Positions 1 through 64,000 of a stretch of DNA of 64,000 bases are shown piece after piece. The DNA comes from Terriglobia bacterium (GTDB taxonomy: Bacteria > Acidobacteriota > Terriglobia > Bryobacterales > Bryobacteraceae). The notes beneath the pieces were generated by a model that saw nothing but the letters and a program-made list of their open reading frames with translations, searched no databases and was not told where the DNA came from. The translations under genes were made by a program, and so were the position numbers. Each line of letters opens with the position of its first letter. Positions within the stretch are counted from its first letter, which is position 1. The stretch is from positions 1-64,000 of the forward strand of contig JAIQFS010000038.1 of NCBI GenBank assembly GCA_020073145.1, in the 5' to 3' direction.

Positions 1-1
1 G

Positions 2-139
2 ACTCTCCGCCGAGAAACGCGTGCCTGGAATCGGCGGATGAATCGCGAACGCGTCAAAATCAATTGGGAGTTCGATCGCAAAGCGGCTCGCCGAAAGTTC
101 GGGTACAAAAGGAAATCTTTCACACGGTCAAAGAACTAG
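2..139 (+). pseudogene. IS630-family transposase, C-terminal fragment (cut by window edge)
   Basis: An open frame enters from the left edge and stops at TAG 137-139. Its last residues read W-N-R-R-M-N-R-E-R-V-K-I-N-W-E-F, then a basic tail containing ARRKFGYKRKSF. This resembles the extreme C-terminus of IS630-type DDE transposases, where a Trp-Asn-x-x-x-N segment precedes an (I/V)NW-x-F motif and a Lys/Arg-rich end. The catalytic part lies outside the window, so whether the gene is intact cannot be judged. No terminal inverted repeat could be identified between 140 and 400. The neighbouring tRNA-Leu remnant fits a mobile-element-associated edge. The family call rests on a short stretch only. 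Confidence 0.5.
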
Positions 140-400
140 CGCGAGATCCGAGGGAAAGCTGGCGGAGCCGGCCAGAGGCTGTGACCAGTGCTGTAAGCGT
201 CACTTCGCCTGCCCGAACTAGTTTCCAAGTCTACTTCCAGTGCGGATTTAAGATTCGGAAAGGTACCTCTACGAGGCGAAGTCGTTCATTTGTTCCCCCG
301 CTATATTGCACGAGGCCATCGGCCGCAGCAAATAAGGTCCAAAAGCAGGCCATACTAGGTAAATAGGGCAAGCGCAAAACAGCCAACCCATTTAAAAATG

Positions 401-458
401 TGGTGCGGAGAGGGGGACTTGAACCCCCACGAGATGCTCCCGCTAGCACCTCAAGCTG
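401..458 (-). pseudogene. tRNA-Leu(GAG), 3' half only
   Basis: Read on the minus strand, this stretch contains a Leu-type anticodon loop with GAG (450-452), a long class II variable arm that pairs, an intact T-arm (GGGGG-TTCAAGT-CCCCC) and a 3' acceptor strand CTCCGCA followed by encoded CCA (401-403). The 5' half does not match: positions 459-486 have the right length and faint D-arm similarity, but the expected acceptor strand TGCGGAG is missing and only about three of seven acceptor pairs would form. The anticodon stem also has a C-A mismatch. A functional tRNA is therefore unlikely. Decay of a whole gene, or a displaced 3' end left by an integrating element, would both explain it. Confidence 0.7.
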
Positions 459-815
459 ATGCGGCTGCAATTACCGACGATTCAGTAGTAAAGCAAGATT
501 CGACATTTAGCAACTCGACATGGGTCCGGCTACAAACCAGGATCTCGAAGATTGCCGGGAGTAGCAACGCTGGGCAAAGAAATGGGCCAAGTGTGCGGGA
601 ATCGATTCGAATCATCACAACTGCCACGGGTTGATTCCATTGCGCGAAACGAATTTGCCGCAATCTAGAATCCCTCGGCTGAAGACGAAAACCCAAGGAA
701 CGGATTGCTCGGCATGCAGGCTAAGTTTCTGATTTTATTAGGAGAATCGCTTGCAGCCCTTCGGGTGAGCCACTCGTCCCACGCAGGTGGGCCGTATCTA
801 AGTCATTGATTTGTT
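459..815. other. Non-coding stretch between tRNA-Leu remnant and tRNA-Asn
   Basis: No frame here looks like a real protein. Base composition is lower in GC than in the genes that follow. The first 28 bases may be the decayed 5' half of the tRNA-Leu. I see no repeat, transposase remnant or convincing promoter in the rest. Confidence 0.5.
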
Positions 816-890
<75 letters not shown>

Positions 891-977
891 GCAATCCTGA
901 TTTCTTCTATTTAAACAGACGGTCCTCGCGAGTGTCAATCCATGACTCGCGATGGGCGGAACTCCTACCGGGCGGGT

Positions 978-1667
978 ATGATCAGAGATTCCATGATTTC
1001 GCTCACGGGGGTGTCCAAGCGCTATGACGGCAAACGCCAGGTGGTGGCGCTCGATGCCATCGATCTTCAGATCGAGCGCGGCGAGATGGTCTCGCTGGTC
1101 GGGCCGTCGGGGTCCGGAAAGTCCACGCTGCTCAATTTGATCGGCGGGCTTGACCGGCCGACCTCCGGGGAGATCCGCATCGGCGGGCGCAGCGTGGCGA
1201 CGCTCTCCGATGACGATCTGACGCGCCTGCGGCGCGAGCAGATTGGGTTCATCTTTCAGTTCTTCAATTTGTTACCCAGTCTCTCGTGTTTGGAAAACGT
1301 GGCCCTGCCTCTTCACCTGCAGGGTCTCAAGCGCCGCGTGATTGAGCAGCGCGCTCGCGAGTTGCTGGATCTGGTGCAACTCGCCAGCCGAGTCGACCAC
1401 CTGCCGGACGAGCTTTCGGGCGGCGAGCGGCAACGCGTCGCCATCGCGCGCGCCCTGGCTTTCCGCCCGCCCATCCTGCTGGCCGATGAGCCGACCGGCA
1501 ATCTCGACACGCACACCGGCGCCGACATTTTGAACCTCATCCGCGACCTGCACGAACAATTGCACGCCACGGTCCTGATCGTGACGCACGATCCCGGAGT
1601 GGCGGAGAGCTGCCCGCGCATGGTGACGCTTCGCGACGCGCGCATCGCGGGAGATGTGCGCCGATGA
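978..1667 (+). CDS. ABC transporter ATP-binding protein (LolD/MacB type)
   Basis: This is the nucleotide-binding subunit of a type VII (LolCDE/MacB-like) ABC system, which couples ATP hydrolysis to lipoprotein or effector movement at the inner membrane without being a classical importer. Walker A is GPSGSGKST, the Q-loop lies in FIFQFFNLLP, the signature is LSGGERQRVAIARAL, Walker B is ILLADEPTGNLD and the H-loop is IVTHD. The frame is open from 942, but that start gives an unlikely leader. ATG 978 follows a GGCGGG stretch, and ATG 993 (MISLTGVSKRY) also fits the family N-terminus. The stop overlaps the next start as ATGA, so the permease is its partner. Confidence 0.93.
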   Translation: MIRDSMISLTGVSKRYDGKRQVVALDAIDLQIERGEMVSLVGPSGSGKSTLLNLIGGLDRPTSGEIRIGGRSVATLSDDDLTRLRREQIGFIFQFFNLLPSLSCLENVALPLHLQGLKRRVIEQRARELLDLVQLASRVDHLPDELSGGERQRVAIARALAFRPPILLADEPTGNLDTHTGADILNLIRDLHEQLHATVLIVTHDPGVAESCPRMVTLRDARIAGDVRR

Positions 1668-4216
1668 TTCTGCTGCGCCTCATCACCTGGCCGTACGTGC
1701 GCAAACACCGGCTGCGGTCGATGTTGACGGTGGCGGGGATCGTGCTGGGGGTGGCGCTGCTGGTGGCGATGCGGACGGCCGACCAGTCGGTGCTGCAGGC
1801 GTTCCATCAAACTGTGGATCGCATCGCGGGCAAGGCTCAACTCGAGATTTCCTCCGGCGATACGGGAATCCCGGAAGACGTGCTGGAACGGGTACAGGCC
1901 GTGCCCGAGGTGCGCGCGGCCGCGCCGGCGATCGAAGCCGCCGTGGAGAGCGGGCTACCGGGGCAGGGCAAGCTGCTGATCCTCGCCGTGGACATGACGG
2001 GCGACCGCAGTTTGCGCGACTACGATTTCGATGGCGGCGAAGAGGACATCATCGACGATCCTCTGGTGTTCCTGGCGCAGCCCGATTCGCTCATCCTCAC
2101 GCACGAGTTCGCGGATCGCAACGGCTTGCGCACCGGCTCCAAAATCGACCTCGACACCATGGAGGGCAAGAAAGCCTTCACCGTGCGCGGCATTCTGAAG
2201 GCGGGCGGGATGGCGGCGGCCTTCGGGGGCAATCTCGGGATCATGGACATCTATGCCGCGCAGAAGGTGTTTGGGCGCGGGCGGCGGTTCGACCGCATCG
2301 ACGTTGGGCTGCAGGAAGGCCTCACGCTCGAGCAGGGGCAAGCGGCGCTGCGGCGCGCGCTCGGCACCGGCCTCACCATCGAGCCGCCCTCCGGGCGCGG
2401 CCGGCAGTTTGACGCGCTGCTCAGTGTATACTCGCTGGCGGTGAACGTCTCCAGCCTGTTCGCCCTATTGATCGGGATGTTCATCATCTACAACTCGTTC
2501 GCCATCGCGGTGACGCAGAGGCGTCCGGAGATCGGCATTTTGCGCGCCTTGGGAGCGACCCGGGCGCAGATCCGCTGGCTGTTCCTGACGGAGAGCGCCA
2601 TGGCGGGGCTGGTGGGATCGGCGCTGGGTATCGCGGCGGGACTGGCGTTCGCTCGCAGCCTGACCGGCATTACCGGGCAACTGCTTGAAAACGTGTTCGG
2701 CGTGGCGCAGAACGCGAATACGGTGGAGATCCACTCCTGGTTCCTGCTGTGGGCGGGGGCGCTGGGAATCGCCACCAGTACGATCGCGGGCTTTGTCCCG
2801 GCGCGGAACGCGGCGCTGGTGGAGCCGGTGCAGGCGCTGCAGAAAGGCAAGTATCAAGTGCTGGGCGCGGGCGAAAACCGGGTGCGCCGCTGGGCCGCGC
2901 TGGGCGCCATCGCGGGCGCGCTCCTCTGCCTGGCTCTATCCGGCTACCGGCCGCTGTTCTATGCAGGGTATGTGCTGGTCCTTCTGGCGGGGCTGTTGCT
3001 GGCGCCGACGCTGTCGCTGGCTTTGGCGCGGATGTTGCGGGTGCCGTTGCGGTGGCTGCGGCCGGTGGAAGGAGCGCTGGCGGCAGACAGCCTGATCCAG
3101 GCGCCGCGGCGCACCTCGGCCACGGTGGCCGCGCTGATGCTTTCGCTGGCCCTGGTGACCGGCACCGGGGGCGTGGCCCGCGCGAGTTTCCAATCCATCC
3201 GTGAATGGATGGCCAGCGCGTTCAATCCCGACCTGTTTGTGACCGCGTCGGAAACCATCGCGGAGCGGGAGTTTCGTTTCCCTGCCGCCGTGGGGAAGGA
3301 ACTCGAGCAGGTTCCCGGCGTCGATGAGATTCAGCCGGTGCGCATCGCGCGGATCCAGTATCGGGGAGGGCCGGTGATGATTGTCGCGGTGGATCTGGCG
3401 AAGCTCGGCAACCGTGTTCATCCCATGGTGGCGGCGGGCGACGCCAAAACCATGTACCCGGTGGCGGGGCAGGGGAAGGGCCTGATCGTGACCGAGAACC
3501 TTGCCGGTTTGCAGAAGATCCGACTCGGCGAAACCCTGGAGTTGAACACCCCGGGCGGCCCCTTGCGTCTTCCCGTGGTCGGCATTATCCGCGACTATTC
3601 CAATCAGCTGGGCACGCTGTTCGTGGAGCGAAAGACCTACATCAGCAATTTCCAGGATGACAGCGTGGATCTGTTCCGCGTCTATCTCAAGCCGGGCACC
3701 ACGGCGGAGCAAGCGCGCCGCGAGATCATCGATCGCGTCGGCCGCGGACGGCGTCTGTTTGTGCTCATGAACCAGGAGGTACGGGAGTACGTGATCCGGC
3801 TCAGCGACCAGTGGTTCGGCATGAGCTACCTCCAGGTGTTCGTGGCGGTGATGGTGGCGATCCTCGGGATCGTCAACACCCTGACGGTATCGATCGCCGA
3901 CCGGCGCCGGGAGTTGGGTGTGCTGCGCGCGGTGGGCGGCCTGCGGGCGCAGATCCGCGGCACGATCTGGATGGAAGCCACCGCCATCGGGTTGATCGGG
4001 CTCATCCTGGGAGCTGCCATCGGCGCGATCACTCTCTATTACGAATTGCAGGTCATCCAACAGGACCTCACGGGGATGCCGCTGCGCTACGAGTTTCCGC
4101 TGGGCCTGACCGCGATCCTGGTTCCGGTGATTCTGGGAGCGGCCTTTGCCGCCGCCGTATTGCCCGCGGAGAATGCGGTTCGCGGCTCCCTGGTTGCGGC
4201 GCTGGAATACGAGTAG
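1664..4216 (+). CDS. ABC transporter permease with two FtsX domains
   Basis: The 850-residue membrane subunit of the preceding ATPase. It begins with a membrane segment at HRLRSMLTVAGIVLGVALLV, followed by a MacB-type periplasmic domain. A first FtsX core (about residues 255-390) contains ALLIGMFIIYNSFAIAVTQR and EIGILRALGAT. A second transmembrane block and periplasmic domain follow, then a C-terminal FtsX core (about 715-850) containing RRRELGVLRAVGGLRAQIR. Eight or more membrane helices in one chain suit a fused LolC/LolE-like or YbbP-like permease. Unlike the four PadR-type permeases elsewhere in the window, this one has its own ATPase. The substrate cannot be read from the sequence; lipoprotein or lipid export is likely. 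Confidence 0.9.
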   Translation: MILLRLITWPYVRKHRLRSMLTVAGIVLGVALLVAMRTADQSVLQAFHQTVDRIAGKAQLEISSGDTGIPEDVLERVQAVPEVRAAAPAIEAAVESGLPGQGKLLILAVDMTGDRSLRDYDFDGGEEDIIDDPLVFLAQPDSLILTHEFADRNGLRTGSKIDLDTMEGKKAFTVRGILKAGGMAAAFGGNLGIMDIYAAQKVFGRGRRFDRIDVGLQEGLTLEQGQAALRRALGTGLTIEPPSGRGRQFDALLSVYSLAVNVSSLFALLIGMFIIYNSFAIAVTQRRPEIGILRALGATRAQIRWLFLTESAMAGLVGSALGIAAGLAFARSLTGITGQLLENVFGVAQNANTVEIHSWFLLWAGALGIATSTIAGFVPARNAALVEPVQALQKGKYQVLGAGENRVRRWAALGAIAGALLCLALSGYRPLFYAGYVLVLLAGLLLAPTLSLALARMLRVPLRWLRPVEGALAADSLIQAPRRTSATVAALMLSLALVTGTGGVARASFQSIREWMASAFNPDLFVTASETIAEREFRFPAAVGKELEQVPGVDEIQPVRIARIQYRGGPVMIVAVDLAKLGNRVHPMVAAGDAKTMYPVAGQGKGLIVTENLAGLQKIRLGETLELNTPGGPLRLPVVGIIRDYSNQLGTLFVERKTYISNFQDDSVDLFRVYLKPGTTAEQARREIIDRVGRGRRLFVLMNQEVREYVIRLSDQWFGMSYLQVFVAVMVAILGIVNTLTVSIADRRRELGVLRAVGGLRAQIRGTIWMEATAIGLIGLILGAAIGAITLYYELQVIQQDLTGMPLRYEFPLGLTAILVPVILGAAFAAAVLPAENAVRGSLVAALEYE

Positions 4217-4243
4217 GATGGTACTGAAGAAGGAGGCCCCTCT

Positions 4244-4675
4244 ATGCTCAAGGGCTTCAGAGAATTTCTGTTTCGCGGCAATGTGGTGGATCTGGCGGTG
4301 GCGGTGGTAATTGGCGCCGCCTTTGGCGGGGTCGTTTCAGCATTAGTGAAAGATTTGCTGACGCCGTTGATTGCCGCGCTGGTGGGCAAGCCTGATTTTT
4401 CCGCTCTGACCTTCACAGTCAACGGAAGCAAATTCCTCTACGGCGATTTCATTAATGCGATCGTGGCGTTTTTGCTAGTGGGGGCGGCCATCTATTTCTT
4501 TGTGGTGATCCCCATGAAGGCGGTATTGTCCCGCGTCACCAAACCCGGGGCTGCGGCGCCGGCCACCACCAAACCGTGTCCCGAATGCCTGAACGAAATC
4601 CCGTTGGCTGCACGGCGCTGCGGCCACTGCACCAGCGTCGTCGGCTCCGCGGCTCAAGCCGGGTCCTCCCGCTAA
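4244..4675 (+). CDS. mscL: Large-conductance mechanosensitive channel with C-terminal zinc ribbon
   Basis: MscL is a homo-oligomeric pore that opens under membrane tension and releases solutes after osmotic downshock. The start MLKGFREFLFRGNVVDLAVAVVIGAAFG is the family's N-terminal helix and pore-lining TM1. TM2 is near residues 66-88 (NAIVAFLLVGAAIYFFVVIPMK). The protein is 143 residues, close to normal length, but where most members end in a charged helix bundle this one has a rubredoxin-like zinc ribbon, CPEC-(x)11-CGHC, around residues 108-126. A strong Shine-Dalgarno, AAGGAGG, lies 8 nt before ATG. It stands alone after the ABC operon. Confidence 0.95.
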   Translation: MLKGFREFLFRGNVVDLAVAVVIGAAFGGVVSALVKDLLTPLIAALVGKPDFSALTFTVNGSKFLYGDFINAIVAFLLVGAAIYFFVVIPMKAVLSRVTKPGAAAPATTKPCPECLNEIPLAARRCGHCTSVVGSAAQAGSSR

Positions 4676-4682
4676 GTAGTCT

Positions 4683-5198
4683 CTATTTCACAACGGCCGT
4701 CTTATCGGTCTCGATCTTGACGGTCTGCGTCGTCGGCTGTCCGGTCGTTGGAACAATCTTGACCGAATAGTCGCCCGGGTTCAGCAGCAGCCCTTGGGCA
4801 AAGTTGCTGAATTCGTCCACGTGCCCCATGTACTTGTCGTTCACGTAGACAGCGGCAAACTTGTCCGTGTTCTCCGTACGAAGCCTGCCGAACGGGGGCT
4901 TGGCGAGCGGAAGCTCCTTCAACGTTTGCGCGATTGTGGTCTTCTTGCCCGCCGTAACCGTGACCTTGGTGGTGACTTCCTCGTATCGTGGGTCCACCAG
5001 CTTGATTTCGTGTTCGCCCGCGGGCACCGCATAGGTGCGGGCGATGCGGAAGTTGGCCGCCGGGCCCACGTATTTCCCATCCACAAACACCCCGGCTCGT
5101 CCCGGGTTCGCTTTCACGGTGAGCTTTCCGGTTTCCTCGGCCTGGCAGAGCAGCGGCACGGCCACGGCTGCCAATAGCAACGCCCATGTGCACTTCAT
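4683..5198 (-). CDS. Secreted PEGA-domain protein
   Basis: A 171-residue exported protein with signal peptide [20 protein letters not shown]. Two PEGA-like repeats follow. The first has [22 protein letters not shown], then [16 protein letters not shown]. The second has [20 protein letters not shown], then [19 protein letters not shown] units are small beta-sandwich modules common in surface proteins of acidobacteria and planctomycetes, thought to bind envelope components. GGAGGAG stands 7 nt before the ATG. It converges with mscL, with only 7 bp between the stops, and diverges from ilvD. No enzymatic motif is visible. Confidence 0.8.
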
Positions 5199-5323
5199 GG
5201 TTTCTCCTCCATAAGCCGGATTTACAGATGCAAAAATCCGCTCGCAACTACTGTATCAGGAAGCGCAGTAGCGTTATATGTACGAAAACATACAGTGAAC
5301 GGCGCGGTAAACTGGTGTCTTCC

Positions 5324-7029
<1,706 letters not shown>

Positions 7030-7033
<4 letters not shown>

Positions 7034-7863
7034 AGCGCATTGCGGTCCTCGGCGCCGGCAATATGGGCGCGGCGCTGATCGGCGGAATTCTCAAAGTCGG
7101 CGTGGCCGACCGCGAGCACATCGTCGCCACCGTCCGGACCGCCGAGCGCGCCGAGGAGCTGGCTGCCAAATTCGGCATCCGGGTGACGGCCGGCGGGAAT
7201 CCGGAAGCCGCGGCGGATGCCGAGATCATCGTATTGGCGGTCAAGCCCGGGACGCTCCCCAAGGTGCTCGAAGAAATTCGGGAAACCCTGCGCCCCTCGC
7301 AGATCTTGCTCTCGCTCGCCGCCGCCGTGCCCATCGCGCTGATTGAGAAACTGACCGGCCGCAGCATGCCGGTCTTCCGCGCCATGCCCAATATCCCGGT
7401 GGTGGTGGAAGAAGGCGCCACCGCCGTCTCGGCCAATGCGCACTGCACGGCCGAGCAGCGCGCCGCCATCGAAAGTATTTTCCGCGCGGTGGGTGTGGTG
7501 GTATTTGTCGAAGAAGAGTTGATGCACGCGGTTACCGCGCTCTCCGGCAGCGGTCCGGCCTATGTCTACATGGTGATCGAAGCCCTGATTGCTGGTGGCC
7601 TGAAAATGGGGCTGTCGCGCGAAGTTTCCACGCGTCTGGCCGAGCAGACCGTCCTCGGCGCCGCCAAGCTGGTGAGAGAGACCATGCTGCACCCCGCGAT
7701 TCTGCGCGATCAGGTGATCACGCCCGGTGGTGTGACCATCTCGGCAATCCACGAACTGGAAAAGCATGGCTTGCGCTCCATGCTGATCAGCGCCATCGAA
7801 ACTGCTACCCACCACTCCGAAAGCCGCACCCGCGCCCTGCTGGCTAAGTTCGGCGATTCGTAA
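7030..7863 (+). CDS. proC: Pyrroline-5-carboxylate reductase
   Basis: ProC carries out the last step of proline synthesis, NAD(P)H reduction of 1-pyrroline-5-carboxylate. The 277-residue protein opens with a Rossmann nucleotide-binding motif, [14 protein letters not shown], and carries [17 protein letters not shown]. The C-terminal family signature is at about 179-220 ([19 protein letters not shown]) and 235-255 ([19 protein letters not shown]). Length is typical. Translation is coupled to ilvD through an ATGA overlap. Confidence 0.97.
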
Positions 7864-7899
7864 CTCCGCGTTCCGCTAAAATCAACCTGAGGTGGAATT

Positions 7900-8184
7900 A
7901 TGTCCGAAGCAGCCATAGCCGCGGCCGCGGGTGCAGCCGCCATTGCCGAGGCCATCAAGGCGTCGGGCGTTCTGGTGCGGGTGGAGCCCGAGGAATTTAG
8001 CAAGATCCTGAATCGGATCAAAGACCCGTTGGTGGTGGTTGCGCAAGGCGGGTTCTTCAATTCGAACTATCGATATCTGGTCAGTTACAAAGGCCTGGCC
8101 TTCTACACCAAGACCGGAGCGCCTCTGCCGCTGCCGGGCGGGACCGAAGTCGTGCGTTCCAACCGCATCTCGATTCCGGGCTAG
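7900..8184 (+). CDS. Small conserved-looking hypothetical protein
   Basis: A 94-residue protein with an alanine-rich N-terminal helix (MSEAAIAAAAGAAAIAEAIKASG) and then a compact alpha/beta segment containing VEPEEFSKILNRIKDPLVVV, YRYLVSYKGLAFYTKT and a Pro/Gly-rich end. There is no signal peptide or cysteine. GAGGTGG lies about 6 nt before ATG. It follows proC by 36 bp and is closed off by the perfect hairpin at 8196-8233. Its function is not recognised. Confidence 0.75.
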   Translation: MSEAAIAAAAGAAAIAEAIKASGVLVRVEPEEFSKILNRIKDPLVVVAQGGFFNSNYRYLVSYKGLAFYTKTGAPLPLPGGTEVVRSNRISIPG

Positions 8185-8195
8185 GCTCCTGAACA

Positions 8196-8233
8196 CAGAG
8201 GGCAGACGAGCGGTTTCCGCCGTCTGCCCTCTG
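8196..8233. terminator. Hairpin between convergent genes
   Basis: A 13-bp perfect stem, CAGAGGGCAGACG (8196-8208) with its complement at 8221-8233, is capped by a further GCGG-ttt-CCGC stem. It sits exactly between two convergent genes, so it can serve both strands. No long T run follows. Confidence 0.75.
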
Positions 8234-8256
8234 ATCGATCCGAATGGACGTTCGCC

Positions 8257-9789
8257 TTAGCGTCGTCCGCCTCCATGGGAACCGCCGCCACCACCGCCGT
8301 GGGAGCCGCCCCCACCGCCACCGTGGAACCCGCCTCCTCCACCACCACCACCGTGGAATCCGCCGCCACCGCCACTACCGTGGAACCCGCCCCCGCCACT
8401 GCTGCCGCGAAAGCCCCCGCCGCCGCCCCCAGAGAATCCGCCTCGGCTACTAAAGGAAGGGGCCGATCGGCTCCCGCCGCCGCCGAAGGACGGGCTCGAG
8501 CGAGCGCTCGGTGCGGCGCGCCCTGCGAAGTTGCCGCTGTATGCCGGCGCGCGGTTGCCCCCGAACGACGGGCTGGACCGGTAGCTTGGCTGCGCTCCGC
8601 CGAAGCGGTTTGCCTGCCCCCCACCGAAGGCGCCGGAACCCCGGCTACCGTTAAATGCCGGCGCACTCCGAGGACTGACCGGGGTTCGTGCCGCTCCCGG
8701 CGTGCCAAAACTCCGCCAGCCGCCGGCCTGCGCTCCGCCGCGCGGCGTGGCGAACGAGCTGGAGCCTGCATTCCCCCGGTTGGCGAAGTTGCCGCCGTTG
8801 TTCCGGCCGGCTGAGTTCCCACCGGCCGACCCAAACCGCTGGCCCCCCGCCTGCCCGCCGGAGAATCCACGATTTCCCCGGAACCCTCCGCCGAACTGCC
8901 CCGCCACGCGGGCATTCGAGTACGGCACTCCCAGCCTGTGCTCGGGACTGTGCGCCCAGTTACCGCCTCGGAATCCTCCATGGTAATAGCCGCCGAAATG
9001 ATAGCGGTTGAAGAAAAAGGCGTTGGTGTAGATGCTGCCGCCAAACCAGTTCGGTCCCCAGCCCCAGCCTCCCCATCCCAGGCCGCCGAAATAAGTGCCG
9101 ATGTAGATGCCCGGCCCGAACCCGAATCCATAGCCGTACGCCGGGTAATACAGGGGCGGGTAATAGTCCCATAGCGGCGGCCCCCAGATGTACTCGGGAT
9201 TATAAACCGGCACGTACACCACCTCGGGGTTCGCCGGCGCAATGTCAATCGCCGTCTGGTCGCCTTGCGTCTGGGTCGTGACCGTTTGCTGGGCGTTGGA
9301 ATTGAGTTTACCCGCGGCCTGCGCCCGGGCCCGCATCTGCTGCACCGCATTCATGACGTCGGCCTGCTGCGCCAAAAAGGCGTTGCCTAAGTCGGTGGTC
9401 CAGCGAATATCCGAGTTCAAGCGGTTCAGGACATCCGGGAAAGCCACCAGTGCCTGAATGCTGGCGTCCCAATTCTGCTGACGGGCCGCGTCAACCAGTT
9501 GCGGGCCGCTCAAATTGCGATTCTGCTGCAGCCATTGCGAGGCCTCCGCCACTTCCAGGGGATACGTCGCAGCCACCAGCACCTGGCTCAGCAAAGCATC
9601 GGGGTACAACGCGATGGGCGCTACCAGGGTGCCCAGTTGATCCAGCGTGAGGAGCTGAGCCGCCTGTTCCGGTGGAGGAGCAGGCGCGGGTTGTTGCGCC
9701 ATGAGGAGCGCGCCGGCTGGAAGCAGGAGCAAGCTGCCGACCACGCTCACTGCCTGCCGGAAGAGTCTTCGGACCCTCGGATTCGTCAT
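8257..9789 (-). CDS. DUF3300 protein with glycine-rich tail
   Basis: A 510-residue exported protein. The N-terminus has a signal peptide (VVGSLLLLPAGALLMAQ), followed by a DUF3300 region recognisable from LLTLDQLGTLVAPIALYPDALLSQVLVAATYPLEV, with later NPEVVYVPVYNPEYIWG. The centre is rich in Tyr, Gly and Trp. The last 150 or so residues are a low-complexity Gly/Ser/Phe/Arg tail ending in GGGG-SHGG and HGGG runs. Such tails are usually disordered or surface-associated. ATG 9789 was chosen because it gives the signal peptide (ATG 9849 is possible). Function unknown; the family is common in soil bacteria. Confidence 0.85.
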   Translation of the reverse strand: MTNPRVRRLFRQAVSVVGSLLLLPAGALLMAQQPAPAPPPEQAAQLLTLDQLGTLVAPIALYPDALLSQVLVAATYPLEVAEASQWLQQNRNLSGPQLVDAARQQNWDASIQALVAFPDVLNRLNSDIRWTTDLGNAFLAQQADVMNAVQQMRARAQAAGKLNSNAQQTVTTQTQGDQTAIDIAPANPEVVYVPVYNPEYIWGPPLWDYYPPLYYPAYGYGFGFGPGIYIGTYFGGLGWGGWGWGPNWFGGSIYTNAFFFNRYHFGGYYHGGFRGGNWAHSPEHRLGVPYSNARVAGQFGGGFRGNRGFSGGQAGGQRFGSAGGNSAGRNNGGNFANRGNAGSSSFATPRGGAQAGGWRSFGTPGAARTPVSPRSAPAFNGSRGSGAFGGGQANRFGGAQPSYRSSPSFGGNRAPAYSGNFAGRAAPSARSSPSFGGGGSRSAPSFSSRGGFSGGGGGGFRGSSGGGGFHGSGGGGGFHGGGGGGGGFHGGGGGGSHGGGGGGSHGGGRR

Positions 9790-9999
9790 AACTTCCGCCT
9801 CCGTTCGGTCAACGGAATGAGACGCGCGCGGTAGCTGTGCGGTCTTCATCGCTTTCTGCGCCTCATCCACGCCATCCTTAGAGCACAATTCAGGCCAAAC
9901 CACAACCTGTTGCTTTGACAGGAACTTATGTCGATACCCATCGGCGCCCAAGTGGCCGAAAACCACCACTGCTGATGCATCGCGGCCGGTCCGCTTCGC

Positions 10000-11067
10000 T
10001 CACACGATGAGCATGCAGTCTCCGTATGAGTAGAACCGGTACTTTTGCTCCACCGCGTGCCGATACGCCGCCAGGGCCAGGTCCGTGCCTGCAAAGGCGC
10101 ACACCAGCAGCAGCAGGGAAGTGCGCGGCAAATGAAAATTGGTGAGGATGGCGCCGGTCCCGCGGAAAGCGAATCCCGGGTAGATGAAGATGTCGGTTTC
10201 GCCCTGCTGCCCGCGGATCGGTCCCTGGGCGAGCGCGGCTTCGAGCGTGCGTACGCTGGTCGTTCCCACGGCCACCAAACGGCGCGCTGCCGCCATTCGG
10301 GCGGCGTTCTGGTCGTTGATCGAATAGCGTTCGCAATGTAGTCGTGCCTGTTCCACCTGCTCGGCGTGCAGCGGCTGAAAAGTACCCAGGCCGACATGCA
10401 GCGTGACTGCCGCCACCTCGGCTCCCCGCGCCCGGCATCGGTCCAGGATCTCGGGAGTGAAGTGCAGCCCGGCGGTGGGCGCGGCCACCGAGCCTTTCTC
10501 GCGCGCGAACACGGTCTGGTAGCGCTCGCGATCGGCGGGGCGGTCGGCCCGCTTGATGTAAGGCGGCAAGGGAACGTGCCCGATCTTCTCGAATTCCTGG
10601 AACGGATCGGTATCCGTCAGAAACCGGATGGTGCGTTCGCCGAATTCGCCCCGCGCGACAATCTCGCCCTCCAGCCCGCCATCGAACTGGATGCGCTCGC
10701 CGGTCCGCATTTTCCGGCCCGGCCGTACCAGGGCCTCCCACTCCTTTCCATCGGCGCTGACCGCGCGCAGCAGAAAGATCTCGACCGCGCCGCTCAGATA
10801 CTCACGCCGTTTGGGATTCGTTTTGCCAATGGGCAGCGCATGCACGCCAGTCCGGTGTCCGAAAAGACGCGCCGGGAAAACGCGCGAGTCGTTCAAGACC
10901 AGGCAGTCACCCGGGCCCAGGAATTCCGGAAAATCGCGAAAGCTGCGGTCTTCCCACCGCTTCTCCTGGCGATACACCACCAGCATGCGCGAGGCCGCCC
11001 GGTCCGCCAGCGGTTCTTGCGCGATCAGTTCTTCGGGGAGGTGATAATCGAAGGCTGCCAGATCCAT
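10000..11067 (-). CDS. queA: S-adenosylmethionine:tRNA ribosyltransferase-isomerase
   Basis: QueA transfers and rearranges the ribosyl group of SAM onto preQ1-modified tRNA, giving epoxyqueuosine at wobble position 34 of GUN anticodons. The 355-residue product starts with [19 protein letters not shown] and has [23 protein letters not shown], the signature [12 protein letters not shown] and a C-terminal [23 protein letters not shown]. Length is normal. It lies 39 bp upstream of the broken yidC in the same direction. Confidence 0.97.
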
Positions 11068-11106
11068 CCAGCCTTCACTCTAGCGGATGCGTCCGCCCGC
11101 CTGCGC

Positions 11107-11925
11107 TTACGCGTAGCGCCGGGCCAGCCACCACTGCTGCGCGACTGCCAGCAGATTACTCGTGACCCAATACAGCATCAGGGTGCTTGGCTGGCTGTAG
11201 AACAGAATCCCGAAGAGGAGCGGCATCCACTGCATGAGGCGGTTCATCTGCGGGTCCATGGAGGGGCTCGGAGTGATCTTGCCCAGCAGCCACTGGGTGG
11301 CGATGAGGAGCAGCGGTAGCACGCGCATCGGCAACTGCTCTGGAGGGGACAGGTCGGAGATCCACAACCAGCCGGCGCCGTGAAGCTCCGGCATCTGCGC
11401 CAGCACGCGATAGAGCGCGGCCAGCACGGCAAACGGTCCGATGGCGGGAATGCACCCGCTGAGCGGATGGGTCTTGTGCTGCTTGTACAGCTCGGAGATC
11501 TCGCGCGACTGCCGCGGATCCATTTGCATCCGCGAGGACGTTCCTTTCGACCGGTAACGGGCGTTGATGGCTTCCAGTTGAGGCTACAGCGCGCGCATGG
11601 TCTGGGAATTCCGCGCCGCCAGGATGCGAAACGGCAGCAACACCAGGTTGACTAGAAAGGTTGTGACCACAATGGCCCAACCCCAGCCCGACCGTCCCGT
11701 GCGATACGTTGCGCGTGTGTGCACCTGGCGGAGGGTCCACTCAAGCGGGCGCGCCACGGGCGCGAGATAGCCGTAGTCCCGAGACTGCGAAACCACCTGC
11801 GGCGGCGGTCCCGCAGCGGCCATGGCCTTCCGCGGATATAACAGGCTGAATAGGAGAAACGTGGCGAATAGCAGTACGCCGCTCAGGAGTAGGAACGAGG
11901 CGATTCGGATTCCAACGTCTTGCAT
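11107..11925 (-). pseudogene. Short YidC/Oxa1 insertase paralogue interrupted by an in-frame amber codon
   Basis: A 272-codon frame encodes a YidC/Oxa1-type membrane insertase, but codon 114 is TAG (11584-11586). Before it come a signal-anchor segment and TM GWGWAIVVTTFLVNLVLLPF. After it the frame continues directly: PQLEAINARYR, YKQHKTHPLSGCIP, MQWMPLLFGILFYSQPSTLMLYW and a C-terminal VTSNLLAVAQQWWLARRY. In relatives this position falls in the conserved M-x-x-L-Q-P-x-(L/I) stretch, so the amber probably replaces a CAG Gln by one transition. The large periplasmic P1 domain of Gram-negative YidC is missing, so this is a short paralogue. AAAGGAGG precedes the ATG. A true pseudogene, amber readthrough or a sequencing error are all possible. 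Confidence 0.8.
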
Positions 11926-11990
11926 GACAGACAGCTCCCTCCTTTAGTATAGGTGGGGCGGATGATTCGCCTGCATTGGGCTTGATATGT

Positions 11991-12512
11991 TTACTGTAAC
12001 GGGAATAGCGTAGCCTGCTCCTCGCCTTCCCACAATTCCGGGCGATATTCCACCGGTCCTCTGTCCAGCCCGTACCGGTCGCGGATCTTCTGCACACGGG
12101 CGCGCAAGGTCTCCTTATACCCGTTGCCAAGGTAGGCGCTCTTTTCGTACTGGGCGCGATAGTGCGGAGCCAGGGCAGGGAAGCGCTCTTCCAGGAACGG
12201 GAGGAAGACCTCTTGCGCGGAGGGCATCAGGAACAGCGGCCCGCCGCCGAAGTATCGCGCGCCCGCGTCGCGCGAGGCCTTCGCCAGACGGTCGAGTTGC
12301 CGCTCGCTGTCGGTCAGCAGCGGCATGATGGGGTTGGGAAACACGCCCACCACCAGTCCAGCCTGGCTGAGTGTCCTCACCGCGCGCAAGCGAAGCGCTG
12401 GCCGCGGCGCGCGGGGCTCCAGCAGCCGCGCCAGCTCTTCGTCCAGCGTGGTGATGGTCATGTTGATGCTGAGAACGTTGGCGCGCGCGACCTCCCGCAG
12501 CTGCTCCAAATC
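11991..12512 (-). pseudogene. Radical-SAM protein (SplB-like/Rv2578c type), N-terminus lost
   Basis: About 173 residues match the C-terminal half of SplB-like radical-SAM proteins: SINMTITTLDEELARLLEPRAP, a repeated-charge helix, PIMPLLTDSERQLDRLAKASRDAGA, and an end with EYRPELWEGEEQATLFP. The CxxxCxxC iron-sulphur motif that defines the family should lie upstream, but homology stops at Asp-Leu-Glu (about 12512). An in-frame TAA follows inside the inverted repeat of the IS1595-type element. The missing half is not found beyond the element's other end either. The only start would be a TTG at 12509, so the remnant is almost certainly inactive. Confidence 0.8.
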
Positions 12513-12513
12513 G

Positions 12514-12540
12514 GGTAATTATCCCTTGACAACAAGTAGA
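12514..12540 (+). repeat. Left terminal inverted repeat
   Basis: Begins GGTAATTATCCC and then diverges slightly; 23 of 27 bases match the reverse complement of 14974-15000. A TTGACA hexamer lies within it (12526-12531) and could contribute to transposase expression. Confidence 0.85.
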
Positions 12541-12560
12541 ACATATGGCAAACTCGTTAT

Positions 12561-13472
12561 ATGGGCGACATACAAGGTCGAAACAATATACTCAACCAAG
12601 CGCAGAAGTATACGCTGGTTCAGTTCAATGCGGAGTTCCCCGACGATGACGCCTGCTTGGAGTGCATCAAGGAACAGCGCTGGCCGGGTGGCATTACCAC
12701 CTGCGACAAGTGCAAAGTCGAGCGGAAGCATCACCGCGTGCACGGCCGCACCGCCTATGCCTGCGACTACTGTGGGCATCACATCTACCCGTTAGCCGGG
12801 ACCATTTTCGAGAAGTCCACCACCAGCCTGAAACTGTGGTTCCATGCCATGTTCCAGATGGGTTCCACCAAGTGCGGGATCTCCGCAAAGCAGATTCAGC
12901 GTGAAACTGGCGTCACCTACAAAACCGCGTGGCGCATGTTCCGCCAGATCCGCTCCCTGATGGGTGAGGAACTCAGTCTGGAGGGATCGACGGTGGAGGT
13001 AGACGAAACCTATTATGGCGGTGTTCAGAAGTATGGCGCTGGACGAAGGCCCCGCGACAATAAAACCATCGTCATGGGGCTTGCGGAGCGCAAGGGACGC
13101 ATTGTGGCGCGGACCATACCGGATACCACCGCGAAGACCCTCAAAGGCAAGATCCACGAGTACGTGCTTCCTGGAAGCACCATCTACACTGACGAAGCTC
13201 CGAGCTACAACACCGTGGGCGAGAAGCGGCGTTACACTCACCGACGCATCAAACACGCGGCTAGAGTCTACGTGATGGGCGACGTTCACACCAACACAGT
13301 GGAAGGGTTCTGGAGCCTAATTAAACGTGGGATTGGCGGGGTCTACCACTCAGTCAGCGCGAAGTTTTTGCAGGAATATTTGAACGAGTACGCCTTCCGC
13401 TATAACCGGCGCAATGTTCCAGCGCCGATGTTCAAGCAGATTTTGGAGAAGGTTTCGGAGAAGGCGGAGTAG
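12561..13472 (+). CDS. IS1595-family (ISXO2-like) transposase
   Basis: A 303-residue DDE-type transposase. The N-terminal zinc-ribbon domain (about 30-75) has CLEC, CDKC, CDYC and GHHIYPLAGTIFEKSTTSL. The catalytic ISXO2-like domain has the first Asp in STVEVDETYYGG, the second in STIYTDEAPSY, and the third position in HTNTVEGFWSLIKRGIGGVYHS. It ends RYNRRNVPAPMFKQILEKV, as usual for the family. It looks intact and full length. The start lies 47 bp inside the left inverted repeat. Its product would act on the two repeats bounding this element. Confidence 0.94.
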   Translation: MGDIQGRNNILNQAQKYTLVQFNAEFPDDDACLECIKEQRWPGGITTCDKCKVERKHHRVHGRTAYACDYCGHHIYPLAGTIFEKSTTSLKLWFHAMFQMGSTKCGISAKQIQRETGVTYKTAWRMFRQIRSLMGEELSLEGSTVEVDETYYGGVQKYGAGRRPRDNKTIVMGLAERKGRIVARTIPDTTAKTLKGKIHEYVLPGSTIYTDEAPSYNTVGEKRRYTHRRIKHAARVYVMGDVHTNTVEGFWSLIKRGIGGVYHSVSAKFLQEYLNEYAFRYNRRNVPAPMFKQILEKVSEKAE

Positions 13473-13491
13473 CGGCCTTTTTCACAAGCTT

Positions 13492-13531
13492 GAAAAAATC
13501 GGCCCGCGTGAACGGCTGGTCCGATTTCTTC
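13492..13531 (+). terminator. Hairpin after transposase
   Basis: GAAAAAATCGG (13492-13502) pairs with CCGATTTCTTC (13521-13531), 10 of 11 positions, 20 bp after the transposase stop. The A/T-rich outer stem gives a T-rich 3' side on either strand. Confidence 0.5.
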
Positions 13532-13559
13532 GACGTTTTGGGTTTATTCTTCATCTGCC

Positions 13560-13715
13560 CTATTTTACGTACATCGTGTCGTTTACGAGCAATTGTTTTG
13601 GGTCGAGCTTTCCGCTTGCGCCGAGGGTACCGTCTGGCTTTAGGAAATGATGCAAAACCATAACCAACTGGCTCCCATCGTAATACGCATCGACGATGCT
13701 CCGAGTCCCTGGCAC
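13560..13715 (-). pseudogene. C-terminal remnant of a small passenger protein
   Basis: The minus frame ending at 13560 has a protein-like tail: IVDAYYDGSQLVMVLHHF, then LKPDGTLGASGKLDPKQLL and VNDTMYVK. The LKPDGTxGxSGKxDPK pattern resembles the end of small hypothetical proteins found in many soil bacteria (from memory). The frame stays open to 14213, but upstream it is antisense to the gene at 13858 and loses protein character. A GTG at 13715 would give 51 residues, yet no ribosome-binding site precedes it. Most likely a truncated gene inside the element. Confidence 0.45.
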
Positions 13716-13857
13716 TTGCTTACTGCTTGGATGGGCGGGTTTATCGTATAGTCTTCTCGTTCGTAAAGTGCTGATTTTTGAAGGGTATCCTCCTTCATTA
13801 CGATTAAACTTGCCCTGTAGAGCCGTCTCCGATATTCTGACCTTAGGGAACTTGTTC

Positions 13858-14166
13858 ATGAGCGAATCCGAGATCCAGCAGTTATTGTCTGAATATCTGG
13901 AAGGGCATTTGGGCCAAGATGAACTCGACTGCCTGTTCGATCTTGATGAATCTGATGAAACAGATCTAAGCCGCCATCTTGTTGGGCTGCTTTCAGAGGC
14001 GTCCCATGCACATTGGACAAGAAAAGAGTTGCGCAAGGCGCTTCGCCCTTTTGCCAATATTGTGTGGAGAGAGGCTGAAGGGGTGCCAGTGTCAAAAGGA
14101 ACTTCATTAGGGTACCGTTCCTCCTCCACTACGCGACCGACTGAGGCTTTACTTCCAGCAGCGTAA
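13858..14166 (+). CDS. Acidic hypothetical passenger protein
   Basis: A 102-residue product that begins MSESEIQQLLSEYLEGHLG and has a strongly acidic middle (DELDCLFDLDESDETDLSRHL), an amphipathic basic helix (HWTRKELRKALRPFANIV) and a Ser/Thr-rich end. The frame is open from 13696, but the earlier part has the wrong character; AGGGA precedes ATG 13858. The last 38 bp overlap the convergent DUF6941-like gene. Function is not recognised. The acidic/basic layout could suit an antitoxin or regulator, but nothing specific supports that. Confidence 0.55.
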   Translation: MSESEIQQLLSEYLEGHLGQDELDCLFDLDESDETDLSRHLVGLLSEASHAHWTRKELRKALRPFANIVWREAEGVPVSKGTSLGYRSSSTTRPTEALLPAA

Positions 14167-14566
14167 ACGGCGCCCTCGCTATTTCCTCCCCGTCCAATTG
14201 AACAATCCACCAATGGGTGCCTTCCTGTCTCGCTATGACTGCCACTTGTGCAGAAAGGCTGATTCCATGAGGAGCGGAGAGTTTAGGTTGCTCTACCAGC
14301 ACCTCAATCGGCTGTGGACCCGGACGCCGCTCTCCATTTGGTCGGAGCAGATCGATTTCGATGATATGCTTTCCGAGGGATAGGGCCTGAGACCTAATGA
14401 CCGCGATTAACTGCATTGGCACAATTTGCTGCTCGATGGGGACATCGGGGGGCCGAACAACGAAGAAAATATCGGCTATGCGAATAGCGCTGAGAACGCC
14501 GTCAGCTTCCCGGAGGGCCTTTTCACAAACGAAGGCGGCAACGGATAAATCGTTCGGAAGTGGCAT
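14129..14566 (-). CDS. DUF6941-like passenger protein
   Basis: A 145-residue soluble protein with FVCEKALREADGVLSAIRIADIFFV near the N-terminus, then VPMQLIAVIRSQALSLGKHIIEIDLLRPNGE, and a C-terminal half HWWIVQLDGEEIARAPFTLLEV. This pattern, a start about a 'CEK' gene product and an all-beta remainder, resembles DUF6941 proteins. No catalytic residues are apparent. It follows the 88-residue gene by 123 bp in the same direction, and both read inward from the right inverted repeat. Confidence 0.65.
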   Translation of the reverse strand: MPLPNDLSVAAFVCEKALREADGVLSAIRIADIFFVVRPPDVPIEQQIVPMQLIAVIRSQALSLGKHIIEIDLLRPNGERRPGPQPIEVLVEQPKLSAPHGISLSAQVAVIARQEGTHWWIVQLDGEEIARAPFTLLEVKPQSVA

Positions 14567-14689
14567 CGGCCAGCCAGTTTAACAGGCTGCAACCGCTACA
14601 TTGGACAGCACAAATGTTCTAGTGTAGACTGATCGTGGCGGGAGCCGCGATGACAAACTTCGGCTTAGAGGATGAGACGAACGTTGAGC

Positions 14690-14956
14690 TTATACGCCAA
14701 ATGCTTTTTCGTCCAGAGACGGCCCCTCGATGGAGGCATACCCTGAGGCGATGGCGTGATAGGGCACGAAAACCGCTATTGTTTTTGGCGCAGTTGGTTT
14801 GCCGACCCTTTGGAGTACGGCATTCGTAATCTCCTGGCTGTGAATCCAAAGTCCACCAGCCTTCACACCTAGGAGCTTCACGCGCTGCATCTTCGACGGA
14901 TGCAACTGCGGGAGAATCAGGACAATCTCTTGGTCAACGAAGTCGCTGAATTGCAT
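14690..14956 (-). CDS. Small conserved-looking passenger protein
   Basis: An 88-residue protein, MQFSDFVDQEIVLILPQL, with a basic beta-strand segment (KMQRVKLLGVKAGGLWIHSQ) and a C-terminal motif IAVFVPYHAIASGYASIEG-PSLDEKAFGV. The closing (S/T)LDEKAFGV resembles the end of a family of small hypothetical proteins that I recall from soil bacteria. The start lies 17 bp inside the right inverted repeat, so its promoter must overlap the element's end. Function unknown. Confidence 0.65.
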   Translation of the reverse strand: MQFSDFVDQEIVLILPQLHPSKMQRVKLLGVKAGGLWIHSQEITNAVLQRVGKPTAPKTIAVFVPYHAIASGYASIEGPSLDEKAFGV

Positions 14957-14973
14957 CCCGCCAGCTTATCACG

Positions 14974-15000
14974 TGTACTTGTGGTGACGGGATAATTACC
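14974..15000 (-). repeat. Right terminal inverted repeat
   Basis: Read on the minus strand it begins GGTAATTATCCC, identical over 12 bases to the left end and matching at 23 of 27 overall. Confidence 0.85.
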
Positions 15001-15067
15001 GCCACATCTCTATATTCGCCTTTTCTTCGCCATATTGCAAGGGCGGCTGGTAGGCTATGGTGGAAAG

Positions 15068-16093
15068 GTGAAGGCACTGGTAAAGAGCAGGCGGGAGCCG
15101 GGGTTATGGCTCGAGGACGTGGAAACGCCCGCGGTGGGCATCGACGACGTGTTGATTCGAGTGCTGCGAACCGGGATCTGCGGCACCGATGTCCACATTT
15201 ACCATTGGGACGCGTGGGCGCAGCAGACCATCCCGGTGCCCATGGCGATCGGCCACGAATTTGTTGGCCGGATCGTCCAGGTTGGCTCGAACGTGAATGA
15301 TTTCTTCCCAGGCGATCTGGTCAGCGGGGAAGGGCACGTGGTCTGCGGCCGGTGCCGGAACTGTCTGGCGGGCCGACGGCAGCTTTGCGCTCGCACGCAA
15401 GGAGTGGGCGTCAACCGGCCCGGCGCATTCGCCGAATACATTGTGCTGCCGATGGCGAACGTGTGGCGGCACAGCGAGTCCGTTTTGCTCGACATCGCCG
15501 CGATTTTCGATCCTTTTGGCAACGCGGTCCATACCGCCCTGGCGTTTCCAGTGCTGGGGGAAGACGTGCTCATCACCGGCGCCGGGCCGATCGGCATCAT
15601 GGCTGCCGCCGTGGCGCGTCACGCCGGCGCTCGATTCACCGTAATCACCGATGTCAATCCGCACCGGCTCGAACTGGCGCGGAACATGGGGGTCACCCTG
15701 GCTGTGGACGCCCGCTCCACGAAGCTGCCGGATGTCCAAAAGCAATTGGGCATGACCGAGGGCTTCGATGTCGGCCTGGAAATGTCCGGCAACCCGGCCG
15801 CTTTCCGCGACATGATTGCCAACATGAGCCACGGCGGGAAAATCGCGATGCTCGGCATTCCGTCGCAAGAGATCTCCGTGGATTGGCACGCCGTGATTTT
15901 TAACATGCTCACTCTTCGCGGGATCTATGGCCGGGAGATGTACGAAACCTGGTACAAGATGACCGTCATGCTGCAATCGGGGCTCGACATCACCCCGGTC
16001 ATCACCCATCGCTTCCCCTACCAGGAATACGAAAAGGCTTTCGAGGTGATGGCTTCCGGCAATTCCGGCAAAGTGATTTTGAATTGGGAGTAG
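15068..16093 (+). CDS. tdh: L-threonine 3-dehydrogenase
   Basis: A zinc-dependent medium-chain dehydrogenase that oxidises L-threonine to 2-amino-3-ketobutyrate with NAD+, feeding glycine and acetyl-CoA. Catalytic zinc ligands lie in [14 protein letters not shown] and GHEFVG; the structural zinc site is [15 protein letters not shown]; the nucleotide motif is [12 protein letters not shown]. The GTG start at 15068 gives 341 residues, the length of E. coli Tdh, and [17 protein letters not shown] matches the family start. The longer frame from 15035 would add 11 unusual residues. The gene starts 67 bp from the mobile element, which may have replaced its upstream region. Confidence 0.93.
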
Positions 16094-16190
16094 GGGGTAA
16101 CGCTGCCAACTAACCCAATCAATAAGTAGCTATTGCTATTGGATTTAGGAGAGAAATCCGAGAATCCGGATGAGGCCCACCGTTGCCGGT

Positions 16191-16412
16191 TTACTTCTTG
16201 GCCGGTTCCTTGTAGCCCTGGAGCGAGTACTTGTGATCCCGATAGTATTTGCCCGCGTCGTTGAGCTGCCAGGAGTTCGCTGGATGGCAGAACGAGCATT
16301 CCTTCCTGGTCCGCCTTCCGTACTCCGGCTTGGCGAAGCTGGCGGTGGAGTTGACCATCAGAGCGGCCCCGAGGATCGCCGCCGGCACGATTAGTTTCGC
16401 GAAACTGGACAT
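16191..16412 (-). CDS. Mini c-type cytochrome (single CxxCH)
   Basis: A 73-residue protein with a signal peptide (FAKLIVPAAILGAALMVNSTASFA) and a mature part of about 45 residues carrying one haem-binding motif, CSFCH, followed by NSWQLNDAGKYYRDHKYSL. No obvious distal Met ligand remains; His in YYRDHKYS could serve. It is much shorter than ordinary class I cytochromes. It may be a small periplasmic electron carrier or a haem-binding subunit of an unknown complex. It stands alone between tdh and kdsC. Confidence 0.75.
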   Translation of the reverse strand: MSSFAKLIVPAAILGAALMVNSTASFAKPEYGRRTRKECSFCHPANSWQLNDAGKYYRDHKYSLQGYKEPAKK

Positions 16413-16482
16413 TTCTCTCGTCTCTCAGTGAGCAGACGCTCTCCTTGGTCTCATTGTTACACGGCTCAGGCAGGGCGCCGGA

Positions 16483-17025
16483 CTACCCGATTTCGTAGTG
16501 CTGCAGGATCTCTCCCCACCGATCCTGAGCCTTGAGCAGCAGTTCCGCCACTTCGCGGACGGCGCCTTGCCCACCGCTCGATTTGGTTACGTAGTGCGCC
16601 GCACGCTTCACTTCGTCGCGCGCATTTGCCGTGGCAATCGCCAGGCCCACGCGCCGCAAGACGACGACATCGGTCAAATCATCTCCGGCGTAGGCCACCG
16701 CGCTTGCGTCGATTCCGGCGTCAGCCAGAATCTTCTCGAGAATCGGCACCTTCTCGATGTGACCCTGGTAGACGTACGTCATCTTCACCTGGCGCGCGCG
16801 CTCGGCGGTGGCGGGCGACTCCCGACCGCTGATGACTCCGGTCTGAATTCCTTTCCAATTGAGCCACTGCAAGGCGATGCCGTCTTGGGAATCGAAACCC
16901 TTGGTTTCGACGACACCACCCTGACCGTCAGGCACGTTGTACAATTTGCCGTCGGTGAGGACGCCGTCCACGTCCATGAGCAGGAGCCGGACCTGCGATG
17001 CGCGTCGGGTAATTTCGTCGGTCAT
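16483..17025 (-). CDS. kdsC: 3-deoxy-D-manno-octulosonate 8-phosphate phosphatase
   Basis: KdsC is a HAD-superfamily phosphatase that removes phosphate from KDO-8-P on the way to the LPS inner core. The 180-residue protein has motif I LLLMDVDGVLTDG, the KDO-specific GFDSQDGIALQWL, motif II TGVISGRES, the Lys region HIEKVPILEKIL and motif III YAGDDLTDVVVLRRVGLAIAT. It has no cap domain, as usual for the family. It lies divergent from tilS, with 31 bp between the two starts. Confidence 0.94.
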   Translation of the reverse strand: MTDEITRRASQVRLLLMDVDGVLTDGKLYNVPDGQGGVVETKGFDSQDGIALQWLNWKGIQTGVISGRESPATAERARQVKMTYVYQGHIEKVPILEKILADAGIDASAVAYAGDDLTDVVVLRRVGLAIATANARDEVKRAAHYVTKSSGGQGAVREVAELLLKAQDRWGEILQHYEIG

Positions 17026-17056
17026 AGGGAACTCCTACCATAACCCACTGCGTACA

Positions 17057-18493
17057 ATGAGAGAGGGGGGGAACTTGGTCGATCGCATCGCACGGACCAT
17101 TGCGCGGCACGGCATGTTTGAAGCCGGTGACACGGTAGGATTGGCCGTGTCCGGCGGTGCGGACTCGGTCTGCCTGCTTCACGTCTTGCGCGAACTGGCC
17201 TCACGATGGGACCTGCGCCTCCAGGTGCTTCACGTGAACCACCATCTGCGCGGCGCTGAGTCGGACGCGGATGCCGAATTCGTCCGCGCGATCGCCTCCG
17301 GGTTCGGCTTGCCGTTCGCCATCCGGGAGGTTGATCTCACGGGGTGTGCCGGCAACCTGGAGCAGGCGGCGCGGCAGGCGCGGCTGGCATTTTTCGCGGA
17401 GGTCATCGGGGGCGGCCCAGTCCGGCGGGTGGCCACCGGCCACACCCGCTCCGATCAGGCGGAGACGGTGCTCTTCCGCTTCTTGCGCGGCGCGGGAAGT
17501 GCGGGGTTGGCCGGCATTCGTCCGGTCACCCGCGAAGGCATCGTGCGGCCGCTGCTGGAAGTGGATCGCGCCGAGGTGCTCGAGTTCCTGCGCCGGCGAG
17601 ATATTTCTTGGCGGGACGATTCCACCAACCTGAGCCTGGAATTCACCCGCAACCGGATTCGGCACGAACTCTTGCCGCAATTGACCCGGGATTGGAGCCC
17701 GGCCCTGACCCAGACGCTGGCCCAGACCGCCGAGTGGGCCTTGGCCGAAGAGGCGTATTGGGAGGCTGAGATCGATCGGCTGGCTCCGGTACACCTGATG
17801 CCGGGACCAGGCTGCATTTTGCTGAAAACCAGCGCTTTGAAGGAGTTGCCGTCCGCTGCCGCGCGCCGCCTGGTGCGGCGGGCCATGGGACGGGTCAAGG
17901 GAGACCTGCGGGGCATCGAGTTCGTCCACGTCCAAGCGGTCCTGGAGTTGGCCGACAGCACCGAGGGCCACGGCCGCCTACAGGCCCCAGGACTGGACAT
18001 CATGCGGTCCTTTGACTGGTTGCGGTTTGGCCGGCCCACGCTCAATGGCCCGGCGACCCGGAATTACGGCTACCCTGCACCCGTCCCAGGGGTTATCCGG
18101 ATACCGGGTACAGAACTGGAAATATGCCTGGAACTAGTTGAAAAACCGGAGACTTCCAGAACGCCAATTTCCGGATATAATAATATGATGGTTGGTGTAG
18201 ACTGGCAACGGGTGTCGGGTCCTTTGGAGTTGCGAAATTGGCGGCCCGGCGATCAGTACCAACCGCGGGGAACCGTCGGCGCGGAAAAGATCAAAACGCT
18301 TTTCCAGGAGTTCCGGATTCCGTTATGGGAGCGGCGTCATTGGCCGGTTCTGACGGACGGATCTTCGATTGTATGGACGCGCCGCTTTGGCCCGGCCGCG
18401 CAGTTTGCGGAGGAACCCGAAAGTCCGGTTGTTTTAAAAATCCGGGAAATGCGAGTCGTGCCAGAGCAAAGCGGCGTCTATAACAGTGAATAG
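17057..18493 (+). CDS. tilS: tRNA(Ile)-lysidine synthase
   Basis: TilS attaches lysine to C34 of the CAU-anticodon tRNA-Ile, changing its codon reading from AUG to AUA. The PP-loop motif is VGLAVSGGADSVCLLHVL, with later THTRSDQAETVLFRFLRG and the C-terminal domain LRNWRPGDQYQPRG...KIKTLFQEFRIPLWERR-WPVL. The 478-residue form starts at ATG 17057. A TTG at 17075 is preceded by a purine-rich AGAGGGGGGG and may be the real start. The gene is followed by ftsH 17 bp later, a common tilS-ftsH order. Confidence 0.95.
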   Translation: MREGGNLVDRIARTIARHGMFEAGDTVGLAVSGGADSVCLLHVLRELASRWDLRLQVLHVNHHLRGAESDADAEFVRAIASGFGLPFAIREVDLTGCAGNLEQAARQARLAFFAEVIGGGPVRRVATGHTRSDQAETVLFRFLRGAGSAGLAGIRPVTREGIVRPLLEVDRAEVLEFLRRRDISWRDDSTNLSLEFTRNRIRHELLPQLTRDWSPALTQTLAQTAEWALAEEAYWEAEIDRLAPVHLMPGPGCILLKTSALKELPSAAARRLVRRAMGRVKGDLRGIEFVHVQAVLELADSTEGHGRLQAPGLDIMRSFDWLRFGRPTLNGPATRNYGYPAPVPGVIRIPGTELEICLELVEKPETSRTPISGYNNMMVGVDWQRVSGPLELRNWRPGDQYQPRGTVGAEKIKTLFQEFRIPLWERRHWPVLTDGSSIVWTRRFGPAAQFAEEPESPVVLKIREMRVVPEQSGVYNSE

Positions 18494-18510
18494 GCCGGTA
18501 GGGAGGACTA

Positions 18511-20420
<1,910 letters not shown>

Positions 20421-20424
<4 letters not shown>

Positions 20425-21086
20425 TCCCATCGTTTCCCGTCTACCTGTTCGATATTGACGGCACCTTGCTGGACTCCGCCGAAGACATTTGCGGCGCAGT
20501 CCAGCAGGTGCTCGAAACCACCGAAGCCCGCCCCGTCACCTTCGAGTATTTGAAGACCTTTATCGGCCTGCACCTCAACGACTGCTTCCAGGAAGTGCTG
20601 CCTCACTGTACTCTCGAACGGGCCCACGAACTGGTCGAGCAATACCGTGGCCTCTACCGCGGCCGCGGCCACCAGCGCACCCGCGTCTTTCCGGGCGTTT
20701 GCGAAGGCCTAGCCGCATTGGGCGGCCGCAAGTCCACCGCCACCACCAAAGGCAGCCCCTCCAGCCGCGCCATCCTGGAACAGTTCGGGCTCCTGTCCTA
20801 TTTCGAGCACGTGCAAGGCACGGATGGCTTCCCCAGCAAGCCCGCCCCCGACGTGATTCTGGCCGCGCTGGCTGCGCTCGGCGCCAAGCCCGAGGACTGT
20901 CTCTTCGTCGGTGACTCCCCGGCCGACATGGAGGCCGGCCGGAGAGCCGGAGTCAAAACCTGCGCCGTCCGCTACGGCTACGGCAACCCGGAAGAAATGG
21001 CCCGCTTCAACCCCGACTATTGGGTCGACGACCTGCGCGCCCTGGCGCCGTCGCCGTTCGATTCATACGTGTCATCAGCCTCCTGA
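20421..21086 (+). CDS. HAD-superfamily hydrolase (phosphoglycolate phosphatase-like)
   Basis: A 221-residue HAD phosphatase of the Gph/PGMB type. Motif I is [16 protein letters not shown], a helical cap follows (residues 20-80), motif II is [17 protein letters not shown], motif III falls at [15 protein letters not shown] and motif IV is [18 protein letters not shown]. It starts at a GTG overlapping the ftsH stop by 4 nt, so it is translationally coupled. The substrate is not fixed by sequence; 2-phosphoglycolate from DNA repair is the usual guess for this clade. Confidence 0.88.
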
Positions 21087-21145
21087 AGCTGTGCATGAAT
21101 TGGGCAGGCAGGTCTCCAAACCGGCCCGGTCGGGTGCCGATTGGC

Positions 21146-21676
21146 TCAGTGAATGGACAGCACGGTCAGCCTGCCTTCGTCTTCAACGCCGCTGACCTTG
21201 GCCGGAATCGGTTTCCCGCTGGATGCCGTCTGCTCCCAATTCTTCTTCTGTTTCAGCGCTTCTTGTGCTCTCAGGTTGCCGACTGAATCGAATGTCAGCA
21301 CCCTGCCGTCTTTCGTCCGCAGTGCGAACTCGGTGGTGCCTGCCGAAAGACCGCATCCGGACTTGGCGGCATCCCCACCCGCTGCGCGATCGGCCTCTCC
21401 CGAAGGCTGGGTGGACGGTTTGTTGGACGCCGTCTCGGTGCCGGGTTCGGAACAGGCGGCTCCCACCAGGTCGCCCTTGTAGTTTCGCGTCTTTACTTTA
21501 CTATCGGCCCCCGGTGCATTGCCGGCCGGTGCCGCAGCCTTTGCCGATGCCGCGGTATCAGGAGTCTGCGCCTGCGTTGCCTGCGTGGGCGGAGTCTCGG
21601 TCTTCGGTTCTTGACCCCACGCCAGAGTTGCTCCCAGGACGAGACCCGCGCCGGTTACGATTCTCAAAATATTCAT
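21146..21676 (-). CDS. Secreted hypothetical protein
   Basis: A 176-residue exported protein. It has signal peptide MNILRIVTGAGLVLGATLAWG, a Thr/Ala/Pro-rich linker (residues 22-60) and a small folded part beginning YKGDLVGAACSEPG and ending GRVLTFDSVGNLRAQEALKQK...KVSGVEDEGRLTVLSIH. Two cysteines (ACSE and SGCGL) could form a disulphide. GGAGGGTGTC immediately precedes the ATG. It faces the HAD gene. No family is recognised, though the folded part resembles the 'GDL(V/I)..C' proteins common in acidobacteria. Confidence 0.75.
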   Translation of the reverse strand: MNILRIVTGAGLVLGATLAWGQEPKTETPPTQATQAQTPDTAASAKAAAPAGNAPGADSKVKTRNYKGDLVGAACSEPGTETASNKPSTQPSGEADRAAGGDAAKSGCGLSAGTTEFALRTKDGRVLTFDSVGNLRAQEALKQKKNWEQTASSGKPIPAKVSGVEDEGRLTVLSIH

Positions 21677-21951
21677 GACACCCTCCAGACACCCCGGAGT
21701 AACAGACCGACTGCCAAACTGAATGCCTTTCCAGGGTGGATGTCAGGAACCGCACTGTGCCGGGCTCAGAGTCGTCGTTGCCGCACTCTACGGCGGCCGG
21801 AACGTCCACTTCCTCACGGCCGCGATGCGCATCTTCGCCCGCATCCCGAATCGACTGGAATTTTTTTCCGAGTCACGCGCGGCGCGAATCCGTTCACGGT
21901 TGAAAAAATACCCGGCCATCGCGGGAACAGCCGGTCACTGCTCGGAGCGCC
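21677..21951. other. Intergenic region, nothing assigned
   Basis: Lies downstream of the CysO-MoeZ fusion (minus strand) and upstream of the secreted protein. No coding frame, repeat or clear hairpin stands out. Confidence 0.5.
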
Positions 21952-23403
21952 TCAGTACTTCGGCACGCTTGAGTCCACCCGGTCGCTCCACGCCAAAATG
22001 CCGCCCTTCATGTTGCGCACGTGCGGAAAGCCGGCGTTGCGCAGAATGCCGCAAGCCTTCGCGCTGCGCATTCCGCTTTTGCAATGGACTACGATGTCGG
22101 CATTCTGATCGAGTTCGTGCAACCGCTGCGGCACCTCGCCTAGCGGGATCAGCTTCGCGCCCGGAATGTTGCAAATCTTGTATTCGTGCGGTTCGCGCAC
22201 GTCGATCAGCAAGAACTGGTCGCCGCGATCCAGCATGGCCTTCACTTCGGTCACTTCGATTTCGCCTTCGGTCACTTTTGCCTCCGCAACGGGCGCGGCG
22301 TTGGGGCTCGGCACGCCACAGAACTGATGATAGTCGATCAGCTTGGTGATCGTGCGATGCTCGCCGCACATCGGGCATTCCGGGTTCTTGCGCAGCTTCA
22401 ACTCGCGGAACCGCATCCCCAGCGCGTCGTACAGGAGCAGCCGCCCTACCAGCGGCTCGCCAATCCCCAGAATCAGTTTCACCGTTTCCGTCGCCTGGAT
22501 CAGCCCGATGGTCCCCGGTAGAATCCCCAGCACCCCGCCCTCGGCGCAGCTCGGCACCAGCCCCGGCGGTGGCGGCTCAGGATAGAGGCACCGGTAGCAC
22601 GGGCCGCCTTCGTACGCGAACACGGTCGACTGCCCCTCGAACCGGAATATGGAGCCGTACACGTTCGGCTTCCCTAGTAGCACGCACGCGTCGTTCACCA
22701 GGTAGCGCGTCGGAAAGTTATCGGTCCCATCGACAATGAAATCGTAATCCTTGAAAATCTCCAGCGCGTTCTCGCTCGATAGCGCCGTCTCGTGCTTCAC
22801 AATCTTCAGGTATGGATTGATGCCCTGCATCTTCTCCGCGGCCGAGTCCAGCTTCTTGCGCCCTACGTCGGCCGTCGAGTGGATCACCTGCCGCTGCAGG
22901 TTGGTGAAGTCGACCACGTCGAAATCCACGATCCCGATCTTGCCCACGCCCGCCGCCGCCAGATACAGGCCGAGCGGCGCGCCCAGCCCGCCCGCGCCCA
23001 CCAGCAACACCTTCGCCGCCTTCAGCTTCTGCTGTCCTTCGATCCCGACTTCCGGGATGATCAGATGCCGGCTGTACCGCAGAATCTCGTCTTTCGAGAG
23101 CTCGGCGGTCTCGGGCGGCGCTGCCACCGTCGAGCCGCCCGCAATCGACGGCACCAGCGAAATCGTGTCGCCGTCCTTCGCCGCCGTCGCGTCCTTTTTC
23201 AGATACCGGATGTCTTCATCGTTCAGATACACATTGACGAAGCTGCGCAGCTTGCCCTCGTCGTTAAAAATCTGCTTGCGCAGGTCGGGGAACTGCAACG
23301 TGAGCGCGGCCAGCACCTCGCCCACCGTTCCGCCGGACGCGGTCACCGCGTCCTGCTTCCCCGTGAACTGCCGCAGCGGCGTAGGAATTAAGACTTTTGC
23401 CAT
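21952..23403 (-). CDS. CysO-like sulphur carrier / MoeZ-type E1 / rhodanese fusion
   Basis: A 483-residue three-domain protein. Residues 1-90 are a ubiquitin-like carrier close to mycobacterial CysO (KLRSFVNVYLNDEDIRYL, DGDTISLVPSIAGG) whose Gly-Gly (89-90) is followed at once by STVAAPPETAE rather than a free end. Residues 103-350 are a ThiF/MoeB adenylyltransferase: RYSRHLIIPEVGIEGQQKL, VLLVGAGGLGAPLGLYL, DVVDFTNLQRQV, DGTDNFPTRYLVND, plus zinc pairs CYRC and CPMC. Residues 373-483 are a rhodanese with active Cys in HCKSGMRS. The protein would activate and thiolate a carrier for cysteine synthesis, but its own carrier must first be cut free. It starts 1 nt after the JAMM protease stop. Confidence 0.9.
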   Translation of the reverse strand: MAKVLIPTPLRQFTGKQDAVTASGGTVGEVLAALTLQFPDLRKQIFNDEGKLRSFVNVYLNDEDIRYLKKDATAAKDGDTISLVPSIAGGSTVAAPPETAELSKDEILRYSRHLIIPEVGIEGQQKLKAAKVLLVGAGGLGAPLGLYLAAAGVGKIGIVDFDVVDFTNLQRQVIHSTADVGRKKLDSAAEKMQGINPYLKIVKHETALSSENALEIFKDYDFIVDGTDNFPTRYLVNDACVLLGKPNVYGSIFRFEGQSTVFAYEGGPCYRCLYPEPPPPGLVPSCAEGGVLGILPGTIGLIQATETVKLILGIGEPLVGRLLLYDALGMRFRELKLRKNPECPMCGEHRTITKLIDYHQFCGVPSPNAAPVAEAKVTEGEIEVTEVKAMLDRGDQFLLIDVREPHEYKICNIPGAKLIPLGEVPQRLHELDQNADIVVHCKSGMRSAKACGILRNAGFPHVRNMKGGILAWSDRVDSSVPKY

Positions 23404-23404
23404 A

Positions 23405-23821
23405 TCAATAAATCAGCTCCTCTGGGGCTGCCTCGGTCTGCTCGAAGTTCGGCAGCCAGCTATTGGCGTGGTGAAATTCGCCCTTCTGGATCGAGAGCAC
23501 CACGAACGAATACCACGGACAGGAATTCTGCAAATCCGTTTTCGAAAAATACGCATCGCAGTCCGGGTGCGAATGGTAGATCCCGATCAGGTCCATCTTC
23601 CTCTCGCGCGCCGCTTTGTCGGCGGCCAGCAGGTCTTCCGGCCGCAGTTCGTACCGTGCTGCCTGCGCGCCTTGAAAGGCATTCTTCAACTCCAGCGCCA
23701 CCCGCACCACCTTGGCGCCATCGTCGGCCGAGCCCAGCATGGCCCCGCAACATTCGTTTGGATAGGTTGCGCGGGCGTGCGACACCATCGCCGCCCACGG
23801 TTCAGATTCGATTCGGATCAT
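23405..23821 (-). CDS. JAMM/MPN+ metalloprotease (Mec-like)
   Basis: A 138-residue zinc peptidase of the JAB1/MPN family. The JAMM motif is complete: catalytic Glu in YPNECCG (about 23), then HSHPDCDAYFSKTD with both His, Ser and Asp. In mycobacteria Mec cleaves the CysO-cysteine bond and releases cysteine. Here it lies between a CysM-like synthase and a CysO-MoeZ fusion, with an ATGA overlap to cysM upstream and 1 nt to the fusion downstream. It can plausibly serve both to trim the buried Gly-Gly and to hydrolyse CysO-Cys. Confidence 0.9.
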   Translation of the reverse strand: MIRIESEPWAAMVSHARATYPNECCGAMLGSADDGAKVVRVALELKNAFQGAQAARYELRPEDLLAADKAARERKMDLIGIYHSHPDCDAYFSKTDLQNSCPWYSFVVLSIQKGEFHHANSWLPNFEQTEAAPEELIY

Positions 23822-24771
23822 TCCTCGTCCCAGAAATGCTCGCTCAAGTATTTTTCGGCGCTGTCGCACAGCATGGTCACGATCGTAGCCGCCTCGCCCC
23901 GCTCCGCCAGTTCGCGCGCCAGCAGCGTCGCCGCGTGTACATTGCAGCCCGAGGAAATCCCCACCAGGATGCCTTCCTCTCGCGCCATCCGCCGCACTCG
24001 GGTGTACGCGTCCTCGGTCTCGATCCACAAATTGCCATCCGCAATCTGATCGTCATAAATGCCCGGCACGATGGCCGTCGGCATGTGCTTCAATCCTTCC
24101 AGCCCGTGGAATCCGCTCGAGGGCTGCGCCGAATAGCACTTCACGTGCGGCATGTCGCGCCGCAGACGCCGGCTCACCCCCATGAACGTGCCGCTGGTCC
24201 CCATGGCCGTCACAAAGTGCGTGATCCGCCCACCGGTCTGTTGGATGATCTCCGGCCCCGTGTGCTCGAAGTGCGCTTTCCAATTCGCCGGGTTGTTGTA
24301 CTGGTCGGGATAAAAATAAATGTCGGGGTCGGCGTTGTAAATCTCGCGGCACAGCCGGATTGCCCCGTCGGAGCCTTCCCCCGCGTCGCTGAATACCATC
24401 TCAGCCCCGTAGGCCTTCAGGATTCGCTTGCGCTCGATCGATGCATTGGCCGGCAGCACCAGCTTGATCTTGTAGCCGCGCACCGCGCCGATCATGGCAT
24501 ACGCAATGCCCGTGTTCCCGCTCGTTGCGTCCAGCAACGTTCGCTGATGGTTGAGCTTGCCCGAGCGCTCGCCGTCCAGAATCATGTTCATCGCCGCCCG
24601 GTCTTTCACCGAGCCGCCCGGATTGTAGAACTCGGCCTTTCCCAGAATCTCGATTCCCGGGTATGGTTGCGACGTCTTCTCCAGACGCACCAGCGGCGTA
24701 TTGCCGATGGTCGCCAGCAGCGGCTCGGCTTCCGGCCGTCTCGGATTGGGAACAGGCAGAACTTGCGCCAT
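23818..24771 (-). CDS. cysM: CysM-type cysteine synthase (probably CysO/O-phosphoserine dependent)
   Basis: A PLP enzyme of the beta-substitution family, 317 residues. The PLP lysine lies in YNPGGSVKDRAAMNMI, the substrate loop is ATSGNTGIAYAMIGA, and GTSGTFMGVSRRLR binds the phosphate. The C-terminal SSGCNVHAATLLAREL closes the fold. Context with Mec and CysO points to the mycobacterial CysM reaction, O-phosphoserine plus thiocarboxylated CysO, rather than sulphide-using CysK. ATG 24771 has AAAAAGG upstream; the longer frame would need a TTG at 24831. First of three coupled genes. Confidence 0.9.
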   Translation of the reverse strand: MAQVLPVPNPRRPEAEPLLATIGNTPLVRLEKTSQPYPGIEILGKAEFYNPGGSVKDRAAMNMILDGERSGKLNHQRTLLDATSGNTGIAYAMIGAVRGYKIKLVLPANASIERKRILKAYGAEMVFSDAGEGSDGAIRLCREIYNADPDIYFYPDQYNNPANWKAHFEHTGPEIIQQTGGRITHFVTAMGTSGTFMGVSRRLRRDMPHVKCYSAQPSSGFHGLEGLKHMPTAIVPGIYDDQIADGNLWIETEDAYTRVRRMAREEGILVGISSGCNVHAATLLARELAERGEAATIVTMLCDSAEKYLSEHFWDEE

Positions 24772-24968
24772 GAGTACCTTTTTGGATTCACTCCTCCGCC
24801 GCACCGATGCAAACATCGCATCCTTCTGCAACTAAAGGAATTATCGACTCTCTGGGTGCTTTCTCATTCTACCATTGCGTCCGTCGCTGTCAATGAACCA
24901 AAAGCCGGCCAACCTGCCCGCACTCCGAGGCCGGTGCCGGCCCCCAGTCGCCGCTCTCCGCGCCTCTC

Positions 24969-26369
24969 CTAACTTTCCGAAACCACCGGCAGTTTGGCCG
25001 CCTCCCACGCGGCCATGCCGCCCGCCATCTCCATCAGATTCGTGATCCCGTACTGGTGCAGAATGCTGGCCGCGATGGAGGAGCGGTACCCGCCCGCGCA
25101 ATGCACCGCAATGCGGCGGTCCCGCGGAATCTCGGCGACGCGCTCTTGCAGATGGTTGAGCGGTAGGTTCACGCTGCCGCGCACATGCTTGGTGGCCCAC
25201 TCGCGCGGTGAACGCACATCCAGCAGCAGGGGCGGGTCGGCCGCACTCAATTCCTCAGCCACGATCGGCACCCCGGCCCGCTCCGTCGGCCACACTAAGT
25301 CCGGCCGGTCGGCCAGCGCCGCCATCCCTCCCGGCAGGTAGCCTGTCACGTGATCGAAACCAATCCGGCCCAGGCGCAACGCGGCTTCCTGCTCTCGCCC
25401 CGGCTCCGCGATGATCACGATCGGCTTGGCTCGGTCGAGCACCGTCCCCGCCCACGTTGCGTACTGGCAGCCGAGCCCGATATTGATGCTGCCCGCCAGG
25501 TGCCCTTGTCCGTACTCGGCGGCGTCACGGACGTCCAGAATCTGTGCGCCCGCATCCCCCATCCGCAGAACCTCGTCCAGTTCGATGGGCCGCAAAACCT
25601 GTTCGAGGTTCTTGTCCAGCGTGGTCCGCTCGCGTGTGTTGAGGATGGCGTCGTAGGTGAAGTACGCCGGGGCGTCTGGTTGGTCGGCCGTGACCAGGCG
25701 GATGAATTCCTCCTTCGACATCGGCTGCAGCGCGTAGTTCAACAGGCGTTGATCTCCCAGCGAAGACACCGTGTCGGAGGAAAGCTTCTTGCCGCAGAGC
25801 GAGCCGGCGCCGTGAGCCGGGTAGACCAGCGTCTGGTCGGGTAGCGGCAAGAGCTGCTTGTGCAGCGAGTCGTACAAGTGCGCGCCCAGGTCACTGGCGG
25901 TCCAGCCCAGCGAAGCGCGCAGGTCCGGACGGCCCACGTCACCGATAAAGAGAGTGTCTCCGGTGAGCACGGCATAGGGTTTTACCCGGTCCTGATTGAG
26001 GTCGAAGACCAAAATGGAGATGGACTCGATGGTGTGGCCCGGAGTCTCGAGAACCTGCAGGCGCAGCCCTGGAAAATCCAGCGTGTCGCCGTTCTGCATC
26101 GCCACGAAGGCGTATTCCGCCTGAGCGCGCGCGCCCAAGTGCAGCATCGCCCCGCACCGGTCGCGCAATTCCAGGTGGCCCGCCACGAAGTCGGCGTGGA
26201 AGTGGCTAAGGAAGACGTGGCGGATCTGGAGCCCCTGCTTCTCCGCATCGGCCACATACTGCTGGATGTCGCGCTGGGGATCGACAATAATGGCGGTCGC
26301 GCTGGCCTCGTCTCCAACCAGATACGACGCGTGGGCCAGGCAGCCCAGGTAGTACTGTTGCAGGATCAT
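24969..26369 (-). CDS. Persulfide dioxygenase-like MBL protein with two rhodanese domains
   Basis: A 466-residue protein. The N-terminal 250 residues are an ETHE1/Blh-type metallo-beta-lactamase fold, with HFHADFVAGH, ETPGHTIESI, GDTLFIGDVGRPDL and YPAHGAGSLCG, expected to oxidise glutathione persulfide to sulfite. Two rhodanese domains follow. The first (about 270-360) has no cysteine in the active loop (IAEPGREQEA); the second (about 370-460) has HCAGGYRSS. ATG 26369 gives the family start MILQQYYLGCLAHASYLVGD. It lies just upstream of the cysteine genes on the same strand and belongs to the same sulphur theme. Confidence 0.9.
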   Translation of the reverse strand: MILQQYYLGCLAHASYLVGDEASATAIIVDPQRDIQQYVADAEKQGLQIRHVFLSHFHADFVAGHLELRDRCGAMLHLGARAQAEYAFVAMQNGDTLDFPGLRLQVLETPGHTIESISILVFDLNQDRVKPYAVLTGDTLFIGDVGRPDLRASLGWTASDLGAHLYDSLHKQLLPLPDQTLVYPAHGAGSLCGKKLSSDTVSSLGDQRLLNYALQPMSKEEFIRLVTADQPDAPAYFTYDAILNTRERTTLDKNLEQVLRPIELDEVLRMGDAGAQILDVRDAAEYGQGHLAGSINIGLGCQYATWAGTVLDRAKPIVIIAEPGREQEAALRLGRIGFDHVTGYLPGGMAALADRPDLVWPTERAGVPIVAEELSAADPPLLLDVRSPREWATKHVRGSVNLPLNHLQERVAEIPRDRRIAVHCAGGYRSSIAASILHQYGITNLMEMAGGMAAWEAAKLPVVSES

Positions 26370-27138
26370 GAGCTCTATAAGTGTAACGCCCGCGAGTGCA
26401 ATCGTCCGCCGGAGGGCGTCGCGGCATGCTAAAATTCCAGTAAGCAATGCTCACCGACCTGAAGTTGGTGGTTCGCCTCCAGGAAATTGACCTGCGGCTG
26501 GCGGATCTCTCGCGGGAAATCACCGCGCTCCCCAAACACATCGCTGAAATCGAAAAAAAACTGGGTTCGCACGAACGCAAGCTCGAGGCCGACCGCGCCG
26601 CGCTGGCCGGCAACCAGAAAGAGCGTAAGCAGTGCGAGGCCGAAATCCAGATCCAGGAGCAGAAGATCTCCAAGCTCAAGGATCAAATGCTCCAGGCCAA
26701 GACCAACGAGCAATACCGCGCTTTCCAGCATGAGATCGAATTCTGCGAAAAGGAAATCCGCAAGTCCGAGGACCGCATTCTCGAGTTGATGTCCGAATCC
26801 GAGCCGCTGGACAAAAATGTCAAAGCGGCGGAAGCCGCGCTCAAGGCCGAGCGGGCGCAGGTCGAAAGCGAGAAGCAGGAAGCGCGAGCCCGCACCGCGG
26901 TGGATGAAAAAGCCGCCGCCGAATTGCAGCAGGAGCGCGCCGGCATGGTGGCGCAGATTGCTCCTCCCCACTACCAGCTCTACGAAAAGGCCCGCAAGGC
27001 CCGCCGCGGAATTGGCGTCGCCGAAGCCGTCGCCGGCCGTTGCAGCGCGTGCCAGATGGCTTTGCGCCCCCAGTTCGCGCAGGAGCTCAAAAGAGGCGAC
27101 AAGGTGATGTCCTGCGAAAGCTGCCAGCGCATCCTCTA

Positions 27139-28237
<1,099 letters not shown>

Positions 28238-28306
28238 GGCCTATCAGTAGATACTCTCTTGAAAATTTTGCGAACTAAATCCCATCTCGCACGTATTATC
28301 TTTGTG

Positions 28307-28337
28307 TTGACAGGTCGATCATCGAGTGGAGTATACT
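28307..28337 (+). promoter_or_regulatory. Sigma-70-like promoter of the padR-permease operon, near-leaderless
   Basis: TTGACA (28307-28312) and TATACT (28332-28337) are separated by 19 bp. The -10 box ends 6 nt before the padR ATG (28344), so transcription should start at or next to the first codon. This site is also where a PadR autorepressor would be expected to bind. Confidence 0.55.
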
Positions 28338-28343
28338 GACCCC

Positions 28344-28694
28344 ATGCCGCGACGTGAATCTCCCCTCCAGAGTGAAATGCTCCAGGGAACTCTCGATATG
28401 TTGATCCTGCAGACATTGGTTCTGGGCGCGGCCCATGGTCACACCATCGCCCATGCCATCGAGCGCGGTTCCGAGGACGTCCTCCAGATCGAACACGGTT
28501 CTCTCTATCCCGCGCTCCATCGCCTGGAGGATCGGCGCTGGATCGCATCGTTTTGGGGGACTTCTGAAAACAATCGCAAGGCTAAGTACTACCGGCTGAC
28601 CCCGGCGGGCCGAAAACAGTTGCTGGCCCAGACCACCCGCTGGGACGAGGTGGTTCGCGCCATCGGTCGCATCCTCAAGCCGGCCGCGGAGTAG
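28344..28694 (+). CDS. PadR-family transcriptional regulator
   Basis: A 116-residue winged-helix repressor: LQGTLDMLILQTLVLGAAHGHTIAHAIERGSEDVLQIEHGSLYPALHRLEDRRWI, then the wing GTSENNRKAKYYRLTPAGRKQL. It belongs to the acidobacterial PadR subgroup that precedes orphan permeases. ATG 28344 was preferred to GTG 28326, because the -10 box would lie inside the longer frame. The permease starts 4 bp after its stop. It probably represses its own operon. Confidence 0.92.
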   Translation: MPRRESPLQSEMLQGTLDMLILQTLVLGAAHGHTIAHAIERGSEDVLQIEHGSLYPALHRLEDRRWIASFWGTSENNRKAKYYRLTPAGRKQLLAQTTRWDEVVRAIGRILKPAAE

Positions 28695-28698
28695 CGAT

Positions 28699-31410
28699 AT
28701 GAGATGGTGGCGTTTCTTTCGGCGAGCGCACTGGGATCGAGAACGGTCCGCGGAGATCGACTCGTATGTCCAGATCGAGACCGATGAAAACCTCGCGCGC
28801 GGCATGCTGCCGGATGATGCTCGCGCCGCCGCCCGCCGCAAGTTCGGCAATCGCACGCACGTTCGAGAGGAGATCTACCGCATGAACACCGTCGCCTTTT
28901 TCGATTTGTTCGCCCGTGACGTGCGCCACGGCCTGCGCGCGCTGCGCCACAACCCCGGCTTCACCATCGTGGCGCTACTGACGCTCGCCATCGGCATCGG
29001 CGCCAATACGGCGGTGTTCAGCGTGGTGAACAGCGTGCTCCTGAACCCGCTGCGCTATCCCAAGCCGGAGCAACTCGTGGCGCTCCGGCAACTGGCGCCC
29101 GGCGCGGCCGGTCTGGCCGGCTTCCAGGACGGCCTCCCTCTTTCCGCGTCCATGTACTTCACCTACTCCGAGCACAACCGCTCCTTCCAATCGATGGGCG
29201 TGTGGATCACGGGCACGGCCAGCGTGACGGGCCTCGCGGAGCCGGAGCAGGTGCGTGTAGCCGTCATGAGCGACGGAGTGTTGCAGACGCTCGGTGTTCC
29301 GCCGGCAGCCGGTCGATGGCTATCTACCGCCGACCAAATCCCGCGCGGGCCCGACCCCATGAGCGTTTCGGGGCGCACTGCTACCGTGATGCTCAGCTAC
29401 GCATACTGGCAGCGGCACTTCGGAGGAGACCGGTCCGTCATCGGGCGCAACCTCACGGTCGATGCGCGCCCCCGCGAGATTGTCGGGGTGATGCCTCGGG
29501 GTTTCCGCGTCGTCAATCAGGAGTTCGATCTCATCGGCCCATTCGCTCTAGATCGCAGCCGCGCAACTCTGGCCGGCTTTGGCCTTCAAGGGATCGCCCG
29601 CCTGAAACCCGGAGTCCCCATAGCGCGCGCCAACGCGGACCTGGCCCGCCTGATTCCGATTTGGATGGACTCCTGGACCAACGGGCCCGGTACCAACGGG
29701 AAAATTTACGCGACGTGGAGGATCACGCCGGCGATTCGCCCTCTCAAACAAGAGGTCGTCGGCGAGATCAGCGACGTGCTGTGGGTGGTGATGGCGACTA
29801 TCGGACTGGTAATGCTGATCGCCAGCGCCAACGTCGCGAACTTGCTGCTGGTGCGGGCGGAGGTACGGCAGCAGGAACTGGCATTGCGCTCCGCGTTGGG
29901 CGCCGGGCGTGGACGGATTGTCGGAAGCCTGCTGGTGGAGAGCGTGATGCTGGGCCTCATGGGCGGCGTGCTCGGGGTTGGGCTTGCCTACGCTGGCGTG
30001 CGGCTGCTCTTGAACATTGGCCCCGCGAATTTGCCTCGCTTGAGCGAAATCTCCATCGATGGGCCCACGCTCGCCTTCACGCTGCTGCTTTCCGTGCTAT
30101 CGGGTCTGCTCTTCGGACTGATTCCGGCCTTGAAGTACGCCGGCCCCCGCATCTCCGCGATCCTCCGCACCGCCGGGCGGACGGCCAGCCTCAGCCGCGA
30201 GCGGCATCGTTGGCGCAATGTTTTGGTTGTCGCCCAGGTAGCCATGGCGCTAGTGTTGCTGGTGAGCGCCGGGTTGATGATCCGCACGTTCCAGTCCTTA
30301 CGAACCGTCGATCCGGGATTCTCCGACGCCGGGCATCTGCAGACCCTGCGCATCGCCATTCCGGATTCATTGGTGACGGACCGCGAGCGCGTGGTCCGCA
30401 TGCAGAACGAAATTGTGGACAAGTTCTCGGCGATTCCGGGCGCGGCTTCCGCCGGGTTCGCGAGCCAGATGCCAACCGAGAGCAACTGCTCCAATTCCAA
30501 CTGGGACGTGATTTTCGCCCAGGATCACACCTACCCTCCAGGCGAGATTCCGCCGCTCTACTGCTTCGAATATGTTTCTCCGGGCTTGTTTCGCGCGGCG
30601 GGAACACGGGTGATGCTGGGACGTGAGTTCACCTGGAGCGAGGTTTACAGCCGCAGATCGGTCGCGATCTTGTCTGAGGGTCTGGCCCGCGAGTTGTGGG
30701 GCTCTGCATCCGTGGCTCTGGGCAAGCACATCCGGCAGCGCCCCGCCGGTCCGTGGTCGGAAGTGGTGGGTATCGTCCAGGATGTCCGCGAGAACGGGGT
30801 CGCGGAAAAAGCGCCCGCGATCGTATACTGGCCTTCGCTGGCAGACAACGCGTTCGGCGGGGTGATCCGTGCGGCAACCTTCGTCATCCGCAGCGACCGT
30901 GCGGGTACGGAGAGCTTTCTCAACCAGCTCAGGCAGGCGGTCTGGTCGGTAAACGCCAGCCTCCCAGTTGCCTCTGTGCGGACCATGGAGGCGATCTACG
31001 AGGAGTCTCTCGCGCGCACTTCCTTCACCCTGGTGATGTTGGCGATCGCGGGCACGATGGCATTGCTGCTCGGGATCATCGGTATCTACGGCGTGATCTC
31101 GTACGCGGTCTCGCAACGGCGGCGCGAAATTGGGATCCGGTTGGCGCTCGGAGCACAGGAAGGCGCACTCCGTCGGATGTTCGTGCGCCACGCGCTGAAG
31201 TTGGCCGGCATCGGTGTAGCCCTCGGGCTGGCGGCGTCCGCCGGGCTAACGCGGCTGATGAAGTCGCTGCTGTTCGGCATCAGTCCGCTCGATCCGCTGA
31301 CCTATGCTGTGGTGCCGTTGGTTCTGGTGTCGGCGGCGTTGCTCGCCAGTTACTTGCCGGCGCGCCGCGCGGCGGCGGTCGACCCGGTCGAAAGTCTCCG
31401 GGCGGAGTGA
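28699..31410 (+). CDS. Acidobacterial duplicated orphan permease (ADOP), copy 1
   Basis: A 903-residue MacB/FtsX-type permease without its own ATPase. The N-terminal 60 residues form the helical cap typical of PadR-linked copies: RRAHWDRERSAEIDSYVQIETDENLARGM, then DDARAAARRKFGN. TM1 follows at NPGFTIVALLTLAIGIGANTAVFSVVNSVLLNPL, then a MacB periplasmic domain, a central FtsX block (about 360-470), a second periplasmic domain and a C-terminal FtsX block (about 775-900) with YGVISYAVSQRRREIGIRLALGA. It ends PARRAAAVDPVESLRAE. Copy 2 follows 4 bp later. An unlinked LolD/MacB-type ATPase probably powers it. Confidence 0.9.
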   Translation: MRWWRFFRRAHWDRERSAEIDSYVQIETDENLARGMLPDDARAAARRKFGNRTHVREEIYRMNTVAFFDLFARDVRHGLRALRHNPGFTIVALLTLAIGIGANTAVFSVVNSVLLNPLRYPKPEQLVALRQLAPGAAGLAGFQDGLPLSASMYFTYSEHNRSFQSMGVWITGTASVTGLAEPEQVRVAVMSDGVLQTLGVPPAAGRWLSTADQIPRGPDPMSVSGRTATVMLSYAYWQRHFGGDRSVIGRNLTVDARPREIVGVMPRGFRVVNQEFDLIGPFALDRSRATLAGFGLQGIARLKPGVPIARANADLARLIPIWMDSWTNGPGTNGKIYATWRITPAIRPLKQEVVGEISDVLWVVMATIGLVMLIASANVANLLLVRAEVRQQELALRSALGAGRGRIVGSLLVESVMLGLMGGVLGVGLAYAGVRLLLNIGPANLPRLSEISIDGPTLAFTLLLSVLSGLLFGLIPALKYAGPRISAILRTAGRTASLSRERHRWRNVLVVAQVAMALVLLVSAGLMIRTFQSLRTVDPGFSDAGHLQTLRIAIPDSLVTDRERVVRMQNEIVDKFSAIPGAASAGFASQMPTESNCSNSNWDVIFAQDHTYPPGEIPPLYCFEYVSPGLFRAAGTRVMLGREFTWSEVYSRRSVAILSEGLARELWGSASVALGKHIRQRPAGPWSEVVGIVQDVRENGVAEKAPAIVYWPSLADNAFGGVIRAATFVIRSDRAGTESFLNQLRQAVWSVNASLPVASVRTMEAIYEESLARTSFTLVMLAIAGTMALLLGIIGIYGVISYAVSQRRREIGIRLALGAQEGALRRMFVRHALKLAGIGVALGLAASAGLTRLMKSLLFGISPLDPLTYAVVPLVLVSAALLASYLPARRAAAVDPVESLRAE

Positions 31411-31414
31411 CGCG

Positions 31415-34096
31415 ATGAGTTGGTGCCGTTTTCTGCGGCGGGCGCGATGGGATCAAGAGCGCCGCGAAGAGATCGAGTCGTATGTCCAGATGGAATCGGA
31501 CGACAACATCGCCCGCGGCATGCCGCCGGATGACGCTCGCGCCGCCGCCCGCCGCAAGTTCGGCAACCCCACTCGGGTGCAGGAGGAGATTTACCGCATG
31601 AACACGATCACGTTCCTCGATACGCTGGTTCGCGATCTGCGTTACGCCCTGCGCATGTTGGCGCGCAGTCCAATGTTTACGGCCGCGGCGCTGCTGACGC
31701 TGGCTCTCGGGATCGGCGGGAGCACGGCGATCTTTGGCGTGATCGACAGCATCTTGATCCGGCCGCTCGCGTACCCGCATTCGGAGGCCCTGGTAGGCGT
31801 CTGGCACACGGCGCCTGGCCTGAAAGGCCTCGGCGAGAATCTCGAGTGTACTCCCTCCATGTATTTCACGTATCGCGAAGGGAACCGGACGTTTCAGCAG
31901 TTCGGAGTGTGGAACTCCAACGGAGCGAGCGTGACCGGGACTGCTGAACCGGAGCTGCCCCGCGCGCTGTTCGTTACCTATGGCGTACTGGACGCACTTG
32001 ACGTCCAGCCTCTTCTGGGCCGCTGGTTTTCGCAGGAGGACGACACGCCAGGTTCAGCCGAGACCGTGATCCTCACTTACGGCTATTGGCACCGGCGCTT
32101 CGCGGGCGACCGATTCATCGTCGGGCGCACCCTGACGATCAATGCCACGCCACACACCGTCATCGGCGTGATGCCGAGGGAATTCCGCTTTCAACGCGAT
32201 CCTGAGCTGATCCTTCCCCAGCGGTTCGATCGGACGAAGGTCTACCTGGGAGATTTCAGCTATCAAGGGATTGCGCGGCTCAAGCCCGGGGTCACCATGG
32301 CGCAAGCCAATGCGGATGTGGCTCGCATGCTGGGAATCTGGTTGACGGCCTGGGCCCCGACCCCGGGTTTCGATTTTACTGTATTTAAGAATGCCCGGCT
32401 GGGACCCAAGGTCCAGCCACTGAGTCAGGAAATCGTAGGGGACGTCGGCGCCACCCTCTGGGTTGTCATGGGGACGCTGATTCTGGTTCTCCTGATCGCC
32501 TGCGCAAATGTGGCCAATCTACTGCTCGTGCGCGGCGAAGGCCGTCAGCAGGAACTCGCGATCCGGGCCGCGCTGGGCGCCGGATGGGGACGAATCGCGC
32601 GGGAAATGCTGCTGGAAAGCATGATGCTGGGAGTACTGGGCGGCGCGGCGGGTCTCGGGCTTGCGTTTGCGGGTTTGCGGATCCTGGTAGCGAAGGGTCC
32701 GGCCACGCTGCCGCGGCTGGGCGAAATTGGAATCGATCCATGGGTGCTGGCGTTCGCCCTCGGGGTGTCTTTGCTTTCGGGTGCCCTGTTCGGCGTCATT
32801 CCGGTCTGGAAGTATGCGGGGCCGCGTGTCGCTAACGCGCTGCGGGGCGTCGGCCGCACCTTTAGCCAAGGCCGGGAACGCCACCGGGCGCGCAATGTCC
32901 TGGTGGTGGTACAAGTGGCGCTCGCGCTGGTGCTGTTGGTCTGCTCCGGCCTGATGATTCGCACGTTTCAGCACTTGCGGAACCTGCGCCCAGGATTCGC
33001 GCAGCCCGAACAGATCCAGATCTTGCATTCCATGGCCCCGCAAGCAATTGCGGACCAGCCTGAGCGCGTGATGCGAATGCACAACGAGATTCTGGACAAA
33101 CTCGCGGCCCTTCCAGGCGTCACCTCGGTCGGATTTGCCAACGCGGCGCCGCTGGAATCATTCTTAAGTCCCAACAATCCGATCTATGCCCAGGACAAGC
33201 CCCTCGCAAAGGGCCAAATCCCTGCCACCCGGCGATTCCGCATGACTGCGCCCGGATTCTTCAAGACGATGGGAACGCGCATCGTCGCGGGACGCGATTT
33301 TACCTGGACCGACCTTTATGAAAAGCGGCACGTGGCCATGGTTTCAGAGAATCTAGCACGGGGGCTGTGGGGCGATGCGAACGCTGCCCTGGGAAAGCGG
33401 ATTCGCGTGGGCAACTCCGATGCGTGGCGCGAAGTTGTCGGCGTGGTCGAAGACGTTTACGACAACGGCATGCAGGTGAAGCCGCCCGAGATCGCCTACT
33501 GGCCCGCCATGATGGACGGATGGCTATTTGGCGGCGAACACGGATTCGTCACAGGCTTCGGCATGTACGCGATCCGCTCCAACCGGGCTGGGACAGAGAA
33601 CCTCCTCAAGGAGGTGCGGCAAGTCATCTGGTCCATGAATGGAAGGCAGCCGGTGTTTCTCGTCAGCACGCTCAAGGAACTCTACGATCAGTCGATGGAG
33701 CGGACCTCGTTCACGTTGGTGATGCTGGCGATCGCCGGTGGGATGGCGCTGCTGCTCGGCATCGTGGGGATCTACGGAGTGATCGCCTACGCGGTTTCGC
33801 AGCGGACTCGCGAGATTGGCATCCGCATCGCGGTGGGTGCGCAGCCGGCTGGATTATCGAGGATGTTCGTGCGTCAGGGACTGCAACTCGCTGGAGTCGG
33901 CGCCGCTTGCGGACTGGCGGCTGCCGCCGGGCTCACACGTCTGATGTCGGCTCTGTTGTTTGGGGTGACCGCGCTTGACCCGGTGACGTATGCGGCAGTC
34001 TCGGCGCTCCTGATCTTGGCCGCCGCGCTGGCCAGCTATCTTCCCGCGCGCCGGGCGGCTGCGGTCGATCCCGTCGAGGCCCTGCGGGTCGAATAG
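31415..34096 (+). CDS. ADOP permease, copy 2 (tandem)
   Basis: An 893-residue paralogue of the preceding gene with the same domain order. It keeps the helical cap (RRARWDQERREEIESYVQMESDDNIARGM), TM1 (LTLALGIGGSTAIFGVIDSILIRPL), the two FtsX blocks and the end PARRAAAVDPVEALRVE. The DNA of the two copies is nearly identical over the codons for DDARAAARRKFGN, which shows a tandem duplication. ATG 31415 was chosen over the frame's first start at 31304, which lies inside copy 1. The pair probably works as a heterodimer or as two alternative systems under the same PadR. Confidence 0.9.
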   Translation: MSWCRFLRRARWDQERREEIESYVQMESDDNIARGMPPDDARAAARRKFGNPTRVQEEIYRMNTITFLDTLVRDLRYALRMLARSPMFTAAALLTLALGIGGSTAIFGVIDSILIRPLAYPHSEALVGVWHTAPGLKGLGENLECTPSMYFTYREGNRTFQQFGVWNSNGASVTGTAEPELPRALFVTYGVLDALDVQPLLGRWFSQEDDTPGSAETVILTYGYWHRRFAGDRFIVGRTLTINATPHTVIGVMPREFRFQRDPELILPQRFDRTKVYLGDFSYQGIARLKPGVTMAQANADVARMLGIWLTAWAPTPGFDFTVFKNARLGPKVQPLSQEIVGDVGATLWVVMGTLILVLLIACANVANLLLVRGEGRQQELAIRAALGAGWGRIAREMLLESMMLGVLGGAAGLGLAFAGLRILVAKGPATLPRLGEIGIDPWVLAFALGVSLLSGALFGVIPVWKYAGPRVANALRGVGRTFSQGRERHRARNVLVVVQVALALVLLVCSGLMIRTFQHLRNLRPGFAQPEQIQILHSMAPQAIADQPERVMRMHNEILDKLAALPGVTSVGFANAAPLESFLSPNNPIYAQDKPLAKGQIPATRRFRMTAPGFFKTMGTRIVAGRDFTWTDLYEKRHVAMVSENLARGLWGDANAALGKRIRVGNSDAWREVVGVVEDVYDNGMQVKPPEIAYWPAMMDGWLFGGEHGFVTGFGMYAIRSNRAGTENLLKEVRQVIWSMNGRQPVFLVSTLKELYDQSMERTSFTLVMLAIAGGMALLLGIVGIYGVIAYAVSQRTREIGIRIAVGAQPAGLSRMFVRQGLQLAGVGAACGLAAAAGLTRLMSALLFGVTALDPVTYAAVSALLILAAALASYLPARRAAAVDPVEALRVE

Positions 34097-34106
34097 ATTC
34101 GGAGCT

Positions 34107-34134
34107 TCCGGGGCTTTCTGAATCCGGCCCCGGA
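34107..34134. terminator. GC-rich hairpin between convergent genes
   Basis: TCCGGGGC (34107-34114) pairs perfectly with GCCCCGGA (34127-34134), in the 44-bp gap between the permease operon and the OYE gene. No T run follows. Confidence 0.55.
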
Positions 34135-34140
34135 GGGACG

Positions 34141-35244
34141 CTACGTCAGCACCTTCATCGAATCCAGGCTGAAGGGCTGCAGGTCCGTGGTGCGGCCGTC
34201 GCGGATCTTGGCGGCCCAGGCGGGATCGTGGAGCAGCGCGCGGCCGACGGCCACTAGATCCACCTCGTCGCGCTCGATCATTTCGACGAGCCGCCCGATG
34301 CCCGCGACCCCCGCGCCTTTGCCTTCGCGAAAGGCGGTCATCAAGTCGTTATCGAGGCCCACCGAGCCCACCGTGATGGTGGGCTTGCCAGTCAGCTTTT
34401 TGGTCCAGCCGGCCAGATTGAGGCCGGAGCCCTCAAATTCCGGTTCCCAGAAGCGGCGCGTCGAGCAGTGGAAGACATCAACGCCCGCCTCGGCCAGCGG
34501 CGCCAGAAAGGTTCCGAGCGCATCCGGCGTGGACGCCAGCCGCGCCGTGAAGTCCTGAATCTTCCATTGCGAGAAGCGCAGCAGAATCGGAAAGTCCGGG
34601 CCGACGGCGCGGCGGCAGGCGGCGACGGCTTCGGCGGCGAAGCGCGTGCGGCCGACCAGATCGCCGCCATAGCGGTCGGTGCGCTGGTTGGTAGTCTCCC
34701 AGAAAAACTGATCGATGAGGTAGCCGTGGGCGCCGTGCAGTTCGACCCCGTCGAAGCCCAGCCGCTGCGCATCGGCGGCGCCCTGTGCGTAGGCGGCGAT
34801 CAGGTTCGCGATCTCGCGCTCCGTCATCGGCTCGGACAGTTTGCCGGCGGGCACCGCAATGCCCGAGGGACCGATGGGAGGCGCTTCGGGATTCGGCAGG
34901 TCGCCGGGCTTGCGCATCATGCCGACGTGCCATAACTGCGGCATGATGCGGCCGCCCGCGGAATGGACCTCGGCCAGCACGCGCGCCCAGCCGGCCAGCG
35001 CATCCTCACCGTGAAAGCGCGGTACCTTGGAATCGTTGACCGCCGCGGGGTGCGCGATCGCCGTGCCCTCGGTCAGGATTAGGCCGACTCCATTCTCGGC
35101 GCGCCGGCGATAATACGCGGCGACGTCCGGCCCCGGCACGCCGCCGGGCGAAAAACTGCGAGTCATCGGCGCCATCACGATGCGGTTGGCGAGCGTCAAA
35201 TTTCGCAAGCGGGCTGGGCGAAATAGGGGTTTTGTGGAGAGCAT
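34141..35244 (-). CDS. NADH:flavin oxidoreductase (Old Yellow Enzyme family)
   Basis: A 367-residue FMN-dependent TIM-barrel ene-reductase. The start MLSTKPLFRPARLRNLTLANRIVMAPMTR is the first barrel strand. GVELHGAHGYLIDQFFWETTNQRTDRYGG carries the family signature, FHCSTRRFWEPEFEGSGLNLAGWTKK is typical of the YqjM/NemA-like subgroup, and GVAGIGRLVEM and DLVAVGRALLHDPAWA bind the FMN phosphate. It reduces activated C=C bonds of unknown natural substrates. ATG 35244 removes an antisense extension. It diverges from the methyltransferase operon. Confidence 0.93.
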   Translation of the reverse strand: MLSTKPLFRPARLRNLTLANRIVMAPMTRSFSPGGVPGPDVAAYYRRRAENGVGLILTEGTAIAHPAAVNDSKVPRFHGEDALAGWARVLAEVHSAGGRIMPQLWHVGMMRKPGDLPNPEAPPIGPSGIAVPAGKLSEPMTEREIANLIAAYAQGAADAQRLGFDGVELHGAHGYLIDQFFWETTNQRTDRYGGDLVGRTRFAAEAVAACRRAVGPDFPILLRFSQWKIQDFTARLASTPDALGTFLAPLAEAGVDVFHCSTRRFWEPEFEGSGLNLAGWTKKLTGKPTITVGSVGLDNDLMTAFREGKGAGVAGIGRLVEMIERDEVDLVAVGRALLHDPAWAAKIRDGRTTDLQPFSLDSMKVLT

Positions 35245-35274
35245 GGGCCTGCATTTAGAATAGTTCCTAAGCAC

Positions 35275-36072
35275 ATGGCGACGGAAAGCAGGCCCCGAAC
35301 GGGGACCGAGAACGGGCGGCTGTGGGGAACGCGCTCGGAGGATTGGGCGCGGTTTCAGGAAGGGCAGGTCCGCGGAGTTTATGAAACGGTGATGACGCGC
35401 TGCGCGGTGGGGCCGGGCACCGAGTACCTGGATGCCGGCTGCGGGGCGGGCCTGGCTGTGCAGATGGCCGCCGAGCGCGGCGCGCTCGTTTCCGGCTTCG
35501 ATGCCGCCGCGGGTATGCTGGCGGTGGCGCGCAGCCGCGTTCCGCATGGCGATTTCCGCCAGGCGGAACTGGAAGAGCCGCCGTATGACGCGCACACGTT
35601 CGACGTCGTCACGGGCTTCAATTCCTTCCAGTTCGCGGCCAATCCCACGGCGGCGCTGGCTCAGGCGAAGCGCGTGGCCAAGCCGGGGGGAACGGTGGTG
35701 GTGATGACCTGGAGCACGCCTGACGGGATGGAAGCCGCGGCGATTGTGCGGGCGTTGAGGCCGCTGCTGCCGGCGGAGCCACACCAGCCTGGACCATTCT
35801 CGCTCTCGGACGAGATGGCGCTGCGCGCTTTTGCCGCAGATGCGGGACTGCAAGTCACCGAGGTCGCTGATGTGGACTGCCCCTGGGCCTATGCGGATCT
35901 GGAGACGGCGCTCCGCGCCCTGAGTTCCGCGGGTCCTTCACTGCGCGCGGCGGAACTCTTCGGCCAGGAAGCGGTGCATGAGGCGCACCGCCAGGCGCTC
36001 GCGCCGTTTCGCTTACCGGATGGCAGCTACCGGATCGGCGCCCGCTTCCGCTGTCTGTTCACGCGCGCCTGA
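35275..36072 (+). CDS. Class I SAM-dependent methyltransferase
   Basis: A 265-residue methyltransferase. Motif I is YLDAGCGAGLAVQMAAERGA, the ribose-binding acid lies in SGFDAAAGMLAVARSR, motif II is FDVVTGFNSFQFAANP and motif III is KPGGTVVVMTWSTPDGME. It resembles ubiquinone/small-molecule type enzymes. The following gene starts 5 bp on, so the two are transcribed together. Substrate unknown. Confidence 0.85.
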   Translation: MATESRPRTGTENGRLWGTRSEDWARFQEGQVRGVYETVMTRCAVGPGTEYLDAGCGAGLAVQMAAERGALVSGFDAAAGMLAVARSRVPHGDFRQAELEEPPYDAHTFDVVTGFNSFQFAANPTAALAQAKRVAKPGGTVVVMTWSTPDGMEAAAIVRALRPLLPAEPHQPGPFSLSDEMALRAFAADAGLQVTEVADVDCPWAYADLETALRALSSAGPSLRAAELFGQEAVHEAHRQALAPFRLPDGSYRIGARFRCLFTRA

Positions 36073-36077
36073 ACCGC

Positions 36078-36854
36078 ATGCTCACCGCCATCACACGCGC
36101 CGTCAGTCCGGAGATCAACCGCTGCGAACTGGGATATCTGCCGCGCGTGCCGATCGATGTGGCGAAGGCCATCGAGCAGCACCGGCAGTATGAGGCCTGT
36201 CTCGAAGATCTGGGGGTGAAGGTGATCTCGCTGCCCGCCGAGCCCTCACTGCCGGATTGCATGTTCGTGGAGGACCCGGCGGTGCTGGTGGACGAAATCG
36301 CGGTGATGACGCGCATGGGCGCGGAATCCAGGCGGCGGGAAGTCGAACGCTTGTCGACCGTGCTGGCGCGGTTTCGCCGGCTGCGCTGGATGCGCGAGCC
36401 GGCCACCCTCGAAGGCGGCGATGTGCTGCGCATGGGCCGCGTGCTGTACGTAGGGTTATCGGCGCGGACCAACCAGGCGGGGATCGATCAACTGGCCGTG
36501 GCCGTCGAACCGCTTGGGTATTCGGTTCGCGTGGTCCCGGTTCGGGGCTGTCTACATCTGAAATCCGGCTGCAGCGCGCTCGACGACAGAACCATCCTGG
36601 CGAATCGCGAGTGGATCGATGCCGGCGCTTTCTCCGGCGTGGAGATTGTCGACGTGGCGCCGGAGGAACCGGGGGCTGCGAATGTGCTGACGATTGGCGA
36701 CACGGCGCTGGTTCCGGCGGCCTTTCCGCTTACCGCCGGACGCATCGCGGCGCGGGGCTGGAGGGTGCGGCGGCTCGACATTTCGGAGCTGCAGAAGGCC
36801 GAAGCCGGCCTCACCTGTTCCAGCATTCTGTTCGAGACGGGAGAATCGGGATGA
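36078..36854 (+). CDS. Dimethylarginine dimethylaminohydrolase-like (amidinotransferase superfamily)
   Basis: A 258-residue penta-repeat (beta/alpha) propeller enzyme. The substrate acid is in PDCMFVEDPAVLVDE, EGGDVLRMGRVLYVG carries the GGD motif, the catalytic His is in RGCLHLKSGCSALDD and the nucleophilic Cys in LTCSSILFE near the end. These define DDAH/peptidyl-arginine-deiminase relatives that hydrolyse guanidino compounds such as NG,NG-dimethylarginine to citrulline. It overlaps the next gene by ATGA. The link with a methyltransferase is suggestive, but no pathway follows from it. Confidence 0.88.
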   Translation: MLTAITRAVSPEINRCELGYLPRVPIDVAKAIEQHRQYEACLEDLGVKVISLPAEPSLPDCMFVEDPAVLVDEIAVMTRMGAESRRREVERLSTVLARFRRLRWMREPATLEGGDVLRMGRVLYVGLSARTNQAGIDQLAVAVEPLGYSVRVVPVRGCLHLKSGCSALDDRTILANREWIDAGAFSGVEIVDVAPEEPGAANVLTIGDTALVPAAFPLTAGRIAARGWRVRRLDISELQKAEAGLTCSSILFETGESG

Positions 36855-37642
36855 AGCCTGTGGCCCTGGTGACGGGGGCGTCCGCGGGGATTGGCGCGGT
36901 ATTTGCCCGAAGACTGGCGAAGACTGGCTACGGGCTGATCCTGGTGGCGCGGCGGCGCGACCGGCTGGAGGCGCTGGCGCGGGAGCTGGGCGACGCGGAA
37001 GTCATCGAGGCCGATTTGACCCGGGATGACGATCTGCGGCGCGTCGCGGAGCGCATCGCGGCCGAGCCGAATTTGGAACTGCTGGTGAACAACGCCGGCT
37101 TCGGTATCCTGGGCCGGTTCTGTGAAGTGCCGGTGGAAGGCCAGGAGCAGATGCACCGGCTCCATGTGATGGCCACGCTGCGGCTGACGCACGCGGCGCT
37201 CGGCGGAATGGTAGCGCGGAAAAAGGGCGCCATCATCAACGTGTCGTCAGTAGCGGCGTTCGGGCAGAGTCCGAGCAGCGTGAGCTACAGCGCGACCAAA
37301 TCGTGGATGAACAGCTTCACCGAAGGCGTGGATCTGGAATTGCGGGGCGCTGGCTCGCCGGTGAAGGTGCAGGCGCTCTGCCCGGGGTTCACGCTTTCGG
37401 AATTCCACGACGTGGCCCAAGTGGACCGCAAGACCATTCCGGCGCGGCTGTGGATGCGGGCCGAAGATGTGGTGGAGGCGTCGCTGGCGGGGCTGGCGCG
37501 CGGCAAGGTGATCGTGGTGCCGGGGAGACTGTACCAGGTGATGGCCGCGGTGATGCGGTGGACTCCGAAGTGGGCTTATCGGGCCGGCGCACAGCGATAC
37601 GCGCGCGCCACCAAGCGGGACGCAGCGCCTCAAAAGCTGTAG
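36851..37642 (+). CDS. SDR oxidoreductase (DltE/YqjQ-like)
   Basis: A 263-residue classical SDR. The dinucleotide motif is ALVTGASAGIGAVFARRLAKTGY with LVARRRDRLEAL after it (NADP(H)-type). NNAG is present, and the catalytic Ser, Tyr and Lys lie in INVSSVAAFGQSPSSVSYSATKSWM. PGFTLSEFHDVA follows. The C-terminus (VMRWTPKWAYRAGAQRYARATKR) is basic and could contact a membrane. Last gene of the methyltransferase-DDAH-SDR operon. The final 13 bp overlap the convergent beta-barrel gene. Confidence 0.87.
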   Translation: MKPVALVTGASAGIGAVFARRLAKTGYGLILVARRRDRLEALARELGDAEVIEADLTRDDDLRRVAERIAAEPNLELLVNNAGFGILGRFCEVPVEGQEQMHRLHVMATLRLTHAALGGMVARKKGAIINVSSVAAFGQSPSSVSYSATKSWMNSFTEGVDLELRGAGSPVKVQALCPGFTLSEFHDVAQVDRKTIPARLWMRAEDVVEASLAGLARGKVIVVPGRLYQVMAAVMRWTPKWAYRAGAQRYARATKRDAAPQKL

Positions 37643-38835
37643 CGCAGGATCAACGCCAAATTGGAATTGCGGCGGTACTGGCCGAGGAAGTCGGCGGGGT
37701 TGCCGTGGATCCAGGTGATGGACGGGGTGGCGCGCCAGTGCTGCCCGAAGGCCTGGGAATATTCGAGCTTCAGCCACACGCCATCGCCATTCTGGCGGAC
37801 CGCGCCCTGGAAGGCCAGGCTGCGGTTGGCGTCGAGTGTATAGGCGGCGCGGCCGAGGAAGGCGCGGGCGAGGCCGCGGTCGGGAGCAAACTCGAGGAGC
37901 GAGCGGGGGCTGGTGATTTTCTGGCCAGCGTATCCGGCGGTGAAACTCCACTCGCCGGACTGGCGCTCCATCTGAATCACGTACAGCAAATACTCGTCAG
38001 CCAGGGGATTGGGCGACGTAAAGTAGGCGGCTTCGCTCTTGACCGTGAACCAGGGCAGCGGGATGGCGGCTTCCGCGCCGTAAGTTCGGATCTGGGGATA
38101 GAAGCGCTGGAGGCCGGCCGAGGCAGGGCCCAGCGGAGTCGGCGTGAAGAGGGGCAGGGGATTGAAGCCGTCGAAGAACGAAGCCGAATACTCCACAGCG
38201 CGGCCGATGTGGTTCCAGCGGGCGCCGTACTGGCCGCCACCGGGAAAGCGAGCGCCGAGATCGAGCAGTTGCACGCCTGCGGGAACGGGCGCCCAGCGCT
38301 GATCGAGAAGCGGAACGCGGCTGGGGGTGAAGCGCGGGGTGTAGACCAACTCGACGGTATCGGACTGGCCGCCGTAGGTGAGGTGTGCCGCGGTGACCGG
38401 CAGGTAATCGGTCTGCAGGACGTTGAGGTAATCCTGGGGGGCGAAGCGGTCGGTGGGGTTGAGCAGATCGGCTTTGCCCCAGCGAATCAACTGCTTGCCG
38501 AGTTCGAGAGTCAGGCGGCCCCGCGTGTACTTGGCGCTGAGGCGACGGAAGGCGAAGGCGGGGCGCTGGGTTTCGCGATCCCACCAGGAGACGTGGAACT
38601 GGCGTTCGACTTCGCGGTGGGTATCGGCGCGGGCATCAAAGGCGCCGGAAAAACTGAAGCCGGTGTTGGTGCGGTAGGAGGCCTCGTAGCGGAGCAGCTC
38701 ATCGGCGACAGCGGGGCCGCTATCGCCGGGAGCGGACTGAGGATAGAAGAACGAACCCGTTTCGAGAAAACCGCGCTGGGTAAAATCCTGGGCGCAGACC
38801 AGGCTGGCGAAGAAGAACAGAGCCGTGAGTTTCAC
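37630..38835 (-). CDS. Outer-membrane beta-barrel protein
   Basis: A 401-residue exported protein with signal peptide KLTALFFFASLVCA and then a long run of amphipathic strands with Tyr/Phe/Trp every second residue: FLETGSFFYPQ, YEASYRTNTGFSFSGAFDAR, ALILRYSF. The C-terminal residue is Phe after Ser, the BAM signal of outer-membrane barrels. GTG 38835 is the start, since it overlaps the upstream gene's stop (GTGA) and gives the signal peptide directly. RLSAKYTRGRLTLELGKQLIRWG resembles porin/alginate-export-like barrels. The transported compound is unknown. Confidence 0.78.
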   Translation of the reverse strand: MKLTALFFFASLVCAQDFTQRGFLETGSFFYPQSAPGDSGPAVADELLRYEASYRTNTGFSFSGAFDARADTHREVERQFHVSWWDRETQRPAFAFRRLSAKYTRGRLTLELGKQLIRWGKADLLNPTDRFAPQDYLNVLQTDYLPVTAAHLTYGGQSDTVELVYTPRFTPSRVPLLDQRWAPVPAGVQLLDLGARFPGGGQYGARWNHIGRAVEYSASFFDGFNPLPLFTPTPLGPASAGLQRFYPQIRTYGAEAAIPLPWFTVKSEAAYFTSPNPLADEYLLYVIQMERQSGEWSFTAGYAGQKITSPRSLLEFAPDRGLARAFLGRAAYTLDANRSLAFQGAVRQNGDGVWLKLEYSQAFGQHWRATPSITWIHGNPADFLGQYRRNSNLALILRYSF

Positions 38836-39941
38836 CGGGGACCCTGGAGCATGGCGGCGGTGAACGCCAGCAGGTCGCCGTCCTGACGTGCGAGAGCGCG
38901 GAGGCGCGGGTAGTCGCCGGCCATCTGGCATAACTGAACGGCGGAGAGGCAAGTGCTGCCGGCTTCGCCCGCGAGGTGATCGACCGAGACATCGACGGCC
39001 TCGGCGTAGCGGCCCAGACGGGTGAGCAGGCCGACCAGAATCTCAGCCGAGCCGGGCACGGAGTTCGCGACTTTTTGGCGGAAGTGAATCAGGCCGGTTT
39101 CGTCCCCAAGCAAGGCGCGGAGGTATGCGCCGAAATCGACGTAGGTATCGGCGAAGGGGGGATTGCTGGGGAAGGCGAACATGGGGTCGAGGCGGCGGCC
39201 GTACTCGGTGAGCTCCCAGGCGAACTGGAGCGATTCGCGATCCGGGAGGTCGGGACTGGCCTGTACGAGCGACGTGAGGTGCGAGTTCTCGATGTAGAAG
39301 CGCGCGCCGGCGAAGAGCCAGTCGCGGCCGGTAAGCAGAGTGGCGACACTGGCGGTCTCAGGGGCGCGGCCTTCGGCGGTGGCGATGGCCGCTTTGAGGT
39401 TGGCCGCGAGGTCGCGGGTGAGTGTGCGGACCAGGGCCTGGAGAAACTGGACGCGGGCATCGCGATCGGGATAGGAGGCGGCGAACCCGATGGCGGCGCA
39501 GAGGCCCTGCTGCTCGAGCAAGGCTTCGAAACCCTTGCGGGGATGGACGCGTTCCTGGAGCGCGATTTGGAGAACAGGCTCGGTGATCTGGGCGGCGGGG
39601 AGGCGTTCGATAGCTTCGGCGACGGGAGCGGGATTGCTGATGGCGCGAAAATACGGCCAGGAGCGGACGATGTCGCCGTCGCCGAGGAAGAGCTCTCCGG
39701 CTTCGCGGGCGGCGTCGCGGAGGGCGGCTTGATAGGCAGCCTGGTGCTCCGCGGGGAGATCGCCGATGGCGCCGGACGGGAAGAGCGGAAGGCCGTTTGC
39801 GTGTCGGTGGCACATGAGACGGGCTTCCAGGAGGAGAGGGTAGTTTTTCTGTTCGCGCAGGAGGATCAGGAGGCGGTCGAAGACAGCATTGGGGCCTTCT
39901 TCGGCAAGGGAGTTCTTGAGGAGATCGAATGGATCCATCAT
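38832..39941 (-). CDS. Helical hypothetical protein, coupled to the beta-barrel gene
   Basis: A 369-residue protein beginning MMDPFDLLKNSLAEEGPNA. It is mostly alpha-helical, alanine- and leucine-rich, without signal peptide or membrane segment. The C-terminal third has TPR-like spacing (LLTRLGRYAEAVDVSVDHLAG, LSAVQLCQMAGDYPRLRALA). Starts are possible at 39941 and 39938, with GGAAGGG upstream. It overlaps the barrel gene by 4 nt, so the two products are made together. It may be a cytosolic scaffold or regulator for the barrel's role. No family recognised. Confidence 0.7.
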   Translation of the reverse strand: MMDPFDLLKNSLAEEGPNAVFDRLLILLREQKNYPLLLEARLMCHRHANGLPLFPSGAIGDLPAEHQAAYQAALRDAAREAGELFLGDGDIVRSWPYFRAISNPAPVAEAIERLPAAQITEPVLQIALQERVHPRKGFEALLEQQGLCAAIGFAASYPDRDARVQFLQALVRTLTRDLAANLKAAIATAEGRAPETASVATLLTGRDWLFAGARFYIENSHLTSLVQASPDLPDRESLQFAWELTEYGRRLDPMFAFPSNPPFADTYVDFGAYLRALLGDETGLIHFRQKVANSVPGSAEILVGLLTRLGRYAEAVDVSVDHLAGEAGSTCLSAVQLCQMAGDYPRLRALARQDGDLLAFTAAMLQGPR

Positions 39942-40657
39942 GAGAGGTCCCTTCCAGGCTACGACGAAGGGGGGAAGGAAGAAGCAGTCAAAAAGGGAAA
40001 AGTCATGGGGCAAAAGGCAAAAGCGGGGAGGAGCGAGTTGCCTGCAGCGCCGAGGGCTTTGATGTGCCGACGGCAGATGGGGCGGAACGAAGCGCATTGG
40101 GGCGGGGGCCGGGGGTGGAAACTGGGTCTTCGCCGGCGATGACTAGAGCCGGGGCCTCAATTCCGGTCTTCGGAGCTGTGCGCGGGGCTCCGTCAGTGAG
40201 GTTGGTAGTCGACATTTCTTCTCTCGATTCTGAGGATGCCTGAGAAGCTTGGGGAATACATGAGGATGGAACGCGTAAATCATTACAGGGGAATCGGATA
40301 TCGTTGAGGTGGGGATGCTCGCCGCCGCCTGCCGGTCGGTGGGCTTGACGGTGCCGGTTACGCCCCCGGGGTCTTCATTGTGAGAAGGCGTTGTTCCGCC
40401 GTTGGGTCCCACAGACTGGTCCAATGTGGAGCGGTTGCCGGAAGGTGGACCTCGATGGGGCATCCAAAGACCGGTTTGAGGCATAGTAGTGAATGTCGCT
40501 GCATCGGGGAGACCTACACGGATCAAGCCGTCTCGGCTGCGGACGCCAACCGGCGGTCTGAGAACTGGTACGGGCCGTGCAGAGAAGCCGGAGCGTCATG
40601 GTGATGGGCCGACAGGGACGATTGTGCTGCGGGGGCTGACGGTTGCGAACAGAAACC
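39942..40657. other. Long intergenic region, no supported gene
   Basis: This 716-bp gap separates the hypothetical/barrel pair from the amgK-like gene. Short frames exist on both strands, including 70 residues at 40003-40215 (minus) with AGAGAAGAA before its ATG, but the products are Pro/Ser/Arg-rich and resemble no family. No repeat or RNA was recognised. It probably holds the two divergent promoters. Confidence 0.4.
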
Positions 40658-42142
40658 ATGGATGTTTTAAGACAACTATTTGAGCGCCATTTTCTCGTTC
40701 CCGTGGAGCGAATAACGCCGTTGCAGGGCGAACTGGGAGGGTCAGGGCGGACGATCCTGCGGCTTACCCACCAGGATCGGAGCGCGGTGGGGATCCTCTA
40801 TCACGTGCGCGAGGAGAACATCGCTTTCCTGGAATTCTCGCGGCACTTTCGCGGCCGCGGCCTGCCCGTGCCCGAGATTTACGGATCGGAGCTGGATGCG
40901 GGCGCTTACTTGGAAGAAGACCTGGGTGATATCACGCTATTTCAATTTCTCTCAAGAAACAGGCTAGGAGACGGCGTCGCACCCGAGGTGGTGGAGGCTT
41001 ACCGTAAGGTGGTGGCGCAATTGCCACGCTTTCAGATTGAAGCTTCGCGGGGCCTGAACTACAAAGTCTGTTATCCGAGGCCGAGCTTTGACGGCCAGTC
41101 GATCGCGTGGGACTTGAATTACTTCAAGTATTACTTTCTCAAGCTGGCGGGAATTCCGTACAACGAGCAGGAGCTGGAAAACGACTTTGGCCGCCTGACG
41201 AAATTTCTGCTGAGCGCCAGCCGCGACTATTTTCTCTATCGCGACTTCCAGTCGCGGAACGTGATGCTGCGCGACGGCGCGCCCTATTTCCTGGACTATC
41301 AGGGCGGGCGCAAAGGAGCGTTGCACTACGATATTGCTTCCTTGCTGTATGACGCGAAGGCCGACCTGCCCCCCGGGCTGCGGCATGATCTGCTGGACCA
41401 CTACCTGGCCACTCTTGCGCGCTTTGCCAAGCTGACGCAGGAAGAGTTCATGCGTCATTACTACGCGTTTGTCTATGTACGGATCATGCAGGCGATGGGA
41501 GCGTATGGGTTCCGCGGCTTCTATGAGCGAAAGCCGCATTTCCTGCAAAGCGTACCGTTCGCGCTCAAGAACCTGCGCTGGCTGCTCGACCACGTCACGC
41601 TGCCCATTGCGCTACCGACGCTGCTCGGGGCGTTTGAGCACATGACTGAGTCGGAGGCGCTGCGGCAGTTGATCACGCCGGCGAAAGCGGACGGGAAGGG
41701 AGAAATTGCGGAATCCGTTGCTGCGCCGGCTTCGCGCGGCGCCACCTTGGCGTTGAGGATTTTCAGCTTTTCCTTTCACCAGAGCGCCCCGCCGAAGGAC
41801 GAGAGCGGACATGGCGGCGGTTTCATTTTTGATGCTCGCGGACTGCCGAATCCGGGGCGCGAAGAGCGCTTCAAATCCCTCACGGGCAAGGACGCGGCGG
41901 TCATCGATTATCTGAGCGGGCAGGCCAGCGTGCGCGAGTTTCTGGCCAGCGCCACGTCGATGGTGGAAGCGAGCGTGAAAAGCTACCAGGCGCGCGGCTT
42001 CACCAGCCTGATGGTGGGGTTTGGCTGCACCGGCGGCCAGCATCGCTCGGTGTACCTGGCGGAGGTGCTGGGCCGGCATTTCCGCGGCCGGCAGCGCCTG
42101 GACGTGACGGTGCGGCACGTGGAAATGGAGAGGCCGCGTTAA
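40658..42142 (+). CDS. AmgK-like sugar kinase fused to RapZ C-terminal domain
   Basis: A 494-residue fusion. Residues 1-330 are an aminoglycoside-phosphotransferase-fold kinase: YRDFQSRNVMLRDGAPYFLDYQGG (catalytic Asp, Asn) and HYDIASLLYD, as in AmgK, the anomeric MurNAc/GlcNAc kinase. Residues 355-494 match the RapZ C-terminal domain, which binds GlcN6P in enterobacteria: GGGFIFDARGLPNPGR, LTGKDAAVIDYLS, FTSLMVGFGCTGGQHRSVYLAEVLGRHF. RapZ's own P-loop ATPase domain is missing. murU starts at the next base after the stop. Together they would salvage cell-wall sugars to UDP-MurNAc, with the RapZ part possibly sensing amino-sugar phosphate. Confidence 0.9.
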   Translation: MDVLRQLFERHFLVPVERITPLQGELGGSGRTILRLTHQDRSAVGILYHVREENIAFLEFSRHFRGRGLPVPEIYGSELDAGAYLEEDLGDITLFQFLSRNRLGDGVAPEVVEAYRKVVAQLPRFQIEASRGLNYKVCYPRPSFDGQSIAWDLNYFKYYFLKLAGIPYNEQELENDFGRLTKFLLSASRDYFLYRDFQSRNVMLRDGAPYFLDYQGGRKGALHYDIASLLYDAKADLPPGLRHDLLDHYLATLARFAKLTQEEFMRHYYAFVYVRIMQAMGAYGFRGFYERKPHFLQSVPFALKNLRWLLDHVTLPIALPTLLGAFEHMTESEALRQLITPAKADGKGEIAESVAAPASRGATLALRIFSFSFHQSAPPKDESGHGGGFIFDARGLPNPGREERFKSLTGKDAAVIDYLSGQASVREFLASATSMVEASVKSYQARGFTSLMVGFGCTGGQHRSVYLAEVLGRHFRGRQRLDVTVRHVEMERPR

Positions 42143-42868
42143 ATGAAGGCTATGATTCTTGCCGCCGGGCTGGGCACGCGGCTGCGTCCTCTGACTGATA
42201 ACCGGCCTAAGGCGCTGGTTGAAGTGGCGGGGCGCACGTTGTTGGAGATCGTGATCGCACGCCTGCGTGAGTTCGGCGTGCGTGAACTCATCGTCAATGC
42301 GCACCATTTTGCCGGAATGGTTACCGAGTATCTGCGCGAGAAGAACAACTTCGGAATGCGGATCGAGATCTCCCAAGAGGACATCTTGCTCGATACCGGT
42401 GGCGGCTTAAAAAAAGCGGAGTGGTTCTTCGGCGAAGAGGATCCGGCGCCGTTTATCCTGCATAACGTGGACGTGATCAGCACCATCGATCTGCGGCGAA
42501 TGATCGACTTCCACACCGAGAGCCAGGCGCTGGCGACACTGGCGGTGCAGCAACGCCAGACGTCCCGATATCTCTTGTTCGACGAGCAAATGCGGCTTTG
42601 CGGGCGGCGGCTGGTCAAAGAGCAGAAGACGGAACTCGTGAGGCCGTCACCGCAACTGCAAGAGCTGGCGTTCTCTGGAATTCATGTAATCTCGCCACGC
42701 TTCCTCAGGTTGATGACCGAAGAAGGGGCATTCTCCATCATTCAGAGTTATCTGCGTCTGGCAGGCCAAGGAGAGAGGATTGCGGCTTATCGCGCTGACG
42801 GTGATTCGTGGCGCGACGTGGGCAAGCCGGAGAGCATTGCACGCGCCGCGGAGGATTTGAAGAAATAG
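42143..42868 (+). CDS. murU: MurNAc-1-phosphate uridylyltransferase
   Basis: A 241-residue nucleotidyltransferase. The N-terminal signature is AMILAAGLGTRLRPLTDNRPKALVEV, followed by LIVNAHHFAGMV, the metal-site ILHNVDVIS and the C-terminal DGDSWRDVGKPESIARA. MurU converts MurNAc-1-P and UTP to UDP-MurNAc in the AmgK-MurU salvage route, which bypasses fosfomycin-sensitive MurA. It directly abuts the kinase-RapZ gene with no intergenic base. The 241-residue length matches MurU (about 220-250) rather than longer GlmU or RfbA enzymes. Confidence 0.9.
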   Translation: MKAMILAAGLGTRLRPLTDNRPKALVEVAGRTLLEIVIARLREFGVRELIVNAHHFAGMVTEYLREKNNFGMRIEISQEDILLDTGGGLKKAEWFFGEEDPAPFILHNVDVISTIDLRRMIDFHTESQALATLAVQQRQTSRYLLFDEQMRLCGRRLVKEQKTELVRPSPQLQELAFSGIHVISPRFLRLMTEEGAFSIIQSYLRLAGQGERIAAYRADGDSWRDVGKPESIARAAEDLKK

Positions 42869-42883
42869 GCCCCGCTCCGGGGC
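42869..42883 (+). terminator. Short GC hairpin after murU
   Basis: GCCCCG-ctc-CGGGGC begins at the first base after the murU stop. The stem is perfect but only 6 bp and no T run follows. Confidence 0.4.
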
Positions 42884-43040
42884 GGCCCTTAAGCCGGATT
42901 CTTCGGCGGAGAGAGCCGGTGTTTGTGGCCAGGATTCTCGCAGACGGACGCGGCAGCGGGATCGGCGGGCCCCTATCATGTGGGCAGCCGTTGCAGCGGA
43001 CTTTGATATGCTACTGGGTGCAATTCTGGGAGGTGCTGCG

Positions 43041-43433
43041 ATGAGAGTAGGGTTGAGGGCGCTGGCGGGTTTGCTGGGGGCTTGGCTGCTGCTGGCAACG
43101 CCGGGCTGGGCGCACCACAGTAATGTCGCCTTTGAGGTGACGAAGGTGGTCACGATCAAAGGCGTCGTGAAGGATTTTCAGTGGCGGAACCCGCACACCT
43201 GGGTCACTCTGACCGTCGATAACGGGAAGGGCGGGACCGAGGAATGGGCGGTGGAGGGGCGCGCGCCGGGAGTGTTGTCGCGGGCGGGATGGACGCCGAA
43301 GTCGCTCAAGGCCGGTGATGTCGTGACCATTGACATGAGTCCGGCGCGGGATGGGTCGAAGACGGGGCTGATCGCGCGCGTGACGAAAGTGGATGGGACC
43401 ATTCTGCCCAATGCGCCGCCTGCGACGCAGTAG
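43041..43433 (+). CDS. DUF6152 secreted protein, copy 1
   Basis: A 130-residue exported protein. Signal peptide MRVGLRALAGLLGAWLLLATPGWA ends at the family mark AHHSNVAFEVTKVVTIKG, followed by VKDFQWRNPHTWVTLTVDNGKG and WTPKSLKAGDVVTIDMSPARDGS. The DUF6152 fold is a small beta-barrel resembling OB folds, with a conserved HHS that could bind metal. GGGAGG precedes the ATG. It is followed by a HWEGDTLVVDT-family protein, and a second such pair sits at 49.7-51.1 kb. Confidence 0.85.
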   Translation: MRVGLRALAGLLGAWLLLATPGWAHHSNVAFEVTKVVTIKGVVKDFQWRNPHTWVTLTVDNGKGGTEEWAVEGRAPGVLSRAGWTPKSLKAGDVVTIDMSPARDGSKTGLIARVTKVDGTILPNAPPATQ

Positions 43434-43451
43434 CGAAGAAAGGACGGCGAT

Positions 43452-44222
43452 ATGCGGAAGATCGTGATTTCGGTGTTGGGGCTCTCGATCGGGCTTTGCG
43501 CGCAATCGGCGGCGCCGCCGGATTTTTCGGGGGTGTATGACCCGATCAATCCGTTTGGAGCTGCGTTCGGTGGGCGTCGCGGCGGACCGCCTCCGGGTCC
43601 GCGGACTGGAGCGCCGCCGCGGCCGACGATTTCGGCGCCGATCTCCGATGGGCGGGATGGGCGGCGACCGGATGAGCCGTCGTTGACGCCGGAATATCTG
43701 GCGAAGTGGGAAGTGATGCGGAAGTCGCGGATGTCGGGCTCGTCGGAGTATGACTACACGGAACAGTGCCTGCCTCCGGGAATGCCGGCCATGATGGTGA
43801 TGGCGTACGGGATGGAGGTTCTGCAGACGAAGGACAAGATCATTTTCTTCAGCGAGCTGAATGACGCGCTGCGGCGGGTGTATCTGGATGGGCGCACGGC
43901 GTCACAGAAAGTGCTGGACGATCCGACGTACGCCGGGTACTCGACGGGGCACTGGGAAGGGGACACGCTGGTGGTGGACACGGTCGCGATTCGCGGGGAC
44001 AACAGCTTCATCGAAGGGTTCACGCCGCATAGCGATCAAATGACCGTGCGTGAGCGGATCCGGTTCACGAGTCCGGGTCTGCTGGAGGACCAGATAACGG
44101 TGACGGATCCGAAGGCGCTGACGAAGCCGTGGGAGACGACGCATCGGTATCGTAAGCTGGCCAAGGGGAAGGATGAGCTGCGGGAGTTTGCTTGTCCGGA
44201 GGGGCTAGGGAGCGTGAAGTGA
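43452..44222 (+). CDS. Secreted HWEGDTLVVDT-family protein, copy 1
   Basis: A 256-residue exported protein with signal peptide MRKIVISVLGLSIGLCAQ, a Gly/Pro/Arg-rich linker (about 38-60) and a folded part with YTEQCLPPGMPAMMVMAYGMEVL, FFSELNDALRRVYLDGR and the key segment STGHWEGDTLVVDTVAI. It ends LREFACPEGLGSVK. The same segment recurs in the gene at 49686. The two cysteines may pair. The family is widespread in acidobacteria but uncharacterised as far as I know. It lies 18 bp after a DUF6152 gene. Confidence 0.8.
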   Translation: MRKIVISVLGLSIGLCAQSAAPPDFSGVYDPINPFGAAFGGRRGGPPPGPRTGAPPRPTISAPISDGRDGRRPDEPSLTPEYLAKWEVMRKSRMSGSSEYDYTEQCLPPGMPAMMVMAYGMEVLQTKDKIIFFSELNDALRRVYLDGRTASQKVLDDPTYAGYSTGHWEGDTLVVDTVAIRGDNSFIEGFTPHSDQMTVRERIRFTSPGLLEDQITVTDPKALTKPWETTHRYRKLAKGKDELREFACPEGLGSVK

Positions 44223-44301
44223 GGGGGATGCGCCGGTTCAAGTCGGGCCGGTGAAGAGGACAGACGGCGGGGATGTAATGGCAGCCAATAGGAGGACACT
44301 C

Positions 44302-45032
44302 ATGAGACGAATTGCGATTGCGGCAGCGGTGGCGCTGACCTGCACGTGGGCACTGGCGGCGGAGAGCCAAAAGAAGGACGTCGATATCCAAGCGGCGGAC
44401 GGGACGAATCTGAAGGGCTCGTATTTCACGCCGGGACGGCCGGGGCCCGCGATTCTGCTGCTCCACCAGTGCAACATGGACCGGCATGCGTGGGACGGGC
44501 TGGCGCAGGATCTGGCGGACGCGGGGTTCCATGTGCTGACGTTCGACTTCCGCGGGTTTGGAGACAGCGGCGGGAAGAGCACGGATGCGGCGGAACGGCG
44601 CAAGGTGATGCAGGAGAAGTGGCCTGGGGATGTGGATACGGCTTACGCCTATTTATTGCAGCAGAAGGGTGTGGACCAAGCGCGCGTGGTGGCGGGCGGG
44701 GCGAGCTGCGGTGTGACGCAATCGTCGGACCTGGCGGCGCGGCGTCATGAGATCCACACGCTGATGCTGCTCTCGGGACAGGCGAGCGCGGCGACGAAGG
44801 AATACCTGACGGCGACGCCGGAGTGGCGGTGTTCGGCGCGGCGAGCGCGGGGGACACGGGCGCTGCCAAGGGGATTGAGGAGGCGGTGGGCGCGTCCAAG
44901 AATCCGCATTCGACGCTCAAGATTTACGACGGGACCGAACACGGGGTGCCGATGTTTGCCAAGCATGCGGAGCTGGAGCCGATGATTGTGTCGTGGTTGA
45001 AGACGCAGGTGGCGGGGCACAGCGGGCACTAG
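44302..45032 (+). pseudogene. Dienelactone-hydrolase-like alpha/beta hydrolase with a frameshift
   Basis: The first frame gives a signal peptide (MRRIAIAAAVALTCTWALA) and an alpha/beta-hydrolase fold: AILLLHQCNMDRHAWDGLAQDLADAGFHVLTFDFRGFGDSGG, and the nucleophile elbow VVAGGASCGVTQSS, where Cys replaces Ser as in dienelactone hydrolase. Near 44817 protein character passes to another frame, which supplies VAVFGAASAGDTGAAKGIEEAV and the catalytic His in YDGTEHGVPMFAKHAEL. A missing G in CCGGGAG would join them. GGAGGACACTC precedes ATG 44302. Recent pseudogene or sequencing error. Confidence 0.8.
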
Positions 45033-45113
45033 GGGGCGCGTCCCAGCCATGGGTTGATTCAGGGGCGGATTGCCAATCCGCCGCAGGTTGCCTGCCTGCC
45101 CCACCGCGTGCGA

Positions 45114-47528
45114 CTACTCGTGGCGGAGGGAGCTCGCGGGGTCGACTCTGGTGGCGCGCGAGGCGGGAATGTAGCTGGCGAGGCCGACCGCAGCCAGTAA
45201 CACCGCGGCGGTGACGGCAAAGGTCACGGGGTCGAAGGGACTGATCGCGAAGAGTTCGCTGCGCAGCCAGCGGCTGAGGCCGAAGGACGCGATCAGCCCG
45301 AGCAAGCCTCCGGCGACCGAGAGGCGCAGCCCTTGAGCAATCACGAGGTGCAGCACCTGGCGCGGACGCGCGCCTAAGGCCATGCGGATGCCGATTTCCT
45401 GAGTGCGTTGGGTGACGGCATAACTGATCACGCCATAGAGGCCGAGCGCGGCCATCAGCAACGCCAAGACGGCGAAGAGTCCCAGCAGAGTGACAACGAA
45501 GCGGCGGGCGCCGAGAGACGCGGCGACGCGGGAGTCCATGGTGACGAGATCGTAGACGGGCTGTTGGGGGTCGACCGACTGCACGGCCTGGCGGATGGAG
45601 GCGGCGAGAGAGACGGGGTCGCGTGCGCTGCGGACTAACAGATACCCAAGTGGAAGGCGGCCGAAGGCCATGGGGATGTAATAGGTTCCTTTGCCGGTGT
45701 CGGCGGCCAGGCTATCGTGCTTGACGTGTCCGACGATGCCGACGATGGTAGACCAGTTGGGCCCGACGCGCATGCGATGGCCGAGGGGGTTTTCGTTGGG
45801 CCAATACTGGCGGGCGAGGTTCTCATCGATGATCATGACAGGCAGGCTGCCGATGCGGTCGCTGGGGGTAAAAAAGCGGCCGGCGCGGAGGGGGATGCGG
45901 AGGGCGACGAAGTACTCGGAAGAGATGTAGCGGAGGTCGCCGTGCGGGCCGGGGTCGCCGGGTGGCTGGGGACGGCCTTCGATTTGGAAGGAAGCGGAGT
46001 TGTCGTCGGTGAAGGGAACCGGGTACCCAACGGCGGCGGAGCGAACGCCGGGAAGGTGGGAGAGGCGGTCCTGGACGGCCGTAAAGAACGCAGCGCGTTT
46101 GTCGGGCGTGTCATATTGCGCTTGCGGGAGGGAGAGCATGGCGGTCACGACACCACGGGTGTCAAAGCCGGGGCTGACGTCGGCCAAGCGGGCGAGGCTA
46201 CGCAGGAAGAGGCCGGCCCCTGCCAGGAGCACGAGCGCCAAGGCCACTTCGCCCACCACTAATGCGGAACGGAGGCGCTGGCGGGCGAGGCTGGAAGCGC
46301 CGCCGCGACCGCCTTCGCGCAACGCCGTCAGACGTCCCATGCGAATGACCTGAAACGTGGGGACGAGACTGAAGAGGATGGCGGAGAGGGCGGCGGCCAG
46401 CACGGCGAAGGCGAGGACGGGGAGGTCGAGGCGGACAGCGAGGGTGACGGGGGCCTTGCCGGGTGCGAGTTGCAGGAGGGCGCGGGCAGCGGCCGCGGCA
46501 ATGGCTAAGCCAAGGACCGCGCCGGCGGTGGCGAGCAGGAGGCTTTCGGCAAGGGTCTGGCGGACGAGGCTCCAGCGGCCGGCGCCGAGGGCGGAGCGGA
46601 TAGCGATTTCGCGCGCGCGTCCAGAGGCGCGGGCGAGCATGAGGCCGGCGATGTTGGAGCAGGCGATCAGGAGGACAAAGCCTACGGCGACGAGCAGGAT
46701 GAGCAGGGGCGTGCGGGTGTCACCGGCGATGAAACTGGTAAAGGGGACGAGGAACATGCCCCAGGCGGAAGCGCGGGCGTAGGCCGCGGCCTGGGCATTG
46801 CCGGACGAGACACGGTTGTTCAAACCCTGCACGAAAGAAGTGGCGCGAGCCAGGGGGACGCCGGGCTGCAAGCGGGCGAAGCACGTCATCGATTCGTTGA
46901 AGCGGTTGTTGGGGTCGTATGCAGTGAGCGGCAGGCCCTGTGGGACCCAGACATCGGCGCGGGCCGGCCAGCGGAAGTCGGGGCCCATGACGCCGATGAT
47001 GCGGTAGGGAATCTGGTTCAATTCGAAGGCGCGGCCGAGGACGGAGGGGTCGCGGCCGAAAATGCGGGTCCAGGCAGGGTCGCTGAGGACGGCGACGTGA
47101 TTGGCTCCGGGCTTGTCTTCTTCGGGGGAGAAGACCCGGCCGAGGGCTGGCCGGGCGCCGAACACTTCAAACCAACGATAAGTCACGGTGGCGCCTTCCA
47201 GGCGTTCGGGCGCGCCGTGGCCGGTGGAGTTCAAGCCGGCGTTGCGCAGGATGGCGGCGGACTGGAAGACGGCGCGGCTGGATTCGATATCGGCGAAATC
47301 GGGGACGGAGAGGGGGATGCTGCTGAGCGCGAGTTTGTCATAGCGGGCGCGGACGGCGACGACGCGGTCGGGGCCGGAGACGCCGGCGGGGTTGAGAAGC
47401 ACCTGATTGACCACGCTGAAGATGGCGGTGTTGGCGCCGATGCCGAGGGCGAGGGTGGCGACGGCGGTGAGGGCAAAGGCGGGGTGTTTGGCGAGAGTGC
47501 GGGCGGCGAGGCGGAATTCGGATGTCAT
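45114..47528 (-). CDS. ADOP permease, copy 3 (no padR, short N-terminus)
   Basis: An 804-residue orphan MacB/FtsX permease. It starts directly at the first membrane region, MTSEFRLAARTLAKHPAFALTAVATLALGIGANTAIFSVVNQVLLNP, and lacks the helical cap of the PadR-linked copies. The central FtsX block has IAGLMLARASGRAREIAIRSALGA, the C-terminal block YGVISYAVTQRTQEIGIRMALGA, and it ends PASRATRVDPASSLRHE. ATG 47528 removes a poor extension to 47630. No regulator or ATPase lies beside it. It diverges from the DUF4159 gene. Confidence 0.9.
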   Translation of the reverse strand: MTSEFRLAARTLAKHPAFALTAVATLALGIGANTAIFSVVNQVLLNPAGVSGPDRVVAVRARYDKLALSSIPLSVPDFADIESSRAVFQSAAILRNAGLNSTGHGAPERLEGATVTYRWFEVFGARPALGRVFSPEEDKPGANHVAVLSDPAWTRIFGRDPSVLGRAFELNQIPYRIIGVMGPDFRWPARADVWVPQGLPLTAYDPNNRFNESMTCFARLQPGVPLARATSFVQGLNNRVSSGNAQAAAYARASAWGMFLVPFTSFIAGDTRTPLLILLVAVGFVLLIACSNIAGLMLARASGRAREIAIRSALGAGRWSLVRQTLAESLLLATAGAVLGLAIAAAAARALLQLAPGKAPVTLAVRLDLPVLAFAVLAAALSAILFSLVPTFQVIRMGRLTALREGGRGGASSLARQRLRSALVVGEVALALVLLAGAGLFLRSLARLADVSPGFDTRGVVTAMLSLPQAQYDTPDKRAAFFTAVQDRLSHLPGVRSAAVGYPVPFTDDNSASFQIEGRPQPPGDPGPHGDLRYISSEYFVALRIPLRAGRFFTPSDRIGSLPVMIIDENLARQYWPNENPLGHRMRVGPNWSTIVGIVGHVKHDSLAADTGKGTYYIPMAFGRLPLGYLLVRSARDPVSLAASIRQAVQSVDPQQPVYDLVTMDSRVAASLGARRFVVTLLGLFAVLALLMAALGLYGVISYAVTQRTQEIGIRMALGARPRQVLHLVIAQGLRLSVAGGLLGLIASFGLSRWLRSELFAISPFDPVTFAVTAAVLLAAVGLASYIPASRATRVDPASSLRHE

Positions 47529-47618
47529 GATTAGTCTAAGACGAAAGGGAAAGGTTCCGGAGGTTCTCGGGGGACGCCTAGCCGAAGCGGCGGGCGGAGA
47601 TGGGGGAGATCGGGGAGC

Positions 47619-48389
47619 ATGAGTGGTCAAAGGCCGTTCCGCGAATATCCGGGGCAGGAGTATAACGACTTTCCGGTTCCGCCGGATTTCGCGGAGAAAA
47701 CCGAGTTCGTCTTCGCGCGGATGATGTATCCGGACGGATACGGCGGGTTTGGATTCCGGCGGCGCTCAGCGGACTGGCGGGAAGGCTACACCAACTGGAC
47801 CAATGATTATCCACGGTCGGACCGGCACCTGATGGTGGCGCTGCGGCGGCTGACGCGGATTCATAACCGGTCGGTGGAGCAACCGGTGAACCTGGAGGAT
47901 GGCGGAGACGTCTTCAACTATCCCTTGCTGTATATGGTGCGGGCAGGACTGGCGCGCTTGACCGAGGAACAGTCGGACAAGCTGCGCGAGTATCTGGCAC
48001 GCGGGGGGTTCCTGATCGCGGATGACATTTGGGGAGACGACGAGTTCGAGAACTTTCGGGAAACGATCGAGCGCGTGGTGCCGGGGCATCCTATCGTGGA
48101 GGTGACGGACGCGGACCCGGCGTTCCACACCGTGTACGACCTGGATCATCGGTTCCAGATTTCGGGCCAGTGGTCGCTGCGGTCGGGAGTGCCGTACCTG
48201 AACGGCGGGGTGGTGCCGCATTGGCGCGGGATCTACGACGACCAGAAGCGGCTGCAGGTGGCGGTTTGGGTGAACAACGACACGGGGGATTCGTGGGAGT
48301 GGGCGGATGCGCCGGAGTATCCGGAGCGGTACTCGGCGCTGGGCATCCGGCTGGCCGTGAACTACGTGACGTATGCGATGACGCACTGA
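47619..48389 (+). CDS. DUF4159 protein
   Basis: A 256-residue protein. Its core has FVFARMMYPDGYGGFGFRRRSADWREGYTNWTNDYPRSDRHLMVALRRLTRI, a Gly-rich FLIADDIWGDDEFENFRETIERVVPGHPIVEV resembling a glutamine-amidotransferase/ThuA-like fold, and WRGIYDDQKRLQVAVWVNNDTGDSWEWAD. DUF4159 proteins are often found with MoxR/VWA systems and are usually exported. Here no signal peptide is obvious. Function unknown. GGGGAG precedes the ATG. Confidence 0.85.
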   Translation: MSGQRPFREYPGQEYNDFPVPPDFAEKTEFVFARMMYPDGYGGFGFRRRSADWREGYTNWTNDYPRSDRHLMVALRRLTRIHNRSVEQPVNLEDGGDVFNYPLLYMVRAGLARLTEEQSDKLREYLARGGFLIADDIWGDDEFENFRETIERVVPGHPIVEVTDADPAFHTVYDLDHRFQISGQWSLRSGVPYLNGGVVPHWRGIYDDQKRLQVAVWVNNDTGDSWEWADAPEYPERYSALGIRLAVNYVTYAMTH

Positions 48390-48412
48390 CGGCGTCTCGG
48401 CGGTGAACGTCG

Positions 48413-49504
48413 CTACTTCTGCGGCTGTTCGCTGGTTTGGGCGTCGGGCAGGGGATCGGGGGTGTCGTACTTGATTTCAGATTCCGTGGAGTATTTGTGA
48501 TAGAGGCGGAATTCGTTATCGTTGCGGGCCAGCACGTCGCCGGTGCTCATACGCACTTCGCCTTTGAGCGGCAGCAGGAACTCGTGGTCGCCGAGGGTCT
48601 GGAAATCATAATCGAGAATGTCTTCGGCGGAGTGAATGGGGAAGGCGCCCGGAATGTCAGTAGCGACGACGGTAATGCGAAGCACCTCGCGGGTCTGCTG
48701 GTCCACGTAGACGAGACCCTGGTAGGCGGTGATGATAGTGTTTTCGCGGTCGCTGATGTGCCACTGGGAGCGGGCTCCGGCCACGTGGTAGGCGAAGACG
48801 TACGACAGCCGGCCGCGCATGGTGGCCCAGTGGCTCCACTCAAAGTGGGTCTCGGTGGCGGGCTCGAAGATCTGGCGCAGCATGGTACCGAAATCACCGG
48901 TGGCGACGGTGCCGGAGAGCTTGGTGTAGTCTCCCTGGGTTAAGGTATTGTTCACCAGGATCAGCTTGTAGTCTTCTTTCTGCTCGAAGTAACTGAGGCG
49001 GATGGTGAGGGTATCCTGCAATTGCCAGGAGGGGTCGCTGCCGCCGGAGCGGGCTGCATAGCGGCCACCGGGCGCCGCGGCGAGGTAACGGCGGGTCACT
49101 TGAGTGCAAATGTAGTCCGGAAGGCTCTTGCTGTAATTCAGGGCATAGTCACGGACATCGGTGATGATGGCGGCCTGTTCTTCGGAAGAAGGAGGCGGCT
49201 TGGGCGCGGGTTTGGCGTCGGGAGCGATGGGGCTGGCGGTCTGGAGTCCTTCCGACTGGTCGCGCAGGGCATGGAGGGCGGCCAGTGTTTTGGGGCCGAT
49301 ACCGAGGCTTTCGAGTTGTTCGATGGCGCGGTCGTCGAGCTTCTCATTCAACTTGGCGTGGGAGAGATACCCGGCGACTTCCTTGTCGGTCTGTTTGAGC
49401 CGTACGGAAGATTCCAGAAAGATCATCAACTGGCGGATGGACAGAGTCTGAGCGCCCGCAGCGAGCGCAAACGCGAACAGCACGGCCCCGAGGCGAAAGC
49501 GCAT
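48413..49504 (-). CDS. Secreted hypothetical protein
   Basis: A 363-residue exported protein. Signal peptide MRFRLGAVLFAFALAAGAQ is followed by a helical segment that resembles a helix-hairpin-helix or sterile-alpha repeat (ESSVRLKQTDKEVAGYLSHAKLNEKLDD, IEQLESLGIGPKTLAALHAL), a Pro linker near 95-105 and a large beta-rich domain (SKSLPDYICTQVTRRYLA, VLRITVVATDIPGAFPIHSAEDILDYDF). The latter resembles outer-membrane or periplasmic folds that bind lipids. It is common in acidobacteria, but not named. It converges with DUF4159. Confidence 0.7.
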   Translation of the reverse strand: MRFRLGAVLFAFALAAGAQTLSIRQLMIFLESSVRLKQTDKEVAGYLSHAKLNEKLDDRAIEQLESLGIGPKTLAALHALRDQSEGLQTASPIAPDAKPAPKPPPSSEEQAAIITDVRDYALNYSKSLPDYICTQVTRRYLAAAPGGRYAARSGGSDPSWQLQDTLTIRLSYFEQKEDYKLILVNNTLTQGDYTKLSGTVATGDFGTMLRQIFEPATETHFEWSHWATMRGRLSYVFAYHVAGARSQWHISDRENTIITAYQGLVYVDQQTREVLRITVVATDIPGAFPIHSAEDILDYDFQTLGDHEFLLPLKGEVRMSTGDVLARNDNEFRLYHKYSTESEIKYDTPDPLPDAQTSEQPQK

Positions 49505-49601
49505 GGACCCATTTTCGCACGAGCCGGAGCGCCGGTCACCGGTCTTGCGGATGTGGGCCGGTGCGGCGCAATGCCGCTAAGCTGTTGGCCTGTCAGGGCT
49601 A

Positions 49602-49630
49602 TTGACACACCCAGAACGAGATGCTACACT
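49602..49630 (+). promoter_or_regulatory. Sigma-70-like promoter
   Basis: TTGACA (49602-49607) and TACACT (49625-49630) are separated by the ideal 17 bp. Transcription would start about 49637 and leave a 50-nt leader to the GTG at 49686, which has GGAGG 7 nt upstream. It is likely to drive the secreted-protein genes that follow. Confidence 0.6.
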
Positions 49631-49685
49631 TTGCCACGGTTGTCGCGACGGGGCATGGTCTCAGTTTTTTTTTGGAGGTTCGGAA

Positions 49686-50549
49686 GTGAAATATCGGTAT
49701 AACCATAGTTTGACCGCCGTCGCAGGTGTGTTTGCGTTCTTATCGTTGACTCTAATTCCCGCATTTGCCCAGGAACCGGCAACTGGCCCAGGCGCGCCCC
49801 CGGCGGAAGGCCGCGGTGCCGGACGAGGAGGGGCTCGCGGACGCCGGGCCAACCGGCCGCCCTCCGGGCCGACACCCCGCCTGCCCGACAATCCGTTTTA
49901 CGGCGTGAACGCCGGCAAGCCGGATCTGGGCGGAAAAGGCATGTGGCAGGTTCCCTACGTGATCGACATGGCCAGCGCGCGGTACACAGCCGACCGTAAG
50001 GACGTGCAAGTGCCGTTCACGGCCGAGGCGCAGAAGATATTTGATGAGCGCACGGCGGACCACTCGAAGGACGACCCGGAAGGGTTCTGCCTGCCGCCGG
50101 GGGTACCGCGCATGATGTACACGCCGTACCCGGCGCAGATTTATCAAATGGCCGACCGCATCCTCTTTATCTTCGAGGGCGGGGCGCACGTCTGGCGGCT
50201 GATCTGGATGGACGGCCGCAAGCATCCTGCGGACCCGAATCCCACGTACCTGGGCGACTCGATCGGGCACTGGGAAGGGGACACGCTGGTGGTGGACACG
50301 GTCGGCTTCAATGACCGGACATGGCTGGACGCGGCTGGGCATATGCACGGGGAGAAGCTGCACGTGACGGAAAAGTTCACGCGGCCGGACATGGACACGC
50401 TGCGGCTGGAAGCCACCATCGACGATCCGGACTACTACACCAAGCCGTGGACGACGGTGACGACCTCGACCTGGGCGCCGGGGCAGGAACTGCTGGAGTA
50501 CATTTGCCAGGAAAACAACAAGGATTTGAAGCATCTGGTAGGGAAATGA
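49686..50549 (+). CDS. Secreted HWEGDTLVVDT-family protein, copy 2
   Basis: A 287-residue paralogue of the protein at 43452. It has signal peptide YNHSLTAVAGVFAFLSLTLIPAFA, a Gly/Arg/Pro-rich linker, FCLPPGVPRMMYTPYPAQIYQMADRILFIFEGGAHVWRLIWMDGR, then SIGHWEGDTLVVDTVGF and a C-terminal LLEYICQENNKDLKHLVGK. GTG 49686 was chosen over ATG 49602, as GGAGG lies at ideal distance and the signal peptide then starts correctly. As in the first copy, a DUF6152 gene is adjacent, here downstream. Confidence 0.85.
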   Translation: MKYRYNHSLTAVAGVFAFLSLTLIPAFAQEPATGPGAPPAEGRGAGRGGARGRRANRPPSGPTPRLPDNPFYGVNAGKPDLGGKGMWQVPYVIDMASARYTADRKDVQVPFTAEAQKIFDERTADHSKDDPEGFCLPPGVPRMMYTPYPAQIYQMADRILFIFEGGAHVWRLIWMDGRKHPADPNPTYLGDSIGHWEGDTLVVDTVGFNDRTWLDAAGHMHGEKLHVTEKFTRPDMDTLRLEATIDDPDYYTKPWTTVTTSTWAPGQELLEYICQENNKDLKHLVGK

Positions 50550-50669
50550 AGCGATGTCGGGTAACCTTGGAAGGGCTACCGAACATCAAGTATTTGTTGC
50601 ATAATAGGGTGGATCGGATCTGTGGTTGGTTCGACAAAAACAACGAAAGAGAAGGATGGAGGTTTTTGC

Positions 50670-51080
50670 ATGAAGGCTAGTTTGCTGTGTGGTTTAGCGG
50701 TCGTTCTCGGGTTAGCGGCCGTGCCGGCGCTTGCCCATCATTCGTTCGCGGCGGAGTATGACGGCCAAAAGCCGGTCACAATGACGGGAACGGTCACGAA
50801 AGTAGAGTGGATGAATCCCCACGCGCGGTTCTACATCGACGTGAAGGACGAGAGCGGGAAAGTGACCAATTGGGAACTCGAGCTCGGGAGTCCGAACGGC
50901 CTCATGCGTCGCGGCTGGACGCGGCACTCGATGAAAGAGGGCGATGTGGTCACGGTCAACGGCTCGCTGGCCAAAGACGGTTCGAACCTCGCCAATGCGC
51001 GGACGGTGAAACTGGCGGACGGCAAGTCTCTGTTCGCGGGCTCAGCCAGCGAAACGGGCGAGGCCAAAGCCGGACAGTAG
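50670..51080 (+). CDS. DUF6152 secreted protein, copy 2
   Basis: A 136-residue exported protein with signal peptide MKASLLCGLAVVLGLAAVPALA and the family mark AHHSFAAEYDGQKPVTMTGTVTKVEWMNPHARFYIDVKD, then WELELGSPNGLMRRGWTRHSMKEGDVVTVNGSLAKDGS. GGAGG lies 7 nt before the ATG. It is clearly related to the protein at 43041. It follows a HWEGDTLVVDT-family gene by 120 bp and is closed by a strong hairpin at 51114-51149. Confidence 0.88.
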   Translation: MKASLLCGLAVVLGLAAVPALAHHSFAAEYDGQKPVTMTGTVTKVEWMNPHARFYIDVKDESGKVTNWELELGSPNGLMRRGWTRHSMKEGDVVTVNGSLAKDGSNLANARTVKLADGKSLFAGSASETGEAKAGQ

Positions 51081-51113
51081 TCGGAACGGACGTCCATCCA
51101 AATTGACTCAAGA

Positions 51114-51149
51114 AGCCGGTGTTGGAGCTGTCACGCTCGAACACCGGCT
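51114..51149 (+). terminator. Terminator hairpin after DUF6152 gene
   Basis: A perfect 10-bp stem, AGCCGGTGTT (51114-51123) with AACACCGGCT (51140-51149), is followed by attctattt. It shares the GCCGGTGTT word with the hairpin at 52363-52402. Confidence 0.75.
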
Positions 51150-51200
51150 ATTCTATTTCACGACCGCCGGCCGGTCACTCACAATTAGGGAGGATAGAAC

Positions 51201-52355
51201 ATGAAGTTTCGGTGCAAGCGGCTGGTGGTTGCAGTCGCTGGAATGGCAGTCGTGTGGCTGACCGGGATGACGATGGTCAACCGAGCCACGGCACAAGGCC
51301 AGCCAGCGGCCGCAGCGAAAGTGCAGACCGCGGGAGAGGCCTTCAAGAACGTCACCACGAGCACGCTCAAGGGTCTGACGGTGGACGATTTTCTAGGAGC
51401 CATGGGGGTCATGGCGGGCGCGCTGGGGTATGATTGCGCGGACTGCCACCCCGGAGCCGGCTCCGACAAAGTGGACTGGGTAATCGACACTCCCAAGAAG
51501 AGGACGGCGCGCAAGATGGTGGAGATGGTTGCCACGATCAACCGCACGAACTTCAATGGCGTGCAGAATGTCACGTGCTTTACATGCCATCACGGCCGCG
51601 ACCTACCATCGACCACGCTGGCTCTGGACAAACTGTACGGTCCGCCCAACGAAGAGCAGCCGGACATTATCCAGGTGGGACAGGGACAACCGTCCGCGGC
51701 CCAGATTCTGGACAAATACATTGCGGCGATGGGCGGAGCGCAGCGGCTAGCCGGTTTGAAGAGCTTTGCGGCCACCGGGACCAGTCTGGGATATGAGGGA
51801 CTGGGGGGCGGCGGTTCGTTCCAGATCTACGCGCAGTCTCCGGATCAACGCTCGGTGATCATCGAGTTCAAGGATCACCCGGAACGCGGGGATAGCACCC
51901 GAGCCTTCAATGGGAAGACCGGTTGGGTGAAATCGCCGCGCGGCTTGTTAACCGAATACGAAGTCACCGGAAACGAGCTGGAGGGGATGCGGCTGGACGC
52001 AGAGCTGGCCTTCCCCGCGCAGATCCAAAAAACGCTGACCAACTGGCGCGTTGGGGTAGACGATGTCGTCAACGGCCAGGATGTTCACGTGCTGCAGGGA
52101 CGCGGTCCCAAGGGGCTTCTGGCGACGTTCTATTTCGATACGAAGTCGGGCCTGCTGGTGCGGCTGCTGCGGTACAGCGCGTCGCCGATCGGCCGGATTC
52201 CCACGCAGGTGGACTATTCGGACTATCGCGACGTGGGCGGCATCAAGTTCCCGTTCAAGTACACGTTCTCCTGGCTAGACGGCCGGGATAACTTCCAGTT
52301 GAGCGAAGTGAAGACGAACGTGCCGGTTGACGCTGCGAAGTTCGGCAAGCCGTAA
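51201..52355 (+). CDS. Dihaem c-type cytochrome (reaction-centre cytochrome-like) with extra C-terminal domain
   Basis: A 384-residue exported protein. Signal peptide RLVVAVAGMAVVWLTGMTMV is followed by a 130-residue region with two haem sites, YDCADCHPGAG and VTCFTCHHGRDLP, in the spacing of the photosynthetic reaction-centre cytochrome c family (Met ligands in MGVMAGALG and KMVEMVATIN). Non-phototrophic acidobacteria carry many of these. The remaining 200 residues (ILDKYIAAMGGAQRLAGLKSFAATGTS... VDYSDYRDVGGIKFPFKYTFSW) look like an LolA/outer-membrane-lipoprotein-carrier type beta half-barrel. It may hand electrons to a membrane-bound dehydrogenase. Bounded by hairpins on both sides. Confidence 0.85.
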   Translation: MKFRCKRLVVAVAGMAVVWLTGMTMVNRATAQGQPAAAAKVQTAGEAFKNVTTSTLKGLTVDDFLGAMGVMAGALGYDCADCHPGAGSDKVDWVIDTPKKRTARKMVEMVATINRTNFNGVQNVTCFTCHHGRDLPSTTLALDKLYGPPNEEQPDIIQVGQGQPSAAQILDKYIAAMGGAQRLAGLKSFAATGTSLGYEGLGGGGSFQIYAQSPDQRSVIIEFKDHPERGDSTRAFNGKTGWVKSPRGLLTEYEVTGNELEGMRLDAELAFPAQIQKTLTNWRVGVDDVVNGQDVHVLQGRGPKGLLATFYFDTKSGLLVRLLRYSASPIGRIPTQVDYSDYRDVGGIKFPFKYTFSWLDGRDNFQLSEVKTNVPVDAAKFGKP

Positions 52356-52362
52356 TCGAAGT

Positions 52363-52402
52363 CTGGCCGGTGTTCGAGCCGCAGGGTTCGAACGCCGGCC
52401 AG
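52363..52402 (+). terminator. Terminator hairpin after cytochrome gene
   Basis: CTGGCCGGTGTTCGA pairs with TCGAACGCCGGCCAG across a 10-nt loop (one G-T pair), starting 8 bp after the stop codon. No T run follows. Confidence 0.65.
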
Positions 52403-52522
52403 GCTGTCCGTCCCGACGCGGCTCGTGAGACCTACCAGAGTCGGCGTGCCCCGTTTCCAAACTCCCTCCTTTCGCACCCTTTCCCAGTGTCCGCGGAACC
52501 CCGAGCGTTTGAAATCTTATAG

Positions 52523-52639
52523 TGGTCGCACGATGCGAATTTATTCGTCGATCCGGCGGGGTATCAGGCGAACCTGGACCGGCAGGGGAAGGCGTTTCTA
52601 GCAAAGTGGGAGGAGCAGAAGAAGGCGGGTGGGCCGTAG
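52523..52639 (+). pseudogene. C-terminal remnant of a metallo-beta-lactamase-fold (B3-like) gene
   Basis: A frame that opens just after TAG 52520-52522 reads SHDANLFVDPAGYQANL, then DRQGKAFLAKWEEQ, and stops at TAG 52637-52639. The (N/D)xFVDPxGYxAxxD string is the C-terminal helix entry of subclass B3-like metallo-beta-lactamase-fold proteins. The zinc-binding HxHxDH part should lie more than 500 bp upstream, where the cytochrome gene now stands. There is no start codon or ribosome-binding site. It looks like the stump of a deleted gene. Confidence 0.5.
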
Positions 52640-52664
52640 GTCCGGGCGGGCGAATCGCCGGCCG

Positions 52665-54641
<1,977 letters not shown>

Positions 54642-54901
54642 TTCTTCAGTATACGGGGGGCGGGAAGACACTACGGCTCGGCAGGGGCGTTGCGGCCGGC
54701 CCGGCTACGAGACCCGGTCTCGCGGACCTATCGCCGTGCGTTGCGGGCTGCTCAATGGTTCAAATCGCACCTACGAGGTCATTGAATCGCTAAATGGCGC
54801 TACTTATGAACGCTCGTTCGGATAATCGGTAATTCATTGAATTCCGAAGTGAAATTGGTTGTGACCGCCGCAGCCCTTGTGGGGGCTGAAACCTCGGGCC
54901 T
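54642..54901. other. Intergenic region between uvrB and the kinase gene
   Basis: Contains the probable uvrB promoter and, at 54871-54888, a CAGCCC-GGGCTG hairpin 14 bp beyond the kinase stop that could be its terminator. No gene is supported. Confidence 0.4.
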
Positions 54902-57568
54902 TCACTTCCTCAACCCCGCCGTCCAGTTCAGCACCACCGTGATGGGCGAGGGCGGCGCGTTCGAGGCGACCAAGGCCACTGCAAACCGGACGAACTTCTG
55001 GCCGTCACCGCTCACATCGTAAGGATTGGGGCCGGCCGCAAAGGCGAACAGCGTGCGGGCGACGCCGGCCTGGAAGTTGGGGCCGGGCGTCACCTCCACC
55101 GACATCAGGTTATTGCCAGCTGAATCCAGATAGTAAAGCTCTTTGCCGTCGCGCCGCCAGCGTGGCATCAGACCGCCGCCCTTCGACACCATCCATTTGC
55201 CGCCCGTGGGGTTGGGGAACGGCTGGACATAGATCTCGTTACTTCCGGAAGCGTTGGACTGGTAGGCTACGAAGCGGCCGTCCGGAGAGAAGCGCCCCTC
55301 GGTTTCGTTGAACTCGGTTTGCAGATACACCGCCGGCTTGCGTTCTCCGGTCATCGGCATCACCCAAAGATCCGCGCCGGTCTTGGGATCGGTGCTGGTG
55401 AACAGAAGATACCGGCCGTCGCGGGACCAGTCGGTCGGGATCTTGCTCTGGCCGGACTTAAACAACGGTTCTTCGCTGCCGGCTCCGGTTGCCACCTTCA
55501 AGTAAAGATCGCGGTCCGAGGCATAGGCAATGCGGGTGCTGTCCGGCGACCAGACAGGCGCGGTATCCACGGCGGCAGCAAACGTGAACCGCGCGCTGGT
55601 GGTCCGGACCACGTCGTAGAGCCACAGATCCAGGTTCGCCTGGGTATCGGCGCGGAAGGCCACGCGCGTGCCATCGGGCGAGAGCGCAGGGGTGTTGAAC
55701 GTCCCTGGGGCACCGCCAGCAGAGGCGCTTACCTGCTTGCCCTGCCGGTCAAACCAGGTGAGACGCAGGGCCCCGCCTCCGAAACTGGTTCCCGTCCGGT
55801 ACGCCAGAACGCCGGTCGGGGAGGCCGAGAAATATCCCCCGATCGCCAGGGGGCCGCTGCTTACTTGCTCGGCAATGGGAATCGCGTCACCTGCCAGTTC
55901 CAGCCGCCCGGCATCGAAGGGTTGGGCGATCAGGGCACCTTCCCGCAGGAAGAGCAGGAAGCCTGCCGGGCCGTCGGGCGAAGGCACATACACCGCGCCC
56001 GACTGAGTGGCCAGCAGACGCTTGTCGCTCTGCTGCTCGGGCTTGGTATCGAGCGACCCGATGTAGAGGCCGGTGACTTCCGGGCGGCTGGAGACCCGCT
56101 GGTAAACAAAATGGCGGCCGTCGGGCAAGAAATACGGAAACCGGTGAAACGACTCTCCCTTGGAGGTGTTCAGCACGGTCACCGGGGTGCAGTCGCCGCC
56201 CGCCGCCGCGACGCGCAACAGCCCGGTCGCCGATAGGACCACCACTCCTTCCCGGCTCCAGGAGCCCGTCGGCACTCCGGTGGAGGGTTCGCACAGCGTC
56301 TGAGGCGGCTCCCCCGCGACATCCACGCGCTTGAGCTTGAGCGGCAACGGTCCCGCTCCAAAGGCGAGGGAGCGGCTGTCCGGAGACCAGAACAACGCGC
56401 CCCCCGCGTTCTCGGTCCCGGGCAGCATCCGCGCTTCGAGCGTGTCCAGCGAGCGAACCCAGATTTGACCGAGGCCGCCCCCGTCGCCGTTGGCGAAAAA
56501 AGCCAGCCGGCGGCCATCCGGCGAGATCACCGGCGGCGCTGTGAACGTAAAGTTCATCTTTTCCGGCGGCGGCACCTGGAACCGCATTACCTCCCGCGCG
56601 GGCGGCGTGCGCCACGGCGCCCACACGGCTACTCCCACCGCGAGGACCAGCGCGGCCACGGTTGCGACCCAGGCCACCAGACGTTTTTGCGGTGCCGCCG
56701 CGGCCCCTGGCGCCAATGGTTCCGGCGGCACGGGATTGGCCAGCACGATCCGTGCTTCTCCCATCGCCTGCAAGCGGATCCTCGGGTCTCGTTCCAGGCA
56801 TCGCTTCAACAGGTGTCGGATGCCGGGCGGCGTGTTGGCCGGCAGTGCGTCCAGCTTGACGTCCTTCAGGATGACCGACGCCATGGTTTCCGCCACGGTC
56901 TCGCCTTCGTGCAGCGGTTTGCCCGCCAGCATCTCGTACAACACGACCCCGAAGGCCCAGATGTCCGCCCGCCGGTCGACTGGTTTCCCTTTCGCCTGTT
57001 CCGGCGACATGTAGGCTGCGGTACCCAGCACCACGCCCGCGCGCGTGGCGGTCATCGTCAAGGTCGGCGAGTTGCGCGGATCGCTCAGATCCGGCTCATC
57101 GGCCAACGCCTTGGCCAAGCCGAAATCCAGCACCTTTACCGTGCCCTCTGGCGTCACCTTCACATTTGCGGGCTTCAGATCGCGATGGATCACGTTGTGG
57201 TCGTGAGCGTACTCCACCGCATCGGCGATCTGCGCCGCGATCGGCAGGGCTTCGTCCAACGGAATCGGCCCGCCAGCAATGCGATCGGCCAGCGTCGGCC
57301 CGGGCACCAGCTCCATCACGAGTGCCCGCTCTTCCACGCCGTAGATATGCGCGATACCCGGATGATTCAACGAGGCCAGCAGCAGGGCCTCACGCGTAAA
57401 CCGCACGATCCGGTCCGCGTCGGTAGCGAAGGCATCCGGCAGAACCTTAACGGCCACCTCGCGCTGCAGCTTGGTATCGCGCGCGCGGTAGACCTCTCCC
57501 ATCCCGCCTGCGCCGATGGGTGCGAGGATTTCGTAAGGGCCGATTTTGGAGCCCGGAGCCAAAGACAT
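54902..57568 (-). CDS. Membrane Ser/Thr protein kinase with PD40 beta-propeller sensor domain
   Basis: An 888-residue Hanks-type kinase. The N-terminal kinase domain (8-270) has GAGGMGEVYRARD, the Lys in EVAVKVLPDAF, HRDLKPANVKV, DFGLAKA, TAAYMSPEQAKG and WAFGVVLYEM. A single TM at about 297-316 (VAWVATVAALVLAVGVAVWAPW) is followed by a periplasmic beta-propeller of PD40/TolB-like repeats, each with SPDGRR-LAF or WSPDSTRIAYASD. Acidobacteria have many of these. The propeller probably binds an extracellular ligand and controls the kinase. All catalytic residues are present. Monocistronic. Confidence 0.95.
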   Translation of the reverse strand: MSLAPGSKIGPYEILAPIGAGGMGEVYRARDTKLQREVAVKVLPDAFATDADRIVRFTREALLLASLNHPGIAHIYGVEERALVMELVPGPTLADRIAGGPIPLDEALPIAAQIADAVEYAHDHNVIHRDLKPANVKVTPEGTVKVLDFGLAKALADEPDLSDPRNSPTLTMTATRAGVVLGTAAYMSPEQAKGKPVDRRADIWAFGVVLYEMLAGKPLHEGETVAETMASVILKDVKLDALPANTPPGIRHLLKRCLERDPRIRLQAMGEARIVLANPVPPEPLAPGAAAAPQKRLVAWVATVAALVLAVGVAVWAPWRTPPAREVMRFQVPPPEKMNFTFTAPPVISPDGRRLAFFANGDGGGLGQIWVRSLDTLEARMLPGTENAGGALFWSPDSRSLAFGAGPLPLKLKRVDVAGEPPQTLCEPSTGVPTGSWSREGVVVLSATGLLRVAAAGGDCTPVTVLNTSKGESFHRFPYFLPDGRHFVYQRVSSRPEVTGLYIGSLDTKPEQQSDKRLLATQSGAVYVPSPDGPAGFLLFLREGALIAQPFDAGRLELAGDAIPIAEQVSSGPLAIGGYFSASPTGVLAYRTGTSFGGGALRLTWFDRQGKQVSASAGGAPGTFNTPALSPDGTRVAFRADTQANLDLWLYDVVRTTSARFTFAAAVDTAPVWSPDSTRIAYASDRDLYLKVATGAGSEEPLFKSGQSKIPTDWSRDGRYLLFTSTDPKTGADLWVMPMTGERKPAVYLQTEFNETEGRFSPDGRFVAYQSNASGSNEIYVQPFPNPTGGKWMVSKGGGLMPRWRRDGKELYYLDSAGNNLMSVEVTPGPNFQAGVARTLFAFAAGPNPYDVSGDGQKFVRFAVALVASNAPPSPITVVLNWTAGLRK

Positions 57569-57660
57569 GCGATTTGCCCAATTCTACTCCAAACCGAGGT
57601 TAGGTCCTGAAGTGCGACTATCCGGAGACTGTGCAAAGTGGGAACGAGCCAGAGGTCCGG

Positions 57661-57867
57661 TCACTCGAAGAGGGCTTGGATGCCATCATGCCGGGCCAGT
57701 CCGCTTCCGCCACACGTGGCGCACACGCCAGTGCCTTTGCAATACGGGCACTTGGGCTGGGCTGAGTCGAGTTGCGTATTGACTCCGGTGCCGTTGCATT
57801 GGCTGCACTTACCGTTTCCTTCGAAAAGCCCTTCGGCGCAATCGGGGCAACGACCTCGGCCATGCAT
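57661..57867 (-). CDS. Small DnaJ-type zinc-finger protein
   Basis: A 68-residue protein consisting almost entirely of four CxxC pairs: CPDCAEG, CSQCNGTG, CPYCKGTG and CATCGGSG. The last three have the CxxCxGxG form of the DnaJ central domain, enough for two zinc ions, yet there is no J-domain or substrate-binding part. It may be a free-standing folding or redox helper. The ATG lies in a region divergent to waaF; upstream of it no strong ribosome-binding site is visible. A longer frame to 58032 is antisense to waaF. Confidence 0.7.
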   Translation of the reverse strand: MHGRGRCPDCAEGLFEGNGKCSQCNGTGVNTQLDSAQPKCPYCKGTGVCATCGGSGLARHDGIQALFE

Positions 57868-57918
57868 CAGCGGCCAGTATACCAAGAGTTCGACGGCCCG
57901 CTGGTATGCTAGGGGACG

Positions 57919-58968
57919 GTGGCTTTCAATCCATCTTCGGTATCGAGCGTGATGGTGCGCGCGACGAACTGGCTGGGCGACGCGGTGATGTCGCTGCCGG
58001 CAGTGCGCGTGATCCGGCAGGTGTTTTCCCACGCGCAGCTCACGGTGGTGGCGCGGCCTGGAGTGGCCGAATTATACGGGCGCGAAACTGGCATCGATCG
58101 CGTGATTGAGTATAGGGCGAAGGGGCTCGGGGAAAAACGCGAGTTCGCCCATGGGTTGCGGAAGGAGCGGTTCGATTGCGCGATTCTGCTGCAGAATGCG
58201 TTTGACGCGGCGCTGATGGCATGGATGGCGGACATCCCGGAACGCATCGGGTACCGGAGGGACGGGCGGGGAGTTTTGTTGACGCGGGCCATTGGGGTGC
58301 CGGAGCCGGGCGAGATTCCCCGCCACGAACGGTTCTATTATTTGGAATTGCTGCGGCGGGCGGGACTGATGGAGCATTTTCCTCCGACGGAGCCGATCCG
58401 CCTGGACGGCATTCCTGCGGCGCGCGAGGCGGGGATGCGGCGGTTGGCGGAACTGGGGATTCACGGGCCGGCGATCGGGATCAGCCCGGGTGCGGCGTAC
58501 GGCAACGCCAAGCGCTGGCTGCCGGAACGGTTTGCGGAGACGGCGCGGAGACTGGCGGGCTCGGTGCTGGTGTTTGGGTCGGGCGGGGAACGCGAACTAT
58601 GCGGGCAGGTGGCGGCGGGCGTGGGCGGCCGGAACCTGGCGGGCGAGACCACGCTTGGCGAGTTCATCGACCTGGCGGCGGCCTGCCGGTTGTTTCTGAC
58701 GAACGATTCCGGGGCGATGCATGTGGCCTCGGCGCTGGGAGTGCCGACGGTGGCGGTGTTCGGCGCCACCGACGACACCACCACCGGGCCTACGGGGCCG
58801 TTGGCGCGAGTGATCCGGGAGCACGCGGAATGCAGCCCGTGCCTGCGGCGCGAGTGTCCGATCGACCATCGCTGCATGACGGGCGTGACTGTAGACCGGG
58901 TGGCCGCGGCCGCGCTTCAATTGTGGGAGGAATCCGCGTCGGCGTGGACACAAGAAGCAAGCTCGTGA
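57919..58968 (+). CDS. waaF: ADP-heptose:LPS heptosyltransferase II
   Basis: A GT-9 glycosyltransferase of 349 residues that adds the second L,D-heptose to the LPS inner core. The N-terminal motif is VRATNWLGDAVMSLPAVRVIRQVF, the central one ISPGAAYGNAKRWLPERFAETARRL, and the ADP-heptose-binding region is LFLTNDSGAMHVASALGVPTVAVFGATDD, with a conserved CSPCLRRECPIDHRCM near the end. It starts at GTG 57919. Its stop overlaps the GTG of the next gene, opening a four-gene LPS operon (57919-60821). Confidence 0.95.
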   Translation: MAFNPSSVSSVMVRATNWLGDAVMSLPAVRVIRQVFSHAQLTVVARPGVAELYGRETGIDRVIEYRAKGLGEKREFAHGLRKERFDCAILLQNAFDAALMAWMADIPERIGYRRDGRGVLLTRAIGVPEPGEIPRHERFYYLELLRRAGLMEHFPPTEPIRLDGIPAAREAGMRRLAELGIHGPAIGISPGAAYGNAKRWLPERFAETARRLAGSVLVFGSGGERELCGQVAAGVGGRNLAGETTLGEFIDLAAACRLFLTNDSGAMHVASALGVPTVAVFGATDDTTTGPTGPLARVIREHAECSPCLRRECPIDHRCMTGVTVDRVAAAALQLWEESASAWTQEASS

Positions 58969-59303
58969 GCGTGGAGGCCGCATCGCGCCTCCTCGGCCCG
59001 CTCGTGCTGGTGGCAGGGTGGTTCGACGTGCTGCGCGCGGCGGACGCGCGAGAACTGGAACAGGCAGGCCGGCCCCTGCTGGTGGTGGTTTTACCGCACG
59101 CGGACGAGACGCTGGCAGCGGCCGCTCGAGCGGAAATGGTGGCGGCGATCCGCGTGGTAGACTACGTGGTGACTGCCGACCATGACGCTCTGGAGGGCCT
59201 GATCGAACGGCTTCAACCAGCGACCGTGGCGCGGCTGGAAGCGGTCCACGCTGACCGCGCACGCCGATTGATGGAAGATGTCCAACGGAGCCAAACCCGC
59301 TAG
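58965..59303 (+). CDS. Degenerate HldE-like nucleotidyltransferase
   Basis: A 112-residue protein whose sequence follows the C-terminal cytidylyltransferase-like domain of HldE (RfaE): LVLVAGWFDVLRAADARELEQA, then LLVVVLPHADETL, RAEMVAAIRVVDYVVTADHD and LIERLQPATVARLEA. Functional enzymes have FD-(I/L)LHAGH; here the HxGH motif that holds the nucleotide is replaced by R-A-A-D, and the KGxDY end is absent. It begins at a GTG overlapping the waaF stop (GTGA) and runs 26 bp into the next heptosyltransferase. It probably is a non-catalytic relative, perhaps helping the heptose pathway. Confidence 0.75.
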   Translation: MSVEAASRLLGPLVLVAGWFDVLRAADARELEQAGRPLLVVVLPHADETLAAAARAEMVAAIRVVDYVVTADHDALEGLIERLQPATVARLEAVHADRARRLMEDVQRSQTR

Positions 59304-60276
59304 CGGCCGCATTTTGGTGGTACGGCTGGGCGCGCTGGGCGACATCATTCATGCGCTACCCGCGGTAGCGACGCTCAAACACAGTTTTGCGGGCGGACAT
59401 GTGAGCTGGGCGGTGGAACCACGGTGGGCGCCGCTGCTGGAAGAGAATCCGTTTGTGGATCGCGTGGTGCTGTTGCGGCGCGGCTCGCTGGGCGGATTGG
59501 CCGAGAGCTGGCGGGATCTGCGCGCGGCGCGGTACGAGTTCGCAGTCGACTTTCAGGGGTTGCTCAAATCGGCGCTGGTGGCCTCGGCGGCGCGACCCGA
59601 GCGGATTTTTGGATTCCATCAAAGCCAGGTACGGGAACGCGCGGCGGCGCTGTTCTATTCCAATAAAACGATCAGCCGGTCGGCGCACGTGGTGGACCGG
59701 AACTTGGAATTGGCGGCGGCCGCCGGCGGTGCGAACGCGATGCTCAAGTTTCCTCTGCCTCCGGGCCGCGCGGAAAGCGAATTGCCGGATGGCGAATTCG
59801 TGCTGGCGTCTCCGTTGGCGGGTTGGCGCGCGAAGCAGTGGCCGCTCGAGCACTACCGCGCGCTGGCGGGTCTGCTGAAGCGGGAACTCGGAGTGCGGCT
59901 GGTGCTGGACGGGCCGGCTTCGGCTGCGCCGGTATTGGCACAAGCGGAGGACGCGATACCGCATGCCTCCAGCCTGGCGGGGCTGATCTATGCCACGCGG
60001 CGCGCGGCTGCGGTGGTGGGAGTGGACAGCGGGCCGCTCCACGTGGCGGCGGCTCTCGGCAAACCGGGGGTTGCGATCTACGGACCCACCGATCCGGCGC
60101 GCAATGGGCCGTACGGCGATTCGATGCGCGTGATGCGCAGCGAGAGCGCGGTGACCACGTACCAGCGCGGTTCTTCGATCGATGTGAGCATGGCGCGCAT
60201 CACTCCGGAGCAGGTGTTTGAAGAGTTGCGTTCCGTGCTGGGGAAGCGCTACCGGTCGGCCGGCTGCCGGAACTGA
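59278..60276 (+). CDS. Heptosyltransferase (WaaC/heptosyltransferase I type)
   Basis: A 332-residue GT-9 transferase. The N-terminal motif is ILVVRLGALGDIIHALPAVATLKHSF; the nucleotide-sugar region is LASPLAGWRAKQWPLEHYRALAGLL and VVGVDSGPLHVAAALGKPGVAIYGPTDPARNGPYG. The arrangement LGALGDIIHALPA resembles WaaC, which adds the first heptose to KDO. It overlaps the preceding degenerate gene by 26 bp and its stop overlaps the next ATG by 1 nt (TGATG). Confidence 0.9.
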   Translation: MSNGAKPASGRILVVRLGALGDIIHALPAVATLKHSFAGGHVSWAVEPRWAPLLEENPFVDRVVLLRRGSLGGLAESWRDLRAARYEFAVDFQGLLKSALVASAARPERIFGFHQSQVRERAAALFYSNKTISRSAHVVDRNLELAAAAGGANAMLKFPLPPGRAESELPDGEFVLASPLAGWRAKQWPLEHYRALAGLLKRELGVRLVLDGPASAAPVLAQAEDAIPHASSLAGLIYATRRAAAVVGVDSGPLHVAAALGKPGVAIYGPTDPARNGPYGDSMRVMRSESAVTTYQRGSSIDVSMARITPEQVFEELRSVLGKRYRSAGCRN

Positions 60277-60821
60277 TGCTGACGTTTCCGAAGCGCTACG
60301 CCGATACGGTGGCGCGTCTGCGCGTACCCAGCGGGTTCCTGCTGGTGGCGGCGTTTGCGTGGTTTTCGCAGCCTTCGCCGGCATCGCTGGCGGTGGGGCT
60401 TCCGGTTGGGTTGCTGGGGCTGGTGTTGCGGGCGTGGGCGGCCGGGTGTCTGGCCAAGAATCAGCAACTGGCGACCAGCGGGCCGTACGCGTACACGCGC
60501 AATCCGCTCTACCTGGGAACGCTGCTGGTGGCGGCGGGGCTGGCAGTGGCGTCGCGCAGCGCCGGGCTGGGGCTGCTGTTTGCGGCCGTATTCGGGTTGG
60601 TTTATCTGCCGGTGATTCAGCTCGAGGAGCAGCACTTGCGCAGCCTATTCCCGGTCTATCCGGAGTACGCAGCGAGGGTGCCCGCGCTGTGGCCGCGATG
60701 GAGCGGAGGGTCGGCGGGCGGTTCGTTCCGCTGGGCGCTCTATGTGAAGAACCAGGAGTATCAGGCGGGCGCGGGGCTGGCGGTGGGAGTAGCGTTGCTG
60801 GTGTGGAAGGCGCTGCGGTAG
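60276..60821 (+). CDS. Isoprenylcysteine/phospholipid methyltransferase-family membrane protein
   Basis: A 181-residue integral membrane protein with four or five hydrophobic segments. LATSGPYAYTRNPLYLGTLLVAAGLAVA contains the SGPYAYxRNPxYLG signature of the ICMT/PEMT family, and EEQHLRSLFPVYPEYAARVPALWPRW the EE...F...Y..Y cofactor-binding C-terminus. Such enzymes methylate lipids or isoprenylated substrates with SAM in bacteria. Its place behind two heptosyltransferases suggests an envelope lipid as substrate (inference). Last gene of the LPS operon. Confidence 0.88.
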   Translation: MLTFPKRYADTVARLRVPSGFLLVAAFAWFSQPSPASLAVGLPVGLLGLVLRAWAAGCLAKNQQLATSGPYAYTRNPLYLGTLLVAAGLAVASRSAGLGLLFAAVFGLVYLPVIQLEEQHLRSLFPVYPEYAARVPALWPRWSGGSAGGSFRWALYVKNQEYQAGAGLAVGVALLVWKALR

Positions 60822-60830
60822 GGAGCGCGG

Positions 60831-63443
60831 TCATTCCCATCGCAGGGTCCGGACGGGGTCGATGCGGGCGGCGCGGCGGGCGGGGATCCAGGCGGCGGCG
60901 AGCGAGATGGCTGCCACAAAGAGCGCGACAGCGGAAAAGGTGGCGGCATCGCGAGGGGAGACGCCCTGGAGCTGAGAAGCGATGAAACGGGTGAGAGCCC
61001 AGCTGACCAATGAGCCGGCCGCGATGCCGATGGCCGTCAGCGACAAGGCGCGGCGCAGCACCTGGCGCACGACGAATTGCGGGCGCGCGCCGATGGCGAT
61101 ACGAATGCCGATTTCGCGCGTGCGCTCGGTGACGGAATGGGCCATGGCGGCATACAGGCCAATGGCCGCGAGCAGCAGGGCCAGGAGAGCGAAGCCGGCG
61201 ATGAGGCCGGCCGCGGCGCGCTGGGGGGCCAGAGAACGGTTTACCTGATCCTCACCCGTGTGAATTTCCAGAAGCGGCACGCCGGGGGCGATGCGATCCC
61301 ATTGGCTGCGGATTGATGGGGTGATGAGCTGCGGATTGATACGGGTGCGGGCGATGACGGTGGCACCGGGAGTGCGGGCCTGGAGCATGTCCAAATACAG
61401 GTGAGGTTGCGGCCGGTCCCACACGGAGTGGTATTTCGAATCTCCGACGACGCCCACGATCTCGGCCGGAGGTCCTTGAGATAACTTGACGATGCGCCCC
61501 ACGATGTCGGCGTCCGGAGCGAGGAAGCGGGCCATCGCCTGGTTGACGAGGGCAACTCGGGGCGAATCCAAGCGGTCATCCGGAGCGAATTCTCTGCCGC
61601 GGATCACCGGAATTCCCAGGGTACGGAAGAAGTTGGGGCCGACGATATCGAACTCGGCGGTCAGCGCGCCGGCGATCGACATGGTGGCGCGAAACGAGGT
61701 GAGGGGAGGAGTGGCCAGGGAAGCGGAGTCGATTCCCGAAAGGCCGGAAAGGTGCCGCACGACGTTTTGCTTGAAGCTTTGCACGCGCCCGGCCGAGGTG
61801 GTCTGGGACTGGGGAAAGTTGTAAGCGATCATCAGCAGGTTTTGGGGGCGAAAGCCGAGGTCCGTGGCATAGGCCTTCCACAGGCTGCGCGCGAACAATC
61901 CGCCGCCCACCAGCAAAACGAAACAGAACGTGACCTGGAGGACGACCAGGGCGTGCCGCAGTCCGTCGCGCCGCGCCGCGGAGAACGCTCCGGAAGGCTC
62001 CTTGAGGGAAGGCCAAACGTCGGGGCGAGTGGCCTGGAGGGCGGGAGCGAGACCGAATAGCAAGGCCGTGCCGAGGGAAAGTGCGGCGGAGAAGGCAAGG
62101 ACGCGGCTTTCGATCGACAGGTCGAGAGTGAGGTCCAGCCCGAGTGCGCCCGGGAACTGGAGCAGGACTTTGCCAAGGGCTTGGGCGACGATGAGGGCGA
62201 ACACGAAGCTGGGAAGGATCAACAGGAGGCTTTCGGCGATCAACTGGCGGACGAGGCGGGCTCGGCCGGCGCCGAGGGCAAGACGGATGGCGAATTCGCG
62301 GCGGCGGCCGAGGGCGCGCTGCAGCAGCAGGTTCGAGATATTGGCGCAGCCCAGCAACAGAACCAGGCCGGCGGCGGCCGCCAGGACCAGGAGGGAGAGG
62401 GTCACGGTTCCACGGTAGGACGGCCAGAATTTGGAGCGGCTGAGGTCGAAGACGACGGCGGTGAGATCGCGGTTGGTGGCGGGGTCGGATTGGGCGAGGG
62501 CGGCGGCGATGGTTTTCAACTCGGCCTCAGCGCGGCCCGGGGAGACGCCGGGACGCAGGCGACCCGCCACGGGCACAAACTGCATCGACCGATGGTGAAA
62601 GACATCAGCGGCGCCGAATCCGGGCACGACCAGGGGGGTGGCGTGGATGGCGATCCAGATCTGCGGAGTCTCATCCCAATTCAGATTAATGCCGGTATAG
62701 CGGCTGGGAACAATGCCGACGATGCGAAAGAGGCGGTCTTCGATATCGATGGGCTTACCGAGAATGGCGGGATCAGACTGGAAGCGTTCGCGCCAGAAGG
62801 TTTCACCGATCATGGCGACGGGAGGGGCACCCGGCAGATCGTCTTCGAGGCTGAGGGTGCGACCGGCCAGAGCGGGGAGCTCAAGCATGGCGAAATAGTT
62901 GTCGGTCACGCCTTCGACCGTGATCCGCTCCGTATGGACGCCGGTGGTGATGTTGAGCGGCAATCGCACATACGCGGAAAGCTGCTGGAATGATCGGGAG
63001 AGGCGGCGGAAGTCTTCGTAGTCGGGATAGGAAGTGGAGACGAAACGATTGGTCCGCCGGTTGAAGCTGTACACCTGGGCCAATTGATGCGGAGAGGGGA
63101 GGGGGAAGGGCCGCAGCAACGCATCGTCGATGGCGCTGAAGATAGCGGTGTTGGCGCCAATGCCAAGGGCAAGGGTGAGGACGGCTGCGGCGGCGAAGCC
63201 GGGACCGCGGCGGAGGGAGCGGGCGGCGAAGCGGAGATCCTGAAGGAAGTGGTCGCCCCACAACCAGCGGCGGCTTTCGTAGAAACGCTCCCGGGCGGCC
63301 GTGGGGCTGCCGAAGGCCCGGCGGGCGAAGGTTCGGGCTTCGGCTTCGGGGAGGCCGTTCGCGCGCAGCGCGTCCTGTTCCAGGTCGAGGTGAGACTGGA
63401 TCTCGGCGGCGAAATCGGGATCTTTGCGTCGGCGACGGAACAT
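60831..63443 (-). CDS. ADOP permease, copy 4
   Basis: An 870-residue orphan permease with the helical cap RRRRKDPDFAAEIQSHLDLEQDALRANG and EARTFARRAFGSPTAARERFYESRRW. TM1 is GFAAAAVLTLALGIGANTAIFSAIDDALLRP. The two MacB-type periplasmic domains and two FtsX blocks (central LLQRALGRRREFAIRLALGAG; C-terminal YAAMAHSVTERTREIGIRIAIGA) are complete. It ends PARRAARIDPVRTLRWE. It lies 4 bp downstream of a padR gene, the same arrangement as at 28.3-31.4 kb but on the opposite strand. Confidence 0.92.
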   Translation of the reverse strand: MFRRRRKDPDFAAEIQSHLDLEQDALRANGLPEAEARTFARRAFGSPTAARERFYESRRWLWGDHFLQDLRFAARSLRRGPGFAAAAVLTLALGIGANTAIFSAIDDALLRPFPLPSPHQLAQVYSFNRRTNRFVSTSYPDYEDFRRLSRSFQQLSAYVRLPLNITTGVHTERITVEGVTDNYFAMLELPALAGRTLSLEDDLPGAPPVAMIGETFWRERFQSDPAILGKPIDIEDRLFRIVGIVPSRYTGINLNWDETPQIWIAIHATPLVVPGFGAADVFHHRSMQFVPVAGRLRPGVSPGRAEAELKTIAAALAQSDPATNRDLTAVVFDLSRSKFWPSYRGTVTLSLLVLAAAAGLVLLLGCANISNLLLQRALGRRREFAIRLALGAGRARLVRQLIAESLLLILPSFVFALIVAQALGKVLLQFPGALGLDLTLDLSIESRVLAFSAALSLGTALLFGLAPALQATRPDVWPSLKEPSGAFSAARRDGLRHALVVLQVTFCFVLLVGGGLFARSLWKAYATDLGFRPQNLLMIAYNFPQSQTTSAGRVQSFKQNVVRHLSGLSGIDSASLATPPLTSFRATMSIAGALTAEFDIVGPNFFRTLGIPVIRGREFAPDDRLDSPRVALVNQAMARFLAPDADIVGRIVKLSQGPPAEIVGVVGDSKYHSVWDRPQPHLYLDMLQARTPGATVIARTRINPQLITPSIRSQWDRIAPGVPLLEIHTGEDQVNRSLAPQRAAAGLIAGFALLALLLAAIGLYAAMAHSVTERTREIGIRIAIGARPQFVVRQVLRRALSLTAIGIAAGSLVSWALTRFIASQLQGVSPRDAATFSAVALFVAAISLAAAWIPARRAARIDPVRTLRWE

Positions 63444-63447
63444 GCGG

Positions 63448-63804
63448 TTATGCTTTAGCGCCTTCCGGGCCGAGGACGCGCCCGATGGCGGCGGTAAGGC
63501 GAAGCCAGCGACTGGTCTCGCTTGCCAGTTGTTTGCGGCCGGTTCGCGTCAGGCGGTAGAAGCGGGCCTTGCGGTTGTTGGTGGAAGTGCCCCAGTCGGC
63601 GGCGATCCAGCCCTGGGCTTCGAGACGCTGGAGGGCGGGATAAAGAGCGCCGTGGTCGACGAGCAACTCGTCCGCGGAGGTCTGTTGGATGGCACGCGCG
63701 ATGCCTTGTCCGTGCTGCAAGCCGAAGACCAGAGTGCGGAGGATTAGAAGGTCCAGGGTACCTTGCAGGAGGGCGAGGCGGTCTTTTTCTTCTCGGGTTG
63801 ACAT
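63448..63804 (-). CDS. PadR-family transcriptional regulator, copy 2
   Basis: A 118-residue repressor: [55 protein letters not shown], wing [22 protein letters not shown]. It aligns along its whole length with the PadR at 28344. The ATG is 8 nt from a -10 box (63813-63818), so the mRNA should have almost no leader. It leads the operon with the permease at 60831. Confidence 0.92.
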
Positions 63805-63812
63805 TTTACCCG

Positions 63813-63842
63813 AGGATACGGTGCGGACAGGTTAGATGTCAA
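63813..63842 (-). promoter_or_regulatory. Near-leaderless promoter of the second padR operon
   Basis: On the minus strand TTGACA (63837-63842) and TATCCT (63813-63818) are 18 bp apart. The -10 box ends 8 nt before ATG 63804. The layout mirrors the promoter at 28307-28337. Confidence 0.55.
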
Positions 63843-63851
63843 CCCAAGGGA

Positions 63852-64000
63852 TCAATTCGGGGAGGGCTTTTCGGCGTGGTCGACGATCAGGACTTCGGTC
63901 GGAACCTTGCGCGATTCCAATTTGAGTCCGAGCTTCTCAATGGCCTGAAGAAAGAAATAGAGACGGTCGACGGGGTCCGCGGCCACTGGATCGCGGCTCC
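63852..64000 (-). CDS. TIGR03435-family protein, C-terminal end (cut by window edge)
   Basis: The minus frame from the right edge reads DRLYFFLQAIEKLGLKLESR, then KVPTEVLIVDHAEKPSPN and TGA (63852-63854). The pattern xLGLKLExxKxPxExLxxDHxEKPSxN is the usual end of TIGR03435 proteins, a large exported family that is greatly expanded in Solibacter-type acidobacteria and mostly next to ECF sigma or peptidase genes. The N-terminal part is outside the window. The stop is followed by the second padR promoter. Confidence 0.75.
   Translation of the reverse strand, partial: SRDPVAADPVDRLYFFLQAIEKLGLKLESRKVPTEVLIVDHAEKPSPN

Follow-up and report, generated by a model that had tools for sequence, protein, structure and literature searches.

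A CysO-type sulphur carrier fused to a MoeB/MoeZ-type E1-rhodanese beside a JAMM protease gene: a probable precursor and its capped relatives

Ubiquitin and several related proteins arise from precursors that a protease opens, and sulphur carriers such as MoaD, ThiS and CysO need a free C-terminal glycine for adenylation. In Caldiarchaeum a JAMM protease exposes the C-terminal glycine of a ubiquitin-like (Ubl) precursor, pro-ubiquitin, and QbsE is a capped carrier that is handled together with QbsD. Previous studies reported that in BilABCD, too, a JAMM uncovers the C-terminal glycine, again on a Ubl precursor (PMC11354881), that M. tuberculosis MoaX undergoes cleavage at Gly82|Ser83, with both glycines being important (PMC4326299), that the JAMM DR0402 cuts the Deinococcus MoaD-MoaE fusion DR2607 (PMC8832034), and that the capped carriers PtmS2 and PtmS3 go with the JAMM PtmS1, whose gene ptmS1 is needed for the product (PMC6006322, which also treats QbsD). 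Archaeal Ubl-E1 fusions that bacteria share have been mentioned (PMC2948915). In 2006 Iyer, Burroughs and Aravind described operon type 4c, with ThiS/MoaD, E1-rhodanese, JAB and cysteine synthase genes, listed it for the acidobacterium 'Susi' (which we read as Solibacter usitatus), and proposed that the JAB might cleave off a fused ThiS/MoaD, giving a free end for sulphur transfer (PMC1779556); operon type 4c, as given in the accessible part of that paper, names neither a carrier-E1-rhodanese fusion nor carrier tails.

In the window (the whole 64,000-nucleotide stretch of Terriglobia DNA analysed here) a carrier with an internal Gly-Gly is fused to a partner enzyme and the genome has a complete JAMM, both of them features of the MoaX/DR2607 kind. 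MoaX and DR2607 share with it the position of the carrier N-terminal to the partner enzyme and the internal Gly-Gly, and there the cut is needed for activity (PMC4326299, PMC8832034); their partner, however, is MoaE, a sulphur user, whereas in the window it is an activating E1-rhodanese and the JAMM gene is adjacent. In QbsE, PtmS2 and PtmS3 the Gly-Gly is hidden under extra residues, as in the split relatives of the window fusion, but PtmS2 and PtmS3 belong to secondary metabolism and their caps are 1-2 residues long, whereas the cap in the window is a whole E1-rhodanese. BilABCD and the Caldiarchaeum system serve protein conjugation with an E2, unlike the sulphur transfer predicted here. The mycobacterial CysM/CysO/Mec/MoeZR route has a homologous carrier, E1-rhodanese, JAMM and cysteine synthase, but M. 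tuberculosis CysO stands alone as a protein and its solved chain (3dwg_C) terminates in Gly-Gly, whereas the window carrier is fused and has no free end, and the window synthase is closer to E. coli CysM. Since the M. tuberculosis CysO chain ends in Gly-Gly despite the JAMM Mec in its pathway (PMC3227635), a JAMM in a pathway need not mean a cap.

In the literature searched, with subscription papers mostly outside reach, we found no description of a carrier-E1-rhodanese fusion or of JAMM processing of one, and no report of cleavage in this family. The hypothesis of JAMM release is old, having been printed in 2006 (PMC1779556), and similar steps have been reported for MoaD-MoaE and for short-tailed carriers; new as far as searched are the E1 as cap, the spread of the fusion, the consistent capping and the cysteine-rich tails. 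The precursor logic of ubiquitin appears to be at work here in environmental bacteria, in a primary sulphur pathway whose activating enzyme serves as the cap. This is relevant to the question of how JAMM proteases became associated with Ubl precursors before eukaryotes.

The fusion protein and its neighbouring genes

The stop-free translation of window:21952-23403:- is a 483-aa protein whose chain continues beyond residues 86-90, SIAGG (STVAAPPETAELSKDEILRYSRH). Its parts and the genes upstream are as follows.

23134..23403, minus strand: CysO-type ubiquitin-like carrier domain, residues 1-90, ending Gly89-Gly90 (Pfam ThiS)
23104..23133, minus strand: linker, residues 91-100, with the predicted scissile bond Gly90-Ser91 at its start
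22309..23103, minus strand: MoeB/MoeZ-type E1 (adenylyltransferase), about residues 101-365 (Pfam ThiF)
21955..22308, minus strand: rhodanese domain, about residues 366-483, active-site loop CKSGMR (Pfam Rhodanese)
23405..23821, minus strand: JAMM/MPN+ metalloprotease, predicted maturase, 138 aa (Pfam Prok-JAB, 88.9 bits; NECCG, HSHP...S..D)
23818..24831, minus strand: CysM-type cysteine synthase (Pfam PALP, 219.8 bits), starting at TTG 24831 or at an inner start
24969..26447, minus strand: metallo-beta-lactamase fold with two rhodanese domains, upstream of cysM (Pfam Lactamase_B, and Rhodanese in two stretches)

Translation and Pfam confirmed the original prediction that residues 1-90 of this protein end in SIAGG yet run on into a linker and an E1: ThiS matches residues 4-90 (51.7 bits, cut-off 22.5), ThiF residues 110-344 (279.6 bits) and Rhodanese residues 384-474 (76.2 bits). 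The E1 scores above the cut-offs of both NCBIfam MoeB models, NF006444 and NF004281, and below that of the MoeZ model NF005902 (539.3 bits, cut-off 647), and C441 of the rhodanese domain is invariant in 32/32 rows of alignment A2. The best solved carrier match of the fused carrier domain is M. tuberculosis CysO (E 1.4e-17), and G90 pairs with the final residue of this chain (3dwg_C, 93/93) as well as with that of another solved carrier (4n6e_B, 90/90). In the AlphaFold model of the fusion the domains are mostly well predicted and pLDDT falls below 50 at residues 89-99, 285-289 and 365-378; residues 89-99 are modelled as a low-confidence, open joint between well-predicted domains, starting at the Gly-Gly.

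A complete JAMM gene 1 nt upstream of the fusion and a CysM-type gene overlapping it had also been claimed, and both were borne out: a single nucleotide lies between the JAMM stop and the fusion ATG (..TGA T ATG..), and the end of the CysM-type ORF (23818) overlaps the JAMM start by 4 nt. The zinc-site residues of the JAMM (Glu, HxH, Ser, Asp), E23, H83, S84, H85, S93 and D96, are invariant in 37/37 aligned sequences, namely the window's JAMM and 36 of 49 listed JAMM stretches. Its AlphaFold model (pLDDT 95.7) has the structural-genomics JAMMs 2kks and 2kcq as best fold matches, with the PfJAMM1-SAMP2 complex and that of the Caldiarchaeum Rpn11 homolog with ubiquitin among the lower ones, and the protein falls below the haloarchaeal desampylase model NF041370 (64.5 bits, cut-off 130). 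The synthase scores 353.5 bits with TIGR01138 cysM, below the cut-off of 394.2, and 345.2 bits with TIGR01136 cysKM, barely above 344.15, and it scores higher with E. coli CysM (244.5 bits) than with M. tuberculosis CysM (209.1 bits). The metallo-beta-lactamase/double-rhodanese protein (24969-26447, -) is a possible supplier of sulphane sulphur to the E1-rhodanese.

The carrier needs a free C-terminal glycine and the fused Gly-Gly is strictly conserved; therefore, a cut after Gly90 is indicated, and we consider it very probable that the fusion is a precursor which the adjacent JAMM cuts after Gly90. We infer cleavage, thiolation, use in cysteine synthesis and a second substrate, whereas sequence or model show the domains, the order of the genes and their conserved linkage, a Gly-Gly that never varies, a linker that does vary and is disordered, and the full set of catalytic residues. 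The JAMM would cut the Gly90-Ser91 bond; a carrier of 90 residues would be set free with its Gly-Gly exposed, and the MoeB/MoeZ-type E1-rhodanese would be left with a short, superfluous N-terminal extension. The E1 would adenylate Gly90, the rhodanese would then make the Gly90 thiocarboxylate, and the sulphur would most likely pass to the CysM-type synthase. The JAMM may also free cysteine from a carrier-cysteine adduct, as in mycobacteria. Capping by the E1 would couple carrier supply to E1 supply.

Spread of the fusion and its exchange with split forms

Some domain of the 483-aa protein is matched in 377/396 genomes of the phylum, and the fused form is present in at least 90/396, the window's genome included, where fused means that the match begins no later than residue 4 and contains no inner stop; 80 of these loci were read and the other 10 were counted by match coverage alone. 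Together with 45 loci with unfused E1, the 80 fused ones make up the phylum loci read. P85, A88, G89 and G90 are retained in 80/80 fused loci, in the contexts PSIAGG (40), PSVAGG (33) and PAIAGG (7); the residue after the Gly-Gly varies (S 31, A 29, V 8, T 8, N 3, Q 1), and the linker, 3-32 aa long, is not conserved. Neither G89 nor G90 varies in alignment A1 (26 rows) or A2 (32 rows), and in A2, which spans several phyla, A88 is kept together with them in 32/32 rows. Among the best 80 matches, the nearest named relative of the fusion is a Solibacteraceae MAG (L152; 82% over 125 aa, 86% over the whole protein), and the named genomes with fused loci outside the phylum belong to Chloroflexota, Gemmatimonadota, Ignavibacteriota, Bacteroidota, Bacillota, Kiritimatiellota, Omnitrophota and Myxococcota, together with a KSB1 MAG, a Succinivibrionaceae genome and an archaeal MAG, binning errors being possible for single MAGs. 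The fusion is not due to chance, as it recurs in the phylum and in further phyla. Fused carriers of Ruminococcus, Clostridia, Selenomonas ruminantium and Succinivibrionaceae (L192, L199, L200, L203, L206) fall in one supported clade, which suggests horizontal transfer.

On the E1 tree (125 rows) the fused label changes 17 times, and at least 8 of these changes are forced by well-supported branches. The window's own family holds both forms (L091 and L092 are split), and in L050 the carrier and E1 are parted solely by a stop codon in the linker, with a possible restart downstream. Judged from this tree and these loci, fused and split forms have interchanged repeatedly. Such traffic is hard to square with a fused domain without carrier function, and it bears on the alternative that this domain serves the E1 permanently for docking or regulation while free carriers do the work. 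Ubl-ThiF fusions beside stand-alone ThiS have been reported, and Iyer and colleagues suggested that in Campylobacter-type ThiF the Ub-like domain has a different role (PMC1779556). With the Gly-Gly kept in every fused phylum locus read while the linker drifts, and with the fused domain repeatedly exchanged with split carriers, we regard a docking domain as unlikely.

Capped split carriers and linkage to JAMM

The combined set comprised 184 loci: 113 fused, 55 free carriers with 1-26 residues past the Gly-Gly, and 16 ending exactly at Gly-Gly. Dropped before this count were the own-genome repeats L001, L002, L004, L005 and L008, loci L135-L151, rows with a carrier below 45 bits, exact repeats of other loci (L074, L055, L157), and L003 and L109, which represent other carrier families and sit on very long branches. 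Four fused loci, one tailed locus and one ending at Gly-Gly, with less than 900 bp upstream and no JAMM seen there, were left unscored for JAMM. The original prediction had proposed to count the fusions with an adjacent JAMM gene, and among loci with enough flank the JAMM is directly upstream in 96/109 fused loci, in 45/54 tailed ones and in 0/15 carriers ending at Gly-Gly (0/17 with L003 and L109). Where fusions have no JAMM upstream, one occurs elsewhere in 12/13 genomes; no JAMM was seen in two fused genomes, a Clostridia MAG (that of L200) and G140 (91% complete). Of the 9 tailed loci without JAMM upstream, 2 have one downstream within the same locus, and for the other 7 it lies at another site of the genome. 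A JAMM over cut-off is also found in 8/16 genomes with uncapped carriers (at 50 bits or more in 6/16), so that the mere presence of a JAMM is weak evidence; downstream of two uncapped Myxococcota carriers (L202, L216), at a distance of about 1.3 kb, there is a weaker JAMM.

For free carriers, Fisher's test of tail against JAMM upstream (45/9 vs 0/15) gives 2e-9 with kinship ignored. On the carrier tree the cap state changes just 4 times, with 2 independent pairs on well-supported branches, which are too few for a kinship-corrected test of the association between cap and JAMM. On this tree the association is largely one of clades, with few independent lineages: one supported clade holds 115 fused rows and 51 tailed rows (repeats kept in) and, of the Gly-Gly-ending rows, only L003, whose place is unsure because of its long branch. 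As 10/16 uncapped rows are verrucomicrobial, the contrast of capped with uncapped carriers counts few independent events. Gene overlap was considered as the source of the tails and rejected for most tailed loci: in 14/55 the carrier stop is overlapped by the next start or is no more than 4 nt away from it, and in others the stop is well ahead of the E1 start, or no E1 is close behind, and the tail is still present.

The tails of the split carriers are rich in cysteine, which makes up 42/304 residues and occurs in 26/55 tails, a count inflated by kinship because 25/26 Cys-bearing tails lie in the window's phylum. In 25/26 the Cys is within the last five residues, and the Cys-rich tails differ widely in sequence. 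Cys makes up 3/1072 residues of the fusion linkers, 2/360, 0/352 and 0/392 of the last eight residues of the neighbouring JAMM, CysM and E1-rhodanese proteins, respectively, and 71/3093 residues of downstream DNA read in three frames. The tail is a lone Cys in L105, L106 and L204, and PtmS3 has a lone Cys cap too.

None of the 45 free carriers with the JAMM gene directly upstream lacks a tail (1-18 residues past the Gly-Gly): the stop always leaves a tail and never a Gly-Gly end. This count also bears on a separation of the parts at translation, through an inner E1 start or premature termination and without a protease. An in-frame GTG lies inside the linker of the window fusion, and the linker of L050 has its stop codon and possible restart. 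An inner start, however, cannot free the C-terminus of the carrier, and Met, the only kind of start counted here, occurs in just 3/80 linkers; with the tails of the 45 split loci, separation at translation seems very improbable to us.

It could also be that the precursor is cut by another protease or by itself, and that the JAMM splits just the carrier-cysteine adduct. Mec acts in this manner on CysO-cysteine (PMC3227635), and the 2015 paper on MoaX (PMC4326299) did not name the protease that cuts it. JAMMs do, however, cut or uncap carriers in such published cases as we found (PMC8832034, PMC6006322), and in our set JAMM linkage goes with capping, though over few independent pairs; we give this division of labour little weight. 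Release by the adjacent JAMM is supported by comparison, namely by the invariant Gly-Gly, the disordered variable linker, the JAMM adjoining or elsewhere in the genome, the interchange of forms and the tails on split carriers.

Within the JAMM-linked clade, 0/51 free carriers end at Gly-Gly, with L003 set aside for its unsure place. We tentatively suggest, as a possibility that we do not favour over its contrary, that capping is obligatory and useful in this clade, so that every carrier must pass the JAMM before use by the E1. The gene would then make a ready-conjugated carrier, joined to its own E1 or to a tail that often has a Cys near the end, and a lone-Cys tail would be the same carrier-cysteine adduct that the cysteine route would make. 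If this is true, maturation would coincide with the last cysteine-release step in a single reaction, and carrier pool and flux alike would be set by the JAMM.

In 12/16 uncapped loci (AIAGG/AVAGG ends; L208-L211, L214, L218, L220-L222, L225, L226, L230) there is a weak two-stretch match to the CysM profile upstream (56-71 bits) and no JAMM upstream, and these loci perhaps belong to a different sulphur route. At L058:3537-5393 (-), the lone case among the loci read and one of the 96 fused loci counted with JAMM upstream, JAMM, carrier, E1 and rhodanese lie in a single open frame of 619 codons, possibly a self-processing polyprotein or an assembly error.

Other carriers in the genome and a second candidate substrate

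A Pfam ThiS search of the genome returned four carriers: the fused one, L001, L003 and L004. L001 (L001:1501-2202) is a MoaD-MoaE fusion with an internal Gly-Gly, reading PPVSGG|SDPD; L003 is a free CysO-like carrier of 107 aa that ends AVSGG and whose best PDB match is again M. tuberculosis CysO (E 6.6e-14); and L004 is ThiS, with an end read by eye as VGGG. At L003:1441-2880 the free carrier is directly followed by a BNR/sortilin-type repeat protein. E1-family matches in the genome are the fusion, the rhodanese-less L006 and a weak partial match, L007, and JAMM-family matches are the window's JAMM (88.4 bits) and an unlike 546-aa protein, L009 (26.8 bits). One typical JAMM therefore faces two carriers with a buried Gly-Gly in this genome. 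As the JAMM next to the fusion is the only strong one found in the genome, it probably also opens the MoaD-MoaE fusion as a second substrate. The many natural fused and split relatives, with one typical JAMM and two candidate substrates here, offer direct tests of precursor processing.

The search for a free CysO elsewhere in the genome, a check named in advance, thus gave L003. Of the original prediction, release by the JAMM after Gly90 is supported by our sequence comparison, and self-supply of the carrier is right only in part: an exclusive supply is not supported, since L003 and L001 are also present. A stand-alone CysO-like gene had been named, together with a fused domain lacking carrier function, as grounds for refutation; the gene exists, and the loss of function is contradicted by conservation. 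The free L003 does favour the docking domain weighed above, as do the free CysO-like carriers ending in Gly-Gly in three of the six fused relatives searched whole (G132, G377, G425); against it, no such carrier was found by whole-genome search in the other three, G226 (77% complete), G424 and G426. Eight relatives were searched whole in all (G132, G187, G226, G289, G377, G424, G425, G426), six of them with the fused carrier. Such pairing of buried carriers is seen again among them: MoaD-MoaE fusions were found in 6/8 (G132, G187, G289, G377, G424, G426) and not seen in G226 or G425 by the same search. Of 8 ThiS-like carriers in the relatives searched, 2 are tailed, VGGG being followed by ATVS or SL (L254, L267), and another carrier of the relatives (L272) is tailed as well, with VISGG followed by AA; tails thus occur outside the CysO type too, and caps may be commoner than that type.
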